DNA of 64,000 nt from an uncultured Pelagibacteraceae bacterium (GTDB taxonomy: Bacteria; Pseudomonadota; Alphaproteobacteria; Pelagibacterales; Pelagibacteraceae), in NCBI GenBank assembly GCA_902515095.1, contig CABXTC010000003.1, positions 1 through 64,000 on the forward strand, given 5' to 3'. Positions 1-64,000 of the stretch are shown here, one piece after another. How positions within the stretch are numbered: position 1 is the first letter of the stretch; each line of letters opens with the position of its first letter. The position numbers were made by a program, and so were the translations under genes. The notes beneath the pieces were generated by a model. It saw only the letters and a program-made list of their open reading frames with translations. It did no database searches and was not told where the DNA came from.

Positions 1-1020
1 TGAAATTGTAAACTGCCAAAATAAAATTAATACATTGGGATCTATCTGGTTTGACAAATGTTTAATCTTTTTAAATTCATCATCATTTAAAGAAAAATTT
101 GTGCTTTCTAAAGTTAAAGAATTTATATTCTTAAAATAATATAATAATTCTAAAAAATCATTGATGAAAGTTTTTGGTTCAACTCCTTGATCATAAATTT
201 TTCTATAAATTTCAACTACTTTATTTTCATCTCCGTTAAAAATAAATTCAAATAATTCTATTAATTGTGATTTATCAAAAAAACCAAAAATATCTTGAGC
301 AGATTTTAAATCTAATTCTTTGTTGGAGTCTAAGGTTAATAAAGCCCTATCCAAAAGAGATAATGCATCTCTTACTGAGCCCTCTGAAATTTTTACAATC
401 AGCTTTAAAGCATCATCACTTACTTTACCACCTTCCTTCTCCTTAATTATTTTAATAAATTCAAATAATTCGGACGATTTAATTCTAGATAAATCAAATC
501 TTTGACATCTAGATATTACAGTTATTGGAATTTTTTTAATTTCAGTAGTCGCAAAAATAAATTTTAAATATGCTGGAGGCTCCTCAAGTGTTTTTAATAG
601 AGCATTAAATGCTTGTTTGCTCAGCATATGCACCTCATCAATTATAAAAATTTTATATTTTGACGAAGTTGGTCCATATCTTGAAAACTCAATTAATTCT
701 CTCACGTCATCAACTCCAGTTTTACTTGCTGCGTCTATTTCTAATACGTCTATATGACTTGAATTAGTTATGGCTTCACAATTACTGCATTTATCTTGGC
801 ATTTATTTTCTGCTCCATTCGTGCAATTAAGTGTTTTCGCAACAATTCTAGCAATAGTGGTTTTTCCAATTCCCCTTATCCCTGTGAATAGATATGCATT
901 TGGAATTTTGTTAGCTTTAATAGAATTTATTATAGTTTCCGCTACGACCTTCTGACCAATTAAATCATCAAATTTTTGAGGTCTATATTTTAGAGCTAAT
1001 ACTTTTGAATTATTGTTCAT
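1..1020 (-). CDS. dnaX: DNA polymerase III gamma/tau subunit (partial, C-terminus beyond window)
   Basis: Clamp-loader ATPase of the replicative polymerase. The 340 codons visible run from the ATG at 1018-1020 off the left edge, so the C-terminal part is missing. The N-terminal AAA+ domain is clear: Walker A GIRGIGKTT near residues 47-55, four cysteines of the zinc module (about 65-80, spaced x7, x3, x2), Walker B FIIDEVHML, and the SRC motif in TVISRCQRF. The start lies only 13 nt after the SRP RNA on the same strand, with no terminator seen between them, so the two are probably co-transcribed. Whether a shorter gamma form is made cannot be judged here. Confidence 0.95.
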   Translation of the reverse strand, partial: MNNNSKVLALKYRPQKFDDLIGQKVVAETIINSIKANKIPNAYLFTGIRGIGKTTIARIVAKTLNCTNGAENKCQDKCSNCEAITNSSHIDVLEIDAASKTGVDDVRELIEFSRYGPTSSKYKIFIIDEVHMLSKQAFNALLKTLEEPPAYLKFIFATTEIKKIPITVISRCQRFDLSRIKSSELFEFIKIIKEKEGGKVSDDALKLIVKISEGSVRDALSLLDRALLTLDSNKELDLKSAQDIFGFFDKSQLIELFEFIFNGDENKVVEIYRKIYDQGVEPKTFINDFLELLYYFKNINSLTLESTNFSLNDDEFKKIKHLSNQIDPNVLILFWQFTIS

Positions 1021-1033
1021 TTTTTAAAATCTA

Positions 1034-1117
1034 GGAGACTAGAACCTGAAAAACTGTCTCTACGACTGCTTCCGTTAAGATCTGGTCGAGTTCAAGCAGT
1101 ATTCACCTCTAGCCTCC
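1034..1117 (-). ncRNA. ffs: Signal recognition particle RNA (4.5S type)
   Basis: Small bacterial SRP RNA that binds Ffh for co-translational membrane targeting. On the minus strand the ends form a 10-bp helix (GGAGGCTAGA with TCTAGTCTCC, one G-U). The apex matches the conserved domain IV: CAG, then GGAAGCAG on the 3' side, aligning base for base with the E. coli core. The apical tetraloop is UAAC instead of GGAA, an example of the URRC class known as an alternative to GNRA in SRP RNAs. Exact ends are uncertain by a few bases. It sits between its promoter and dnaX. Confidence 0.88.
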
Positions 1118-1124
1118 ACAAACT

Positions 1125-1154
1125 ATTATAACAGTAATAATTTCTTATCTACAA
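1125..1154 (-). promoter_or_regulatory. Sigma-70-type promoter of the SRP RNA (and possibly dnaX)
   Basis: On the minus strand there is a perfect -10 box TATAAT (1125-1130). A -35-like TTGTAG lies at 1149-1154 with an 18-base spacer. The -10 box is 7 bases before the first paired base of the SRP RNA, the expected distance to a start site. In such AT-rich DNA a TATAAT alone means little; the spacing to a confidently called RNA is the support. Confidence 0.6.
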
Positions 1155-1160
1155 TAAAAG

Positions 1161-1997
1161 TTATTTCTTAATTTCTCTTTGTTTGTCAGCTTCAAAAACA
1201 CCTAGAACGTGAAAATCTTGACAATGTAATCCAAGATCCTCTAGCGATTTTTGAACTTTAGGATCTTCTATATGACCATCTAGATCACATAAAAAGAAAA
1301 AGGAGTCGAATGAATTTTTTTCAGGATAACTTTGTAACTTTGTAAGATTAACTCCATTAATTGCAAATCCACCAAGCGATTGATACAAAGCTGCAGGCTT
1401 ACTTTTTAACTTGAATAAAAAAGAAGTTATATATTTTTTGTCTCCAAATTCCGGTTGTGAAATATTTTTGCCCATTACTAGAAATCTTGTTAAATTTCCT
1501 TTTTCATTTTCAATATTTTTTTTTATTATCTCTAAATCATATGTTTCTGCACTTAATGAGGATGCGATTGCTGCTTTCTCTTTACTTTTAACTTTTGAAA
1601 CCATTTCTGCAGATCCAGCAGTATCTGCTCTCACATGTTCAACAAAATTATTTAATTTAATAAATCTTGAACATTGTGAAAGTGCTTGAGCATGAGAATA
1701 TACATCTTTAATTTCAGACACTTTTGTTCCTGGTAAACCTAAAAGATTGTGTTCGATATTTTGAAAATATTCTGCATAAATGTTTAACCTATATTCAAAT
1801 ATCAAATATTCTATTCCAATGTTTCCTGTAATTCTATTAGACTCCGGAATTATAATTTTCGAATTAGCGTCTTTTGAAGCTTTTACGAAGCACTCATCAA
1901 AAGTTTTACAAGGAATAATTTCAGCATTTTCATCAATTGATAAAGCTGCCAAGTGTGAGTAGGCCCCAAAAGTTCCTTGAAAATAAATTTTACTCAT
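1161..1997 (-). CDS. pheA: Prephenate dehydratase
   Basis: Converts prephenate to phenylpyruvate in phenylalanine synthesis. At 278 residues it is the length of a stand-alone dehydratase, without a chorismate mutase domain. It starts MSKIYFQGTFGAYSHLAA, the usual FQG..GAYS opening, and carries the catalytic TRF motif in NLTRFLVMGK. The C-terminal third (SFLFKLKSKPAALYQSLGGF, then SFFFLCDLDGH) is the ACT domain that senses phenylalanine in this family. Its start touches the end of kdsB on the same strand, so the two are probably one transcript. Confidence 0.95.
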   Translation of the reverse strand: MSKIYFQGTFGAYSHLAALSIDENAEIIPCKTFDECFVKASKDANSKIIIPESNRITGNIGIEYLIFEYRLNIYAEYFQNIEHNLLGLPGTKVSEIKDVYSHAQALSQCSRFIKLNNFVEHVRADTAGSAEMVSKVKSKEKAAIASSLSAETYDLEIIKKNIENEKGNLTRFLVMGKNISQPEFGDKKYITSFLFKLKSKPAALYQSLGGFAINGVNLTKLQSYPEKNSFDSFFFLCDLDGHIEDPKVQKSLEDLGLHCQDFHVLGVFEADKQREIKK

Positions 1998-2731
1998 TAT
2001 GATTTATATTCCATTATTTTTTTTATAGCTATATAATCCTCTTTAGTATCCACTCCTATTGAGAGAGATTTCGCAAGAGCAACATTAATATTTATATTAT
2101 TATCTAATGCTCTTAACTGTTCTAATTTATATTTGATTTCATTAGAAGATTGCTTTAATGACACAAATTTTTTTAAAGTTTCTAAATTGTAACAATAAAT
2201 TCCTAAATGATGATAAATATTTTTTATGTTTTTTTCAGATTTTCTTGAGAACTTTAATGCCAAAGGAAATTTAGATAAATCCAAGCTCTTATCTGTAGTA
2301 ACTTTTACTATATCTTGATTTTCAAATATTTGCTTATCATCAATTTTGGACGCCAGTGTGCCTAGATTATACCCAAAACTTATCATTTGTTTATTCAAAT
2401 TTTGAATGTCTTCTATATTAATTAATGGTTCATCACCTTGAAGATTCATTACTAATTCTATATCAGATCTATTGAGTTTTTTTACCACTTCGTAAATTCT
2501 ATCGGTTCCTGTTTTGTGTTTATTGCTGGTTAATATTGCCTCGCCGCCATTTTCTTTAACATTGTTAACAATTTCTTGATCCTCAGCTGCAACAAATACC
2601 TCTCCAATATTCGCATCTTGAGCCTTTTTTAAAACATGAGAAATCATTGATAATCCATTTATTTTTAACAAAGGTTTTCCAGGTAATCTTGTTGCTGAAA
2701 GCCTAGACGGAATTATAACTAATGTTTTCAT
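1997..2731 (-). CDS. kdsB: CMP-KDO synthetase (3-deoxy-manno-octulosonate cytidylyltransferase)
   Basis: Activates KDO with CTP for lipid A/LPS inner-core assembly. The N-terminus has the nucleotidyltransferase signature VIIPSRLSATRLPGKPL, followed by NLQGDEPLI, which carries the metal-binding Asp. I use the ATG at 2731 (MKTLVIIP). An in-frame ATG at 2743 would add four residues (MKTS). It pairs functionally with kdsD at 7.8 kb and the Lpt genes, showing that this cell builds KDO-containing LPS. It is followed directly by pheA on the same strand. Confidence 0.94.
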   Translation of the reverse strand: MKTLVIIPSRLSATRLPGKPLLKINGLSMISHVLKKAQDANIGEVFVAAEDQEIVNNVKENGGEAILTSNKHKTGTDRIYEVVKKLNRSDIELVMNLQGDEPLINIEDIQNLNKQMISFGYNLGTLASKIDDKQIFENQDIVKVTTDKSLDLSKFPLALKFSRKSEKNIKNIYHHLGIYCYNLETLKKFVSLKQSSNEIKYKLEQLRALDNNININVALAKSLSIGVDTKEDYIAIKKIMEYKS

Positions 2732-2840
2732 AGATGTTTTCAATTTATTATCACATTATAAATAGAGGCAAAATAGTACATTAAAAATATAAGCAATTTT
2801 ATATTTATAATGCTATATGTTCAAAATAATTTTTTAATAA

Positions 2841-3383
2841 ATGGATTCTTTTGAACTAAATAAAATAATTGCTGCTGTATTAATGGTTGCTCTAATAATA
2901 ATAGGTATTAGTAAGCTATCAAATGTCATTTTTCATGTAGAAAAACCAGAAACACCAGGCTATGCAGTAGATGTTGCTCAAGCTGTTAGTGCATCTACGC
3001 AATTAGATTCGGAAAAGTCTGAGGAAAAAATTGATATAACTGCTTTAATGGCTATGGGAGATCTATCAACCGGAGAGAAAGTTTTTAAAAAATGTGCAGC
3101 TTGTCATTCAATTGTTAAGGGTGGTAAAAATAACATAGGCCCAGCTTTATACAATGTTGTTGGTAGAAAAGTAGGAGCAGTCGAAGATTACAAATATTCA
3201 AAAGCATTATCCGGATACGAAAAGAAGTGGACTTTTGAGGAACTAAACGGATACTTAATTAAACCAGCTAAATGGATTAAAGGAACAAAGATGGCTTTTG
3301 CTGGTTTAAGAAAAGAAAAAGATAGAGCATCAGTTATTTTATATTTGAATCAAAATTCTGATAACCCGCTGCCATTACCTTAG
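2841..3383 (+). CDS. Membrane-anchored class I cytochrome c
   Basis: Electron carrier of the respiratory chain, probably between the bc1 complex and cytochrome oxidase. Residues about 8-28 form one N-terminal membrane anchor (IIAAVLMVALIIIGIS), followed by an acidic linker. The haem site is KCAACH near residue 85 and the distal Met lies in GTKMAF. This layout matches the CycM/cytochrome c552 family of alphaproteobacteria. It is transcribed divergently from kdsB, and its last 9 bases overlap the end of argF convergently. Confidence 0.88.
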   Translation: MDSFELNKIIAAVLMVALIIIGISKLSNVIFHVEKPETPGYAVDVAQAVSASTQLDSEKSEEKIDITALMAMGDLSTGEKVFKKCAACHSIVKGGKNNIGPALYNVVGRKVGAVEDYKYSKALSGYEKKWTFEELNGYLIKPAKWIKGTKMAFAGLRKEKDRASVILYLNQNSDNPLPLP

Positions 3384-4304
3384 CTTTCCAAAGCAATAAA
3401 GTAATATAGATTTTTGAACATGAACTCTATTAAGTGCTTGTTGCCATACTTTGGATTTTTTACTTGAAAAAACATCCTCATCGACCTCACTGCCTCTTGG
3501 TAAACAATGGAGAAAAATGCAATTTTTTTTAGCAAAACCCATTAATTTTTTATTAATCTTAAATTTTTTAAAAAAACTTAATTTTTTATACCTGTTAACT
3601 TTATCATTCATAGATATTACTTTATCAGAAAAAATAACATCAGCACCTGTCACAGCCCTTTTGGGATCATCATAAATAGAGATCTTATTTTCATTTTTTT
3701 TTATATAATTTAAAATTTCTTGATTAGGTTGATAGTTTTTTGGACAACCAATTCTTAATTTAAAAGAAAATTTAATTGAAGCAGCAATTAAAGAATTTAA
3801 AACATTATTAGAGTCTCCAATCCAAGTAATATTTAATTTGGATATTGGTTTTTTTTTTATTTCTTCAACGGTAAACACATCAGATAAAATTTGTGTTGGA
3901 TGGGAGGATGGACTTAATCCATTTATGATCGGAATAGATAAATGTTTCTTAAACTCAACTAACTTAATATCTCTATCCGTTCTTAACATAAAAGCATTAC
4001 CAAAATTTGATAATATCTTAGCAGTATCCTCTATACTTTCACCTCCTTTTGATAAATGAAGTTCATCTGGTCTTAATGTTATAGTGCTTCCACCAAGTTG
4101 TTTAATAGCTAAATAAAAACTCAATCTAGTTCTAAGACTAGATTTTTCGAACATTTGTATTAATAATTTACCTTTTAAAGGAACTCCTACGTCATTTTCA
4201 AGATTATTGAGTTTTTTTCGTGCCTTCTTTCTTTTTTTTGCGTCAATTAAAATTTTTCTAAGGTCTTTAGCTGGAATGTCTTTAAGATTAATAAAATGAT
4301 TCAT
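3375..4304 (-). CDS. argF: Ornithine carbamoyltransferase
   Basis: Makes citrulline from ornithine and carbamoyl phosphate in arginine synthesis. The carbamoyl-phosphate loop is present as SSLRTR (S-x-R-T-R). HPTQILSD and the ornithine-site HCLP (in IFLHCLPRGSE) are also intact. At 309 residues it has the normal family length. It lies 1 base after argD on the same strand, forming an argD-argF unit. Its 3' end overlaps the cytochrome c gene by 9 bases. Confidence 0.95.
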   Translation of the reverse strand: MNHFINLKDIPAKDLRKILIDAKKRKKARKKLNNLENDVGVPLKGKLLIQMFEKSSLRTRLSFYLAIKQLGGSTITLRPDELHLSKGGESIEDTAKILSNFGNAFMLRTDRDIKLVEFKKHLSIPIINGLSPSSHPTQILSDVFTVEEIKKKPISKLNITWIGDSNNVLNSLIAASIKFSFKLRIGCPKNYQPNQEILNYIKKNENKISIYDDPKRAVTGADVIFSDKVISMNDKVNRYKKLSFFKKFKINKKLMGFAKKNCIFLHCLPRGSEVDEDVFSSKKSKVWQQALNRVHVQKSILLYCFGKLR

Positions 4305-4305
4305 C

Positions 4306-5472
4306 TCAATTAAGCTCTCTGCATACTTTATTAATAATCTTTAAAGCTTGATCTAACTCATTTTTTTTAACGTTTAATGGAGGTAAAATACGAACAACAT
4401 TTTCGGCAGCTCTAATAGTTAATAATTTGTTATCCATTAATTTTTTAATAAAATTAGATTGATCTTTATAAAGCTGAATTCCAATTAGCAAACCTCTTCC
4501 TCTTATATCTTTTATGATTTTAGGGTACTTTTGTTTAATTAAATTTAAATTTAAAAAAAAATATTTAGATGATTTTTTTACATTATTTAAAAACTTTCTA
4601 CTTGAAACTATATCCATAACTGTATTTCCAACTGCCATAGCTAATGGGTTTCCTCCAAAAGTAGATCCATGAGATCCGGGTGTCATTCCAGATGCAACTT
4701 TTTTATTCATTAAAACTGCTCCAATTGGAAATCCACCCCCAATTCCTTTTGCAATTGGCACTATATCTGGTTTAATTTTAGACTGCTCAAATGCAAAAAA
4801 ATCACCTGATCTCCCAATGCCGTCTTGAACGGAGTCCGCGATAAGTAATATCTTTTTTTTGTTGCAAAGTTTTCTCAATTCTCTTAAGCAAAAATCTGGT
4901 ATTACCTTTATACCTCCCTCACCCATAATATTTTCAACCATAATTGCGGCCGTATTTTTATTAATTTTTTTTTTCAAAGATTTATGATCTCCAAATTTAA
5001 AATGATCAAAACCTGGAACCTTAGGACCAAATCCCTCGGTCATTTTTTTTGAACCACTAGCAAAAATACTTGCAATTGTTCTTCCGTGAAAAGAATTTTT
5101 CACACATAAAATTCTATTTTTATTAGGTTTTCCAATTGAATAAAAGTATCGTCTAGCAACTTTAATAGCGGCCTCGGTGGCCTCTGTGCCACTATTTTGA
5201 AAAATAACATAATCTGCAAACGTTTTATGACATAATTTCTTAGCTAATTTTTCTCCCTCTGGAATTTGGAAAGCATTCGACACATGCCAAAGTTTTTTTG
5301 ATTGGTCTTCAATAGTTTTTATTAATTTTGGATTAGCGTGACCCAAACAATTAACAGCTATACCCTGAACAAAATCCAAATATTTGGTACCATTTACAGT
5401 ATAAAGATAAGCTCCCTTACCTTTTTTAAAAGAAATTTTTTTTCTATTATAATTTTTTGCTAAATAGCTCAT
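4306..5472 (-). CDS. argD: Acetylornithine aminotransferase
   Basis: PLP-dependent class III aminotransferase for arginine synthesis; in many bacteria it also serves the lysine/diaminopimelate branch. Hallmarks are the cofactor-site QNSGTEATEAAIK, NSFHGRT, and the Schiff-base lysine in PIAKGIGGGFPIGAV. At 388 residues it has the normal length. It is first in the argD-argF unit. The 179-base spacer upstream is shared with divergently transcribed gcrA and holds no structure I can name. Confidence 0.94.
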   Translation of the reverse strand: MSYLAKNYNRKKISFKKGKGAYLYTVNGTKYLDFVQGIAVNCLGHANPKLIKTIEDQSKKLWHVSNAFQIPEGEKLAKKLCHKTFADYVIFQNSGTEATEAAIKVARRYFYSIGKPNKNRILCVKNSFHGRTIASIFASGSKKMTEGFGPKVPGFDHFKFGDHKSLKKKINKNTAAIMVENIMGEGGIKVIPDFCLRELRKLCNKKKILLIADSVQDGIGRSGDFFAFEQSKIKPDIVPIAKGIGGGFPIGAVLMNKKVASGMTPGSHGSTFGGNPLAMAVGNTVMDIVSSRKFLNNVKKSSKYFFLNLNLIKQKYPKIIKDIRGRGLLIGIQLYKDQSNFIKKLMDNKLLTIRAAENVVRILPPLNVKKNELDQALKIINKVCRELN

Positions 5473-5651
5473 TTTTTTTTATTATTTAAAACTTTTTATA
5501 AACATTAATATTTAATACAAGTTAGGATTGTGTGTTTTATTAAACTTTTAAGTAAATTATTGTTGATAACTAAGAATAATTACTTGTTTAATTAAAATTT
5601 ATAACCCTATATTGTGTTTTTATATTAATTTAACACTAAATGTAGATTTAA

Positions 5652-6143
5652 ATGAGTTGGACAGAAGAAAAAGTAAATAAACTGAAAGAGCTCTGGGGTA
5701 AAGGTAACACGGCAAGTCAAATTGCGGAAATAATAGGTGGTATAAGCCGAAATGCTGTTATTGGTAAAGCTCATAGGCTCAATCTTTCAGCTAAAATAAA
5801 AACTAGAGCAACAACTACAAATAATAATTTTAAGAGTGATCAGGATGAATTTAAGATTAAATCTAGAAAGGGTAAGAGAAACAAATTTAAATCTTTGATA
5901 ATAGAGAAAGATTTTGAGCCTGAAAATCCTAAACAACTTGAAGAGCTAGACGATAATTCATGTAAATGGCCAATCGGTCACCCAAATGAAAAATCTTTTT
6001 ACTTCTGTGGAAGATCATCATTAAAAGATTTTTCTTATTGTAAACTTCACTTATTATACGCATATCAGCCAAAAGGTAAAAAAGAAGAGAGTACTGAAAA
6101 AGAAGAGGTTCAAAATTATATAAATAAAAAGCAGGCTGGGTAG
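5652..6143 (+). CDS. gcrA: GcrA-family cell-cycle regulator
   Basis: Alphaproteobacterial transcription factor that acts with sigma-70 and responds to adenine methylation by CcrM in Caulobacter. The N-terminal helix-turn-helix is typical (MSWTEEKVNKLKELWGKG, then ISRNAVIGKAHRLNLS). A basic, low-complexity linker follows, then the C-terminal cysteine-containing segment (CKWPIGHP, FYFCGRSS, YCKLHL) that contacts the sigma factor. At 163 residues it is typical. A ccrM partner cannot be checked in this window. Its 3' end faces the NDUFA9-like gene 9 bases away. Confidence 0.92.
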   Translation: MSWTEEKVNKLKELWGKGNTASQIAEIIGGISRNAVIGKAHRLNLSAKIKTRATTTNNNFKSDQDEFKIKSRKGKRNKFKSLIIEKDFEPENPKQLEELDDNSCKWPIGHPNEKSFYFCGRSSLKDFSYCKLHLLYAYQPKGKKEESTEKEEVQNYINKKQAG

Positions 6144-6152
6144 AGAGTATTT

Positions 6153-7133
6153 TTAACTTTTTTTCTCCTCAGTATTGGAAATATATTTTTCTGTCGAGAA
6201 CTCTCCTCCATCACGCCACATAAAAGAGTATTTTTTTACCTCATCCTTAAAAAATAGCTTACTTGGAATTCCAATATCTGCGTTAGTTTTGTACTTACCG
6301 GAGGCAATATTATCATATTTCAATAATCTTAGTTGGTCTTCCGTCAATAAGGGTTTGGGGAGTAACTGAAAAATTTTTGCAGAGAGTTTGGCTAAAGATA
6401 ATGGCATAGGTAATAATAATCTTTTTTTATTAATTAAACCCAAAAGTATTTGTAAAATTTCTTTAAAAGTTAAAACCTCTGGACCAACACATTCTATTAC
6501 TTGTGTCTCAATTTTGTTAGATAAGACATGATAGATCACATTACTTAAATCGGTTGCATGTATTGGCATAAACTTTGTTTTTCCTGAGTAATAAAGAGGA
6601 AAAAGTGGCAGCCTTCTTAATAAAGTCATGAATTGTGTGCTAAAATTATCAGAATTTGAAAAAACAACTGACGGTCTTAATATTGTTGTTTTAGAAAAAT
6701 TACTTAATATATTATTTTCTCCTTCAAGTTTTGAGCTTGCGTATTTAGAATCAATTGCATCATTTATCCCAAGAGCTGATATGTGAACAAAATGTTTTAG
6801 ATCATGTTTTTTGCAAAGTTTTGCTAAAAGAGTTGGAAATATTGTATGAATATTCTTAAAAGTATTTCCCCTATTATTCTCATACAAAATTCCAATTAAA
6901 TTTATACAGTAGTCAGCTTCACTAAATAATTTTTCAATTTTATTTTCTTCAAAAATTTTTAACTCTTTGATATCAATAAAACCAGCATTACCCTGGGTTT
7001 TTATCTTTAAACCTTTTTGATGAACATTCCTTGTTACAACTGTAACTTTAATGTTATTTTTAGTAAGTTTTCTAATTAAGAAACTTCCAATTTGACCACT
7101 TCCGCCAAAAATTAGACAATTTTTTGCTTTCAT
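6153..7133 (-). CDS. NDUFA9-like NAD(P)-binding protein (complex I accessory family)
   Basis: Atypical short-chain dehydrogenase/epimerase with the N-terminal Rossmann motif IFGGSGQIGSFLIRKL. The catalytic region is degenerate (HISALGIN, YASSKLEGE), as in the NDUFA9/39-kDa subunit family associated with NADH:quinone oxidoreductase. Alphaproteobacteria commonly carry such a protein (inference from family). It is 326 residues. Its start region lies head to head with rnd, whose chosen start is 24 bases beyond it. A general NAD-dependent epimerase is the alternative. Confidence 0.8.
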   Translation of the reverse strand: MKAKNCLIFGGSGQIGSFLIRKLTKNNIKVTVVTRNVHQKGLKIKTQGNAGFIDIKELKIFEENKIEKLFSEADYCINLIGILYENNRGNTFKNIHTIFPTLLAKLCKKHDLKHFVHISALGINDAIDSKYASSKLEGENNILSNFSKTTILRPSVVFSNSDNFSTQFMTLLRRLPLFPLYYSGKTKFMPIHATDLSNVIYHVLSNKIETQVIECVGPEVLTFKEILQILLGLINKKRLLLPMPLSLAKLSAKIFQLLPKPLLTEDQLRLLKYDNIASGKYKTNADIGIPSKLFFKDEVKKYSFMWRDGGEFSTEKYISNTEEKKS

Positions 7134-7156
7134 ATATAAACATTTACAAAATAGTT

Positions 7157-7762
7157 ATGAATATTAAACTTCACAAAAATGACTTACCAGATGATCTTGA
7201 ATTAGGCAATTTAATAGCAGTGGATGGTGAATTTATGGGTCTAAATATTAGACGTGATCCATTATGCTTGATCCAAATTTCCTCTGGTAATTCAGATGCT
7301 CATATAGTTCAATTGGATAGATCAAACTATAATGCCCCAAATCTGGTAAAAATTTTAAATAACGAAAATATAGCAAAAATTTTTCATTACGGCAGAGCTG
7401 ATTTAGCTCATATAAAGTATTATTTAAAAACTGAGACCAATAATATCTTGGATACAAAAATTGCCTCAAAACTTTCGAGGTCCTACTCTGATAATCATTC
7501 TTTAAAAACTCTAATTAAGGAATTTGTTAATATTGACATAAGTAAACAATTTCAAAGCTCTGATTTTGGAGGAGAACTTTCACCAGCACAACTTAAATAT
7601 TGTGCTAATGATGTTATATATTTACATAAAATTCATGATGAATTAAATAAGATCTTGGTTAGAGAAAATAGAATTGAATTATATAAACAATGTTTAAAAT
7701 TTTTAAAAACAAGAGTTGAATTAGATCTTGCATTTTTTAAGGATGATATCTGGGCACATTAG
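7157..7762 (+). CDS. rnd: Ribonuclease D-type 3'-5' exonuclease
   Basis: DEDD-family exoribonuclease that trims tRNA and other RNA 3' ends. Exo motif I is AVDGEFMGL, motif II HYGRADLAHIKYY, and motif III YCANDVIYLHKI (DEDDy). At 201 residues it has the exonuclease domain only, without HRDC domains, the short form common in alphaproteobacteria. The ATG at 7157 is preferred to an upstream in-frame start at 7124, which would overlap the divergent neighbour. The stop codon overlaps the GTG start of kdsD by one base. Confidence 0.9.
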   Translation: MNIKLHKNDLPDDLELGNLIAVDGEFMGLNIRRDPLCLIQISSGNSDAHIVQLDRSNYNAPNLVKILNNENIAKIFHYGRADLAHIKYYLKTETNNILDTKIASKLSRSYSDNHSLKTLIKEFVNIDISKQFQSSDFGGELSPAQLKYCANDVIYLHKIHDELNKILVRENRIELYKQCLKFLKTRVELDLAFFKDDIWAH

Positions 7763-8733
7763 TGAAAAAAATTGATTATAAAAATATTGCAAAAAATGTA
7801 ATTAATTTAGAGATCAAAGCTTTACAAAAATTAAAAAAATCCCTTAATCAAAATTTTAACAAAGCTGTAAATGCAATAGTTAATTGTCAATCAAAAGTTA
7901 TTTTGTGTGGAGTTGGCAAAAGTGGAATAATAGCAAATAAAATATCAGCAACTTTATCATCAATTGGTACACCTTCTTTTTCATTGTCTGCAAACGACTG
8001 CTCTCATGGTGATATGGGGAGTATAACAAGAAAAGATGTTTTAATTTTGATAAGTTACTCTGGAAACTCTATCGAGCTAAGAAATATTATAAATTATGCT
8101 AATAGGAATAAAATCTTATTAATAGGAATTACATCAAAAATAAATTCTGAACTTTACAAAAATAGTGACATCGGGCTAATAACTCCTGAGGTAAAAGAAG
8201 CTGGTCTAGATATGATTCCGACATCTAGCACTATTAACCAATTAAGTATTGGTGACGCTTTAGCAATTTCAACTTTAAAAAAGAAAAAAATTAATAACCT
8301 AGATTTCAAAAAATTTCATCCGTCTGGAAGTCTGGGTGAAAAATTAAAGACTGTAGAAGATCTAATGCTAACAAAAAATAAAATACCATTTATAAATGAG
8401 GATATTTTAATGACAAAAGCATTAAAGATAATGACAGAAAAGAAGTTAGGTACGTTAATAGCTCAAAACAAAAAAAAATTTACAACAGGTATTATTACTG
8501 ACGGTCAAATTAGAAAACTAAATTCTAAAAACATTGCTATGAATTTATTAAAAGTGAAAGATGTGATGACAAAAAATCCAATAAAAATTGAAAAGAATAC
8601 ATTGGCTACTAAAGCTTTATCAATTATGAATGAAAAAAAAATTACAAGTTTATGTGTTTACGATCAAAAGAAAAAATCAACTACGATAGGTATCGTTCAT
8701 GTTCATAATATTTTAAATAAAAAGATATATTAA
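7762..8733 (+). CDS. kdsD: Arabinose-5-phosphate isomerase (KpsF/GutQ family)
   Basis: Makes D-arabinose 5-phosphate, precursor of KDO. The N-terminal SIS sugar-isomerase domain has VGKSGIIANKISATL and the SYSGNS motif. Two CBS domains follow, beginning near VEDLMLTKNK and VKDVMTKNP. The HPSGSLGEKL signature lies between them. It uses a GTG start overlapping the rnd stop. It leads straight into lptC and lptB, the usual KDO-synthesis and LPS-transport grouping. Confidence 0.94.
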   Translation: MKKIDYKNIAKNVINLEIKALQKLKKSLNQNFNKAVNAIVNCQSKVILCGVGKSGIIANKISATLSSIGTPSFSLSANDCSHGDMGSITRKDVLILISYSGNSIELRNIINYANRNKILLIGITSKINSELYKNSDIGLITPEVKEAGLDMIPTSSTINQLSIGDALAISTLKKKKINNLDFKKFHPSGSLGEKLKTVEDLMLTKNKIPFINEDILMTKALKIMTEKKLGTLIAQNKKKFTTGIITDGQIRKLNSKNIAMNLLKVKDVMTKNPIKIEKNTLATKALSIMNEKKITSLCVYDQKKKSTTIGIVHVHNILNKKIY

Positions 8734-9342
8734 ATGATTAAAAAAAATATCATTCAATTTCTGTTAATAGCTTTGCTTATAATTTTAAGTGGTGTTTTTT
8801 ATCAAAAATATATGATTTCAAGCAACGCAGGTAAGAAATTATTAGAAAAAAAAATTGACAATAAAACAACTAATGAAAAGTTGCTTTTAGATAAAAGTAA
8901 AGAAGCAGCAAACGTAATTGAAAATTTGAGATATACTTCAAATGATTTATTTGGAAACACATATGTTATAAATGCTCAATCTGCACAAGTAGAGGAAGGA
9001 AAAATTGATCAAGTTAAGCTTTTCGAGGTGATGGCTAAAATTATTCAAAAAGATGATGAGGTAATTTATATAAATTCAAATTTTGCTGATTATAATAAAA
9101 TTAATAATAACACCATATTCCAAAAAAATGTAAATGTTAAATATGGTGACCAATCAATTGATGCAGATATTATTAATCTCAATTTCTCAAAAAATATAAT
9201 TAAAATAGAGGAGAATGTTTATTATAAAAATAATAATGCTAAAGTCAATGCTGATAAAATTGAAATAAATATTGAAACAAAAAAATTAAAAATTTCTATG
9301 AACGAACAAGAAGATGAAGTTGAAATTTTTGCAAAATATTAA
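8734..9342 (+). CDS. lptC: LPS export bitopic protein LptC
   Basis: LptC links the LptBFG transporter to the periplasmic LPS bridge. One N-terminal membrane segment (about residues 6-23, IIQFLLIALLIILSGVFY) precedes a periplasmic part rich in short beta-type repeats (ENVYYKNNNAKVNADKIEIN). Identification rests on position between kdsD and lptB as much as on sequence, because LptC is poorly conserved. No separate lptA follows, although lptA usually sits here in alphaproteobacteria. Confidence 0.8.
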   Translation: MIKKNIIQFLLIALLIILSGVFYQKYMISSNAGKKLLEKKIDNKTTNEKLLLDKSKEAANVIENLRYTSNDLFGNTYVINAQSAQVEEGKIDQVKLFEVMAKIIQKDDEVIYINSNFADYNKINNNTIFQKNVNVKYGDQSIDADIINLNFSKNIIKIEENVYYKNNNAKVNADKIEINIETKKLKISMNEQEDEVEIFAKY

Positions 9343-9344
9343 TT

Positions 9345-10121
9345 ATGTCAGTTATAAAAAAATTTAGAATTAAAAACTTTAAAAAAAAAACAGAACTTTT
9401 GAGGTTGGAAAAAATATCTTTACATTTCGGTAAAAGAAAGATCTTAGAAAATTTGACTTTTAATTTAAATCAGGGAGAAATTTTAGGTTTATTGGGGCCT
9501 AATGGGGTTGGAAAATCTACAATATTTAACATCATAATTGGTCTTCTGAAGCCTAATTATGGATCTCTATTTATTGAAGGCAAAAATGTAATAGATGAAA
9601 CTATTTTTAATAGAACAAAAAAATATAAAATTGGATATGTGCCACAGTATGGAGGTTATTTTCATGATCTTACTTTGAGAGAAAACCTTATGGCAATTAG
9701 TGAAATAGTAATAGGAAATAAAAAATTGAGAGATGAAAAAGTAAATTTATTAATTTCTAAATTTGAACTTGAAGCTCTTCAAGATATTAAAGCTGAATTT
9801 TTATCAGGTGGACAAAAAAAACGACTAGTTATCTCTTTAGCTTTAATGAGTGATCCAAAAATTTTATTATTGGATGAACCATTCGCTGCCTTAGATATTA
9901 TGACGATTAAGAATCTTCAACAAATAATCGTTGATTTGCAGATGCATAATAATATTTCTATTATTTTATGTGACCATCAAGCTAGAGACTTATTAACATG
10001 TGTAGATTTAGCAATTGTATTATCTAATGGAAAAGTTATTGCAAAAGACACTCCTAACAACTTAATTAGAAATATTGATGCCCAAAATGCTTATTTTGGT
10101 GACTCTTTTAAAATTAATTAA
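9345..10121 (+). CDS. lptB: LPS export ABC transporter ATPase
   Basis: ATPase of the LptBFGC complex that extracts LPS from the inner membrane. Walker A is GPNGVGKST, the Q-loop region YVPQYGGYFHDLTLRENL, the signature LSGGQKKR, Walker B ILLLDEPFAALD, and the H-loop DH in CDHQARDLL. At 258 residues it is slightly longer than E. coli LptB because of a lysine-rich N-terminal extension. No rpoN follows, unlike many proteobacteria; aroA comes next after 10 bases. Confidence 0.9.
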   Translation: MSVIKKFRIKNFKKKTELLRLEKISLHFGKRKILENLTFNLNQGEILGLLGPNGVGKSTIFNIIIGLLKPNYGSLFIEGKNVIDETIFNRTKKYKIGYVPQYGGYFHDLTLRENLMAISEIVIGNKKLRDEKVNLLISKFELEALQDIKAEFLSGGQKKRLVISLALMSDPKILLLDEPFAALDIMTIKNLQQIIVDLQMHNNISIILCDHQARDLLTCVDLAIVLSNGKVIAKDTPNNLIRNIDAQNAYFGDSFKIN

Positions 10122-10131
10122 GATATCAAAA

Positions 10132-11454
10132 ATGCACCTTATAAAAATAAAGAAAAAAATTAAAAAATTTAATAAAGTTCTATCAATTGAGGGTGATAAA
10201 AGTTTATCTATACGGTGGGCGCTTATTGCATCACAATCAAATTTTAAATCAAGATCAATTAACTTGTTGCTCTCAGAAGATGTAATTAATACTTTGAAGT
10301 GTCTTGGAAAACTTGGTGTTAAAGTAAAAATATTTAAAAACGTTTGTGATATAAATGGTGTTGGATTGAATGGATTTAAATACAAGAAAAACATAACATT
10401 GAATGCTGGAAATTCAGGTACTTTAGGAAGGCTTATTATGGGTCTTTTAACTCACTCAAAAAGTTTAGTAAAATTGAAAGGTGATAAGAGTTTATCAAAA
10501 AGAGATTTTCTCAGAATAATTAAACCTTTAAAAAAATTTGGAGCAGATTTTAAGAGTAATTATGGTAAACTTCCAATAACAATCAAAGGCACTAACAATC
10601 CTAAGCCAATAGTTTATAATGAGATAAAGGGATCTGCTCAAGTCAAAAGTTCGGTCATGCTAGCTGCACTGAATACTAAAGGAGAAACAATAATTAAAGC
10701 AAAGAGATCAAGAAATCATAGTGAACTTCTTTTTAAATATTTAAAATTACCTATTAAGATCCAAAGAAAAAAAAATTATGATCTTATAAAAATTAAAGGA
10801 AAAAAAGAAATACCTACATTGAACTATAAAATACCTTCTGACATTAGCTCATGTGCTTTTTTTATAGTGCTTACAATCTTAACCAAAAATTCTAAATTAA
10901 AAATCAGAAATGTTAATATAAACCCTTCAAGAACAGGTATTTTGAATATTCTAAAGATGATGGGAGTTAAAATAAGAAAAACTAGTTTAAGAGAATATAA
11001 GGGTGAAAAAATCGCCGATCTAATAATTAAAAGTACAAAAAAAATTAAAGCTATTAATTGTCCTTCAAAACTAAATAGTTCTGCTATAGATGAATTTTTA
11101 TTAATATTTCTTGTGGCTGCCAAAGCAAAAGGAGTTTCTTATTTTAAAAATTTGTCTGAATTAAATGAAAAAGAGAGTCCAAGATTAAAATGGGGTTCAA
11201 AAATACTTAATGAAATGGGGGTTAAAAATATTCTAACAAAAAAAAGTATAAAGATTTATGGAAATCCCGATTTAGTCATTAAAAAGAAAATAATTATTAA
11301 AAATTTTCTTAAAGATCACAGAGTTTTTATGACCGCTGTTATAGCAGCCCTAATTTTTGGAGGCGATTGGTCTATTGCCAATAAAGACGCTATAAATACG
11401 TCTTTCCCGTCTTTTTTAAAAAAAATTAAGTATTTAGGAGCAAAAATACACTAA
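10132..11454 (+). CDS. aroA: 3-phosphoshikimate 1-carboxyvinyltransferase (EPSP synthase)
   Basis: Sixth step of the shikimate pathway. It has the EPSP synthase fold signatures: GDKSLSIRWALIA near the N-terminus, the PEP-site GNSGTLGRLIMGLL, GDKSLSKRDF, and the C-terminal KDHRVFMTAVIAAL. Spacing resembles the alphaproteobacterial class II (CP4-like) enzymes, but GDKSxSHR reads SIR here. The ATG at 10132 (MHLIKIKK) is chosen over an upstream in-frame ATG inside lptB at 10075. The gene leads to rpsA after an 85-base gap with no cmk between them. Confidence 0.92.
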   Translation: MHLIKIKKKIKKFNKVLSIEGDKSLSIRWALIASQSNFKSRSINLLLSEDVINTLKCLGKLGVKVKIFKNVCDINGVGLNGFKYKKNITLNAGNSGTLGRLIMGLLTHSKSLVKLKGDKSLSKRDFLRIIKPLKKFGADFKSNYGKLPITIKGTNNPKPIVYNEIKGSAQVKSSVMLAALNTKGETIIKAKRSRNHSELLFKYLKLPIKIQRKKNYDLIKIKGKKEIPTLNYKIPSDISSCAFFIVLTILTKNSKLKIRNVNINPSRTGILNILKMMGVKIRKTSLREYKGEKIADLIIKSTKKIKAINCPSKLNSSAIDEFLLIFLVAAKAKGVSYFKNLSELNEKESPRLKWGSKILNEMGVKNILTKKSIKIYGNPDLVIKKKIIIKNFLKDHRVFMTAVIAALIFGGDWSIANKDAINTSFPSFLKKIKYLGAKIH

Positions 11455-11539
11455 ATTCTCTGTTGATCTTATGTTTAATTTTATCTAAAAGGGCAAAGTT
11501 TTTTTAAAACTTAAGAAATGGAAATAAATTTTTAAATTA

Positions 11540-13261
11540 ATGGAAATATACAAAGATCTTTCAAATCCAGCATCAAAGGAGTTTGAGAATTTATTAAACA
11601 ATCAACTTTCAAAAATCACTATTGAAGAAGGTAAAATAATCGAAGGTAAAGTTAATAAAATTACTGAGAAATTTGTCTTTTTATTTATTGAGGGTTTAAA
11701 AAGTGAGCCAGTTTTAGATATTAACGAACTTAAAACTATGGGCCTTTCCGAAAATATTAAGATAGGTGAAACAATTCCAGTGTTATTAGAAAAAATTGAA
11801 GATAGAAATGGTGATGTAATTGTATCTGCTAGTAAAGCTCAAAAAATAAAAGGTTGGGATAAATTAGTTGAGGCATATGAAAAAAAAGAACCAATTATGG
11901 GGAAGATAATCTCTAAATGCAAAGGTGGTTGTATTGTTGAGCACGTAGATACTGGTTCATTAATGTTTTTACCAGGGTCTCAAATAAGTGACAAACCACT
12001 TAAAGATATCAACCATCTTATGAATGAACCACAAAAATTTGCTTTAATAAAATTAGACAAAGTAAGAGGTAATGCTTGTGTCTCAAGAAAAGAAATAATT
12101 TCATCATTTAAAAAAGAGGACAAAGCAAAAATTATAGAGAAGTATAAAATAGGTGACGTTATTAAAAATGCCGAGGTAAAAGGTTATAGTTCATTTGGTT
12201 GTTTTTTTAATGTAAACAATGAACTTGATGTTCTGGTCCACTTACAAGAAATTTCGTATAGTAGAGTAAATCATCCAGATGAAGTTTTTAATATTGGTGA
12301 AAAACATGATCTTTTAGTAATAAGTATTGATAAAGAAAAATTACAAATCGGTTGCTCAATAAAACAATTGTCTCCAGATCCTTTTGAACATGTAGAAAAC
12401 TATCAATTAAATAAAGTCTATAAAGCTAAAGTTGTGAAGATTATAGATTTTGGTGCATTTTGTGAATTAGAACCAGGTCTAACTACCTTACTTCACTCAA
12501 GTGAGCTCAGTTGGACGAAAAAAAATGTATCTGCAAAAAAAATGTTTAAAGTAGGAGATGAAATAGATTGTGTTATAACTGAAATCGATAAAGAAAAAAG
12601 AAGAGTTGCGATTTCATATAAACTCACAAAAGAAAATCCTTTCGTCATTTTTGAAAAAAAATATCCTGTTGGAACAATTATTGAAACGCAAGTAGTTAAT
12701 AAGAACGAGTATTCATTATTTGTTAGTGTAAAGGATTTAGATCTAGATGCATTCTTACACTGTAACGATCTTACCTATTTGAATAATGGAGAAGAAGAAT
12801 TAAAAAAGTATAATATCAATGATAAAATAAAAGTGAAAGTTTTAGAAATTAAAACAGATGAGCAAAAAATTAGAGTTGGATTAAGACAAACCCAACCAGA
12901 TCCATTTGATTGGTTTAAAGATAAAAAAATTAATCAAATTATTACAGTTAAAATTATTTCAACAGAAAACAAAGGGCTTATTGTTAGACCTGAAGGATGT
13001 GAAATGGACTTCACTATTAAGAAAAGTCAAATTGCAATAAGCTCTGCTGACGCTCGTCCTTCAAGATTTACTGGTGGTGAGAGAATCGACTGTGCAATAT
13101 CAGAATTAGATTTTGAAAAAAGAAAGGTGTCTTTGAGTATAAAGCTGTTAGAAGAAATACAAAAAAAAGAAGCTTTGGACAAATATGGTGCTGAAGGTTC
13201 TGGAAAGAATCTGCCTTTTTCGTCTTTATCTGATGAATTAGACAAAAAGAAAAAAGATTAA
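11540..13261 (+). CDS. rpsA: 30S ribosomal protein S1
   Basis: RNA-binding protein that recruits mRNAs lacking strong Shine-Dalgarno sites to the 30S subunit. At 573 residues it has the full six-S1-domain length. Repeats are visible as EEGKIIEGKVNKI, VYKAKVVKIIDFGAFCELEPG and IETQVVNKNEYSLFVSV, with LLHSSELSW marking domain ends. The tail is charged. The 85-base leader is AT-rich with no clear hairpin. The next gene, ihfB, follows after 15 bases. Confidence 0.97.
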   Translation: MEIYKDLSNPASKEFENLLNNQLSKITIEEGKIIEGKVNKITEKFVFLFIEGLKSEPVLDINELKTMGLSENIKIGETIPVLLEKIEDRNGDVIVSASKAQKIKGWDKLVEAYEKKEPIMGKIISKCKGGCIVEHVDTGSLMFLPGSQISDKPLKDINHLMNEPQKFALIKLDKVRGNACVSRKEIISSFKKEDKAKIIEKYKIGDVIKNAEVKGYSSFGCFFNVNNELDVLVHLQEISYSRVNHPDEVFNIGEKHDLLVISIDKEKLQIGCSIKQLSPDPFEHVENYQLNKVYKAKVVKIIDFGAFCELEPGLTTLLHSSELSWTKKNVSAKKMFKVGDEIDCVITEIDKEKRRVAISYKLTKENPFVIFEKKYPVGTIIETQVVNKNEYSLFVSVKDLDLDAFLHCNDLTYLNNGEEELKKYNINDKIKVKVLEIKTDEQKIRVGLRQTQPDPFDWFKDKKINQIITVKIISTENKGLIVRPEGCEMDFTIKKSQIAISSADARPSRFTGGERIDCAISELDFEKRKVSLSIKLLEEIQKKEALDKYGAEGSGKNLPFSSLSDELDKKKKD

Positions 13262-13276
13262 TATTAGAAATTTAAA

Positions 13277-13570
13277 TTGGCTATTGTAAAATCTAAGCTT
13301 TTAAAACAACTTCAAAAAAACTACCCAAATTTTTTAAAAAAAGATTTAGAAAAATTTACAGATATAATATTAAGTGAAATAAAAAAAACCCTCAAGAGAG
13401 GTGAAAGAATAGAATTAAGAGGTTTTGGTATGTTTTCAACAAATATTCAAAAATCTCGAATATCAAGAAATCCAAAAACTGGTGAGAAAGTTAACACACC
13501 TGAAAAAAAAACAATTCACTTTAAAATGTCTAAAGAAATGTTTAAAGAAATAAATAATGAAAAAGAATAA
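13277..13570 (+). CDS. ihfB: Integration host factor beta subunit
   Basis: Small DNA-bending protein of the HU/IHF family, 97 residues. It starts on TTG (MAIVKSKLL). The family signature is GERIELRGFGMFSTNIQKSRISRNPKTGEK, shown here only as the residues around GFG and RNPKTG that form the DNA-intercalating arm. The rpsA-ihfB order is common in proteobacteria and supports beta rather than HU. It overlaps pyrF by 14 bases, so translation is probably coupled. Confidence 0.9.
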   Translation: MAIVKSKLLKQLQKNYPNFLKKDLEKFTDIILSEIKKTLKRGERIELRGFGMFSTNIQKSRISRNPKTGEKVNTPEKKTIHFKMSKEMFKEINNEKE

Positions 13571-14231
13571 AATATTTGTTGCGTGTGACACGGTTAATAT
13601 TTCCAAAATAAAAGAAATTATCAAAAAAACTCAAACTTCGAAATTAAAAATTGGTTATAAATTTGGATTAGAATTTTTAAACTCAAAAAATGGGAGAAAT
13701 TTTTTATCTAATTTAAAAAATAAAATTATTTTTGCAGATCTAAAACTACATGACATTCCCAATACCTGTGTATCAGCTATTAAGGCAATTAAAGATTTAA
13801 AGGTAAATTATTTGACTATTCATATAAGTTCTGGATTCCATGCATTAAAAGCTGCTAAAAAGGTTGCTGGTAAAACTAAATTAATAGGTGTAACAATTTT
13901 AACTTCTTTAGATGATAAAGCTTTGAGAAAAATAGGTTTTAAAATGAATGTAAAAAAATTAGTATTACATCAAGCTAGACTTGCCTCTCAAGCCAAACTA
14001 GATGCAATAGTTTGTAGTGCTAAAGAGGTAAAACTGGTTAGAAAAGTATTTAAAAAAGAAATTATTACTCCAGGTATTAGGATTGGTAAAAAAAATAACA
14101 ATGATCAAAAAAGAATTCTCACACCTAAACAAGCTTATAAAAATGGAAGTGACTGGCTAGTTGTGGGAAGACCCTTAACGAAGGGTAATATCAAAAAAAA
14201 TATTCAAACATTAATCGATCATTTAAATTAA
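13557..14231 (+). CDS. pyrF: Orotidine 5'-phosphate decarboxylase
   Basis: Final step of UMP synthesis. The catalytic tetrad motif DLKLHDIPNT is intact. KFGLEF, VTILTSLD, TPGIR and WLVVGRPLTKG line up with the family. At 224 residues it is the normal group-I bacterial size. It overlaps ihfB by 14 bases and shares one base with the trpF start. Its active site is ordinary, in contrast to the trp genes that follow. Confidence 0.95.
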   Translation: MKKNKIFVACDTVNISKIKEIIKKTQTSKLKIGYKFGLEFLNSKNGRNFLSNLKNKIIFADLKLHDIPNTCVSAIKAIKDLKVNYLTIHISSGFHALKAAKKVAGKTKLIGVTILTSLDDKALRKIGFKMNVKKLVLHQARLASQAKLDAIVCSAKEVKLVRKVFKKEIITPGIRIGKKNNNDQKRILTPKQAYKNGSDWLVVGRPLTKGNIKKNIQTLIDHLN

Positions 14232-14854
14232 TGATCAAAGGATTAAAAATTTGTGGGATCTCAGATTCTGAAACTCTGAATTATATATTAAATCATCCTT
14301 ATCCACCAAAATTTATTGGTTTCATTTCAAATTACAAAAAAAGTAAAAGATTTGTTGATTTTGAAAAATTAAAAAAATTAGTTAACGTAGATAAAAAAAA
14401 AATCAAATTTGTTTCTGTGCTTGTAAATCCATCAGAAGAGACCTTGGAAAAAATTAAAAATTTAAACTTTGATTATTATCAATTATACGATGTCGATCCA
14501 ACTAAAACTATGAAGATTAAGGATAAATATAAGACTAAGATTATTTCAGCACTTACAATCTCAAATAAAGAAGATGTAAGTAAATATAAATATTATTCTG
14601 AAATTTCAGAAATAATTCTTTTTGACTCAAAAGGTTACCATAAATCTGAAAGTTTTGATCATAGTCTGCTAGATGAAGTGCCTAATGAGCTTAATAAAAT
14701 GATTGCAGGAAATATTCAAATAAATGATATACCTAATCTTAAAAATAAGGATTACATAATTGATTTATCAGGATCAATTGAAAATAATGAGGGTAAAAAA
14801 GATTTAAATAAAATTGATAAATTGTTAAATTTATTTGTTAAAAATGAAACTTAA
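14231..14854 (+). CDS. trpF: Phosphoribosylanthranilate isomerase, divergent
   Basis: TIM-barrel enzyme of tryptophan synthesis, 207 residues. Retained: the catalytic cysteine in LKICGISD, an equivalent of the acid in ILFDSKG, the arginine after strand 2 (SKRFV, normally SPRYV), and DLSGSIE near the end (normally SSGVE). Altered: the QLHG motif reads QLYD, and the phosphate-loop AGGL reads AGNI. Position first in trpF-trpB-trpA supports the name. Activity is uncertain because of these substitutions. It overlaps trpB by 11 bases. Confidence 0.75.
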   Translation: MIKGLKICGISDSETLNYILNHPYPPKFIGFISNYKKSKRFVDFEKLKKLVNVDKKKIKFVSVLVNPSEETLEKIKNLNFDYYQLYDVDPTKTMKIKDKYKTKIISALTISNKEDVSKYKYYSEISEIILFDSKGYHKSESFDHSLLDEVPNELNKMIAGNIQINDIPNLKNKDYIIDLSGSIENNEGKKDLNKIDKLLNLFVKNET

Positions 14855-16088
14855 AAAAAAAATTCCAGTTATTGATCAAGGAAATAAGCTTGGATTTTGG
14901 GGTGGAAAATTTGGTGGAAACTTTGTCCCCGAAACCTTGAAAAAACCAATTGAAGATTTAGAGATCCTATTTAATAAATTAAAAAAAGATAAAAAATTTA
15001 TCAATGAGAGAGATAAATATTTTAAAGATTGGGTTGGTGCTCCTACTCGTTTCATAAAATTAGAAAACTTATCAAAATATGTGGGAGGTGCACAGATTTG
15101 GTCTAAAGTTGTATCAGATGCCAACGGTGGGGCACACAAAATCTACAATGCTACAGTTCATTGTTTGCTTGCAAAACGTGCTGGTAAAAAAATTATATGT
15201 GGAGATACGGGTGCAGGATATGCAGGCAAAATGCTTAGCATGGCAGCTAAAAAGTTTGGTTTGAAATGTAAAATTTTCATGGGAGCTAAAGATATGGAAA
15301 GACAAAAACCAAATGTGAAAGCTATGAAAAAAAACGGAGCTGAAGTAATACCCGTTTACTCTGGCAGTCAGACACTTGTTGATGCTGTTTCAGAATGTAT
15401 GCGTTTTTGGGTTGCTAATTGTGATAAAACTGCAATGTGTGTTGGTAGCACTGTAGGTCCAGCAGTTTTTGTTCGAATTTGCGGGTGGAGTACAAGTCAA
15501 ATATCAAGAGAACTAAAAATTCAATTACTTGAAGAGTTTGGGTCAATTCCAAAAAAACTTAAACTTTACAATTGTGTAGGAGGTGGAAGTTCAAGTTTTG
15601 GATTTTGGAATGAATTCATGGATTATGATAAGAAACAATGTGAGTTTATTGGAGTAGAAGCTGGTGGACCTGTAAAAAGTAAAAAGCATGCTGCACCTCT
15701 AACTTACGGATCTAAAATAGGTATTCTTCATGGAGCAGCCCAATATGTTAATCAAAATTCAGAAGGTCAAATAGAAGAGACTGAGTCAATCTCAGCTGGG
15801 CTTGATTATCCAGGAATTTCTCCTCTTCATTGCTTTTTAAAAGATACAAAAAGAGCAAGATACACTGCTGCAAGTGATGAAGATGCATTAGAAGCATTCA
15901 AACTTGTAACAAAATTTGAAAAATTAAGACCTTCACTTGAGCCAAGTCACGCTTTCTCAGTTGCAATAAAAGAGTCAAAAAAATTAAGCAAAGACACAAT
16001 AGTGATAGTTAATAGTTGTGGAGATGCATACAAAGACCAGGGAATTCTGCAGAAAAGATTAGGGAAAAAATATGTTAAATCCAATTAG
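14844..16088 (+). CDS. trpB: Tryptophan synthase beta chain, divergent active site
   Basis: PLP enzyme that in the family joins indole to serine. Overall similarity is clear: WGGKFGGNFVPETL, the PLP lysine in GAHK (Lys99), MGAKDMERQ, CVGGGS, HAAPL, SISAGLDYP, and LEPSHAF. Key residues differ, using Salmonella numbering for the reference: Glu109 is Asp (121), Gln114-His115 are Tyr-Ala (126-127), Lys167 is Val (179), Cys170 is Val (182), and Ser377 is Cys (392). The NLSGRGDKD end motif is NSCGDAYKD, and GPHPYP is gone. It starts at ATG 14844, overlapping trpF by 11 bases; 414 residues. It may be a functional clade variant or may have changed chemistry. Confidence 0.8.
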   Translation: MKLKKKIPVIDQGNKLGFWGGKFGGNFVPETLKKPIEDLEILFNKLKKDKKFINERDKYFKDWVGAPTRFIKLENLSKYVGGAQIWSKVVSDANGGAHKIYNATVHCLLAKRAGKKIICGDTGAGYAGKMLSMAAKKFGLKCKIFMGAKDMERQKPNVKAMKKNGAEVIPVYSGSQTLVDAVSECMRFWVANCDKTAMCVGSTVGPAVFVRICGWSTSQISRELKIQLLEEFGSIPKKLKLYNCVGGGSSSFGFWNEFMDYDKKQCEFIGVEAGGPVKSKKHAAPLTYGSKIGILHGAAQYVNQNSEGQIEETESISAGLDYPGISPLHCFLKDTKRARYTAASDEDALEAFKLVTKFEKLRPSLEPSHAFSVAIKESKKLSKDTIVIVNSCGDAYKDQGILQKRLGKKYVKSN

Positions 16089-16872
16089 CGCTGCTTTTAA
16101 AAGAGCAAAAAAGGAAAATAGGCCGGCCTTATTAACCTATACTGTTGCTGGTGATAGTAACAAAAAACAATCTTTGGAAATACTAAAATCAATTTCTAAA
16201 AATGCTGATATTTTAGAATTAGGCGTACCACATAACACTCCTGTTGCAGATGGAAGTCAAATCCAAACTAGCGCATATCGAGCAATTAAAAATGGAATTA
16301 GAACAATTGATATTTTTAATATCGTTAAAGACTTCAAAAAATTTAATAAGACCAAACCAGTAATATTAATGGGTTATTATAATATGATATTTCAATATGG
16401 TGAAAATAAGTTTTTACAAAAATGTAAAAGTTCAGGTGTAAATGGATTGATAGTTGTGGATTTACCTTGGCCAGAAAATATGAAATTTGCTAAAAAATGT
16501 AAAAAAAAATCAATATATTTTATTCAGCTTTTATCACCTACAACAACAAATAAAAGATTAAATAAAATCATAAAAAACTCTCACCAAATGAACTACTTCA
16601 TTTCGATGTTGAGTACAACTGGTGGTAAATTAAAAGTTTCACCAAAAAAAATATTAAAAAACTACAAAAAAATTAAAAGAATCAATCCAAAAAAAGAAAT
16701 TGTTATTGGATTTGGAATTACTGAAAAAACTATTGGAAAATTGAGATCTGCTGATGGATTGGTGGTAGGAAGTGCTATTTGTAAAGAAATTACAAGAAGT
16801 TTAAAGAGTAGACAAAATCCTGTCACAAATGTAGGTAGATTAGTAAATAAACTAAGAAATAAAATAAAATGA
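16072..16872 (+). CDS. trpA: Tryptophan synthase alpha chain, divergent
   Basis: TIM-barrel enzyme that cleaves indole-3-glycerol phosphate in the family; 266 residues. Catalytic Glu49 (DILELGVP) and Asp60 (VADG) are both present at the Salmonella positions. The loop-2 motif PFSDPLAD reads PHNTPVAD, so Asp56, which contacts beta-Lys167, is Thr. The loop-6 GVTG reads STTG (181-184), keeping Thr183. MGYYNMIF, VVDLP and VVGSAI are typical. It overlaps trpB by 17 bases and accD by 4. Probably still a lyase, but the coupling to TrpB must differ. Confidence 0.82.
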   Translation: MLNPISAAFKRAKKENRPALLTYTVAGDSNKKQSLEILKSISKNADILELGVPHNTPVADGSQIQTSAYRAIKNGIRTIDIFNIVKDFKKFNKTKPVILMGYYNMIFQYGENKFLQKCKSSGVNGLIVVDLPWPENMKFAKKCKKKSIYFIQLLSPTTTNKRLNKIIKNSHQMNYFISMLSTTGGKLKVSPKKILKNYKKIKRINPKKEIVIGFGITEKTIGKLRSADGLVVGSAICKEITRSLKSRQNPVTNVGRLVNKLRNKIK

Positions 16873-17801
16873 ATTGGATTACAAAAATTATTAAAGCTGG
16901 TGAAAAAATAAAGTCAGCTATTCATAAAAGAGCTACAAAAGAAGATATTGCAAATAGTGATTGGGCCTCATGTTGCAAAGGTCCAATTTTAAAGAAAGAT
17001 TTAGAAAAAAATTTATGGGTTTGTCCAGAGCCAGAGTGCAACAAACACCATAGAATAAATCCAAAGCAAAGATTTGATATTTTGTTTGGAAAAAATAATT
17101 ACGAGATATTTAAAACACCAATTCCAAAAGATGATCCATTAAATTGGACAGACTCGAGGACTTACAAAGAAAGATTAAAGTCTGCAAGAAAAAAAACTGG
17201 TATGGATTGTGGTATGATGGTAGTTAGTGGCTTATTAAATGACATTAAAATCACAGCAGTTGCATCCGACTTTGATTTTTTAGGAGCCTCAATGGCGGCT
17301 GCAGAAGGAGAGGCTTTTCTATATGGAATTCAATATGCAATAGAAAATAAAACTCCATTTTTGTGTGTAAGCGCTGGGGGAGGGATGAGAATGATGGAAA
17401 GTTTAATTTCATTGTCTCAAATGACTAGAACAACATTAGCAATAAGTGAACTTAAGAAAAATAATCTTCCCTACATTGTTTGTATTAGTGATCCAACTGC
17501 AGGGGGTATTACTGCTTCTTATGCAATGCTAGGTGATATCCATATTGCTGAACCAGGCGCACTTATTGCATTTGCTGGTGCTAGAGTAATTCAGGGTACG
17601 GTCAAAGAAGAGTTGCCTGAAGGTTTTCAAAAAAGTGAGTATGTTGAAAAAACTGGATTTGTTGATTTGATTGTCCAAAGAAAAGACCTTCCTAAAAAAA
17701 TTGGAACTCTATTGTCGATATTGTTAAAGAAAAATTCTGCTATAAGCACTGAACAAGATGAAACTACAGAAAATACTCAGTCGCTTTCTAAAATTGCATA
17801 A
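16869..17801 (+). CDS. accD: Acetyl-CoA carboxylase carboxyltransferase beta subunit
   Basis: Beta half of the carboxyltransferase that forms malonyl-CoA for fatty-acid synthesis. It begins MNWITKIIKAG, as alphaproteobacterial AccD does. Cysteines at 35, 36, 52 and 57 sit where the zinc ribbon would be but are not spaced as two CxxC pairs. The crotonase-fold motifs are recognisable but altered: SAGGGMRMMES (usually SASGGARMQEG), DPTAGGITASYA, and GARVIQGT (usually IEQT). Position between trpA and folC is the standard alphaproteobacterial order. It overlaps folC by 44 bases. Confidence 0.88.
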   Translation: MNWITKIIKAGEKIKSAIHKRATKEDIANSDWASCCKGPILKKDLEKNLWVCPEPECNKHHRINPKQRFDILFGKNNYEIFKTPIPKDDPLNWTDSRTYKERLKSARKKTGMDCGMMVVSGLLNDIKITAVASDFDFLGASMAAAEGEAFLYGIQYAIENKTPFLCVSAGGGMRMMESLISLSQMTRTTLAISELKKNNLPYIVCISDPTAGGITASYAMLGDIHIAEPGALIAFAGARVIQGTVKEELPEGFQKSEYVEKTGFVDLIVQRKDLPKKIGTLLSILLKKNSAISTEQDETTENTQSLSKIA

Positions 17802-19023
17802 AAAAGAGATAGATCTTAGTTTAGATCGAATTAAAGATCTTTGTAAAAAACTAGGTAATCCACAAGATAAAATCAAAGCTATAAGTTTTGTTGGCACTAA
17901 TGGTAAGAACTCAACAATTCAAGCTAGTTATTCAATTTTAAAAGAGGCGGGAATAAAATGTAACGTTTACACAAGCCCTCATATCCAAAAAATTAATGAA
18001 AGATTTGTTTTTAATAATCAGCAATTAAAAGATGACGATCTAGTCTCACTTTTTGAAGAAGTAGAAAAAATAAATGATGATAAACCGATTACATTCTTTG
18101 AAATTTTGACAGCATGTTTCTTTCACAAAGCAGCTCAATATCCAAATAATGTAAATTTAATCGAGTCAGGTTTGTTTCACAGATTTGATGCAACGAATAT
18201 TTTAAAGAATAATATAGCTAGTGTAATTACATCTATTTCGAAAGATCATCTAGACTGGCTTCCAGAGAAAGAAAGAACAATAGATAAGATTATCTATGAA
18301 AAAACTTCAAAACTTTTAAATTCAAAAATTATTGTTGCTAAACAAAATACTATTTCAACAATGGAAAAAATTAAAAAAACTATTAGTGAAAATCGATCCA
18401 ATAAATATTACTTCGATGAGGACTTTTCTTACTCCTTTGGAGAAAATAATTTTTTTTATTATGAGGATAAATTTGGTGGTCTAAAATTGCCAAAACCAAA
18501 TATTCTAGGTCAATACCAGCTTGAAAATGTCTCAACTGCTATTGCTGTTTTAAGAATTTTAAATCTAGATATTAAAGATATACATATAAAAGACGGTATT
18601 CAAAAAATTAATAATATTGCAAGACTTCAAAAAATTGAGTCTGGAAAATTAAAAAATTTAGTTAAAGATAATTTATTTTTAATTTCTGGAGACCATAATG
18701 AAGATGGTGCAAGAGTGTTAAATGAGTATCTTGAAAGTTTAGATTGTAAAAAACATGTTATTATTGGAATGATGAAAAATAAAGATCATAAAAAATATAT
18801 AAGTCATTTTAAAGATATTTCCTCAATTACGACTGTAGATATAAAAAGTCAACCTAATGCAATAAGTGGAATTGAACTAAAAGAAAAATTTAAAGATATA
18901 CCAAACATAAATCATAAAGAAAGTATTGAGGAAGCTATAAAAGCAATAAATTTAGGTGAAGGTGATCTTTTGCTTATTACTGGATCTTTATATCTCTGTT
19001 CTGAAGTTTTAGATTTAAATTAA
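17758..19023 (+). CDS. folC: Folylpolyglutamate / dihydrofolate synthase
   Basis: Mur-ligase-family enzyme adding glutamate to (dihydro)folate. The order of motifs is right: P-loop VGTNGKNST (46-53), TSPHIQKINERF, ESGLFHRFDATN, SKDHLDWL, ARLQKI, and TGSLYLCSEV. Several differ from the textbook family: GKGST is GKNST, GLGGRLDATN is GLFHRFDATN, DGAHNP is SGDHNED, and WPGRLQ is NIARLQ. At 421 residues the length is normal. The ATG lies 44 bases inside accD; no later start keeps the N-terminus. It ends in a 4-base convergent overlap with trxA. Confidence 0.85.
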   Translation: MKLQKILSRFLKLHKKEIDLSLDRIKDLCKKLGNPQDKIKAISFVGTNGKNSTIQASYSILKEAGIKCNVYTSPHIQKINERFVFNNQQLKDDDLVSLFEEVEKINDDKPITFFEILTACFFHKAAQYPNNVNLIESGLFHRFDATNILKNNIASVITSISKDHLDWLPEKERTIDKIIYEKTSKLLNSKIIVAKQNTISTMEKIKKTISENRSNKYYFDEDFSYSFGENNFFYYEDKFGGLKLPKPNILGQYQLENVSTAIAVLRILNLDIKDIHIKDGIQKINNIARLQKIESGKLKNLVKDNLFLISGDHNEDGARVLNEYLESLDCKKHVIIGMMKNKDHKKYISHFKDISSITTVDIKSQPNAISGIELKEKFKDIPNINHKESIEEAIKAINLGEGDLLLITGSLYLCSEVLDLN

Positions 19024-19337
19024 ATATTTTTTTCTAAAAACTCTTTCATATGACTTTCGGGTACTCCACCAACTTTTCGATCTACTTCAACACCTTTTTT
19101 ATAAATAATTACTGTTGGAACTCCTCTTATACCTGCTGCACTACCCGTATTAATTCCACCATCTTCTATGTCAGCATAATAAAATCCAGCTTTTTCTTTA
19201 TACTCTGTTGCGAGCTTATCCATAATTGGTTTTAATGTTTTGCAAGGTCCGCACCAAGCTGCACTAAACTGAATTACAGAGACGTCTGCACCTTTAATTT
19301 TGTTTTCGAAATCTTCATCTTTAAAATCTATAAGCAT
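19020..19337 (-). CDS. trxA: Thioredoxin
   Basis: Small disulfide reductase, 105 residues. The active site WCGPCK is intact, and the cis-proline loop is GVPTVIIY. The buried Asp26 of E. coli thioredoxin, normally before FWA, is Gln in VIQFSAAWCGPCK, so redox tuning may differ. In many alphaproteobacteria trxA follows folC on the same strand; here it is inverted and ends against folC. It is the last gene of a minus-strand run with three nuclease or repair genes. Confidence 0.92.
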   Translation of the reverse strand: MLIDFKDEDFENKIKGADVSVIQFSAAWCGPCKTLKPIMDKLATEYKEKAGFYYADIEDGGINTGSAAGIRGVPTVIIYKKGVEVDRKVGGVPESHMKEFLEKNI

Positions 19338-19371
19338 ATGTATTTTCTATTAATTTAAAAATTAAAGTCAA

Positions 19372-20808
19372 CTATGCAATTTCATATTTTTTTTCAATTG
19401 ACATAATAAATTCATTTATTTCATCCAGTTTTTTTAATTCCTGATCATCATCTCTTTTATCTGCCTGATCTCTCAAATAATCAATTTCATTGTACGCCAT
19501 ATTCACTGTTTGCCACTTCTCCTTATTCTTGCTTAATATTCTTCTGGCAATTTCACTTTTAATATTTTTATATAAATCAGGTGGTAAAATTTGTGGTGCT
19601 TCTTGATAAATAATTTTTTGACCAAACCAACTACATCTTTTATCTTGAAATTTATCTAACAACCTCAGCTTATCTTCCCAAGAAGAGCTGTGCCAGGTTT
19701 TAAAAAGAGCAGTATCTTTGTTAGGTATAAATTTTTCGTATAAAGTTTCTTCAGGTAACAGATCCTCTTGGGTTTTAGTTTGCTCTTTTTCGTCTGCTGC
19801 CTCTCTATTTATAATTTGTATATTTTTACAAAAATTTTCATTATTTCTGACCATTTGTGATCGTTTTTTTATTGTTTCTAAATCTAAGTCTGAATAAGGT
19901 TTTTGTTTAAGAGCAAATTGTTTATCTAAAATTACTGGAGCTTTATTGGTTTTTAAAACTCTTAAAGCCTTAGGACTATATTTTTTCAATATATCTCTTA
20001 ATTGATTTACTGGTAAGTTTAATAATGGTTCTGGATCTCTTCTTAGGTCCCAAACGTATCCCCACGATGCATAAGATGGGTGAAAACAATGGTTAGGATG
20101 CAGTGTACTAGTAAGATACATCATATTTCTACCCTTCACATTTTCAAAAATAGAATATATACCCTCATTTTTTAAAAACGTTTCTACGCTAGTTTTTGTT
20201 GATGTTTTTAAGAATGTTTCCCAATTTGATTTGTGTTTATCCTTAATAATTCTAAGAACTTTTAATGAGTTTTGAGCATCTACGTAGGCAGTGTGGCTGG
20301 CTGAAGTATCAAAACCTTGCATTCTTGATAAAGATTCTAGTGCAAGGCTTGGGTTCCCTGCTTGAGTTAATTCTGTTTTTAAAGTTTCAGAATTCAAAGT
20401 TTGAGCTGCTCTAGCTATATGTAAACCATCATGTTCGCAGTTGGGTGATGAATGAGTAGCATAAGGGTACCGATTACATTTAAAAAAATTAAAATGGAAC
20501 ATTCTTCGATCAAAATTTAAATTTGACCAGCCCATAAACATTGCTGGAGCACATTTAGAGAAAAAATTTTCAACAGCACCTAAAAAATCATAATGAGAAT
20601 AATTGCCTTTAGTTAGTAGATCAATACTAGTTGAATTAACAAGTAAAGCCTTTGCGCTTGGCACCTCGCCTTCTGGCATTCGTCCTCTGATATTTAACTT
20701 ACCTATTTCCTTTAAATTTTTATCAACTACAACAGCGCCAACTTCTATTATGGATCCCCATATAGTACTATTGGTTGTTTCAGTATCGTATATTACTATT
20801 TTATCCAT
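19372..20808 (-). CDS. sbcB: Exonuclease I-like DEDD 3'-5' exonuclease
   Basis: Predicted single-strand DNA exonuclease of the SbcB/ExoI type, 478 residues. The N-terminal DEDDh domain shows YDTETT (motif I), SNLNFDRRMF (motif II) and HTAYVDAQNSLKV (motif III). The C-terminal half has the ExoI-like SH3/helical part (WGYVWDLRRDPEPLLNLP, YSPKALRVLKTNKAPVI). ExoI is mainly a gammaproteobacterial enzyme, so its presence here is notable. It lies 9 bases after the MGME1-like gene on the same strand, suggesting a shared DNA-processing unit. Named by similarity only. Confidence 0.8.
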   Translation of the reverse strand: MDKIVIYDTETTNSTIWGSIIEVGAVVVDKNLKEIGKLNIRGRMPEGEVPSAKALLVNSTSIDLLTKGNYSHYDFLGAVENFFSKCAPAMFMGWSNLNFDRRMFHFNFFKCNRYPYATHSSPNCEHDGLHIARAAQTLNSETLKTELTQAGNPSLALESLSRMQGFDTSASHTAYVDAQNSLKVLRIIKDKHKSNWETFLKTSTKTSVETFLKNEGIYSIFENVKGRNMMYLTSTLHPNHCFHPSYASWGYVWDLRRDPEPLLNLPVNQLRDILKKYSPKALRVLKTNKAPVILDKQFALKQKPYSDLDLETIKKRSQMVRNNENFCKNIQIINREAADEKEQTKTQEDLLPEETLYEKFIPNKDTALFKTWHSSSWEDKLRLLDKFQDKRCSWFGQKIIYQEAPQILPPDLYKNIKSEIARRILSKNKEKWQTVNMAYNEIDYLRDQADKRDDDQELKKLDEINEFIMSIEKKYEIA

Positions 20809-20817
20809 TCTTAAAAA

Positions 20818-21504
20818 TTAAATTGTATTTGTAAGCTCATTAAACTTTTTTAATCTTCCTAAAAATAAATTTTGATATGTTATCAATTCTGATCCTTGAA
20901 TCTTAAACTCTTGAAACAAATTATCTACTGTACAAACAAGGATTACACATGCATTGATGTTTGAATTATAAACAACATTATGTGCTAAAGAGTAAGCAGC
21001 AGTTTGTAAAAACCAAGAATCTATATATTCAGCTTTTTTTGGTTTGTTGGATTGCTTAAAATCAATTATTGTTTCTTTTCCCTCATATACACCAACACAA
21101 TCTGCTGTACCCGCATATCTCTCGGGATAATACATTGTGCACTCCACACCATAGATTTCCTCTAATCTGTTTTCTAACCCCTTATTAATAATTTCTTTTG
21201 CCATTTTTTTATATTGTTCATTATCTTCAAAGAAACTTAAATTTTCTCTTCCTAAAAGAAAAGATTCTAAATAGCTGTGCATCTGGGAACCTCTGCTGCT
21301 TGCTGCTTTTGTAATAGCTTCGGCTTCTTTATGACCAGTTCTCTCTCTCCAATTAGCCAAAGCTGCTTTATCTTCTTCAGACTTTGTTGCATCAAGTATT
21401 GACGTTACACTTGGTAATTTTGCTTTACCTAATACATATCTTCTTATTCCATCTTCTGTTGCCCTTGAACTTTTAGGATAGTCGTATTTTTTGTTCCAAC
21501 GCAT
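20818..21504 (-). CDS. PD-(D/E)XK nuclease, MGME1/phage-exonuclease-like
   Basis: Predicted DNA exonuclease of 228 residues. The core is GTADCVGVYEGKETIIDFKQ, with Asp of GTADC and the D-x-K of IIDFKQSNK as metal-binding positions. A downstream QTAAYSLAHN helix is typical of the RecB-like fold. The pattern recalls mitochondrial MGME1 and phage recombination exonucleases. I start it at the ATG at 21504 (MRWNKKYDYPKS). The longer frame to 21609 would overlap rmuC by 68 bases and has no conserved look. It sits between rmuC and the ExoI-like gene. Confidence 0.75.
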   Translation of the reverse strand: MRWNKKYDYPKSSRATEDGIRRYVLGKAKLPSVTSILDATKSEEDKAALANWRERTGHKEAEAITKAASSRGSQMHSYLESFLLGRENLSFFEDNEQYKKMAKEIINKGLENRLEEIYGVECTMYYPERYAGTADCVGVYEGKETIIDFKQSNKPKKAEYIDSWFLQTAAYSLAHNVVYNSNINACVILVCTVDNLFQEFKIQGSELITYQNLFLGRLKKFNELTNTI

Positions 21505-21541
21505 GTGGTTTCTTATAATAGGTATTATCTTAAAAAAGAAA

Positions 21542-22633
21542 TTATTTTTTAAGCTGTTTATTTCTTTCAACAAAACTCTCAACGTTCTCTGTAAGTACAG
21601 CTTTTTCAACTTGTTCGGGATCTTTAATGTTTTCTAAAGTTCTAGTAATTGATCTAGCATCCTTACCAAAACTATCAACAACCGTCATGGCTTCTTCAAG
21701 TTTTTTTCTTAATTTATAAATATTATCAAAATGACTAGAAAATCTTGTACTAATAGTTTTTAGATGATCATAAATCTCTGTCGCGTGTTTAGAAATTTTC
21801 AGAGACTGAAAGCCCATGTGCAAAGATTGTAAATAAGCTGAAAGGGTATTTGGCCCACAAATTACTATTTTATATTTTTTCATTAATTCTTGAATTAATA
21901 ACTCTTTAGTGCTTGGATCTTGATACTCAGTTAATTCTTTATAAAGACTTTCTGTGGGTGCATACACAATTGCAAAATTTGAAGTTTTAGGTGGAACAAT
22001 ATATTTTTCCATCACACTTTTTGCTTTAGTCTTAAATGCACTTGCTAATTTTGTTCTAGCATCTGCAACTGCTTTCTTATCATCTGCCTCATGCGCATCT
22101 GTAATTGCCTTAAATTTCTCTACTGGAAAATGAGAGTCTACTGGAACCAAAACATCCCCTTGAAGCTTGATTGCAAATTCTACATTCTCGCTAGTATCCT
22201 CTTTCATTTTAACATTTGTCATATATTGAGATGCAGGTAATAAATCTTTAATTAAAGCATCCAAAGAATATTCAGCTAAAGTTCCATACTTTTTAACTCC
22301 CGCTAAAATTTTAGTAATCCCCTCCTGGCTTTGATTTAATAATTTTACTTGTTCGTTAAAATTACCAACCTTCTCATCTACTTTGGTTAGAGCCTCAGTC
22401 ATATCTTTTGTAACCCCAGTTGATAGGGAATTAAATGAAGTAGACATTGAACTTAGAGATGTATTAATTGTAGAATTTAAGCTATCTTTTAATCTTACAA
22501 TTTCAGCATTCAAATTTGCTATTTCATTTGTCTCTTCAGCTCTTTCCCCTTTTTTGGACTTTATGACCAAATACAAAATTGCAAGAGTCGCTCCAAACAA
22601 TAAAATCAAAATTATAAATAAAATTGTGTCCAT
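21542..22633 (-). CDS. rmuC: DNA recombination protein RmuC
   Basis: Membrane-anchored protein of the RmuC family, which limits inversion at short repeats in E. coli. The first 24 residues form a membrane anchor (ILFIILILLFGATLAILYLVI), followed by a coiled coil to about residue 110. The conserved nuclease-like domain then starts (VLVPVDSHFPVEKF, NFAIVYAPTESLY, VICGPNTLSAYLQSL). At 363 residues it is typical. It is first of four minus-strand genes: rmuC, MGME1-like, ExoI-like, trxA. Confidence 0.9.
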   Translation of the reverse strand: MDTILFIILILLFGATLAILYLVIKSKKGERAEETNEIANLNAEIVRLKDSLNSTINTSLSSMSTSFNSLSTGVTKDMTEALTKVDEKVGNFNEQVKLLNQSQEGITKILAGVKKYGTLAEYSLDALIKDLLPASQYMTNVKMKEDTSENVEFAIKLQGDVLVPVDSHFPVEKFKAITDAHEADDKKAVADARTKLASAFKTKAKSVMEKYIVPPKTSNFAIVYAPTESLYKELTEYQDPSTKELLIQELMKKYKIVICGPNTLSAYLQSLHMGFQSLKISKHATEIYDHLKTISTRFSSHFDNIYKLRKKLEEAMTVVDSFGKDARSITRTLENIKDPEQVEKAVLTENVESFVERNKQLKK

Positions 22634-22654
22634 GATTCGTAACTTATATTATAA

Positions 22655-22795
22655 ATGATTTTTATGGAATTATATCTTATTTTGAAAATTATTTTTGGAA
22701 TTGGTTTTCTAATCACCATTTATGCAATTATCCTAAATTTAGATATAATCAAAATTATTCTTGTATATTTTAAAGATAAATTACTTGGAAAGTAG
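22655..22795 (+). CDS. Small single-pass membrane protein (46 residues)
   Basis: A short open frame fills the gap between rmuC and hisG. It starts MIFMELYLILKIIF; an alternative ATG lies 9 bases on. It contains one long hydrophobic stretch, roughly residues 7-38, then ends in a basic tail (FKDKLLGK). It is transcribed away from rmuC and overlaps the hisG stop by 15 bases convergently. I recognise no family. Size, composition and exact fit to the gap suggest a real gene, but AT-rich DNA gives hydrophobic frames by chance. Confidence 0.45.
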   Translation: MIFMELYLILKIIFGIGFLITIYAIILNLDIIKIILVYFKDKLLGK

Positions 22796-23467
22796 TTTCA
22801 CTAAATTTTTTAAACCTTTTTTTTTGATATTTTTTTTTGAGGTAAAAATACAAGCTTGAGATTTTAAGATTTCTCCATCTTTCAAAATACGTAGATTATT
22901 TGCCCTAAGAGTTTCACCTGTAGATGTTATATCAGTAATTAATTCAGCTGAACCAGTAAAAGGATATGCCTCAGTTGCTCCTAAACTATCAACCAATTTA
23001 AATTGTGTAACACCTTTGGAAAATAAAAAGTTTCTAGTTAAATTTGGATACTTGGTTGCAACTCTTAATCTTTTTTTCTTTTTATCTCTAAATTCAAATG
23101 CAATTTCCTCTAGATCAGCTATCGTTTGAACATCAATCCAAGGATCTGGTATAGCTACAACTAAATTAGCGCTTCCAAAATTAAGTTTTTTGACAACATT
23201 TATTTTGTTTTGAATATTAATTTCACTTTCTTTTAATAAATCAAAACCAGAGAAACCAATATCCAAAGAGCCATCTCCTATTCTCTCAATAATTTCTCTC
23301 GCGTGCAAATACAAAATTTTTATATTTGATTTGTTTTTTATTGATCCTATTAAATCTCTTTCCCCTCGTTCAGAAATAAGCTTTAATTTTTTTTTAGTAA
23401 AAATTTTTAAAACATCTTTTCTTAACCGTCCCTTACTTGGTATTCCTATATTTATTAAATTTTTCAT
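22781..23467 (-). CDS. hisG: ATP phosphoribosyltransferase, short form
   Basis: First step of histidine synthesis. At 228 residues it is the short HisG, which lacks the C-terminal regulatory domain and needs HisZ. Motifs: NIGIPSKGRLRKD, GDGSLDIGFSGFDLL, and the PRPP-binding TGSAELITDITSTGETL. It overlaps hisZ by 4 bases, consistent with a HisZ-HisG complex made from one message. It is the last gene of the hisS-hisZ-hisG unit. Confidence 0.95.
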   Translation of the reverse strand: MKNLINIGIPSKGRLRKDVLKIFTKKKLKLISERGERDLIGSIKNKSNIKILYLHAREIIERIGDGSLDIGFSGFDLLKESEINIQNKINVVKKLNFGSANLVVAIPDPWIDVQTIADLEEIAFEFRDKKKKRLRVATKYPNLTRNFLFSKGVTQFKLVDSLGATEAYPFTGSAELITDITSTGETLRANNLRILKDGEILKSQACIFTSKKNIKKKGLKNLVKLLSK

Positions 23468-24522
23468 GATAAATAATTTAAATTAAGAGCGGCTCCGACT
23501 GCTGGTATTTGTTTTTTTGAACCAAGATCGGAGATTAATTTATCAAAACGACCTCCATTACAACAGTTTATAATTTTTGAATTTGATTGGATGTCTATCT
23601 TAAAAACCATCCCAGTATAATATTCAAGTTGTCTACCAAAGGCAGTTGAGAAAACTAAGTTCAATTTTGATATCTTGTTTTTAGATATTGGAAAATATTT
23701 TTGATCAACAACAAGATTAATTCTATTTTTCTTAAAAAATTTGTTTAACTCATTTGCAGCTTTGTTAATTGGGCATTTAATTTTTAAAAATTCTCTAATA
23801 ATTTTTGAAATATTTTTTCCCTTACTTGCTCTCCTTGGGTCCTGAATTTTTTTATCAAATCTCTCTAAAATTTCTTTTATTGTTCTGCTTGCCACAATAG
23901 ATGATTGATTTACTTTTAACATTTTTAAATAACGTTTTTTATCAACCTCAACAATTGTTGGGTCTACGTCAGAATTTGTTTCTAATCTTTTCAATAAATC
24001 ATTAAAATAATCTTCTCTCCAAAAATGTCTTAAAAGTCTTAATTTCCATCTTCTAGGTATATCCAATTTTGAAATAAGAAGATTAAAAATCTCTACATTA
24101 CCGATTGTGAGGGTGCCTTTTGAATATTTTAAATCTTTTATTGATTTAAGTGACGTATTTATTATTTCTTTATCATCATTTTTTTCATCATTTGATCCTA
24201 TGATCTCAAAACCAATTTGATCTCGAATTATAGAGTCTTTTTTATTTTGAGATTTTCTATAAGCCTGTCCACTATAAAATATTTTTTCTTTTCCCTTTAG
24301 ATTATTTTCTAAATACCTAAGACAAGAAGCGATTGTGAGATCAGGTCTCAAACATAATTCATTACCTGTCTGATCTGTAAATGAAAAAATAAATTTTCTA
24401 AAACTCTCACCAGATCTTTGAACTATATGATTTGTCTCAATGACTGAGGGTAATTCAATGTATTTAAATCCTTTAGACTGAACTGATTTAAGGATTTTTT
24501 CAGATAAATTTTTTGATTTCAT
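23464..24522 (-). CDS. hisZ: ATP phosphoribosyltransferase regulatory subunit
   Basis: HisRS paralogue without synthetase activity that activates and feedback-regulates short HisG. It keeps the class II fold with motif-2-like SGQAYRKSQNKKDSIIRDQIGFEIIG and the C-terminal GGRFDKLISDLGS, but lacks a C-terminal anticodon-binding domain. At 352 residues it is typical of alphaproteobacteria. It overlaps hisS by 23 bases and hisG by 4, so all three are translationally coupled. Confidence 0.92.
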   Translation of the reverse strand: MKSKNLSEKILKSVQSKGFKYIELPSVIETNHIVQRSGESFRKFIFSFTDQTGNELCLRPDLTIASCLRYLENNLKGKEKIFYSGQAYRKSQNKKDSIIRDQIGFEIIGSNDEKNDDKEIINTSLKSIKDLKYSKGTLTIGNVEIFNLLISKLDIPRRWKLRLLRHFWREDYFNDLLKRLETNSDVDPTIVEVDKKRYLKMLKVNQSSIVASRTIKEILERFDKKIQDPRRASKGKNISKIIREFLKIKCPINKAANELNKFFKKNRINLVVDQKYFPISKNKISKLNLVFSTAFGRQLEYYTGMVFKIDIQSNSKIINCCNGGRFDKLISDLGSKKQIPAVGAALNLNYLS

Positions 24523-25897
24523 TGATTAAGTTTTCTTTTGGGAATGTTTTTTGATTATTCTCTCCTTTGACCCCAAGTAGATTTTTTAACGTGATTTTGT
24601 TTTCTTTAAATTCATTATCACCACAAATAATTGCAACTGGACATTCTCTTTTATTCGCATAAGTAAGTTGTTTACCAAGATTTTTTTTACTATCCAAAAA
24701 TATTTCAGAATTAATATTACTTTTTCTTAATTCATTCAAAATTTCATAATAATTTTTTAAATATTTTTCATCCATCACACAAACTATAACTGGATTTTGT
24801 AAATCAATTTCTACTTGATCTAATTGCGTCATTGCGAATAGCAGTCTATCAACACCAATACTTACACCTGTTCCTGGAATATCTACACCTTTAAATCTCG
24901 AAATTAATTTATTATACTGTCCACCAGAGCAGATGCTACCAATATCAACTTCTTTACCTTTATTATTTTTTGCTTTAAAATTTAGATTGGTTTCAACACA
25001 GAACCCATCATAATAATCAAGGCCTCTGACTATTGTAAAATTAGTTTTTACTTGATCGAAATAATTTCCAAAATTTAAAACATTGAATAGTTCTTCTAAT
25101 TCTTTAACTCCTTCTTGAGTAAGAGGATTTTTAAAATTTTCTTTAAGTTCTTTTAGATCCTTAACTTTTAAAAAATTTAAAATTTTAAATGTTTGATCAT
25201 CGCTTAAATTAGCTCCTTTTGTTATAGCTCCGCTATTATCTTTTCTCTCTTTTTTTAATAATTCCTCTACACCTTTTAATCCAAAACCAGGTTTATCAAG
25301 TTTATCAATAGCTCTCATTACCTTGGTTTGTTTATTTTCTGGGATTTTAAGATCTTCAATTAAGCCCTGAACAATTTTTCTGTTACTAACATTGATAGTA
25401 AATTGATTTTTTTTTAAACCACAATCTACTAAAGTATTTGAAATAAAATTACATAGCTCCGCATTGGCTTGCGCAGGATTAACATTTCCAACTATATCGC
25501 AATCTGCTTGAGTAAATTCCCTGTATCTGGCGTTTCCAGATTTTTCATTTCTGAAAACATTTTGAATTGCATATCTTTTATATATTGATGGAAGCTCTTG
25601 ATTATTTTGCGCAACAAATCTAGCTAGAGGACTAGATAAATCATATCTTAAAGTGATATTATTTTCACCATCATTAAAAGAGAAAACATCGGACATAGGA
25701 TTACTATTATCCTCCGCAAGAAAGGATCCTATATTTTCACTTATTTCAAATGATGGAGTCTCCAATGGATCAAATCCATATTTAATAAAATTTTTCTCAA
25801 TGACTTTTAGTAGTCTTTTTTTGAGAAGTAATTTTTTATTCCATCTATCTTCAAAACCTGAGGGTAATCCAGGAATTAATTTATTTTCTTTATTCAT
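24500..25897 (-). CDS. hisS: Histidyl-tRNA synthetase
   Basis: Charges tRNA-His. Class II motifs: RYDLSSPLARFVA, motif 2 FRNEKSGNARYREFTQADCDIVG (core RNEKSG and REFTQ), RGLDYYDGFCVE, and motif 3 GVSIGVDRLLFAM. A C-terminal anticodon-binding domain follows (VIVCVMDE onward). The ATG at 25897 (MNKENKLIPGLPSGFEDR) gives 465 residues. The frame upstream runs through the tRNA-like element and is rejected. The start is 4 nt after the CCA of that element, and the only purine-rich candidate ribosome site (AAGG) lies inside its acceptor strand. Confidence 0.93.
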   Translation of the reverse strand: MNKENKLIPGLPSGFEDRWNKKLLLKKRLLKVIEKNFIKYGFDPLETPSFEISENIGSFLAEDNSNPMSDVFSFNDGENNITLRYDLSSPLARFVAQNNQELPSIYKRYAIQNVFRNEKSGNARYREFTQADCDIVGNVNPAQANAELCNFISNTLVDCGLKKNQFTINVSNRKIVQGLIEDLKIPENKQTKVMRAIDKLDKPGFGLKGVEELLKKERKDNSGAITKGANLSDDQTFKILNFLKVKDLKELKENFKNPLTQEGVKELEELFNVLNFGNYFDQVKTNFTIVRGLDYYDGFCVETNLNFKAKNNKGKEVDIGSICSGGQYNKLISRFKGVDIPGTGVSIGVDRLLFAMTQLDQVEIDLQNPVIVCVMDEKYLKNYYEILNELRKSNINSEIFLDSKKNLGKQLTYANKRECPVAIICGDNEFKENKITLKNLLGVKGENNQKTFPKENLINEIKKFI

Positions 25898-25901
25898 TTT
25901 T

Positions 25902-25975
25902 TGGTACCTTGAGTAGGTTACGCTCCTACGACTTCGGATCCACAAACCGACGTGATGCTATTTCACCATCAAGGC
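25902..25975 (-). tRNA. tRNA-His(GUG) or tRNA-His-like element heading the hisS message
   Basis: The minus strand folds into a full cloverleaf. The 7-bp acceptor is GCCTTGA with TCAAGGT, followed by discriminator A and encoded CCA. There is a 4-bp D stem (GTGA/TCAC), an anticodon loop TTGTGGA with anticodon GUG (His), and a perfect 5-bp T stem (GTAGG/CCTAC). No G-1 is encoded (U precedes), and the discriminator is A73, as reported for many alphaproteobacterial tRNA-His. Unusual features: the D loop AATAGCA lacks the G18-G19 pair and the T loop is AGCGTAA rather than TTCRANN. It could be a derived tRNA or a regulatory mimic. Confidence 0.65.
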
Positions 25976-26035
25976 ATATCCTTTTTGTTTTTATATTATT
26001 TTTGGTTTATTTAAAATTATATTATAAAAGATTTA

Positions 26036-26055
26036 ATGCTAGCTTTAGCCAGCAT
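26036..26055 (-). terminator. Terminator hairpin at the end of the His leader ORF
   Basis: On the minus strand, ATGCTGGC pairs with GCTAGCAT across a TAAA loop (8 bp, one G-U). Downstream comes TAAATCTTTT, a short, imperfect U tract. The leader ORF stop codon TAA is the loop itself. It lies about 60 bases before the tRNA-His-like element. It could end transcripts of the upstream glycan genes, or act as an attenuator for hisS. Confidence 0.55.
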
Positions 26056-26143
26056 GGAAATGAGCGTGCACACCTCTATTAGTTCCTCTAAGTCTTACTT
26101 GAGTAGCTAATTTACACAAAATGTTAATCTCATATTTTTTCAT
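26045..26143 (-). CDS. Putative histidine leader peptide (32 residues)
   Basis: Minus-strand ORF starting MKKYEINILCKLATQ and ending GVHAHFHAG before TAA. Three of the last seven codons are His (codons 26, 28 and 30). The stop codon sits in the loop of a terminator-like hairpin, and tRNA-His-like/hisS/hisZ/hisG lie directly downstream. This is the layout of an amino-acid attenuator: a ribosome waiting at the His codons would cover the 5' arm of the hairpin. I recognise no homologous protein. The ribosome site is weak (AAAAGA). Its function is inference from arrangement. Confidence 0.5.
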   Translation of the reverse strand: MKKYEINILCKLATQVRLRGTNRGVHAHFHAG

Positions 26144-26153
26144 GAAGCATCTT

Positions 26154-26202
26154 TTAGACAAAAATTAAAATTATTCAACCCTTAAAAGAAGTATCGTTTT
26201 TC
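26154..26202. repeat. Copy A of a ~50-bp direct repeat flanking the glycan cassette
   Basis: This segment (plus strand TTAGACAAAAATTAAAATTA and onward) is roughly 80% identical by hand alignment to 27754-27800, in the same orientation. The best block includes ATTATTCAACC in both. Copy A lies just 3' of the DUF4422 gene and upstream of the His leader ORF. The copies bracket exactly the two-gene cassette at 26206-27722. Confidence 0.6.
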
Positions 26203-26205
26203 AAA

Positions 26206-27015
26206 TTATAATTCTTCTTTGTTTAAATCGTGGTATATAACTGGAATTTCGTATACTTTTGAATATTTATTAAACCAGTATGCCATAAATCTTTCAGCCA
26301 AAAAAGCATACGTTCTTGTTTCATACCCTCTTAATTCAAAACCAAGAATAGTTTCACATTTTTCCAACCATGGAAATAATGTTTCGTAAAACCTGCCCAT
26401 CAATTCTTTAGATTTACATATAAACATATTGCCGTAATTGAATGAGATATTTTTTCTTACATAAAGATTAAAATCTTCTTTATCGTTTTGACTTAGTAAA
26501 TCTATAGCTTTATCTAAAATACCATTGCCATGAAACATATCAAATTGAAATCTTATACTTCTACCCCTATTAAGGATTGCTCCAGGATTTCTTAGAAATG
26601 CAATTTTTCCATATTTAAGTATTTTTATCAAAGGTATTTGATTTAGGTAAATATGTTTACCAAGTATTACATCGTATTTTTCCCAGCTAGTAGGAATTTT
26701 TTTTAAAATCTTTTGATTAATGTCTAAAGATTCATCTGAGTTACTAAGTTCATTTTTCCAAAATCTTCTATATCCACAAAAACCAATCCACTTATCTTTT
26801 TGAATACTATTAAGCTTATTTTTCCAAAGCCAGTAATGAAAAGTAAATTCACCATAAAACTTATTTTTAGAGCTGATATTAATGCCGCTATCATCCCTAA
26901 TCCATCCACTAGAAGATATGTTAGCCCCCAGTCCGACTGGTGTATAATTTAATTTTTTAACCTTATCTAAAAGTTTATTGTGAATACAAATACAAAAAAT
27001 TTCTAGGTTATTCAC
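26206..27015 (-). CDS. DUF4422-family glycosyltransferase
   Basis: Predicted sugar transferase for a surface polysaccharide. DUF4422 features are visible: the NYTPVGLGAN region, GEFTFHYWLWKN and the WIGFCGYRRFW motif. The C-terminal third (GNMFICKSKELMGRFYETLF) is also typical. 269 residues, cytoplasmic, no membrane segment. It overlaps the upstream methyltransferase by 4 bases. Donor and acceptor cannot be told. The pair sits between similar repeats inside an otherwise housekeeping region, suggesting acquisition. Confidence 0.8.
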   Translation of the reverse strand: MNNLEIFCICIHNKLLDKVKKLNYTPVGLGANISSSGWIRDDSGINISSKNKFYGEFTFHYWLWKNKLNSIQKDKWIGFCGYRRFWKNELSNSDESLDINQKILKKIPTSWEKYDVILGKHIYLNQIPLIKILKYGKIAFLRNPGAILNRGRSIRFQFDMFHGNGILDKAIDLLSQNDKEDFNLYVRKNISFNYGNMFICKSKELMGRFYETLFPWLEKCETILGFELRGYETRTYAFLAERFMAYWFNKYSKVYEIPVIYHDLNKEEL

Positions 27016-27722
27016 TTCTTTATTTTATCAATTTTTTTTCTTATCCTATACCATAAACGAAAACCCCAATTCTTATGGTCTTCTGACTTATTAGAAAAGT
27101 TATAGAGTTTTTTGTTGTGGTCAATTCCATTTAAGAATTTTTTGTATTTATAAATAATTCTATCATTAAAAGAACTTAAATATTTTTCATCTTTTAAAGT
27201 TACTGACACGAAGTCATTCCAACCACATTCAAGGAATTGATTTGATACGTAAGATTCTAATAAGATTGGATTGAAACTATTTTTTTTAGCCCAATTGATT
27301 AATGCATTACCACTATCAGGGTAAAATCTCCAACAATCTGTGGGCCATCTATGAAAATCACCATTAGAAGGCACATTAAAGTAGAAAACCCCATTGGGTT
27401 TTAAAATTCTAAGTATTTCCAAATAAGTTAGCCAGAAAAATTCAACATGTTCAAATACTGAGGTACTTATAATTACATCATAAGCTGCGTCAGGAATCTC
27501 TTTAAATGAGTAGGGATCTTCTAAAACAATATCCACATTATTCCCTTTTTCAATGTCTACTCCTGTATATTTGTAATTTATATTCATTTTATCTAGTAAA
27601 ACTTTTGCTCCAATGTGGTCTGATAATGATTGGCTACCAAAGTCTAATATTTTTGGATTATCAAAATTTTTCAAATAAATGGAAAAAAACTTTTCTAAAT
27701 TAAGTATTGCGGATGAATGCAT
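27012..27722 (-). CDS. Class I SAM-dependent methyltransferase
   Basis: Predicted methyltransferase of 236 residues, probably acting on a glycan. The SAM-binding motif I region is ILDFGSQSLSDHIGAK, followed by YTGVDIEKG, DVIISTSVFEHVE and GVFYFNVPSNGDFHRWPTD. The last part is common in methyltransferases found in polysaccharide clusters. It is first of the two-gene cassette and overlaps the DUF4422 gene by 4 bases. The substrate is unknown. Confidence 0.8.
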   Translation of the reverse strand: MHSSAILNLEKFFSIYLKNFDNPKILDFGSQSLSDHIGAKVLLDKMNINYKYTGVDIEKGNNVDIVLEDPYSFKEIPDAAYDVIISTSVFEHVEFFWLTYLEILRILKPNGVFYFNVPSNGDFHRWPTDCWRFYPDSGNALINWAKKNSFNPILLESYVSNQFLECGWNDFVSVTLKDEKYLSSFNDRIIYKYKKFLNGIDHNKKLYNFSNKSEDHKNWGFRLWYRIRKKIDKIKK

Positions 27723-27753
27723 TTTGGTTTTTAAAAACTTTGAATATTAGCTT

Positions 27754-27800
27754 AGACAAAAAATTAAATTATTCAACCTTTAAAAAAAGGACGTTTCCAA
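27754..27800. repeat. Copy B of the ~50-bp direct repeat
   Basis: It reads TTAGACAAAAAATTAAATTA at its left end and matches copy A (26154-26202) with a few substitutions and one or two single-base gaps. It lies between the 3' end of cspA and the start of the methyltransferase. On the minus strand both copies follow the end of one gene and precede the next transcription unit. They could therefore be duplicated promoter or terminator DNA left by an insertion. Confidence 0.6.
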
Positions 27801-27834
27801 TTTTTTTTTAAGCTCCATTATTAAATATTTTTGA

Positions 27835-28047
27835 TTAATCTAATTTTTTTAAATTAACTGCAGAAGGTCCTTTTGGACCATCTTCTAAAGTAAATTCTAG
27901 TTTATCTCCTTCATTTAGAAATCTCATACCTGCAGCTTTAACTGCACTTGCATGAACAAAAGCATCTTTTTCTTTATCATCTCTCTCTATAAATCCATAA
28001 CCTTTTTTTCCATTAAACCACTTTACTTTTCCTTGAATTGTACTCAT
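27835..28047 (-). CDS. cspA: Cold-shock-family RNA-binding protein
   Basis: Single cold-shock domain of 70 residues. RNP1 is present as KGYGFIER and RNP2 as DAFVHAS. It starts [16 protein letters not shown], the usual CspA opening. Such proteins melt mRNA structure and need not be cold-induced. It lies 72 bases after tRNA-Phe on the same strand. The letter given to the symbol is nominal, since family members cannot be told apart here. Confidence 0.93.
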
Positions 28048-28119
28048 TTTTTACTCGTCCTTTTATTTTTTAATATAGGTAAAGGTAATTTCTTTTGCGT
28101 TAATTTCAAGATATTTTGG

Positions 28120-28194
28120 TGGTGCCTCGGGAAGGATTCGCACCTCCGACACAAGCCTTTTCAGGGCTCTGCTCTACTCCTGAGCTACCGAGGC
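28120..28194 (-). tRNA. tRNA-Phe (GAA)
   Basis: Minus-strand cloverleaf with perfect 7-bp acceptor (GCCTCGG/CCGAGGC), discriminator A and encoded CCA. It has D arm GCTC-AGGAGTA-GAGC and anticodon loop CTGAAAA (anticodon GAA). The T stem is GGAGG/CCTTC with T loop TGCGAAT. Position 55 is G where nearly all tRNAs have U (pseudouridine). The 5' end is 5 bases after the infA stop, so it is probably excised from an infA-tRNA-cspA transcript. Confidence 0.93.
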
Positions 28195-28199
28195 AAAAA

Positions 28200-28415
28200 T
28201 TAACCTCTAAAGATTATTCTACCTTTAGTAAGGTCATAAGGTGTCATTTCCACAGTCACATTATCACCCTGTAATACTCGAATTCTATTCTTTCTCAACT
28301 TGCCTGCAGTATGTGCTGTTACTACATGACCATTCTCTAATTGGACTCTGAACATGGCATTAGGCAACAAGTCAGTTACTTTACCTTTAAATTCAAGTAA
28401 ATCTTGTTTTGACAA
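28200..28415 (-). CDS. infA: Translation initiation factor IF-1
   Basis: Seventy-one-residue OB-fold factor that binds the 30S A site. It is nearly textbook: [20 protein letters not shown], then [17 protein letters not shown] and [10 protein letters not shown]. It follows hisD by 2 bases and precedes tRNA-Phe by 5 bases, continuing the murA-DUF2948-hisD-infA order common in alphaproteobacteria. Confidence 0.97.
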
Positions 28416-28417
28416 AT

Positions 28418-29701
28418 TTATTTTCTCCTAATTCTTTTTTTTACAGATTGAGCATGTCCAGCCAACCCTTCATAATTTGCAAGAGTTATAACTGATGGTC
28501 CAAGCTTTTCAATACCCTTTTTTGATAAGTTTATATATGAAATTCTTTTATAAAATTCATTAACACTTATACCACTTGAAAATTTAGCTGATCCATTGGT
28601 TGGTAATATATGGTTGGATCCAACATTATAATCAGTCATTGCCATTACAGCATATTTTCCTAAACAAACGGATCCGGCATTTTTTATTTTTGGAATAAAT
28701 GACTTATAATCTTTTACATTTAATTCCAAATGTTCAGGAGCAATTTTATTTACAATATCAATTATTTTTTTATCTGAATTAACTTCAATTAAAATTCCAT
28801 TGTTAAATAAACTTTTTTTTGCAATAGCTGTTCTTGGAATATTTTTTAGTTGTTTAATGACTTCTACCCTTGTTTTTTTTATCAAATCTTTACTTTTTGA
28901 AATTAATATACACTGAGCGAGTACATCATGCTCTGCTTGGCCGATAAGATCACTCGCTATCCAACCTGGATTTGAAAATCTATCACCAACAATTGTTACC
29001 TCTGATGGTCCAGCTATCATTCCCTCAACACCTACATCTCCAAAAACTTCTTTTTTAGCAGCTGCTACATACATGTTACCAGGGCCTACAACTTTATTAA
29101 CTTTTTTAATTTTTTTTGTACCATACGCGACAGCTGCAATCGCTGAAGGGCCGCCTACAGAATAAATTTCCTTAATACCACATAGTTTGGCTGCATATAA
29201 TACTGCTGGATTTTGTTTTCCTTTATATCCTGGATTAATCATAATAATTCTTTTTACACCAGCGACTATTGCTGGGACTGCATTCATTAAAACACTTGAA
29301 GGATAAGATGCTGATGAACCAGGCACATAAATTGCGACTGACTCGATTGGTAAATACCTGTATTCAAGTTTATTTTGAAGTTTATCAGTGTAAGAAATAT
29401 TTTTAAATTTTTGCAAAGAATGAAACTTGTAAATTCTCGAATAAGCAACATCAATAGCTTTTTTTACTTTTGGATTTAAAGATTTTATAGATCTTGCTAT
29501 ATGATCAGAGCTAGGTTTAATTACTCTATTTCGGTTAAATCTTTTTTCATATTTTAATAACGCTTTATCTCCATTTTTTTTTACATCATTTATTATTTTT
29601 ATAACTGACACAGAGTTCATGTGAACTTTTGTCTTTCTTCTTAATAATAAATTATCTAATTCTTTATTAAAATTTCTTTTTTTGCTATTTAATATTTTCA
29701 T
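28418..29701 (-). CDS. hisD: Histidinol dehydrogenase
   Basis: Oxidises histidinol to histidine in two NAD-dependent steps. Recognisable segments: [50 protein letters not shown], and [12 protein letters not shown] (zinc-binding Gln and His), then APEHLELNV and [17 protein letters not shown]. At 427 residues the length is normal. It is not next to hisG/hisZ, which lie 4 kb downstream. It follows the DUF2948 gene by 2 bases. Confidence 0.97.
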
Positions 29702-29703
29702 TA

Positions 29704-30096
29704 TTACTTAATCTCATTTTGATCTTCTAACCTTACTTCAATTGCTTCAGTAGTCAAAACAATGTGGCTATTATTACTAAAAATTAAATTTATTTCATAG
29801 TCATCTTTATTTTTCAAATAATCGATGCCTATTAAATCTAAAATTTCTTCAGTGTTTGACTGGTCAATATTTTTGGACTTAACTCTGTCAACAAAATCAA
29901 ACCTGCAAATACTATTTATTTTCTTATCTATTTCATTTGACTCAACCTTAATTCTTTCGATAGATAATAAAAAAACTTTGCTAGAGGCAAGATACTTAAT
30001 ATTTTCAACTTTTGTTTTGGAGCCCGATATACAAGCTGAAATCATTTGCAATCCTTCTTGATCATTTGCAATTATCTTTGCTAAATATTTATTCAC
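29704..30096 (-). CDS. DUF2948 family protein
   Basis: Conserved alphaproteobacterial protein of unknown function, 130 residues. It starts LAKIIANDQEGLQMISACIS, as the family does, and has CRFDFVDRVKS in the middle. No membrane segment or catalytic motif is seen. Its fixed place between murA and hisD is the main support for the family name. It shares one base with the murA stop and lies 2 bases before hisD. Confidence 0.82.
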   Translation of the reverse strand: MNKYLAKIIANDQEGLQMISACISGSKTKVENIKYLASSKVFLLSIERIKVESNEIDKKINSICRFDFVDRVKSKNIDQSNTEEILDLIGIDYLKNKDDYEINLIFSNNSHIVLTTEAIEVRLEDQNEIK

Positions 30097-31355
30097 TATT
30101 TTAATCTCTTAATCTTAACACCAATTTTTTTTAATTTATTTTCTATTTTTTCATAACCGCGGTCTAAATGATAAATTCTATTAATTACAGATTTACCCTT
30201 AGAAACTATAGCAGCCAAGACAAGCGAAACTGATGCTCTCAGATCACTAGACATTAATTCTGCACCTACAAATTTTGTATGTCCCTCTACTATAGCTTTA
30301 TTCTTAACTATATTTATTTTTGCTCCAAGTCTCCGCAGCTCAGCTACATGCATGAATCTATTTTCAAAAATATTTTCAGTAATAGAGCTTTTTCCATTAG
30401 CTTTGCACATAAGAACCATTAGTTGAGATTGCATATCAGTAGAAACTCCCGGATATTCTTCAGTTTTAATATTCTTAATAGATTTAATATTTTCCGGACC
30501 TTTTATTGAAATTTTTTTTTTATTAACTTTTATTTTTGCACCAAACTTTTTTAACAAATCCAATTCAGTTTTAATAATTCTCCCATCAAAGTTAACGATA
30601 TCTAAATTTCCTCTTGAGACCGTTGCAATAACACAAAAAGTGCCTGCTTCAATTCTATCAGCCATGACGGTGTACTCTGTTTTATTTAAAGAAGTAACCC
30701 CAATAATCTTGCATACTCTTCCTTTCCAAGAAATTTTTGCACCCGCTGAGTTTAAAAAATTTGTAAGATCTTTAATTTCAGGTTCAGTTGCACAATTTTT
30801 TAGGACAGTGGTCCCGTTCGCTAAACATGCTGCAAGAATTGAGTTCTCGGTGGCCCCAACACTTATTTTAGGGAACTTTATAATTGTTCCTTTTAATTTA
30901 CCTGAAGATCTTGCTAAAATATATCCATCTTTTAAAATATATTTCATTCCAAGTTTTTTTAAGGCATCTAAATGATAATTAATTGGTCTAGCTCCGATTA
31001 AGCAACCACCTGGAAGCGATATTTTTGTTTTAAAATATTTAGCTATTAAAGGTCCTAAAACTAAAATTGAACCCCTCATTGTTTTGACAAGTGAATAACT
31101 TGCAAAAGTTTTTAATTTTTTTTGATTATCTATTTTAGCAATTCTTCTGTTGCTAGATAAAGTTACTTTTGAACCAAGTGATCTTAATAGGCTTATCATA
31201 GTATTAATATCTTCCACTTTTGGTAAATTCTTAATTATAACTGGCTGATTAAATAATAAAGTCGCTGCTAGAATTGGAAGCGAGGAATTTTTTGATCCTG
31301 AGATTTTTACTTTTCCCTTAATTCTACTTGGGCCTTCAATAGAAAACTTATCCAT
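30096..31355 (-). CDS. murA: UDP-N-acetylglucosamine 1-carboxyvinyltransferase
   Basis: First committed step of peptidoglycan synthesis, 419 residues. The active-site loop LPGGCLIGARPINYHL contains the catalytic Cys (Cys115 in E. coli), so it is the fosfomycin-sensitive type by sequence. KISGSKNSSLPILAA at the N-terminus and GVSTDMQSQLMVLM also match. It follows dcd by 3 bases and overlaps DUF2948 by one base. Confidence 0.97.
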   Translation of the reverse strand: MDKFSIEGPSRIKGKVKISGSKNSSLPILAATLLFNQPVIIKNLPKVEDINTMISLLRSLGSKVTLSSNRRIAKIDNQKKLKTFASYSLVKTMRGSILVLGPLIAKYFKTKISLPGGCLIGARPINYHLDALKKLGMKYILKDGYILARSSGKLKGTIIKFPKISVGATENSILAACLANGTTVLKNCATEPEIKDLTNFLNSAGAKISWKGRVCKIIGVTSLNKTEYTVMADRIEAGTFCVIATVSRGNLDIVNFDGRIIKTELDLLKKFGAKIKVNKKKISIKGPENIKSIKNIKTEEYPGVSTDMQSQLMVLMCKANGKSSITENIFENRFMHVAELRRLGAKINIVKNKAIVEGHTKFVGAELMSSDLRASVSLVLAAIVSKGKSVINRIYHLDRGYEKIENKLKKIGVKIKRLK

Positions 31356-31358
31356 GTG

Positions 31359-31919
31359 TTATTTTTTAATTTTGGCCACTTGAATAGTGGTTTGACCCTG
31401 ATATTTACCTTTCTTTGATTTATAAGTTGTTTCTGGTTGAGTGTCTGATTTAAAAAATAAAAATTGAGCTATACCTTCGTTTGAATAAATTTTTGCTGGA
31501 TTAGGTGTTGTATTACTCAGCTCTATTACAATATTTCCCTCAAATTCATTTTCTATTGGAGTAACATTACAAATAATTCCAGTCCTAGCATATGTACTTT
31601 TTCCTACACAAATACACAGAACATCTCTTGGTATTCTAAAATATTCAACAGTCTTAGCTAGAACAAATGAATTTGGAGGAATAATACAATAAGGTCCTTT
31701 TCTCTCAATAAAATTATCATCAGAAAAGTTTTTTGGATCAACTAGAGAACTATTTACATTTGTAAAAATTCTGTACTCATCTGATATCCTAACATCATAG
31801 CCCATACTACTTAACCCATAAGATATCTTGCCCTCTGCAACTTGATGATCCAAAAAAGGTTCAATCATATTGTGTTCTTTACACATTTTTTTTATCCAAG
31901 AGTCAGGTTGGATAGACAT
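31359..31919 (-). CDS. dcd: dCTP deaminase
   Basis: Deaminates dCTP to dUTP, the main bacterial source of dTTP precursor; dUTPase is needed to finish. 186 residues. Motifs: [28 protein letters not shown], the substrate-binding STYARTGI, and [20 protein letters not shown] with the catalytic Glu. Its ATG overlaps the stop of a 33-residue ORF (TAATG), indicating coupling. Confidence 0.96.
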
Positions 31920-32020
31920 TATTTGGTTTTCTTTTTATTTTTTTTTTGAAAAAGTTTTCTTTTTTTTAAATTTTTTTTTAGAGCCAAACTCAAACGCACA
32001 TTTTTTTCTTTTACTGTCAT
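31919..32020 (-). CDS. Tiny basic conserved-looking protein (33 residues)
   Basis: An ORF reading [20 protein letters not shown] and then a lysine-rich end. Its ATG overlaps the stop of the upstream 66-residue gene (ATGA) and its stop overlaps the dcd start (TAATG), so it is wedged precisely between two genes. The [12 protein letters not shown] pattern recalls short alphaproteobacterial proteins of the type LAxALRxNLxRRK, often near murA (from memory, unverified). Function unknown; possibly RNA-binding given its charge. Confidence 0.65.
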
Positions 32021-32217
32021 TCTTTATTTGGATTTGTAAGAAAATCTAAGGTGATTGGTTTTGAAGTATCTAGCGATTTATCTTTATCATCATTTTTATT
32101 ATTACCCTCTTTTGCTAAGCGTTTTGCTTTTTTGTCAGCAAGTTTTTTCTCTCTTTTTGCCTGCTTTTCCATCAACTTAGCGCTTTTGGTTGATTTATAA
32201 TCGTAATGAATGCCCAT
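32017..32217 (-). CDS. Small charged protein of unknown function (66 residues)
   Basis: Starts MGIHYDYKSTKSAKLMEKQA. The next section is a lysine/alanine-rich helix (REKKLADKKAKRLAKEG) and the end is [15 protein letters not shown]. No family is recognised with confidence. Similar small KRxAKR proteins occur in alphaproteobacteria (unverified). The ATG at 32217 is preferred to one 36 bases upstream because the added residues look unlike protein of this type. It is first in a unit with the 33-residue gene, dcd and murA. Confidence 0.65.
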   Translation of the reverse strand: MGIHYDYKSTKSAKLMEKQAKREKKLADKKAKRLAKEGNNKNDDKDKSLDTSKPITLDFLTNPNKE

Positions 32218-32318
32218 AAAAAATTTCCTTATAAGATATAAATCATATTGCACAAAAAATTAAGGCAATAATTTGAAAAAAATGCTTTATTGTTAATAAA
32301 ATACAATTTGTGATAATC

Positions 32319-32392
32319 GCTTCTATAGTTAAATGGCATAACAAGTCCTTGGTAAGGACTAATTCCCTGGTCAGTACAGGGTGGGAGCACCA
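32319..32392 (+). tRNA. tRNA-Thr (GGT)
   Basis: Plus-strand cloverleaf: acceptor GCTTCTA/TGGGAGC (G-U pairs included), discriminator A, and encoded CCA. D arm is GTTA-AATGGCA-TAAC with the GG pair. Anticodon stem AGTCC/GGACT holds loop TTGGTAA (anticodon GGT). T stem is CCCTG/CAGGG. The T loop GTCAGTA keeps U55-C56 but has G at 54 and 58. Its 3' end abuts the stop codon of the convergent VTT gene with no spacer. Confidence 0.88.
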
Positions 32393-33118
32393 CTAATTTT
32401 TGTAAAAAAGTTTTCTAAGAAAGATTGTAATTAAAACTAAGCAAAAAAATGCTAAAATTGGTATATATATCTCTTGCGAAGAAATAATGTCAGTAAACTT
32501 CGGAACTTCAGTATTTTCTTCAATAATTTTTTCCAACCCATCTCCAATTGAAACTGCTAGAAAAATTTGAGGAATAATTCCAATCAAAGTTGCAAAGAAA
32601 AAATTAGATTTTTTTACGTTAAAAAGAGTCGGTAAAAGACAACTTAATTGCCAAGGAACTCCACCTATAAATCGATAAATTAGCAAATAAATAAATTCTG
32701 AATTTTGAAATTTAATTTCTAGTGTTTTAAATCTGTTCAAAAATTTATCTCTAATTATATCTTTTAAAAAATAATTTCCAAAGACGTAGAGAAAGGTTGC
32801 ACCTATACTTAAACCTAAAACTACTGTAATAGTTCCGACCCATTTACCTAAAATGAAACCTCCCAAAAGAGCAATCGGAGATCCGAATCCTAAAAAAGGA
32901 AATACCCATAATATTGTCAAAAGTAAAAAAATTGAAGACACTAAAAATAGGTTAGAATTTTTAAGCTCAAGAAAATACAATCTATTATCTTTTATAAAGT
33001 CATATGATGTTATTTCATGGAGGCTAAATTTTGAGAAAAACAATAATAAAAATATAATTAATAAAGCTAAGTAAGCTAAACCAATAAATAATTTAATTTT
33101 TTTTGTTTTTTCCATCAT
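32393..33118 (-). CDS. VTT-domain (TVP38/DedA-type) membrane protein
   Basis: Integral membrane protein of 241 residues with about six hydrophobic segments. The VTT signature [21 protein letters not shown] is present only as its core (G-P-x-x-x-L-x-G), followed by [21 protein letters not shown]. Relatives act in lipid scrambling or membrane homeostasis; a specific role here is unknown. The start may be the first or second of two adjacent ATGs. It is divergent from rpmH and ends flush against tRNA-Thr. Confidence 0.85.
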
Positions 33119-33206
33119 TAAATATCGTATTTATAAAATCTTATATTTGCTATTTATATATTTAATTACTATAAAGATCGAAATTTTAATAAATTTAAAT
33201 CACTTT

Positions 33207-33347
33207 ATGAAAAGAACGTACCAACCTTCTAAAATTAAAAGAGCTAGAAAACATGGCTTTAGATCTAAGATGAAGTCAAAAGGGGGGAAAAAACTCTTGG
33301 CTAGAAGAAGAGCTAGAGGCAGAAAATCATTAACTGTTTCTGGTTAA
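33207..33347 (+). CDS. rpmH: 50S ribosomal protein L34
   Basis: Forty-six-residue ribosomal protein, essentially invariant: [19 protein letters not shown] and an end rich in [11 protein letters not shown]. The ATG at 33207 is chosen because it gives the universal MKRTYQPS start; the longer frame from 33147 is not used. It begins the rpmH-rnpA-yidD-yidC cluster and is 3 bases before rnpA. Confidence 0.98.
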
Positions 33348-33350
33348 TCA

Positions 33351-33692
33351 ATGAAAAGCAAACTAATTGCTCTTTCAAAAAATGAAGAATTTCGAACATT
33401 GCTTAAAAGCAAAAAATCTTCCAACAAATATGTCACGATATTCTTTGGACGTATTGGTAGCAAAAATAAAAATAATTTGAATATTTCATTTGTTACAAAA
33501 AAAAAAATTGGAAATGCTGTAAAGAGAAATAGAATAAAAAGACGTCTTAAAAATATAATGAATGATGCTTATAAAAAGATATCAATAAATTTAGATTATT
33601 CATATCTTGTTATTGCTAAGTCAACTATGTTAAACAATGAGTTTAAAAAAATAAAAGAAATCTTGTTTCAAGAATTTAAAAAAATAAAATGA
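33351..33692 (+). CDS. rnpA: Ribonuclease P protein component
   Basis: Protein subunit of RNase P, which trims tRNA 5' ends. 113 residues, basic, with the conserved RNR motif in VKRNRIKRRLKN and the phenylalanine-rich central cleft region (ISFVTKKKIGNA). It is one turn of the standard rpmH-rnpA order and overlaps yidD by 4 bases. Confidence 0.94.
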   Translation: MKSKLIALSKNEEFRTLLKSKKSSNKYVTIFFGRIGSKNKNNLNISFVTKKKIGNAVKRNRIKRRLKNIMNDAYKKISINLDYSYLVIAKSTMLNNEFKKIKEILFQEFKKIK

Positions 33693-33931
33693 TAAATTTT
33701 GCAACATATATATTAATTAAACTGATCAAACTTTATAAATATTTGGTAAGCCCTTTATTTGGGCCGTCATGTAGATATCTACCAACTTGCTCCGAGTATA
33801 GTATTGACGCGCTAAAAACTTTTGGTTTTTTTAAGGGTCTTTTATTAAGCATGAAGAGAATTTTATCCTGCCATCCCTGGAGTAATGGAGGATTTGATCC
33901 AATTAAGAAAAAGATTAAGGTTAAAAAATAA
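33689..33931 (+). CDS. yidD: Membrane protein insertion efficiency factor YidD
   Basis: Small amphipathic protein (80 residues) that aids YidC-dependent insertion. The family signature is clear: YKYLVSPLFGPSCRYLPTCS, then YSIDALKTFGFFKG and CHPWSNGGFDPI. Three conserved cysteines are present. It overlaps rnpA by 4 bases and its stop overlaps the yidC start (TAATG). Confidence 0.95.
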   Translation: MINFATYILIKLIKLYKYLVSPLFGPSCRYLPTCSEYSIDALKTFGFFKGLLLSMKRILSCHPWSNGGFDPIKKKIKVKK

Positions 33932-35610
33932 TGGACTCTAAAAATACTATTGCCGCTATTGCTTTATCATCTGCTGTAATAGTGTTGTACTCATTGTTCT
34001 TTGTCCCAGAGAAACCGGCCACAAATGAAAATATAATTGAAAAGAACAAAATCGAGCAAAACACGGATACACCTGTATTGGAACAAAAAGAAACTCTGAT
34101 AAAAATTTCTAGAGAAGATGCTTTAAATGAAAGTGAAAGAGTGGAATTTGAAAATTCAAATATCAAAGGCTCAATCTCTCTTAAAGGAGCTGCGATAGAT
34201 GATTTAACTTTTAAGAATTATAATGTTGAACTAGGGGGAAATAAAAAAATAACTTTATTGGGCCCTAGAAATATTGAGGAAGGCTATTTAATTGAAAGTG
34301 GTTTTGTAACCTCAGATAAAAACATTGAAATTCCTAATTCAGAAACAATTTGGTCCATAGAAGGAAAAAAAAAATTAACAGAAAATTCACCTATAATATT
34401 ATCTTGGGCAAACAATCAAGGAATTACTTTTAAAAAAGAAATTTCGTTGGATGATAAATACTTATTTTCAATAAAACAAAGTGTAATAAATTTAACAAAT
34501 AATAAATATGACTTTTATTCTTACGGTCAAATTATAAGAAATGAAATACCTGATATAATTGATTTTTTAATACTTCATGAAGGTCTAATCGCAACTTTAG
34601 ATGATGAATTAATAGAAGAAGATTATGATGATATACAGGAAAAAAAGTTTTCAAAAACTGCTCAAAAAGGTTGGTTAGGAATAAGTGATAAATACTGGAT
34701 ATCGTCTTTAATACCACCAAAAAATAAAGAATTTAAAACAACTTTTGATTATAAGGATAAATTTAGAGCTAATTTTATTGCAACAGAGCCTCTTGAATTA
34801 AATGCTAATAGTTCAATTGAAGAAAAATTACAGATAATAGTTGCAGCAAAAAGAGTGGATGTAATTGATGGCTATGCAAAATCTCTTGATATAGATAAAT
34901 TTGATTTAGTAATAGACTGGGGTTTCTTATATTTCATAACAAAACCTCTTTTTTTTGGAATTGATTATTTTTTTAAATTACTTGGTAATTATGGGTTGGC
35001 AATTATAGCAATTACCATTTGTATTCGGTTAGTCTTTTTTCCTTTAGCAAATTTTTCTTTTAGAAGTATGGCGAAAATGAAAGCGCTTACTCCAGAAATG
35101 ACAAGACTTAAAGAACTTCATAAAAATGATAAAATGAAATTACAACAAGAAATGATGGCTCTTTACAAAAAAGAGAGTGTAAATCCTATGTCTGGGTGTC
35201 TACCTATCCTTGTTCAAATTCCTGTATTTTTTGCTTTATACAAAGTTTTGTTCGTAACAATAGAAATGAGACACATGCCATTTTACGGTTGGATAAATGA
35301 CTTGAGTGAAAGAGATCCTACAAGTATTTTTAACTTATTTGGGCTGCTGCCTTATGATGTACCTTCATTTCTAATGATTGGTGCTTGGCCAGTCGCAATG
35401 GGGGTATCTATGTGGATACAACAAAAATTGAATCCTGCACCAACTGATCCAATGCAAGCAAAAATATTTATGTTTTTTCCTCTTTTTTTAACAGTAATAC
35501 TTGCTCCATTCCCTAGCGGACTAGTAATTTATTGGACTGTAAATAATATTTTAACTATGGCTCAACAATTGTTCATCATGAAGAGAACAACAGTTAAAAC
35601 TGTTACTTAA
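33931..35610 (+). CDS. yidC: Membrane protein insertase YidC
   Basis: Inserts and folds inner-membrane proteins with or without Sec. 559 residues: an N-terminal signal anchor (TIAAIALSSAVIVLYSLFF), then a large periplasmic beta-sandwich. From about residue 340 comes the conserved five-helix core (NYGLAIIAITICIRLVFFPL, MSGCLPILVQIPVFFALYKV, FPSGLVIYWTVNN). It is the standard Gram-negative form. argB follows after 30 bases with no engB between. Confidence 0.97.
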   Translation: MDSKNTIAAIALSSAVIVLYSLFFVPEKPATNENIIEKNKIEQNTDTPVLEQKETLIKISREDALNESERVEFENSNIKGSISLKGAAIDDLTFKNYNVELGGNKKITLLGPRNIEEGYLIESGFVTSDKNIEIPNSETIWSIEGKKKLTENSPIILSWANNQGITFKKEISLDDKYLFSIKQSVINLTNNKYDFYSYGQIIRNEIPDIIDFLILHEGLIATLDDELIEEDYDDIQEKKFSKTAQKGWLGISDKYWISSLIPPKNKEFKTTFDYKDKFRANFIATEPLELNANSSIEEKLQIIVAAKRVDVIDGYAKSLDIDKFDLVIDWGFLYFITKPLFFGIDYFFKLLGNYGLAIIAITICIRLVFFPLANFSFRSMAKMKALTPEMTRLKELHKNDKMKLQQEMMALYKKESVNPMSGCLPILVQIPVFFALYKVLFVTIEMRHMPFYGWINDLSERDPTSIFNLFGLLPYDVPSFLMIGAWPVAMGVSMWIQQKLNPAPTDPMQAKIFMFFPLFLTVILAPFPSGLVIYWTVNNILTMAQQLFIMKRTTVKTVT

Positions 35611-35640
35611 AATTTTTGATTATTATACAGCAATAAATTA

Positions 35641-36489
35641 ATGGATTTAAAAAAGATACTTCCCCAAAATGGACCCCCAATAAATGAGGTTTCTAAATAT
35701 ATAGAAAAATATAAAAATGACTTAATAGTTATCAAATATGGAGGAAATGTTTTTATAGATAGAAATATTTTTGATAACTTTATTACAGATATCAATATAT
35801 TAAATAAATTAGGCATCTCTATAGTAGTTGTTCATGGTGGAGGCCCTAGAATAAAAAGAGAGTTAGATAAATCAAATATTCAATCAAAATTCATTAGAGG
35901 TCTGAGAGTAACTGATAAAAAAATAATAGATATTGTAGAAGCTGTTTTAATTGATTTTAACAACGATATTGTAAACGCTTTAAAAAAATATGGAACTGAG
36001 GCTATTTCAATTCATACAAAGAAAAATAATGTAATTGAGGTAGTTCCTGAGTCTGAGGAACTTGGATATGTAGGAATACCAAGTAAAATCGATAATGATA
36101 TTTTAGAGAAAATTCTCTATCAGAAGCAAGTACCTATAATTTCACCCCTTGGAATGAGGAAAGGTAATCAATCATATAATATTAATGGGGATACCGCTGC
36201 TGGTGCAATTGCTAAATCGTTAAAATCTAGAAGACTTTTGTTAATGACTAATGTTGAAGGAGTTTTAGATAAAGATAAAAAACTAATTGAAGAGATATCT
36301 TCATCAGAAATTTTAAAAATGATCCAAGACAATACAATTACTGAGGGCATGATACCTAAAATTAATACTTGTTTAGATGCTGTAAATAATGGGGTAACAG
36401 CAGTTGGAATTATTGATGGAAGAAAAAAACATTCTATACTATTTGAAATTTTTTCTGACAAAGGTTCTGGGACATTGATAAGAAAATGA
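35641..36489 (+). CDS. argB: Acetylglutamate kinase
   Basis: Second step of arginine synthesis. Amino-acid-kinase motifs: VIKYGGNVF near residue 33, VVVHGGGPRI, NINGDTAAGAIAK, and MIPKINTCLDAV with the catalytic lysine. 282 residues. It overlaps the following HAD-family gene by 4 bases. The argD-argF pair lies 31 kb away, so Arg genes are dispersed. Confidence 0.96.
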   Translation: MDLKKILPQNGPPINEVSKYIEKYKNDLIVIKYGGNVFIDRNIFDNFITDINILNKLGISIVVVHGGGPRIKRELDKSNIQSKFIRGLRVTDKKIIDIVEAVLIDFNNDIVNALKKYGTEAISIHTKKNNVIEVVPESEELGYVGIPSKIDNDILEKILYQKQVPIISPLGMRKGNQSYNINGDTAAGAIAKSLKSRRLLLMTNVEGVLDKDKKLIEEISSSEILKMIQDNTITEGMIPKINTCLDAVNNGVTAVGIIDGRKKHSILFEIFSDKGSGTLIRK

Positions 36490-37178
36490 AAAAATTTAAA
36501 GAAATGAAATATCTTTTATTAGACCTTGATGGGGTTTGTTATGGAAAATATAATAACTATCCATTAGAAAAAGTATTTGGCCAAGTATCCAGGAGAATGA
36601 CAATGTTTATTTCCGAGAGACTAAAGATAAATTTAGAAGAAGCAAAGAAATTACAAACTGATTATTTTTATAAATATAATACAAGTCTGAATGGTTTAAT
36701 GATACATCATGATATTCCACCAGAAGAATTTCTTAAATATGTTCACACTATTGATCTTTCATTTATGAAAGAAGATAAAATTATGAGAAATGAACTTGAA
36801 AAATTGGATATGAAAAAATTTATTTTTACAAATGGAAGCGCTGATCATGCTAAAAATATTTTAACTCATTTAGGTGTATATGATCTTTTTGAAAGAGACA
36901 AAATTTTTGATATCAAGGACGCTGGGTATATACCCAAACCTGAAGCAAAAACTTTTGATCTAATGGTTAAAAAATTTGGAATTAATCCAAAAGAAACGAT
37001 TTACATAGAAGACATAGCTAAAAATCTTAGCATTGGGCACGAACGAGGCTGTACAACTGTTTGGTTAATCAACGATGAACATTTTGGAAAAATTGACTCT
37101 GATAAGGAATATATTTCTCATAAAATTGAAAATCTGTCTTTATTTCTTCAAGAAATAAGGCTATTAAAAAGTCAATAA
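36486..37178 (+). CDS. HAD-family pyrimidine 5'-nucleotidase-like hydrolase
   Basis: Predicted phosphatase of 230 residues. HAD motif I is LLLDLDGVCYG (the second Asp, normally DxD/T, is followed by GV), motif II FTNGSADHA, and motif III region KPEAKTFD with YIEDIAKNL. The pattern fits the SSM1/pyrimidine 5'-nucleotidase subfamily, which in alphaproteobacteria often sits between argB and dapD. It overlaps argB by 4 bases and is 3 bases before dapD. The substrate is inferred from the family. Confidence 0.82.
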   Translation: MKKFKEMKYLLLDLDGVCYGKYNNYPLEKVFGQVSRRMTMFISERLKINLEEAKKLQTDYFYKYNTSLNGLMIHHDIPPEEFLKYVHTIDLSFMKEDKIMRNELEKLDMKKFIFTNGSADHAKNILTHLGVYDLFERDKIFDIKDAGYIPKPEAKTFDLMVKKFGINPKETIYIEDIAKNLSIGHERGCTTVWLINDEHFGKIDSDKEYISHKIENLSLFLQEIRLLKSQ

Positions 37179-37181
37179 ATT

Positions 37182-38009
37182 ATGTCTATAGAAAAAATTA
37201 TAAATGAAGCTTGGGAAAGTAGAGATCAAGTAAATCAAAATTCAGATAAATCACTGAAAGATGCAATTAATCAAGTTATTATTGATTTGGATAGTGGTAA
37301 ATCTCGTGTTGCTGAAAAAATAGATGGTAAATGGATTACTCATCAGCATTTAAAGAAAGCAATTATGTTAAGTTTTAGAATTTATCCAATGGAAAATTTA
37401 AATGGTCCTTACAGCAGTTGGTATGACAAATCACATTTGCTTAAAGGTAAAACGGCTGGATGGTCGAAAGAAGATCATGAGAAAGCTGGTTTTCGAATGG
37501 TTCCTAATTCACCTGTAAGAAAAGGCTCTTTCGTTGGAAAGAATGCTGTCCTTATGCCATGCTATGTTAACATAGGTGCATATATTGATGAAGGTACAAT
37601 GATTGATACTTTTGCGAGAGCAGGCAGTTGTTGTCAAATTGGAAAAAACTGTCATATATCTGCTGGGTCTGGAGTTGGTGGTGTCTTAGAACCTGCTCAA
37701 GCATTACCAACAATAATTGAAGATAATGTTTTTTTAGGTGCAATGTCTGAGGTGGTGGAAGGAGTGATTGTAGGAGAAGGATCTGTTTTAAGTATGGGAA
37801 TATATATTGGTCAATCAACTAAAATAGTTAATAGAAAAACAGGTGAAATCTCGTATGGTAAAATTCCACCTTATTCTGTGGTAGTTCCCGGCTCATTGCC
37901 AGATAAAAATGATCCCTCAAAACCATCATTATATTGTGCAGTGATAATTAAGCAGGTTGATGAAAAAACAAGATCAAAAACATCAGTAAACGATCTGTTA
38001 AGAGAATAA
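37182..38009 (+). CDS. dapD: 2,3,4,5-tetrahydropyridine-2,6-dicarboxylate N-succinyltransferase
   Basis: Succinylates tetrahydrodipicolinate in the lysine/diaminopimelate pathway. The C-terminal half is a left-handed beta helix of hexapeptide repeats (CYVNIGAYIDEGTMIDTFAR, then IGKNCHISAGSGVGGVLEP). It ends with KTRSKTSVNDLLRE. 275 residues, the normal length. It is 4 bases before dapE, which removes the succinyl group later in the same pathway. Confidence 0.97.
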   Translation: MSIEKIINEAWESRDQVNQNSDKSLKDAINQVIIDLDSGKSRVAEKIDGKWITHQHLKKAIMLSFRIYPMENLNGPYSSWYDKSHLLKGKTAGWSKEDHEKAGFRMVPNSPVRKGSFVGKNAVLMPCYVNIGAYIDEGTMIDTFARAGSCCQIGKNCHISAGSGVGGVLEPAQALPTIIEDNVFLGAMSEVVEGVIVGEGSVLSMGIYIGQSTKIVNRKTGEISYGKIPPYSVVVPGSLPDKNDPSKPSLYCAVIIKQVDEKTRSKTSVNDLLRE

Positions 38010-38013
38010 ACTA

Positions 38014-39171
38014 ATGATGATTATAAATGATGTAAAATTAGCTAAGGAGCTAATAAAATTTCCTTCTATAACTCCAATAGACTCTGGTGTGATGAAATTT
38101 TTAGAGAAAAAATTAAAAAAATTAGGTTTCAAAACAAAGATAATTGAATTTAAAGAAAAGAATTTAAAACCAGTCAAAAACTTATATGCAAAATTAGGTT
38201 CTAAAAGACCAAATTTCTGTTTTGCTGGACATTTGGATGTTGTACCTCCAGGGAATATAAAAAATTGGTCAGTAAATCCTTTTAAACCATCAATTAAAAA
38301 TGGTCATTTAATTGGTAGAGGGGCAAATGACATGAAAAGTGCAATTGCAGCTTTTGTGTCAGCTGTAAGTATTTTTTTATCAGAAAATAAAAAATTTAAT
38401 GGTTCAATTAGCTTTCTTATTACCGGTGACGAAGAGGGGGATGCAATTAACGGAACGAAAAAAGTAGTAGAATATTTAAGAAAAAAAAAAGAAAAAATAA
38501 ATTTTTGTTTAGTTGGTGAACCTACCAATCCAAATAGATTAGGAGAAATGATGAAAATAGGTCGTAGAGGTAGTTTAACTGGAAACCTCACAATAACAGG
38601 GTTGCAAGGTCATGTAGCTTATCCTGATAGAGCTAATAATCCTTCTACAACTATCGTTACTATTCTCAATGAGCTTAAAAAAATAAAATTTGACAAAGGA
38701 ACAAAAAATTTCCAACCAACTAATCTTGAGGTAACAAAAATAAATATTCAAAATACTGCGGATAATGTTATTCCACAGTTAGCGGAAGCTACCTTTAATA
38801 TTAGATTTAATAATAAACATTCATCAACTTCACTTAAGAAAAAATTGAACAAAATCTTTCAAAGGATTAGTAAAAAAAATAAATCAAAGTTTAAAATTAA
38901 TTACAGAGTTTCTGGTGAGGCATTTTTGACTAAACCAAACAATACGACTCTAATGATAGAAAAAATCATAAAAAAAATTACCAATATAAAACCAAAACTT
39001 TCAACAACAGGTGGAACTTCTGATGCAAGATTTATTAAGAAAATATCTCCATGCTTAGAATTTGGCTTAGTGGGAAAAACTATGCACAAGGTAGATGAAG
39101 CAGTATCTTTAAAAGACTTAAAAAATTTAACAAAAATTTATGAGAACATTTTGCAAAATTACTTTAAATGA
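38014..39171 (+). CDS. dapE: Succinyl-diaminopimelate desuccinylase
   Basis: Zinc M20 hydrolase releasing LL-diaminopimelate for lysine and peptidoglycan. Metal ligands are in FAGHLDVVPPG, GRGANDMKSAIAAF, TGDEEGDAINGT (catalytic and bridging Glu), GEPTNPNRLGEM and the C-terminal TMHKVDE. TTGGTSDARF is typical. 385 residues. It overlaps the next gene by 4 bases. The usual truA neighbour is found instead in the convergent unit 1.4 kb away. Confidence 0.96.
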   Translation: MMIINDVKLAKELIKFPSITPIDSGVMKFLEKKLKKLGFKTKIIEFKEKNLKPVKNLYAKLGSKRPNFCFAGHLDVVPPGNIKNWSVNPFKPSIKNGHLIGRGANDMKSAIAAFVSAVSIFLSENKKFNGSISFLITGDEEGDAINGTKKVVEYLRKKKEKINFCLVGEPTNPNRLGEMMKIGRRGSLTGNLTITGLQGHVAYPDRANNPSTTIVTILNELKKIKFDKGTKNFQPTNLEVTKINIQNTADNVIPQLAEATFNIRFNNKHSSTSLKKKLNKIFQRISKKNKSKFKINYRVSGEAFLTKPNNTTLMIEKIIKKITNIKPKLSTTGGTSDARFIKKISPCLEFGLVGKTMHKVDEAVSLKDLKNLTKIYENILQNYFK

Positions 39172-40091
39172 ATACAGCGATTATAAATTCTGACTCTTAT
39201 GAAAAACATAATACAGGTGATGGCCATCCTGAACAGCCTAAAAGAGTAATTGCCATAAAAGAAAAATTAAAAAAAAGAAATGACTTAATTTGGGAAACTC
39301 CAGTTAGTGTGCCTGATGATATTTTAGCAATTACACATTCAGCAGAATATATTGAGAATTTAAATAATTCTTTTCCACAAAAAGGCCTTAAGTTTTTAGA
39401 TGGGGATACAGTTGTGTCACCCGAAAGCAAAAAAGCAGTTTTTGATGCTGCAGGTTCAACAATTAGAGCAATAGATGGAATAGAAAATAATCAATTTAAA
39501 AACGCATTTTGTTTAGCAAGACCTCCGGGACATCATGCTGAAAAAAATAAAGCTATGGGATTTTGTTGTATATCAAATGCTGGAGTGGCAACAAATTATC
39601 TAATCAGCAAATATAAATACAAAAGGATTGCTTGTGTAGATTTTGATGTTCATTGGGGTAATGGAAACTATGATGTCATGCGTGATAATAAAAATTCATT
39701 ATATATTTCTACTCACCAATATCCTTTTTACCCAGGAGGGGGAACTGAGAAAGATAAGGGAGACTTTAACAACTCTCTAAATATTCCTTTACCCGCTGGT
39801 ACTACCTCTGAACAATATTTTAATGCGTTTGATAGAGTTTTAGATAGATTAGTTGAATACAAACCTGACTTTCTTTTGTTTTCAGCAGGTTTTGATGCAC
39901 ACAAAGATGATCCATTGGCTCAATTTCAATTAAACTCAAAAGATTTCTATGAAATTACTAAGAGAACATTATTAGCTACTAATAAATTTACTCAAGGAAA
40001 AGTTGTTTCAATACTTGAGGGTGGATATGATTTGAATGCTTTAGCTAATAGTGCTAATGAACATGTTAACGCACTTATTGAATTCAATTAA
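39168..40091 (+). CDS. Histone deacetylase-family (class II) deacetylase
   Basis: Zinc-dependent deacetylase/amidohydrolase of 307 residues. It starts DSDSYEKHNTGDGHPEQPKR-like (visible as TGDGHPEQPKR). The active site includes ARPPGHHAEKNKAMGFC, then the zinc ligands in VDFDVHWGNG and a later Asp in SAGFDAHKDDPL, with LEGGYDL near the end. Bacterial members act on acetylpolyamines, acetoin-related substrates or acetyl-lysine. It overlaps dapE by 4 bases and is followed by a SET-domain gene. Confidence 0.9.
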   Translation: MNTAIINSDSYEKHNTGDGHPEQPKRVIAIKEKLKKRNDLIWETPVSVPDDILAITHSAEYIENLNNSFPQKGLKFLDGDTVVSPESKKAVFDAAGSTIRAIDGIENNQFKNAFCLARPPGHHAEKNKAMGFCCISNAGVATNYLISKYKYKRIACVDFDVHWGNGNYDVMRDNKNSLYISTHQYPFYPGGGTEKDKGDFNNSLNIPLPAGTTSEQYFNAFDRVLDRLVEYKPDFLLFSAGFDAHKDDPLAQFQLNSKDFYEITKRTLLATNKFTQGKVVSILEGGYDLNALANSANEHVNALIEFN

Positions 40092-40121
40092 TTAATTTCT
40101 AGCTGATTATAAATATCCCTC

Positions 40122-40610
40122 ATGAAATTGTACAAAATTAAAAAATCAAAAATTGATAATAAAGGTCGAGGACTTTATGCAGCCAAAGATATTAAAGAAG
40201 GAACAAAAATTATTAATTACTCAGGAAAGATAATTACTAACAAGCAGGTTGATGAGTCCGATAAATATGACAACAATAAACCAATATATTTATTTACTTT
40301 AAATAAAAGGTATACACTCGATGGAGATTTCTCATGGAATACAGCAGGATTAATTAACCATAGCTGTGATCCTAATTCTCAATATGATGGCAAGGGGTTA
40401 AAAATTTGGATAACAGCTATAAAAGATATTAAAAAGGGAGAGGAATTTACTTGTGATTATGGTTTTGGCTTTGATAAAGACTACAAACAATTTCCATGCA
40501 AATGTCGAGCTAAAAATTGCTGTGGTTATATTGTTCGAGAAGAGTCTAGATGGCGAATAAATAAAAAATTCGCTATGAGTAAAAAAAAATTAGTAAATAA
40601 CTCTCGTTAA
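40122..40610 (+). CDS. SET-domain protein lysine methyltransferase
   Basis: Predicted SAM-dependent lysine methyltransferase, 162 residues. The SET core is complete: IDNKGRGLYAAKDIKEGTKI, GLINHSCDPNSQ (the NHSCDPN pseudoknot motif), and the catalytic region KKGEEFTCDYGFG. A post-SET-like cysteine cluster follows (CKCRAKNCCG). The substrate is unknown; ribosomal or DNA-binding proteins are possible. It sits 30 bases after the HDAC-family gene and its last 21 bases overlap truA convergently. Confidence 0.9.
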   Translation: MKLYKIKKSKIDNKGRGLYAAKDIKEGTKIINYSGKIITNKQVDESDKYDNNKPIYLFTLNKRYTLDGDFSWNTAGLINHSCDPNSQYDGKGLKIWITAIKDIKKGEEFTCDYGFGFDKDYKQFPCKCRAKNCCGYIVREESRWRINKKFAMSKKKLVNNSR

Positions 40611-41330
40611 ATAAAGCCCTTCTGGTGGTGCCGGTGGGGCACATAAACTTCTTTTCTTTGACTTCATAACATTCTCAAATTTATTTAACGACCACTTTTT
40701 TTCACCCAAATACTTTAAACAGCCCACCATTGAACGTACTTGTTTTTGTAAAAATGATTGGGATCTAAACTCTATTTCAATTTTATTTTTTGAGGACTTT
40801 ATTTTTACCAGCTTCATAGTTTTTATTGGACTTTTTGCCCTACAACTAGATGCTCTGAAAGTTGAAAAATCTTTAGTCCCTATAAATTTTTTTGCACCTT
40901 TTTTCATTATTTCTAAATCAAGTTTTTTCATAATGTGCCAACACCTATTTTTTTCTAAAGTAGGTTGGCCTAATCGATTAATAATAATATAATTATATAT
41001 TCTCATTTTAGCAGAAAACCTTGCGTGGAAATCTTTATTTTTTTTTGTTAAATCCAATATTGAAATATTATCTTCATTGAGAAAGTGATTTATTGACTTA
41101 AGAAATTTTTCTTTTTTTTTTATTTTATTTTTGCACTCAAAATGAGCAGATTGACCTTTTGCATGAACACCACGGTCAAGTCTACCCGCTCCATATAAAG
41201 AAATTTTTTCCTTTAGAAGGCTAGAAATTCTTTCCTGAATCAGGCCTTGAACAGTTTTACCTTTTTTTTGAACTTGCCAACCTCTAAAATTTGTTCCAGC
41301 ATACTCAATAAGTATCTGATATTTATACAT
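40590..41330 (-). CDS. truA: tRNA pseudouridine synthase A
   Basis: Makes pseudouridine at tRNA positions 38-40. The catalytic Asp is in the conserved GAGRLDRGVHAKGQSAHF. EYAGTNFRGWQVQKKGKTVQ opens the protein, and FLQKQVRSMVGCL is the usual C-terminal motif. 246 residues. It overlaps fmt by 8 bases in the def-fmt-truA unit. The 3' end overlaps the SET-domain gene by 21 bases. Confidence 0.96.
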   Translation of the reverse strand: MYKYQILIEYAGTNFRGWQVQKKGKTVQGLIQERISSLLKEKISLYGAGRLDRGVHAKGQSAHFECKNKIKKKEKFLKSINHFLNEDNISILDLTKKNKDFHARFSAKMRIYNYIIINRLGQPTLEKNRCWHIMKKLDLEIMKKGAKKFIGTKDFSTFRASSCRAKSPIKTMKLVKIKSSKNKIEIEFRSQSFLQKQVRSMVGCLKYLGEKKWSLNKFENVMKSKKRSLCAPPAPPEGLYLTRVIY

Positions 41331-42255
41331 TTGATATAAGAGATCCTTTTTTTATTCGTGAACCGAGCATAAATTCATTAATTTTTTGAGGTCTTTTTCC
41401 TTCTCTTTGAATTTCAAGAATCTTAATTGATTTATTATCACCACAAGCAACTTCCAACTGATCAGAAAGAACTTCACCTGCTTTTCCAATATTATTTCCT
41501 AACTCAGCTTTTAAAACTTTATATCTTTCTCCACCAAAATTAAAAAAGGCTCCTGGTATTGGGAATAGTCCATTAATTTTTCCAATTATATTTGAAGCTT
41601 CTTTGCTCCAAATTATTTGACCTTCTGATTTATTGATTTTTTCGGCATAAGTTGCTTTAGAATGATCCTGTTCAAAAAACTTGACCTTATCCTCTAAGAT
41701 ATCATCAATATTATCTAGAATTTTTTCAGATGCTAAAAGAGATAATTTTTCGGAAACTTCTTGTGCGTTATTATTAGGACTAATCTTAATCTTATAAAGA
41801 TTTCCTACAGGCCCACTATCTAGTTTCTCATTGATCTTCATTATACTAATTCCAGTCTCGTCTTCTAAATTCATTATTGATCTTTGAATTGGAGCGGCAC
41901 CTCTCCATTTTGGAAGCAACGATCCATGAATGTTTATGAAACCCTTTTTTGTTAAACCAAGAAATTTTTTTGGAATAATTTGACCATAAGCTACTACTAT
42001 CGCTAAATCAGCATCAAGATCTCTAATAAATTCAAATTCTTCATTGTTATTTTTTAATGTTTCTGGACATCTAAAATTCATATTTAATGTTTCAGAAATA
42101 CCTTGAATAGGAGATTTATTAATTTTTTGTCCTCTGTGGGATTTTTGAGGTGGTTGAGTGTAAACCACTGAAATAGGGTATCCATTTTGATATAGGGATT
42201 TTAAAATTGGGACAGCGAAAAGAGGTGTGCCCATAAAAATAATCTTCTTAGCCAT
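41323..42255 (-). CDS. fmt: Methionyl-tRNA formyltransferase
   Basis: Formylates initiator Met-tRNA. Motifs: IIFMGTPLFAVPILKSL, VVAYGQIIPKKFL, and the active-site NIHGSLLPKWRGAAPIQRS with Asn, His and the later Asp in KLDSGPV. 310 residues, two domains. It lies directly after def on the same strand and overlaps truA. It is the paralogue to compare with the sugar formyltransferase at 54.6 kb. Confidence 0.97.
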   Translation of the reverse strand: MAKKIIFMGTPLFAVPILKSLYQNGYPISVVYTQPPQKSHRGQKINKSPIQGISETLNMNFRCPETLKNNNEEFEFIRDLDADLAIVVAYGQIIPKKFLGLTKKGFINIHGSLLPKWRGAAPIQRSIMNLEDETGISIMKINEKLDSGPVGNLYKIKISPNNNAQEVSEKLSLLASEKILDNIDDILEDKVKFFEQDHSKATYAEKINKSEGQIIWSKEASNIIGKINGLFPIPGAFFNFGGERYKVLKAELGNNIGKAGEVLSDQLEVACGDNKSIKILEIQREGKRPQKINEFMLGSRIKKGSLISNV

Positions 42256-42780
42256 CTAAACTATAATTCTATCAGGATTGTTTTGAGTTTTTGAAATTTT
42301 TTTAATAATCAAATCTCTTTTTAATTTAGATATATGATCGATTATTAGTTTTCCATCTAAATGATTTATCTCATGCTGAAGGCAAGTTGATAAAATACCA
42401 TCACATTTTAAATTTTTTATTTTTCCCTCAATATCAATAAATTCCACCTCGCAAATCTTGGGCCTTTCTATCTCTAAAAAAGTATTAGGTATTGACAAAC
42501 ATCCTTCCTCATAAACTGTAGTTTCTTTACTTAATTTTTTGATAACTGGATTAATAAAACTTAATGGTTGTTTTTCCTCGTCTTTTCCTGACACATCAAT
42601 TACTAAAATTCTTTTTAAAATTCCCACTTGGACTGCTGCTAAACCAATTCCATTTGAATTATACATCGTTTCAAATAAATCATTTATTAGCTTTTTTTCG
42701 TTAATGCCAATTTTTTCAATTGGTTTTGAAATTTTCTTTAAAGTTTCATCTGGGACAGTAATTATATCTTTAATACTCAT
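42256..42780 (-). CDS. def: Peptide deformylase
   Basis: Removes the N-formyl group from new proteins. All three motifs are present: GIGLAAVQVG, EEGCLSIPN and the metal-binding QHEINHLDG. 174 residues, the normal length. It is first of the def-fmt-truA unit and lies 24 bases after the unknown 590-residue gene on the same strand. Confidence 0.97.
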   Translation of the reverse strand: MSIKDIITVPDETLKKISKPIEKIGINEKKLINDLFETMYNSNGIGLAAVQVGILKRILVIDVSGKDEEKQPLSFINPVIKKLSKETTVYEEGCLSIPNTFLEIERPKICEVEFIDIEGKIKNLKCDGILSTCLQHEINHLDGKLIIDHISKLKRDLIIKKISKTQNNPDRIIV

Positions 42781-42804
42781 ATGAAATAATAAATAAACTA
42801 ATTT

Positions 42805-44577
42805 TTAAACTTTTAAAGGCAGAACTTTTAATAAAATATCATTACGTATAGCATCTATATTTAATTGATTTAGTGCGCTTACAATGAAAAATAATGTATC
42901 CTCATCTAACATTTCCAAATTATCTTGGCCTATCACTTCAATTATTCTTAAAATTGTCGAGGCTGTCTCATTGTTGTTTATCATGACCTGAATATCTGTT
43001 GGCATTTCTGAGTCTAAAATCTCATATAAATTGCTATATTTTTTATCAATCTTTATTCCATCTGATCTTAAGGATTCAATTACAATAATATCTTTTTTTG
43101 AAAGGACATATTTTTTATTTTTTTTGATCTTCTTTAAAAAGTTATTCAAATCCTTTTCGATTTTTTTTTTATTATAATCTCCACTAAAGTATTTTATTAA
43201 TTTGGACTGATGAATAAGATTTTCATTATATTTTATCTTTTTCTGTTTTATCTCATTATTACTAATATAATCTAAATAAAAGCTCGTGTACTTTGGTGAT
43301 ATTTGATCTATCTCAAGTGGCTCTAATAAATCTTTTAGTTTATTATCAAAGGCATTTGCTAGATTGTCTTTTATAAAGAATTCTTTTAAAGTTTTAATTA
43401 ATTCTATTTTTTTATTTGTATCAGACTCTAATAATATTCTTTGATACAATAAGGCTCTAATCTCAATATTAGTCAATGTCCTAAAAGAGTCATTAACATT
43501 TAAGAACTGGTTTATATTAAACTGGAACCTCTTATAAATCTCAAATAATTCATCCTCATCATAATTTTTATTATGGGTTGCATATTCAATTAATTTAATT
43601 TTATCAATCTCATCTAAATCTATTTCGTTTGTTTGATATAGTAAATTAGAAGCAGATAAATATTTCCATATTAGTGGATTTGTATTTTCATTAGGCTCAA
43701 ATGAAAATTCTGGATTAGTTTTATGTGCTAAATGAAATTCCAAAATATTATTTTCAGAAATAGCTGTATCAATTATATTTGTAAATCCAAACAGATAATT
43801 TAATTTGTTTTCAAAATACTTTTCATTAAACCCTAACTCTTTTTTTAAATCAAAATATAATTGTGCTTCTTCTTTTTTTCCATCGTTGATTAAACAATAG
43901 ATATTAAATTTTGATAAATATTGATTTTGAATGGGCTCAGAATTGTTTTTGAATATTTCACAAGCTTTATTAAGCTGAGATTTTGATAAGTATTTATCAA
44001 CTAAATATTTACTTAACTCAGGATGTAAATTAATAATTTCATTTTTTATTAAATATTCTTCAATTAATTCTAAATTACTGTTCTTAATCAACCAATCTGA
44101 TCTGATCTTTAAAAAATCTTCTTTATTAATATTTTTTTTCGGTGGATACGAGTTTGTTAACAAAATAATATTCATTAAATCTGATGCGTCTTCAGACAAA
44201 TCTATTTTTGCTAAATTAGAAAAAAGATATTTAAGTTGGTCTCCATTAGAATTTGACCACATATCTATTTTTAATCCATAATCTTCTGGATCATAAAGAC
44301 CTATTAATTTAATTACTTTTGAATCAAGAGAATTATCAACTTCAATTAAATTATTATTATTTTTTAATTGCATTTTAAAAACATCAATATTGTTTGATGT
44401 TGAATTCATTCCTGTATTAGATGTTTCTTCTAAATTTTTTGAACTTTCTTCGATTTCTTTTTTATCAATATTCCATATATCAACTGGATTCTCTTCTGAA
44501 ACAGAGTTCGATATAGTAAGAAAAAAAATAGATAGAATTGTTAAATATTTTTTATTTAACAATCTTGAAATTTTCAT
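42805..44577 (-). CDS. Exported protein of unknown function (590 residues)
   Basis: The N-terminus is a plausible signal peptide (basic MKISRLLNKK, hydrophobic YLTILSIFFLTI, then SNSVSEE). The remainder is acidic, strongly helical in look and without cysteines in any pattern; leucine/asparagine-rich stretches recall alpha-solenoid or TPR-like arrays (LINDGKKEEAQLYFDLKKEL). I recognise no named domain. It probably acts in the periplasm. It overlaps a 59-residue membrane-protein gene by 26 bases upstream and precedes def by 24 bases. Confidence 0.8.
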   Translation of the reverse strand: MKISRLLNKKYLTILSIFFLTISNSVSEENPVDIWNIDKKEIEESSKNLEETSNTGMNSTSNNIDVFKMQLKNNNNLIEVDNSLDSKVIKLIGLYDPEDYGLKIDMWSNSNGDQLKYLFSNLAKIDLSEDASDLMNIILLTNSYPPKKNINKEDFLKIRSDWLIKNSNLELIEEYLIKNEIINLHPELSKYLVDKYLSKSQLNKACEIFKNNSEPIQNQYLSKFNIYCLINDGKKEEAQLYFDLKKELGFNEKYFENKLNYLFGFTNIIDTAISENNILEFHLAHKTNPEFSFEPNENTNPLIWKYLSASNLLYQTNEIDLDEIDKIKLIEYATHNKNYDEDELFEIYKRFQFNINQFLNVNDSFRTLTNIEIRALLYQRILLESDTNKKIELIKTLKEFFIKDNLANAFDNKLKDLLEPLEIDQISPKYTSFYLDYISNNEIKQKKIKYNENLIHQSKLIKYFSGDYNKKKIEKDLNNFLKKIKKNKKYVLSKKDIIVIESLRSDGIKIDKKYSNLYEILDSEMPTDIQVMINNNETASTILRIIEVIGQDNLEMLDEDTLFFIVSALNQLNIDAIRNDILLKVLPLKV

Positions 44578-44731
44578 TGGAAATTATTTTTTCAATTGTT
44601 TTTGTTGGTGCGGGAAAATCCATTTTATTTAAAAGAAAAATAATTCCAATAAATACTAGTAAGATCAAAATTAATTTAATTAATAATCCTGTCACACTTT
44701 TGCTTAAACTTGTTTTTCTTGTAAATTGCAT
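44552..44731 (-). CDS. Small single-pass membrane protein (59 residues)
   Basis: Starts MQFTRKTSLSKSVTG, then one membrane segment (LLIKLILILLVFIGIIFLL, about residues 15-34), then a short exported or cytoplasmic tail NKMDFPAPTKTIEKIIS. Its end overlaps the start of the 590-residue exported protein by 26 bases, so the two are probably made together. The family is not recognised. The positive-inside pattern suggests the tail lies in the periplasm with the partner protein (inference). Confidence 0.65.
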   Translation of the reverse strand: MQFTRKTSLSKSVTGLLIKLILILLVFIGIIFLLNKMDFPAPTKTIEKIISNENFKIVK

Positions 44732-44787
44732 ATAGATTTAGTTAATTTCAAATTAAGACATATTTGTGTTTTTTCAATAAAGAACTT

Positions 44788-45300
44788 ATGAAATCAAAAG
44801 AAAATTTAGTATTTTTGGGAATGATGGGCTCAGGAAAGAGTTCTATTGGCTTAATAGTATCAAAAAAATTAAAACTTAATTTTTTTGATATTGATAAAGT
44901 AATTGAAAATGATCAAAAAATGAGGATTTCTAAAATCTTTGAAACAAAAGGTGAGGACTTTTTTAGAAAAATCGAAAAAAAAATAACTCTCGACATTTTA
45001 AGAAATAAAAAAGGTGTAATTGCACTAGGAGGTGGTGCATTTTTAAATCAAGATATTAAAAGAGAAATTTTAAAAAATCACTTGTCATTTTGGTTAAATT
45101 GGAAAATTTACACTTTAATTGATCGTATTAAAAATAGTAAAAAGAGACCATTAGCCATAAATTCCAACAAAAATGAATTAGTTGAAATTATTGAAAAACG
45201 CTCAATAATCTACTCAAAAGCATTGTATAAGATTAATTGTGATAATTTATCAAAACATGAAATTGCAAAGAAAATAATTAAAATTTATGAAACCAATTAA
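44788..45300 (+). CDS. aroK: Shikimate kinase
   Basis: Phosphorylates shikimate. P-loop GMMGSGKSSIG, substrate-binding FFDIDKVIE, GGGAFLN and the lid KKRPLA are all present. I start at the ATG at 44788 (MKSKENLVFLG, 170 residues); an in-frame ATG 24 bases upstream would add eight residues. It overlaps aroB by 14 bases, the usual aroK-aroB pair. Confidence 0.94.
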   Translation: MKSKENLVFLGMMGSGKSSIGLIVSKKLKLNFFDIDKVIENDQKMRISKIFETKGEDFFRKIEKKITLDILRNKKGVIALGGGAFLNQDIKREILKNHLSFWLNWKIYTLIDRIKNSKKRPLAINSNKNELVEIIEKRSIIYSKALYKINCDNLSKHEIAKKIIKIYETN

Positions 45301-46402
45301 ATTATTTGTTAAAACAAAATATGAGCAATATCCAATTATAATTGGTAAAAACCTTTTATCTAATTTATCAAATTTACTAAGAAAAAATTCAATTACTTTT
45401 AAAAAATGTTTACTAATAATTGACAAGAATATTCCAAAAAAAAACTTAACAAAAATTTTAGGATCTTTTAAAAATATTAAAGTGCACAAGTATATTTTTA
45501 ATGCAAATGAAAAAAATAAAAATCAAAAAAATGTTAATATAATATTAAATATTTTACTTGCTAAAAATTTTTCAAGAAATGACTGTGTAATATCTATTGG
45601 AGGCGGAATAACTGGAGATGTTGCTGGTTTTGCTGCAAGTCTTTTTAAAAGAGGATTAAAATTTGTAAATGTTCCATCTACATTACTAGCACAAGTCGAC
45701 TCATCTGTTGGAGGGAAAACAGGAGTGAATACAAAACATGGAAAAAATCTTATTGGAAGTTTTTATCAGCCAAAAATTGTCATAACCGATGTTGAATTAT
45801 TGAAAAGCCTACCATTCAGAGAACTAATTTGTGGATATGGAGAAATACTCAAACACTCAATTATTGCAAATAAAAAATTCTATCTTTTTTTAAATAAGAA
45901 TATTCAGAATATATTAAGATTAAAATCTCCTTTCATAGAAAAATCTATTTATCAAAGTTGTAAAATAAAAAAATTGATCGTTGAGAAAGATGAAAAGGAA
46001 ATGGGTATAAGAAAAATTTTAAACTTTGGGCATACTTTTGCCCATGCTTATGAAGCAAGTTTAAATTTTTCTAAAGGCTTAAATCATGGTGAAGCTGTAA
46101 TTTTAGGGATGAAATCAGCATTTATCTTTAGTTTAGAAAAAAAAATTTTGAAAAAGAAAGAATTTAAACTCACATTTAATCACCTAAATAACTCAGATTT
46201 TCCCAATTCAATAAAAGATTATTTTTCACCAAATGATTTAAATAAGATTATCTCATTTATGCTAAGAGACAAAAAAAACAATTCTAACAAAATAAAATTA
46301 ATGCTAATAAGAAAAGTTGGAGGTCCTATTGTAGAAAAAGAATTTTCACAAAATACTATTCGACAATTTCTTAAAAAAAGTTTAATCAATAAGAATTTGT
46401 AA
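45287..46402 (+). CDS. aroB: 3-dehydroquinate synthase
   Basis: Cyclises DAHP to 3-dehydroquinate, the second shikimate-pathway step. NAD-binding ISIGGGITGDVAGFAAS, VPSTLLAQVDSSVGGKTGVN and metal ligands in GYGEILKHS, NFGHTFAHAYE and LNHGEAV are intact. 371 residues. The gene overlaps aroK by 14 bases and ends in a 21-base convergent overlap with bolA. Confidence 0.96.
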   Translation: MKPIKLFVKTKYEQYPIIIGKNLLSNLSNLLRKNSITFKKCLLIIDKNIPKKNLTKILGSFKNIKVHKYIFNANEKNKNQKNVNIILNILLAKNFSRNDCVISIGGGITGDVAGFAASLFKRGLKFVNVPSTLLAQVDSSVGGKTGVNTKHGKNLIGSFYQPKIVITDVELLKSLPFRELICGYGEILKHSIIANKKFYLFLNKNIQNILRLKSPFIEKSIYQSCKIKKLIVEKDEKEMGIRKILNFGHTFAHAYEASLNFSKGLNHGEAVILGMKSAFIFSLEKKILKKKEFKLTFNHLNNSDFPNSIKDYFSPNDLNKIISFMLRDKKNNSNKIKLMLIRKVGGPIVEKEFSQNTIRQFLKKSLINKNL

Positions 46403-46642
46403 GGAATGAATATGAGTTTTAAGTTCTTCATCTAAGATCTTATAAACTTTTTTGCTACTTTCTATTTTATTTAATGCTTTTAGCTCATTGGAGTAAATTT
46501 TTATTTTTAAATGAAATTTCTTTGGGTCATGACTTTTATGATTTTTATGTAAGAATGTTTTATCCTCAATTAAAATATTTTGAATATTAATATTTAGTTC
46601 TAATTTTTTTTTTACGTTTGCAATTAATTCGTTTATATTCAT
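46382..46642 (-). CDS. bolA: BolA-family protein
   Basis: Small iron-sulfur-handling partner of monothiol glutaredoxins, 86 residues. Family features: FHLKIKIYSNELKALNKIES and a C-terminal HIHSLQI, with His residues available for cluster binding. The region HKSHDPKKFH matches the family's variable loop. It is divergent from the J-domain gene 16 bases away, keeping the bolA/dnaJ/cobS/cobT neighbourhood of alphaproteobacteria. Which BolA subtype it is cannot be told. Confidence 0.85.
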   Translation of the reverse strand: MNINELIANVKKKLELNINIQNILIEDKTFLHKNHKSHDPKKFHLKIKIYSNELKALNKIESSKKVYKILDEELKTHIHSLQILID

Positions 46643-46658
46643 AAGTTATATTTATATC

Positions 46659-47192
46659 ATGAAAAATATTTGTGACTGGGATAATTGTACTGAAATTGGT
46701 GAATATAAAGCACCAGTAGAGAAAGATAATAGTAAAAAGTATAGATTACTTTGTCTAAATCATGTCAAAGAATTTAACAAAAATTGGAATTATTTTTCAG
46801 GTATGAATGATGATCAAGTAATAGATTTTTTAAAATCAGATATGATATGGCACAAACCTACACAGAGTTTCAGTTCTTCAGATAATTTTTTTAAAGTTTT
46901 GTGGAACAATACATTAAAAGATGAGCTCGATAAAAAAAAGTTCAAAAGCAATTTTAATCATATGGGACAATTTAGATACAATCACAAAGATATCAAAGCA
47001 TTTGAAATATTAGGTATTTCAGTTGGATCAGAGTGGGGAAAAATTTACGGTAAATTTAAAATACTTGTTAAAAAATTTCACCCTGATATGAATTCTGGGA
47101 ATAAAAAATTTGAAGAAAAACTTAAATCAATAACGTTGGCTTACACCCAGCTAAAAAATACTTATAAGGAAAAAATTGACACCAAATATTGA
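46659..47192 (+). CDS. J-domain (DnaJ-like) protein
   Basis: Co-chaperone of the DnaK system, 177 residues. The N-terminal part has [15 protein letters not shown] and a later CLNHV, a cysteine/histidine pattern typical of the alphaproteobacterial family. The J domain is C-terminal, with the HPD motif in [14 protein letters not shown]. It overlaps cobS by 17 bases. The constant link to cobS/cobT suggests it assists that complex (inference). Confidence 0.88.
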
Positions 47193-48150
47193 TAATCAAC
47201 CTGATATTAAACTCTCAATAAAGCAAACTTTTGGGATCGATTCGAAAATGGAAGTTGATGCGTTCTCCAAAAAAAGTGAGTATGTGCCTGACATAGATAA
47301 AAATTATAAGTTCGATAGAGATACAACTCTTGCAATTATCTCCGGTTTTGCCTTTAACAAAAGAGTTCTGGTGCAAGGATATCATGGAACTGGAAAATCA
47401 ACTCACATAGAACAGATTGCAGCTAGATTAAACTGGCCTTGTATTAGAGTAAACTTAGATAGCCATATTAGTAGAATAGATTTGATTGGTAAAGATGCAA
47501 TTGTTTTAAAAGATGGAAAACAAATTACTCGATTTAATGAAGGGATATTACCTTGGTCAATTCAGAATCCTGTTGCTTTAGTATTTGATGAATATGATGC
47601 CGGCAGACCTGATGTTATGTTCGTTATTCAAAGAGTCCTGGAGTCAGAGGGAAATTTTACTCTTCTTGACAAAAATAAAGTTATTAAACAAAATAAATTT
47701 TTTAGATTATTTGCAACATCTAATACTGTAGGATTAGGAGATACATCAGGTCTTTATCATGGAACCCAACAAATTAATCAGGGGCAAATGGATCGTTGGA
47801 ATATTGTTGCTACTTTAAATTATCTCAGCCTTGAAAGGGAAATGGAAATAATTTTAGCAAAAAATAAAGATTTAAATAATGCAAAAGGAAAAGAGCAAGT
47901 TTCCAACATGATCAAAGTCGCCTCATTGACTAGAAAAGGATTTATCTCAGGTGATATATCGACAGTGATGAGCCCAAGAACAGTATTGCACTGGGCTGAG
48001 AATTCTGAAATTTTTAAAGATACGGGTTATGCTTTTAGAGTAACATTCCTAAATAAGTGTGATGACATTGAAAAAAATATAATCGCAGAATATTATCAAA
48101 GATGTTTTGGTGAAGAACTCCCAGAATCTTTAATAAATATTCAAATTTAA
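47176..48150 (+). CDS. cobS: CobS-type AAA+ ATPase (cobaltochelatase subunit family)
   Basis: AAA+ MoxR/CobS ATPase, 324 residues, starting on TTG inside the J-domain gene. Walker A is [10 protein letters not shown], Walker [12 protein letters not shown], sensor 1 LFATSNTVG, and the CobS-type GISVDSK-like start appears as [12 protein letters not shown]. It is one base from cobT. In the aerobic B12 pathway CobS, CobT and CobN insert cobalt. No cobN or other cobalamin gene is in this window. Confidence 0.93.
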
Positions 48151-49955
48151 TGAATAATAAAACTGAAAGTTTAAAAGAAAAACTCAAACAAGCTCTCACT
48201 TCTACAGCAAGAGCAATATCTGATGATTTAAGCACAAACATAAAACCTGATAAAGAAAATAAAAAAAACCTTGATAAATTTGAATTTTTTGAATTAGATA
48301 ATTTAAATACAAAAAGTGATTTTTTAAAAGCAAGAGCCATATCAGATTCTAATGCTTTAAAAAAAAAATTCTCAAGTGATTTAATTTTCAAAAAAAATTT
48401 ACCTTCCAGCTCATCTTGTAAATCACTCTATACAATTGCAGAAAAAATAAGATACGAAACTTTAGGCTCTAAAATGCTTAAGGGAATAGAAAAAAATTTG
48501 AAAGATAACTACTATCAAGCAAACAATCTAAAAAGAAAAGACCAAATAAAGTCCAAAGAAGATGTTTCGGTGACTGAAGCTTTTGAATTATATATGTTAA
48601 AAAATTTTCATAATATTGAACTAAATTCTCTCACATCTAAAATGCTTAAATTTTGGGAAAAAGATTTTGATAAATCAATTTTTGATCATATTGATTTCTT
48701 AAAAAAGAATTTAGAAGATCAGAATATTTATAGTTCTAGGTTTTCACAAATTCTTCAAGAAATGGATATTTTTCAATCTGAAGAAAATGAGGAAAAAACA
48801 GAGGAAAATCAAGATGATAATCAAGAGAATTCTTCTAATGAAAATGAGGAGAGTGAAACAGAAGATAAAAAAGATCGTGATAGCCAGGATGAAACAGAAG
48901 CAAGTTTAGACTCTGATTATGATATTGATGAATATAAATTAGATGAACAACTCGCAGACTCCACAACAGAAAAAAATTCTGAACAAGTAATTCAAAAAAA
49001 AATATTACATAATTTAGATATAGACTATAAAGTCTATACAACTGAATTCGATGAAATCACTAAAGCAGAAAATTTAGAAAATTCTGATGAAACAAGCAAA
49101 CTTAGAAAAGCTCTAGATCAGCAATTAATTGGTTTCCAAGATATAATTACAAAACTTGCAAATAAACTTCAAAGACAACTTTTGGCTAAGCAGAATAGAA
49201 CATGGAATTTTGATTTAGAGGAAGGATTGCTTGATAGTTCAAAACTACCCAGAATTATAATTGATCCTTACAATTCATTGTCATTTAAAAAAGAAAAAGA
49301 TTTAGACTTCAAGGATACTGTTGTAACACTATTAATTGACAATTCTGGTTCAATGAGAGGTAGGCCAATTACGATTGCTGCAATTTGTGCAGATATACTT
49401 TCTAGAACCCTAGAACGTTGTTCAGTCAAAGTAGAGATCTTAGGTTTCACTACCAAAAACTGGAAAGGTGGCCAAAGTAGAGAATTGTGGAATAAGAAAA
49501 GTAAACCAAAATCACCTGGGAGACTAAACGATTTGAGACATATAATTTATAAAGGAGCAGATACTCATTGGCGACAAGCAAAGAATAATCTTGGGCTTAT
49601 GTTAAAAGAAGGCTTATTGAAAGAAAATATTGATGGGGAAGCTATATCTTGGGCTTTTAATAGAATAAAAAAAAGGAAGGAAGAGAGAAAAATTCTTATG
49701 GTTATCTCTGATGGTGCACCTGTAGATGACTCAACTTTATCAGTTAATTCTGGAGATTTTTTAGAAAAACATTTAAAGAAAATGGTAAAATTTATTGAAA
49801 ATAAATCTGAAATAGAAATTTTAGCTATTGGTATTGGTCATGATGTATCGAGATACTACAATAGAGCAATTAAAATTACTGATGTGAATGAATTAGGTGA
49901 TGTTATGATTTCACAATTAAGTGCACTATTTGATAAAAAATCTAAATTAAATTAA
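48150..49955 (+). CDS. cobT: CobT-type VWA-domain protein (cobaltochelatase subunit family)
   Basis: Partner of CobS, 601 residues. An N-terminal CobT domain leads to a very acidic stretch ([19 protein letters not shown] and beyond, about residues 210-265). A C-terminal von Willebrand A domain follows, with the MIDAS motif [11 protein letters not shown] and later [10 protein letters not shown]. The CobST pair looks intact despite the reduced genome. It ends in a 4-base convergent overlap with regB. Confidence 0.93.
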
Positions 49956-51232
49956 ATCTTTGATAAATCCTGACTTTTCCACTTGATATTAACTTCAGCA
50001 CCAGTTCTTGTTTTTGAATTTTGGCAATTTATGGACGCAAAGTTTTTTTCTAATAATGTTTTACCTATAAAGATACCTAAGCCCAACCCAGTCTGATTTC
50101 TTTTTTTTTTATCAAAGGGTCTCAAATAAGGTTCACCTATTTTTGATAATATTTCACTTGGATAACCCTCTCCATCATCCTCTATAACTATTTCACTAAA
50201 ATCATTATTACTTTTTAGTGTTATAAAGATTTTTTCTTTTGAAAACTTATTAGCATTTCCAATAAAATTTCTTAAACCGTAAATAATTTCTATCGACTTT
50301 GAAAATTTTTTTGGGTTAGAGTCTTGATCAAAGTTTAAAACAAAATTTTTATTACTTGTTTCTTGGAATGATCTGACTATTTGGGAAATATAACCTCTTA
50401 AATTAATGTCTTCATCTATAAAATCGTCTTCCTCGTTAGGATCTAAAGATAATTTTTTTAAAATTTGAGTACATCTTTCAACCTGACTTATAAGTAATTC
50501 TATATCAGAATTTAAATCTTTTCTATTTTGTAATTGGTCTTTTAGTTCTTGAGAAATTATTTTGATTGTAGATAGGGGTGTTCCTAAAGAATGAGCTGCA
50601 GCAGCAGCTTGGCCACCAAGAGATAACATTTCATGTTCCTGTGCCATTACTTCTTCCATTTTACTAAGAGCTTCTTTTCTTTTCCTAGACTCATTTCCAA
50701 AAACGATAGCAAAGTAATTTAAAAAAATTAAAGCGATAATCAAAGAAATTGGAATTGAATAATAATAGTATGGATCAACATGAAAATGATTATTCAATGG
50801 TGAAGGAAGTTCCTCTGAGTAGAAAGTTAAAAATATAATTGTCAATATTGTTGTTATTACGAGTAATAAATTAGTTCTAATACCTAAATTTGATGAAGCA
50901 AAAACGCTTGGTATTAATAAAAAAACTATAAAAGGATTTGTAATTCCTCCTGTTAAATAAATTAAAAAACCTAATTGAAATATATCAATTATAAAGAAAA
51001 TTAGAGCAGATTTGTCTGAAAGTTGAGTTTTGTTATAAACAAAAATTAAGAATAAATTACTTAATATTCCAATAAAAATAACTATATTTGATAAGAAGAA
51101 ATCGAATTCAAATTTTAAAAAAAAATATACAATATAAATAGAAATTAATTGTCCAATAATTCCAATCCATCTTAAAGAAATATAGGTAGATTTTTTAAGT
51201 GTATGAAATTTTGAAGTTTCGAAGAACTTCAT
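49952..51232 (-). CDS. regB: RegB/PrrB/ActS-type redox sensor histidine kinase
   Basis: Membrane sensor kinase that controls respiration and energy genes with RegA in alphaproteobacteria. 426 residues: about six membrane helices, the quinone-site GGITNPF loop, then the H-box [13 protein letters not shown] near residue 211. A conserved cysteine lies in VERCTQIL, matching the redox box, and the ATPase domain has NANKFSK and [10 protein letters not shown]. The H-box has HSLGTP where HELGTP is usual. No regA is next to it; gyrB lies upstream by 3 bases. Confidence 0.9.
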
Positions 51233-51235
51233 GTT

Positions 51236-53317
<2,082 letters not shown>

Positions 53318-53407
53318 TTATAACATTTTTTAAAAAAAATTGCTGATTTATCTTTTTTAAAATATCTAAAAAATCTGAAATTCTCTTTGAAAATAAGGGT
53401 TAATTGA

Positions 53408-53497
53408 TGGCGGAGAGAATGGGATTCGAACCCATGATAGAGTTTCCCCTATACACGCTTTCCAAGCGTGCGCCTTCAACCACTCGGCCACCTCTCC
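53408..53497 (-). tRNA. tRNA-Ser (GGA)
   Basis: Minus-strand class II tRNA of 90 nt. Acceptor is GGAGAGG/TCTCTCC (one G-U) with discriminator G and encoded CCA. Anticodon stem CACGC/GCGTG holds TTGGAAA (anticodon GGA). A long variable arm is followed by a canonical T arm (ATGGG-TTCGAAT-CCCAT). It marks the left border of the glycan island at 53.6-59.6 kb, though the island is on the side of its 5' end. Confidence 0.97.
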
Positions 53498-53583
53498 TTA
53501 TCAAACAATTATATATCAGAAAAATTTAATCTGTATTAAAATTTATCTCTTTATGTTACATAATTTTTTTATTTTTGATTTAT

Positions 53584-54627
53584 ATGAAAAATAATTTTTA
53601 TAAAAATGATATATTTGAAATAATATCCGGTATTAGCGATTGTAAGAAAAAACTTAGAAATAAGAGAATATTGCTAGTAGGAGCAAATGGTTTTTTAGGA
53701 AAATATTTTACGGAAGTTTTTAAAGAACTTATAGATAAAGATAAAATTAAATTTAAACTTGATTGTTATGATAATTTTATATCATCAAAGAATAATCCAG
53801 ATATTCCTAGAAATCATAAATATATAAAATTTTATAGGAAAGATATTTCAAAAATTAAGATAAAGAAAAAATATGATAAGATTATTTTTCTAGCTGGTAT
53901 TGCAAGTCCTTTTATATATAAAAAATATCCACTAGAAACATTATCTGTTTCATATAATGGCTTAGAAAATTTACTTAAACATTCATTGAAATATAAATCT
54001 GAACTTGTTTTTTTTAGCTCAAGTGAAATTTATGGAAATCCAGATAAAAAAAATATTCCTACAAAAGAGACATATTATGGAAATGTTAATTCATTTGGTC
54101 CAAGATCATGTTATGATGAAGGAAAAAGAGTAGGAGAAACTTTGTGTTATATTTATAAGAATTATTTTAATTCCAAAATCAAGATTATCAGACCATTTAA
54201 TGTTTTTGGGCCACTTATGAACAAAAAAGACTACAGGGTAATACCAAATATAATTAATAAAATTAACAATTCTCAAAAAATATTAATACATGGAAACGGA
54301 AAACAAACTAGAACTTTTTGTTATATCACTGACGCAATGATTGGTTTCCTGCGGGTAATTCTTTTAGGAAAATTTGGTGAGATTTACAATATTGGTAATC
54401 AATTAAATGAAATTAGCATGATCAACCTGGTAAAAATATTTGATAAGATACTAAAAAAGAGAAATAGACTTAAGTTAATTGATTACCCAAAAAATTATCC
54501 TGCTGATGAACCTTTGAGAAGATGTCCAAATATTAATAAAGCTATACAAGATACAAAATATAATCCAAAAGTATCTGTTAAAGAAGGTGTGTATAGAGTT
54601 CTTAAATACAATAAATTAAGTGTCTAA
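53584..54627 (+). CDS. NAD-dependent sugar epimerase/dehydratase
   Basis: Extended short-chain dehydrogenase acting on a nucleotide sugar, 347 residues from the ATG at 53584. Rossmann motif is [13 protein letters not shown]. The catalytic FFSSSEIYG gives the Ser/Thr, and YDEGKRVGE the Tyr-x-x-x-Lys. IRPFNVFGP and [15 protein letters not shown] are typical of UDP-glucuronate decarboxylase/epimerase relatives. It overlaps the formyltransferase gene by 8 bases. The precise sugar is unknown. Confidence 0.85.
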
Positions 54628-55543
54628 TAATAAAAATATATCATTAGTAATTTTTGCCTATGGTTTCATGGGAAAATATTCATTAGAAGGTTTAGAAAAA
54701 AATAAAAACTTTTCAATTAAAGGAGTTATTGTTCCAAAATCAGATCAATTTTATTACAGTAATGTAAAATTAAAAAAAAAAAATAATAAAATCAAGATAT
54801 TAAAATCTGATAAGAAAGGTCAAATATTTAATTTTATTAAAAAATTAAAACCAGATGTAGTTATAATTTCAACATTCAATAAAATTTTTGAAAAAAAAAT
54901 TTTAAGATTATCAAAATTTATTAATATCCATCATGGCAAGCTACCAGAGCAAAAAGGAAGGGCTTCTATAAATTGGGCTATCCTAATGGGTAGAAAATCC
55001 ATCTATATAACTTTTCACAATGTTATACCTAAATTAGATTCTGGAAAAATAATCTTACAAAAAAAAATAGATATCAAAAAGGATGATAATTATCAGACAA
55101 TCCAAAAAAAAATTGGAAAATATTTAAAATTAAATATTTCAAGAATAATTTTAAATTATTTAAAAAACAGAATTAAATTAAAAAAAAATAATAGTAAAAA
55201 AGAAACTTGGAACTGTTCTAGAAATCCCGAGGATGGTTTAATTAATTTTTTTAAAAAAAGGAAAGATATACATAATTTGATTAGAGCCTGTAAAAATAAG
55301 ACATTTGGAGCATTTTGCTATTTTAAAGAAAAAAAAATCATAATTATGGAATCTTCAATTAACAATAAAAGAAAATATGAAGGTATAATTCCAGGTAGAA
55401 TTACACAAATTCATAAAAATGGTAATATAGATTGTCTGTGTGAAGATGGTCCAATAACTATTAAGAAGATTTTTTATAAAAATAAAATTATAAGTCCATC
55501 TAAAATAATTAAAAGCACTAGAGATACTTTATTAAATGACTAA
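54620..55543 (+). CDS. Formyltransferase-family protein, probable sugar N-formyltransferase
   Basis: 307 residues starting on GTG. The formyltransferase catalytic set is visible in FINIHHGKLPEQKGRASINW (Asn, His, with the later Asp in PKLDSGKIIL). The C-terminal part has an Fmt-C-like SRNPEDGLINFFKK. A separate true fmt exists at 41.3 kb. The next gene is a sugar aminotransferase, so an amino-sugar N-formyltransferase is most likely. It overlaps neighbours by 8 bases on each side. Confidence 0.75.
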   Translation: MSNNKNISLVIFAYGFMGKYSLEGLEKNKNFSIKGVIVPKSDQFYYSNVKLKKKNNKIKILKSDKKGQIFNFIKKLKPDVVIISTFNKIFEKKILRLSKFINIHHGKLPEQKGRASINWAILMGRKSIYITFHNVIPKLDSGKIILQKKIDIKKDDNYQTIQKKIGKYLKLNISRIILNYLKNRIKLKKNNSKKETWNCSRNPEDGLINFFKKRKDIHNLIRACKNKTFGAFCYFKEKKIIIMESSINNKRKYEGIIPGRITQIHKNGNIDCLCEDGPITIKKIFYKNKIISPSKIIKSTRDTLLND

Positions 55544-56651
55544 AAATAAAATAGATTTTGTTGATTTGGGAGTGATAAATAAAAAATACAAAGCTAAATA
55601 TTTCAATTTACTCAAAAAAATTTATGATGGCTCAACATTCATTAAATCAAAGTATAATTCCATTCTAGAAAAACAAATTTGCAAAATATTCAAGTGTAAA
55701 TATTCCTTATGTGTTAATTCTGGAACAGATGCATTAATTATTGCCATAAAATCTTTAGGTTTAGGGAACGGTGACGAAATTTTAACAACATCAAATACAT
55801 GGATTTCATCTGCCTATGCCATTTCTCTTAATAATTGCAAACCTGTTTTTGTTGATATCAGTGAAAAATATCTTCAAATAGATGAGTCATTATTAAAGAA
55901 AAAATTGACCAAAAAAACTAAGGCTATTATGGTAACTCACCTATATGGCAACCCATCCAAGATGGATTATATATGTAATTTTGCTAAAAAATATAAGTTA
56001 TTCATTATTGAAGATATCGCACAGTCACAACTTGCTAGTTATAAAAATAAGTTTGTGGGCAATTTTGGTGATATTGCTTGTATGAGCTTTTATCCAAGTA
56101 AAAATATTGGAGCAGTTGGAGATGGTGGCGCAATAATCTGTAACTCAAAAAAATTAATTCATAAAGCAACCAACTTTGCAAATTATGGTAGCACTAATTT
56201 TAAAGATAAAGACCATAAAATTGTTGGATTTAATTCTCGAATGGATGAATTTCAAGCAGCTTTTTTAAATTTAAAAATCAAAGATTTAAAAAAGAATAAT
56301 CATATAAGAAAAAAACTAGCTAAAATTTACGACAAAAAATGTGACACATTAGGAATTAGAAGAATTCATGTGATGCCCCAAGCAGATAGTGCTTATTATG
56401 TTTATCCAATTATTGTAAAAAAAAGAAATCTTTTAATGAGAGAATTTAAAAAAAATGATATCAGTTCACAAATTCATTACGAAATACCAATACATTTACA
56501 AACAGCTTACAAAAATACAAATAAAAAAGATCTCAAAATAACAGAGCAAGTTTCAAAAAATATTTTATCACTTCCTTTCTACCCTGGAATAAAAAAAAAA
56601 CAAATTGAACGTATTTTCAAAGTTATCCAAAAGAATAAAGTTTTAATATAG
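55536..56651 (+). CDS. DegT/DnrJ/EryC1/StrS-family sugar aminotransferase
   Basis: PLP-dependent transamination of a nucleotide keto-sugar, 371 residues. NSGTDALIIAIKSLG, TSNTWISSAYAI, IEDIAQSQLA and the Schiff-base lysine in SFYPSKNIGAVGDGGAI are all present. NYGSTNFKDKD and the GFNSRMDEFQAAFL motif are typical. Overlaps formyltransferase and GT61 genes, forming a tight four-gene unit. Together with the formyltransferase it suggests an N-formylated amino sugar. Confidence 0.9.
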   Translation: MTKNKIDFVDLGVINKKYKAKYFNLLKKIYDGSTFIKSKYNSILEKQICKIFKCKYSLCVNSGTDALIIAIKSLGLGNGDEILTTSNTWISSAYAISLNNCKPVFVDISEKYLQIDESLLKKKLTKKTKAIMVTHLYGNPSKMDYICNFAKKYKLFIIEDIAQSQLASYKNKFVGNFGDIACMSFYPSKNIGAVGDGGAIICNSKKLIHKATNFANYGSTNFKDKDHKIVGFNSRMDEFQAAFLNLKIKDLKKNNHIRKKLAKIYDKKCDTLGIRRIHVMPQADSAYYVYPIIVKKRNLLMREFKKNDISSQIHYEIPIHLQTAYKNTNKKDLKITEQVSKNILSLPFYPGIKKKQIERIFKVIQKNKVLI

Positions 56652-57730
56652 TGTACATTTTTAAAAAAGCTTTAAAGAAAATTTATTTTTTTTTTGTAAA
56701 AATTTTTTTTGAAATTTTATATGGTTCTATCAGAGATAAATCTAATAATGGATATAATCTAACTAAAATAAAGATTTCCCAGGACAGTAAAAAGGAATAT
56801 GAAATTTTTGAGATCGATAAAGCAAGAATTTACACCGACTCATCACAAAATGTAGCTGTTATTAAAAAAGGTCTAATTTACGAAAAATTATCTACTCAAC
56901 TTATTGACAACCACCTGGTGGATTTAGATAAAAATAGAATTATCAAAACAGGGACAAAAAAATTCATACAAAAGAAAATAAAAGGTAATATGCTATCTTT
57001 AATACAAGGTGCATCTGCTATTGAAAATTATGGTCATTGGCTTCTGGATACAATCCCAAAATTAATCATGGTAAAAAAGTTTAAAGATTTAAATAGCTTC
57101 GATGCAATTTTATTACCTAATCTGAAAAAAAAATTTCAAAAAGACAGTCTTGATTATTTTGGTATTACGAAAAATAAAATCTTAGATGGGAGTGAAATAA
57201 CACATTTATATGCAGATAAAATTACTATTCCAACTCATCCATATTGGGAGATAAATAAACATCAATTTGAGACAGTTGCTAATGTTGATAAAGATATTTT
57301 AAAATCAATAAGAAACATGTTTTTAAATAGTAATAATTTAAATAAATATAAAAAAAATGAAAATATTTATATTGATAGATCTGACTCAATCTTTAATCAT
57401 AATAAGCTTATAAATAATCTAGAGATAATTGAACACTTGAAAAAAAAAGGCTTTTTAATAATCAAATTATCAAAACTCTCTTTTAATGAACAAATTGAAT
57501 TATTTAATAAAGCAAAAATTATTATTGGATCTCATGGTGCGGGATTAACAAATATTATATTTAGTGAACCATCTACTCAAATTATAGAAATTGGAAATCC
57601 AAATTTTGATTGTTATGTTTTTAAAAATATTTCTAATATTCAGAATCTTAATTACTCGTTTATAAAAGCAAAGTCAGCTATTTCTGAGTTTGGTGATATG
57701 AGAATTGACATTAAAGATTTAAAAATCTAA
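56651..57730 (+). CDS. Glycosyltransferase family 61-like protein
   Basis: 359 residues, GTG start overlapping the aminotransferase stop by one base. The GT61/DUF563 signature is clear: ENYGHWLLDTIPKL in the middle and IIGSHGAGLTNIIF near the end. The N-terminus has one hydrophobic segment (IYFFFVKIFFEILYG) that may associate it with the membrane. Donor and acceptor unknown. It is the last plus-strand gene of the island. Confidence 0.85.
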   Translation: MYIFKKALKKIYFFFVKIFFEILYGSIRDKSNNGYNLTKIKISQDSKKEYEIFEIDKARIYTDSSQNVAVIKKGLIYEKLSTQLIDNHLVDLDKNRIIKTGTKKFIQKKIKGNMLSLIQGASAIENYGHWLLDTIPKLIMVKKFKDLNSFDAILLPNLKKKFQKDSLDYFGITKNKILDGSEITHLYADKITIPTHPYWEINKHQFETVANVDKDILKSIRNMFLNSNNLNKYKKNENIYIDRSDSIFNHNKLINNLEIIEHLKKKGFLIIKLSKLSFNEQIELFNKAKIIIGSHGAGLTNIIFSEPSTQIIEIGNPNFDCYVFKNISNIQNLNYSFIKAKSAISEFGDMRIDIKDLKI

Positions 57731-57744
57731 TTTTCTCTAAAATT

Positions 57745-58566
57745 TTATAATATCCACTCTCTGTATTTCTCTCGATTTTGTAGAATGTATTTTGGAAAGT
57801 TGTTATCCATATTCACTTTTTGATATTTGTGACCCCTATTAAATAGATCAATTTGTTGATTAACTTTATCCTTTATAATTTCTGGTGATGAAAAATTATC
57901 ATCCTTAAACTCTGTGTGAGCAAATGTTTTTAATTTCAATGAGATTTGTTCATGGGACATCACATTATTAAAATGCCATCCTGAATTTTCAAATATTTGA
58001 ATACTTTTTTCTTTATCGAGTCTGAAGAAGTTATATTTCAAATTTTTTCTTTTTATTTTTTGTCGCATAAAATCTATTGATCTTAAATTTTTCTTTTTTG
58101 CAACTCTGGTTCCTTCCCATGGTGACTCATACTTGTTAAATAAATTAAATTTATAATTGAAACAATCTTGTAGAAAAATTCCATATTTTTTGCTTAATTC
58201 AAATTTTTGTAAAATTTCTGGTCTAGGTATTTCATCGGGATCAGAAAAAAAAATATAATCTTCTTGATCTGCAAAATCTGTACAATTTAAGAGAAATTCT
58301 CTTTGTAAAGCTTGATTTTCCCATGGATTAGTATTTTTAGGAAAAGGCTTCTCTAATAAAAAATACTTTATTTTCTCCTTATTATATTCATCTCTCCAAA
58401 TGAAGTTTTGTTTTTTTGCGTTCCCTTTATGATCAAACAAAGACTCACAAACAATAAAATAATCTACATAATCAACTAAAACATTATATCTAATTTGGAA
58501 CATAAAATTGTTATCAAAAAATGTAACGCAGTCTAATAATTTATTATTATTTTTTAATTCAACCAT
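57745..58566 (-). CDS. Glycosyltransferase family 17-like protein
   Basis: 273 residues, related to beta-1,4-mannosyl-glycoprotein N-acetylglucosaminyltransferases (GT17). Visible signature: LVDYVDYFIVCESLFDHKGN, ENQALQREFL, DYIFFSDPDEIPRPEIL (the DxD site) and SGWHFNNV. Bacterial members occur in surface-glycan clusters. Its start overlaps the Gfo/Idh gene by 13 bases. The exact linkage it makes is unknown. Confidence 0.82.
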   Translation of the reverse strand: MVELKNNNKLLDCVTFFDNNFMFQIRYNVLVDYVDYFIVCESLFDHKGNAKKQNFIWRDEYNKEKIKYFLLEKPFPKNTNPWENQALQREFLLNCTDFADQEDYIFFSDPDEIPRPEILQKFELSKKYGIFLQDCFNYKFNLFNKYESPWEGTRVAKKKNLRSIDFMRQKIKRKNLKYNFFRLDKEKSIQIFENSGWHFNNVMSHEQISLKLKTFAHTEFKDDNFSSPEIIKDKVNQQIDLFNRGHKYQKVNMDNNFPKYILQNREKYREWIL

Positions 58567-59570
58567 TGATCAATTATTTTCATGTTAAGAAGCATATTGT
58601 CTATGTTGTGACCAATATTATTATTTAGTAAGTTATTCGAAATTGTATTTATTTGATCTAAATAAATATCATCAATTTCATCAAATACTATTATATCTTT
58701 ATTATTTTCTTTCTTAAGAATTATGTTTGATGAGCCTGTCCATGTATTCGGTATTACAATACTTCCTTTAGACCCATATATTTCAGTTGCTAATCCAATA
58801 TTTTTTTTAAAAGATGACGATAATTCTATTATGATTTTATTATTAACTTTCATCTCAATTTTGGAGTCAATATCAACTCCTGTTTCACCAATCTCAACCT
58901 TTTTTCTAAAGACTTTATAATCGTCAAAATTAATAAATCTAAATTTTTCTAACAACATAGTGATGAAAGATACAGGATAACAACCTAAATCCAAGATGCT
59001 TCCTCCACCTAATTTTTTATTAAATAGTCTTCCTTCTTTATCTATTTTCTTTTTTTTATTAAAAAACAAAAATTTTTTTTTGGTAAGTATATTTACTCCA
59101 AAACTTGAGATTATTTTTGTGATTTCTCCTATTTCATTATTATTTATTAAATCTAAAATTTTATTTATTTGAGGGTAATATTTATACATAAATCCTTCGT
59201 AAATTAGGACCTTCGAGTTTCTTTCTAATAATTTATTTTTTATTTTTTTAAGTTGAAAAAAGTTTTCTGTGATTGGTTTTTCAACTAATATATGTTTACC
59301 ATAATCAATACATTTATTGATCCATTCATAATGATATGAATTAGGTAATGCAATATAGATTATGTCTATTTCAGAACTTTTAATTAACTCTTCATAATTA
59401 TTAAAACAAAAAGATTTCTCAATATTTATTTTCTTTTTAAAATTTTCTAGTTTTTGCAAATTTTTACTTGCGATACCTTTTAATTTGCAATTTTCTGATT
59501 TTTCAAAACTTTTTAAATGAGAATTGGCTACATTTCCAAGTCCAATAATACCCCAATTTATTCTTTTCAT
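58554..59570 (-). CDS. Gfo/Idh/MocA-family oxidoreductase
   Basis: NAD(P)-dependent sugar dehydrogenase family, 338 residues. Rossmann motif is WGIIGLGNVANSHLKS. The EKP motif with the catalytic lysine is in HILVEKPITEN, and GGGSILDLGCYPVSF is the usual C-terminal-domain signature. Substrate likely a nucleotide sugar or free sugar of the island's glycan (inference). It lies 4 bases after lepA on the same strand. Confidence 0.87.
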   Translation of the reverse strand: MKRINWGIIGLGNVANSHLKSFEKSENCKLKGIASKNLQKLENFKKKINIEKSFCFNNYEELIKSSEIDIIYIALPNSYHYEWINKCIDYGKHILVEKPITENFFQLKKIKNKLLERNSKVLIYEGFMYKYYPQINKILDLINNNEIGEITKIISSFGVNILTKKKFLFFNKKKKIDKEGRLFNKKLGGGSILDLGCYPVSFITMLLEKFRFINFDDYKVFRKKVEIGETGVDIDSKIEMKVNNKIIIELSSSFKKNIGLATEIYGSKGSIVIPNTWTGSSNIILKKENNKDIIVFDEIDDIYLDQINTISNNLLNNNIGHNIDNMLLNMKIIDQWLN

Positions 59571-59574
59571 TCAG

Positions 59575-61380
59575 TTATTCTTTGTTTATTTTTAAAACTC
59601 CAATAAAGGCCTCCTGTGGAATTTCAACTTTTCCGAATTGTTTTGATCTTGATTTTCCTTTCTTTTGTTTTTCTAAAAGTTTTCTTTTTCGATCAGTTGC
59701 ACCACCACCATGAATTTTGGTCAAAACATCTTTCTTAAACCCTTTTATAGTTTCTCTTGCGATTATTTTACCACCTATTGCGGCTTGTACAGGTATCATA
59801 AAATTATGTCTTGGAATTAAGTCTTTTAATTTTTCACAGACTTCTCTTCCAGTTTTTTGGGCAAAATCTTTATGTATCATCATAGCTAAAGCATCAACTG
59901 GCTCTCCATTAACTAAAATACCTAATTTCACCAAATCCCCTTCTCGATGTCCAATAATTTCATAATCAAAACTAGCATATCCGCTTGTCATTGATTTCAA
60001 TCGATCATTAAAATCAAAAACTACTTCATTTAATGGAATTTCATAACTGACTACAGCCCTGTTTCCAGAATAACTTAGATTAGTTTGAATTCCTCTTTTG
60101 TCCTGACACATTTTAATAATTGAACCCAAATACTGATCAGGAGTAATTATTGTTGCTTTTATCCATGGCTCCTCGATATAATTTATAAAAGTTGGATCTG
60201 GTAGACTTGAGGGATTTTGAAGGTCAATTATTTTTCCATCATTAAAATATACTTTATATACAACACCTGGAGTTGTTGTTAATAGATTAACATCAAACTC
60301 TCTCTCCAATCTTTCAGTAACAATTTCTAAATGAAGTAATCCCAAAAATCCGCATCTAAATCCCAAACCTAAAGCAGAAGATGACTCTTGTTCAAATGAA
60401 AAGCTTGCATCATTTAATTGTAATTTTGCTAGTCCATCTTTCAATTTTTGAAACTCTGAGCTATCTACTGGAAATAAACCACAAAAAACAACAGGTTTAC
60501 TTGGTTTAAAACCAGGCAAAGCTTCTTTTAGAGGTTTTAATGCATTACAGATTGTGTCACCAACTTTTGTATCTGATAGCACTTTAATACCAGTGGTAAT
60601 AAAACCTATCTCGCCAGTATTTAATTCATTTATATCGACCGGTTTAGGGGTAAAAACACCTACTTTTTCAACAACATATTCTTGATTTGTGGACATCATT
60701 TTTATTTTCATATGTTTTGATAACTTTCCATCGATTACTCTTACAAGAATTACTACCCCTAGATAAGTGTCATACCAACTATCCACAAGCAAACATCTTA
60801 ATTCTCCAGAGCTTTCTCCCTTGGGGGCAGGTAGAGTTGTTATTATTTGTTCTAAAATATCCTCAATTCCCTCACCTGTTTTTCCAGAGCAGGGAATGGC
60901 ATTCTCTGTATCTATACCGATCACTTCTTCAATTTGTTTCTTTGTTCGATCTATATCGGAAGCAGGCAAATCAACTTTGTTAAGAACCGGTACTATTTCG
61001 TGGTTAGTATCAAGTGCTTGATAAACATTTGCCAAAGTTTGAGCCTCCACTCCTTGAGTGCTATCTACGATTAAAATTGATCCCTCGCATGCATAAAGAG
61101 ATCTGCTTACTTCATAACTAAAATCTACATGACCAGGTGTATCAATAATATTAAGAATATAATTTGTTCCATCTTTAGCTTTGTAGTTTAATTTTACGGT
61201 TTGAGCTTTAATTGTAATTCCTCTTTCCCTCTCAATATCCATTGAGTCGAGTACTTGAGCCTTCATTTCTCTTTCAGTTAATCCACCACAACTATGTATT
61301 ATTCTATCAGCAATTGTAGATTTACCGTGGTCTATATGTGCAATAATTGCAAAATTTCTAATATTGTTAATAGTGCTCAT
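59575..61380 (-). CDS. lepA: Elongation factor 4 (LepA)
   Basis: Ribosome-bound GTPase, 601 residues. G1 [13 protein letters not shown]3 DTPGHVDF, G4 NKVDLP and the LepA-specific C-terminal domain ([19 protein letters not shown], abbreviated to its core) are intact. It lies 7 bases after pheT on the same strand. It marks the right border of the glycan island. Confidence 0.98.
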
Positions 61381-61387
61381 CTAATAT

Positions 61388-64000
<2,613 letters not shown>

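Follow-up and report, generated by a model that had tools for sequence, protein, structure and literature searches.

Upstream of hisS in the window, which is the whole analysed stretch of 64,000 nucleotides from an uncultured Pelagibacteraceae bacterium (contig CABXTC010000003.1), a short minus-strand open reading frame (ORF) with a histidine-rich end runs into a hairpin, and comparison of sequences makes it rather likely that the two form a ribosome-sensing, attenuator-like histidine leader in front of the sole tRNA-His gene, hisS, hisZ and hisG. A short ORF with cognate codons that precedes the genes for the respective amino acid or its tRNA synthetase is what characterizes an attenuator, and this is the arrangement found here. 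The comparison of relatives brings out the ORF, its His-rich end, the distance from the promoter to the ATG, the hairpin together with its position, and the operon with its only tRNA-His gene, and it suggests a self-sensing control circuit for charged tRNA-His whose last step does not resemble the textbook transcription terminator.

The leader and its operon

The leader ORF occupies positions 26143-26045 of the minus strand (32 codons) and encodes MKKYEINILCKLATQVRLRGTNRGVHAHFHAG, with the C-terminal end HAHFHAG. As an earlier note on this DNA had described, codons 26 (26068-26066), 28 (26062-26060) and 30 (26056-26054) specify histidine, and the UAA stop codon lies inside the loop of an 8-bp hairpin, denoted here stem 2 (26036..26055, minus strand), which reads AUGCUGGC-UAAA-GCUAGCAU from 26055 to 26036. 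The tail past stem 2 begins UAAAUCUUUUAU, with 4 U among its first 8 nucleotides, and a conserved AT-rich block, TATAATATAATTTTAAAT (26009..26026, minus strand), is apparent in the alignment of 63 representatives. On the other side of the ORF lies the promoter P1 (26151..26178, minus strand), which consists of the -35 element TTGAAT (26178-26173), a 16-nt spacer and the -10 element TAAAAG (26156-26151).

An element that starts 60 nt past the hairpin and is 74 nt long, the encoded CCA included, matches the Rfam tRNA model with 48 bits and represents a tRNA-His with the anticodon GUG (25902..25975, minus strand); the hisS ATG is located 4 nt past the CCA (25902-25897). The genes hisS (24500..25897; histidyl-tRNA synthetase, TIGR00442, 343.6 bits), hisZ (23464..24522; ATP phosphoribosyltransferase regulatory subunit, NF008953, 402.3 bits) and hisG (22781..23467; ATP phosphoribosyltransferase, TIGR00070, 183.8 bits) follow on the minus strand, each with a score over the respective cut-off, so the succession of a tRNA-like element and hisS-hisZ-hisG that had been read from the letters of the sequence is borne out by these matches. 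The order hisS-hisZ-hisG is kept in 78 of 80 loci, and the remaining two reach the end of the contig; judging by the titles of their named records, the 80 relatives belong to Pelagibacteraceae or Pelagibacter, i.e. to SAR11. Given the 4-nt gap between the CCA and hisS, 3' processing of the tRNA could yield a hisS mRNA with almost no leader. A DUF4422 protein and a methyltransferase-domain protein are encoded at 26206-27722 of the window, between the cold-shock gene and the leader; in one relative (L061), the leader comes directly after the cold-shock gene.

Conservation of the leader in SAR11

The comparison included 190 regions upstream of hisS, each 300 nt or longer (183 from family f1 and 7 from family f2; L195, with 50 nt upstream, was dropped); because the source sets overlap in origin, these were reduced to 66 representatives less than 85% alike, 63 of f1 and 3 of f2. 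For the clade of the window (clade A), 78 of the 83 distinct rows were aligned, leaving out L042, L056, L152, L185 and L191. A finder that locates a His codon by a hairpin selects for histidine and for an open frame, so its yield (186 of the 190 regions, with 0 stops in 1473 codons) is not independent evidence, and a shuffle test of the hairpin and a count of promoter-defined upstream ORFs (uORFs) served as controls for this bias. When uORFs were defined by promoter spacing, i.e. an ATG preceded at 34-36 nt by a TTG and a length of 8-60 codons, with neither histidine nor the hairpin used, such a uORF was present in 185 of the 190 regions, and 181 contained exactly one. Among the 59 representatives with exactly one uORF, histidine accounts for 169 of the 706 residues (24%) in the last 12 amino acids versus 14 of 798 (1.8%) elsewhere, and all 59 have His within the last 12 codons. 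The leaders of clade C retain only 1-2 His codons, which counts against the histidine-leader reading.

In 64 of the 66 representatives, a TTG precedes the leader ATG by 33-36 nt, and in 46 by exactly 35 nt, in a count where the choice of the start prefers ATGs having that spacing. No Shine-Dalgarno-like motif was detected before the leader ATG in the representatives tested. Since the ATG comes about 35 nt after the TTG box, the leader ORF is probably leaderless: given the usual promoter geometry, transcription would start at the ATG itself.

The leader ATG is present in all 78 aligned clade-A relatives, and the gaps inside the ORF in these sequences, which represent few events, are only 3 or 6 nt long. 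In 35 disjoint clade-A pairs, the differences are spread evenly over the three codon positions (78, 101 and 89), and the synonymous fraction is 0.244 versus 0.263 expected, so that coding outside the His-rich end gains no support and protein-level selection on the clade-A leader peptide is rejected. By this comparison, the body of the clade-A leader is free at the amino-acid level and the start, the frame and the His-rich end are kept, a pattern to be expected if the codons of the leader matter and its product does not. Of the features that the earlier note had proposed to look for in a SAR11 alignment, the frame, the His-rich end and the hairpin thus proved to be conserved, but a bias at synonymous sites did not appear.

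In the second family, f2, for which 24 loci were available (7 earlier ones and 17 added; 4 f2 loci that the first finder had missed were recovered here), a search that required His identified in all 24 a leader of 11 codons, 3-4 of them His, and a hairpin immediately past the stop. The ATG of these leaders, of which MFKFKHHHYHI is one example, is preceded by a TTG at 35-36 nt. About 5 nt past the f2 hairpin, there is a conserved run of 4-5 C, before any U run or A/T-rich stretch (L210-L216, L323-L339). Judging from these alignments, the leader is conserved in SAR11, in both families examined.

Within the loci examined, the leader appears to belong to SAR11 hisS. No similar leader was found before hisB (0 of 6 loci) or trpE (0 of 7) in six SAR11 genomes, nor a P1-type leader before 8 leuA-like loci. 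The hisB and trpE result counts for the histidine-leader reading, but hisB is also needed for histidine, and its position without such a leader counts against it. Beyond SAR11, hisS was matched in 43 other alphaproteobacterial genomes, 28 of which gave loci, and ARAGORN identified a tRNA-His before hisS in none of these 28. One of them (L250) contains a His-rich ORF with a GTG start, which we take as chance.

The hairpin at the last His codon

In the shuffle test, hairpins that begin between -2 and +1 nt relative to the last His codon beat dinucleotide shuffles with p<0.05 in 63 of 63 representatives and with p<0.01 in 57 (p=0.004 in the window). The 171-nt region as a whole shows no unusual folding (z -1.26), and only the local hairpin stands out. 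The stem sequences vary by clade (GCUGGC/GCUAGC, AUAGCC/GGCUAU, AUGGCU/AGCCAU, GCUAAGC/GCUUAGC) and the position at the last His codon is constant; with differing stem sequences occupying the same place, the interpretation of the stem as a DNA operator is disfavoured. Clade A, like 8 of the 9 clade-C representatives, has a stop codon that starts inside the loop; in all 13 representatives of clade B and in 13 of the 16 others, the stop is found at the 3' hairpin end or past it. The outermost stem-2 pair of the window is missing in 56 of the 78 clade-A sequences.

In clade A, pair counts in the 78 sequences also point to an upstream stem 1 (26086..26103, minus strand), the window's copy of which contains a bulge. 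One of its pairs occurs as C-G in 40 sequences, U-A in 35, U-G in 2 and A-U in 1, but this single pair carries 36 of the 43 two-sided cells and may reflect few events; another pair is unpaired in 28 of 78. The covariation of stems 1 and 2 in clade A is above that in all 500 shuffles, which ignore relatedness; RNAalifold alone predicts stem 2 only. Stem 1 ends 30 alignment columns before the stem-2 region, and this spacer, about one ribosome footprint long, is ungapped in 78 of 78 sequences.

The tRNA-His

The element at 25975-25902 has the anticodon GUG, an encoded CCA, A73 and no G-1, along with an unusual T-loop, AGCGUAA, and was missed by ARAGORN. In the portion of PMC3937112 consulted, A73 without G-1 in tRNA-His is reported for seven of eight SAR11 strains. 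In the genome of the window (G000; assembly 92.6% complete), 29 of the 30 tRNA matches are typed to other amino acids, which leaves the element as the remaining one. The single-contig relative G063 has 33 tRNA matches, of which 31 are typed, covering the 19 other amino acids and none of them His; of the remaining two, one is a partial, untyped match whose loop, inspected by eye, reads CAT, and the other is the element linked to hisS, which differs from that of the window by one nucleotide. A UGUGG anticodon loop precedes hisS in all 183 f1 loci; ARAGORN called a tRNA-His in 114 of these and missed 69, of which 65 have the T-loop AGCGUAA. Thus, the element is most likely a working tRNA-His and the only one found in G000 and G063, a firmer status than the "tRNA-His-like" of the earlier note, and, being the only one, it is not plausibly a tRNA mimic for autoregulation by HisRS, a possibility we reject. 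A phage origin of the odd tRNA was also considered, with no match.

The tRNA-His varies strongly among SAR11 relatives: the 183 loci contain 40 different 3' stretches, some of which are distinguished solely by what follows the CCA (window 25975-25902, L036, L045, L061, L079, L109, L191). One tRNA-His type is common to clade-A and clade-C leaders (L036, L045), which hints at tRNA replacement. No tRNA-His was seen between the leader and hisS in the 24 f2 loci; in G064, from the other SAR11 family, tRNA-His adjoins tRNA-Phe about 1.4 kb upstream of hisS, the two being 5 nt apart (L299 3702-3859). In five further loci (L192, L193, L196-L198), the leader and the hairpin lie between tRNA-Phe and tRNA-His.

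How the leader could act

From these features, we infer a transcription start, translation of the leader, stalling and a response of the downstream genes that would be connected as follows. P1 would start transcription at the AUG of the short leaderless ORF. When charged tRNA-His is lacking, the ribosome would pause at the His codons, just upstream of and partly in the hairpin; an unpaused ribosome would open the hairpin and come to its end inside or shortly past it. Where the ribosome stands would decide whether the hairpin exists during the passage of RNA polymerase and, through this, the share of transcripts that reach tRNA-His-hisS-hisZ-hisG, the candidate outputs being termination (by a weak hairpin or by Rho), pausing or RNA processing. 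Starvation is expected to raise expression because these genes make charged tRNA-His and histidine; HisG is responsible for the committed step of histidine synthesis.

A ribosome covers about 30 nt of mRNA. By the predicted geometry, with the A site at the first His codon, the ribosome would fit between stems 1 and 2 and leave both of them formed; at the second or third His codon, it would cover the 5' arm of stem 2; and at the stop codon, it would also cover the hairpin. The proposed covering of the 5' arm by a stall at codons 26-30 therefore fits codons 28 and 30 but, judging from the positions and the usual footprint, not codon 26, at which the ribosome should end at the base of the stem. 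Since a ribosome at the stop codon would block the hairpin as well, sterics alone give no sign and, by themselves, no read-through on starvation.

This geometry bears directly on the reading of the earlier note, in which the hairpin is an intrinsic terminator that acts except when a stall at codons 26-30 brings the ribosome over its 5' arm; we regard this as possible but doubtful. The hairpin does sit at the His codons, and codons that overlap a terminator have a precedent in the part of PMC1262725 consulted. However, the stem should remain free when the ribosome stalls at the first His codon and would be blocked by a ribosome at the stop, so that a simple terminator does not lead to the sign that is expected. 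In the 8 nt past the stem, the mean number of T is 3.4 in clade A (n=25), 4.6 in clade B (n=13), 5.9 in clade C (n=9) and 3.4 in the others (n=16), against a background of 34%, or 2.7 of 8. The weak U tract, against which the earlier note itself had cautioned, is thus seen in the clade of the window, and the T-richer tails of clades B and C favour termination. The terminator score is above 0 in only 1 of the 63 representatives, with a mean of -37, but the 3' hairpins of the cold-shock gene (csp), used as controls, are not decisive here: in the first control, poor hairpins were chosen in many loci and the mean score was -41, with 4 of 40 printed scores above 0, and in the second, based on stability alone, a hairpin of -8 kcal/mol or better was available in 11 of 53 csp 3' regions, with a mean of 4.7 T of 8, versus 3.6 for the 40 leader hairpins of this stability. 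In clade A, the csp hairpins have 5.6 T (n=5) versus 3.4 for all 25 leaders, but this control is small and partly overlapping. The second control weakens the argument against a terminator. Overall, the sequence hints that stem 2 is a poor intrinsic terminator; what is supported of the proposal is the conserved histidine leader ORF with its hairpin, and the terminator signature is weak in clade A. A mutually exclusive antiterminator was not found in the consensus folds of clades A, B and C, which contain stem 2 and the tRNA and, in B and C, an additional 5'-3' helix. The rival pairing of UUAGC (codons 12-13) with GCUAA that had been suggested is rejected, with UUAGC present in 17 of 78 relatives and at differing codons.

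The 5'-3' helix leads to an alternative that we deem unlikely, namely, that the hairpin, together with a helix between the start codon and the 3' segment in clade B and others, acts post-transcriptionally, by setting initiation at the leader, RNA stability or cleavage between the leader and the tRNA. The consensus folds of clades B and C allow pairing between the initial nucleotides of the leader and the segment directly past the hairpin. The 5' ends and 3' segments of the same sequence pair better than swapped ones, with a permutation p of 0.0002 over all 63 representatives, 0.0004 in clade B and 0.015 in the mixed group, and two controls of this swap test are flat; the difference is not significant in clade A (p 0.39) or in clade C (p 0.40, the sequences being much alike). 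Against shuffles, the z of the helix is -1.5 for clades B and C, -1.0 for the mixed group and -0.15 for clade A, three controls being near 0 overall, and in 10 of the 13 clade-B representatives, the ATG is part of the best helix. In single sequences, p<0.05 is reached in only 9 of 63, which speaks against this alternative; the three controls yield 2, 1 and 1 of 63. The 5'-3' helix is thus moderately supported outside the clade of the window and unsupported within clade A, where a start-codon helix is rejected.

Finally, it is rather improbable that the leader is a separate transcript, with a second promoter, P2, driving tRNA-His-hisS and the His codons having no effect on these genes. The -10-like hexamer TAATAT (25993..25998, minus strand) is a possible element of such a promoter for the tRNA, and a hexamer of this type (TA[AGT][TGA]AT) is present between the hairpin and the tRNA in 62 of 63 representatives; moreover, the tRNA is essential, and its constant, basal supply makes P2 plausible. 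Nevertheless, a -35 TTG 21-25 nt upstream of the hexamer was found in 0 of 62, -10-like hexamers are common in AT-rich sequence such as this and so represent weak evidence, and the retention of a His-rich end and a hairpin before hisS in both families would be odd in the absence of a link. The caveat of a second promoter, raised in the earlier note, stands.

Returning to the ribosome-sensing histidine leader, we would put forward, as conceivable rather than probable, a more specific version in which the tRNA controls its own gene via the ribosome: the only SAR11 tRNA-His would lie behind a leaderless stalling leader whose effector hairpin is not an intrinsic terminator and would work through pausing, Rho or RNA processing.

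Relation to known leaders

The leader of the gammaproteobacterial his operon likewise has a His-rich ORF before histidine genes, but the SAR11 leader differs from it in being apparently leaderless, in having tRNA-His inside the operon, and in that no terminator/antiterminator pair was found. The Rfam model His_leader (RF00514) gave no match with E<=1 in the window at 22000-30000, nor with E<=5 in 20 relatives; a T-box match in Rfam was absent as well from the same part of the window and from the 20 relatives, and the tRNA-like element is itself the tRNA-His. In attenuation of the pyrBI type, the leader ORF enters the hairpin, and the position of the ribosome alone blocks it; the first of these is shared with the leader described here and the second would be shared too, whereas the signal there is UTP and here would be a codon-specific stall.

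Codon-sensing leaders are already known, including ones before hisS-family genes and ones that overlap a hairpin, judging from the excerpts of PMC2965389 and PMC1262725, respectively. The His leader peptides of Bacilli, with a His-codon ORF before hisS* and hisZ, were found by their premature terminators, and the excerpt of PMC2965389 mentions no tRNA gene. In the actinobacterial ilvB leaders, as the excerpt of PMC1262725 describes them, the regulatory codons overlap the terminator hairpin, so the statement of the earlier note that no attenuator of such a form had been described cannot be upheld; these leaders differ in employing branched-chain codons and in the poly-U that follows the hairpin, and the mode of regulation is unclear there too. 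An alphaproteobacterial leader with cognate codons before an aminoacyl-tRNA synthetase gene is uORFC-8-2, located before cysS in Rhodobacterales, but it is specific for Cys and has a U run at the 3' end in all cases, and no tRNA gene is mentioned in the consulted part of PMC8632094. The mycobacterial leaderless polycysteine ORFs (Canestrari 2020, cited via the part of PMC9094748 at hand) are similarly leaderless short-ORF amino-acid sensors, for Cys instead of His. For the SAR11 strain HIMB5, the portion of PMC6429828 consulted gives 11 uORFs predicted to control the next gene, with identities in a supplementary table; the words "hisS" and "histidine" have 0 occurrences in its main text, and the SAR11 his leader may be among these 11. 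Neither word occurs in the available part of an earlier SAR11 RNA survey (PMC2704228).

Among the literature matches listed, the SAR11 hisS leader is not named in titles or abstract starts, and no class of codon-sensing leaders with a non-terminator hairpin as the effector was met. What appears to be new here is a leaderless ORF with a single hairpin of weak U tract, ahead of the only tRNA-His gene found.

Implications

SAR11 are among the most abundant bacterial groups of the ocean and possess few regulators. Since the leader is present in both of the SAR11 families examined, these bacteria appear to sense their supply of histidine through translation. The weak U tract raises the question of how a codon-sensing leader acts without a strong intrinsic terminator, and, because stem 1 in clade A and the 5'-3' helix in clade B and others vary by clade, the parts can be told apart with natural variants. 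Should the only tRNA-His gene indeed obey its own charging sensor, this would be a direct feedback loop on tRNA supply.
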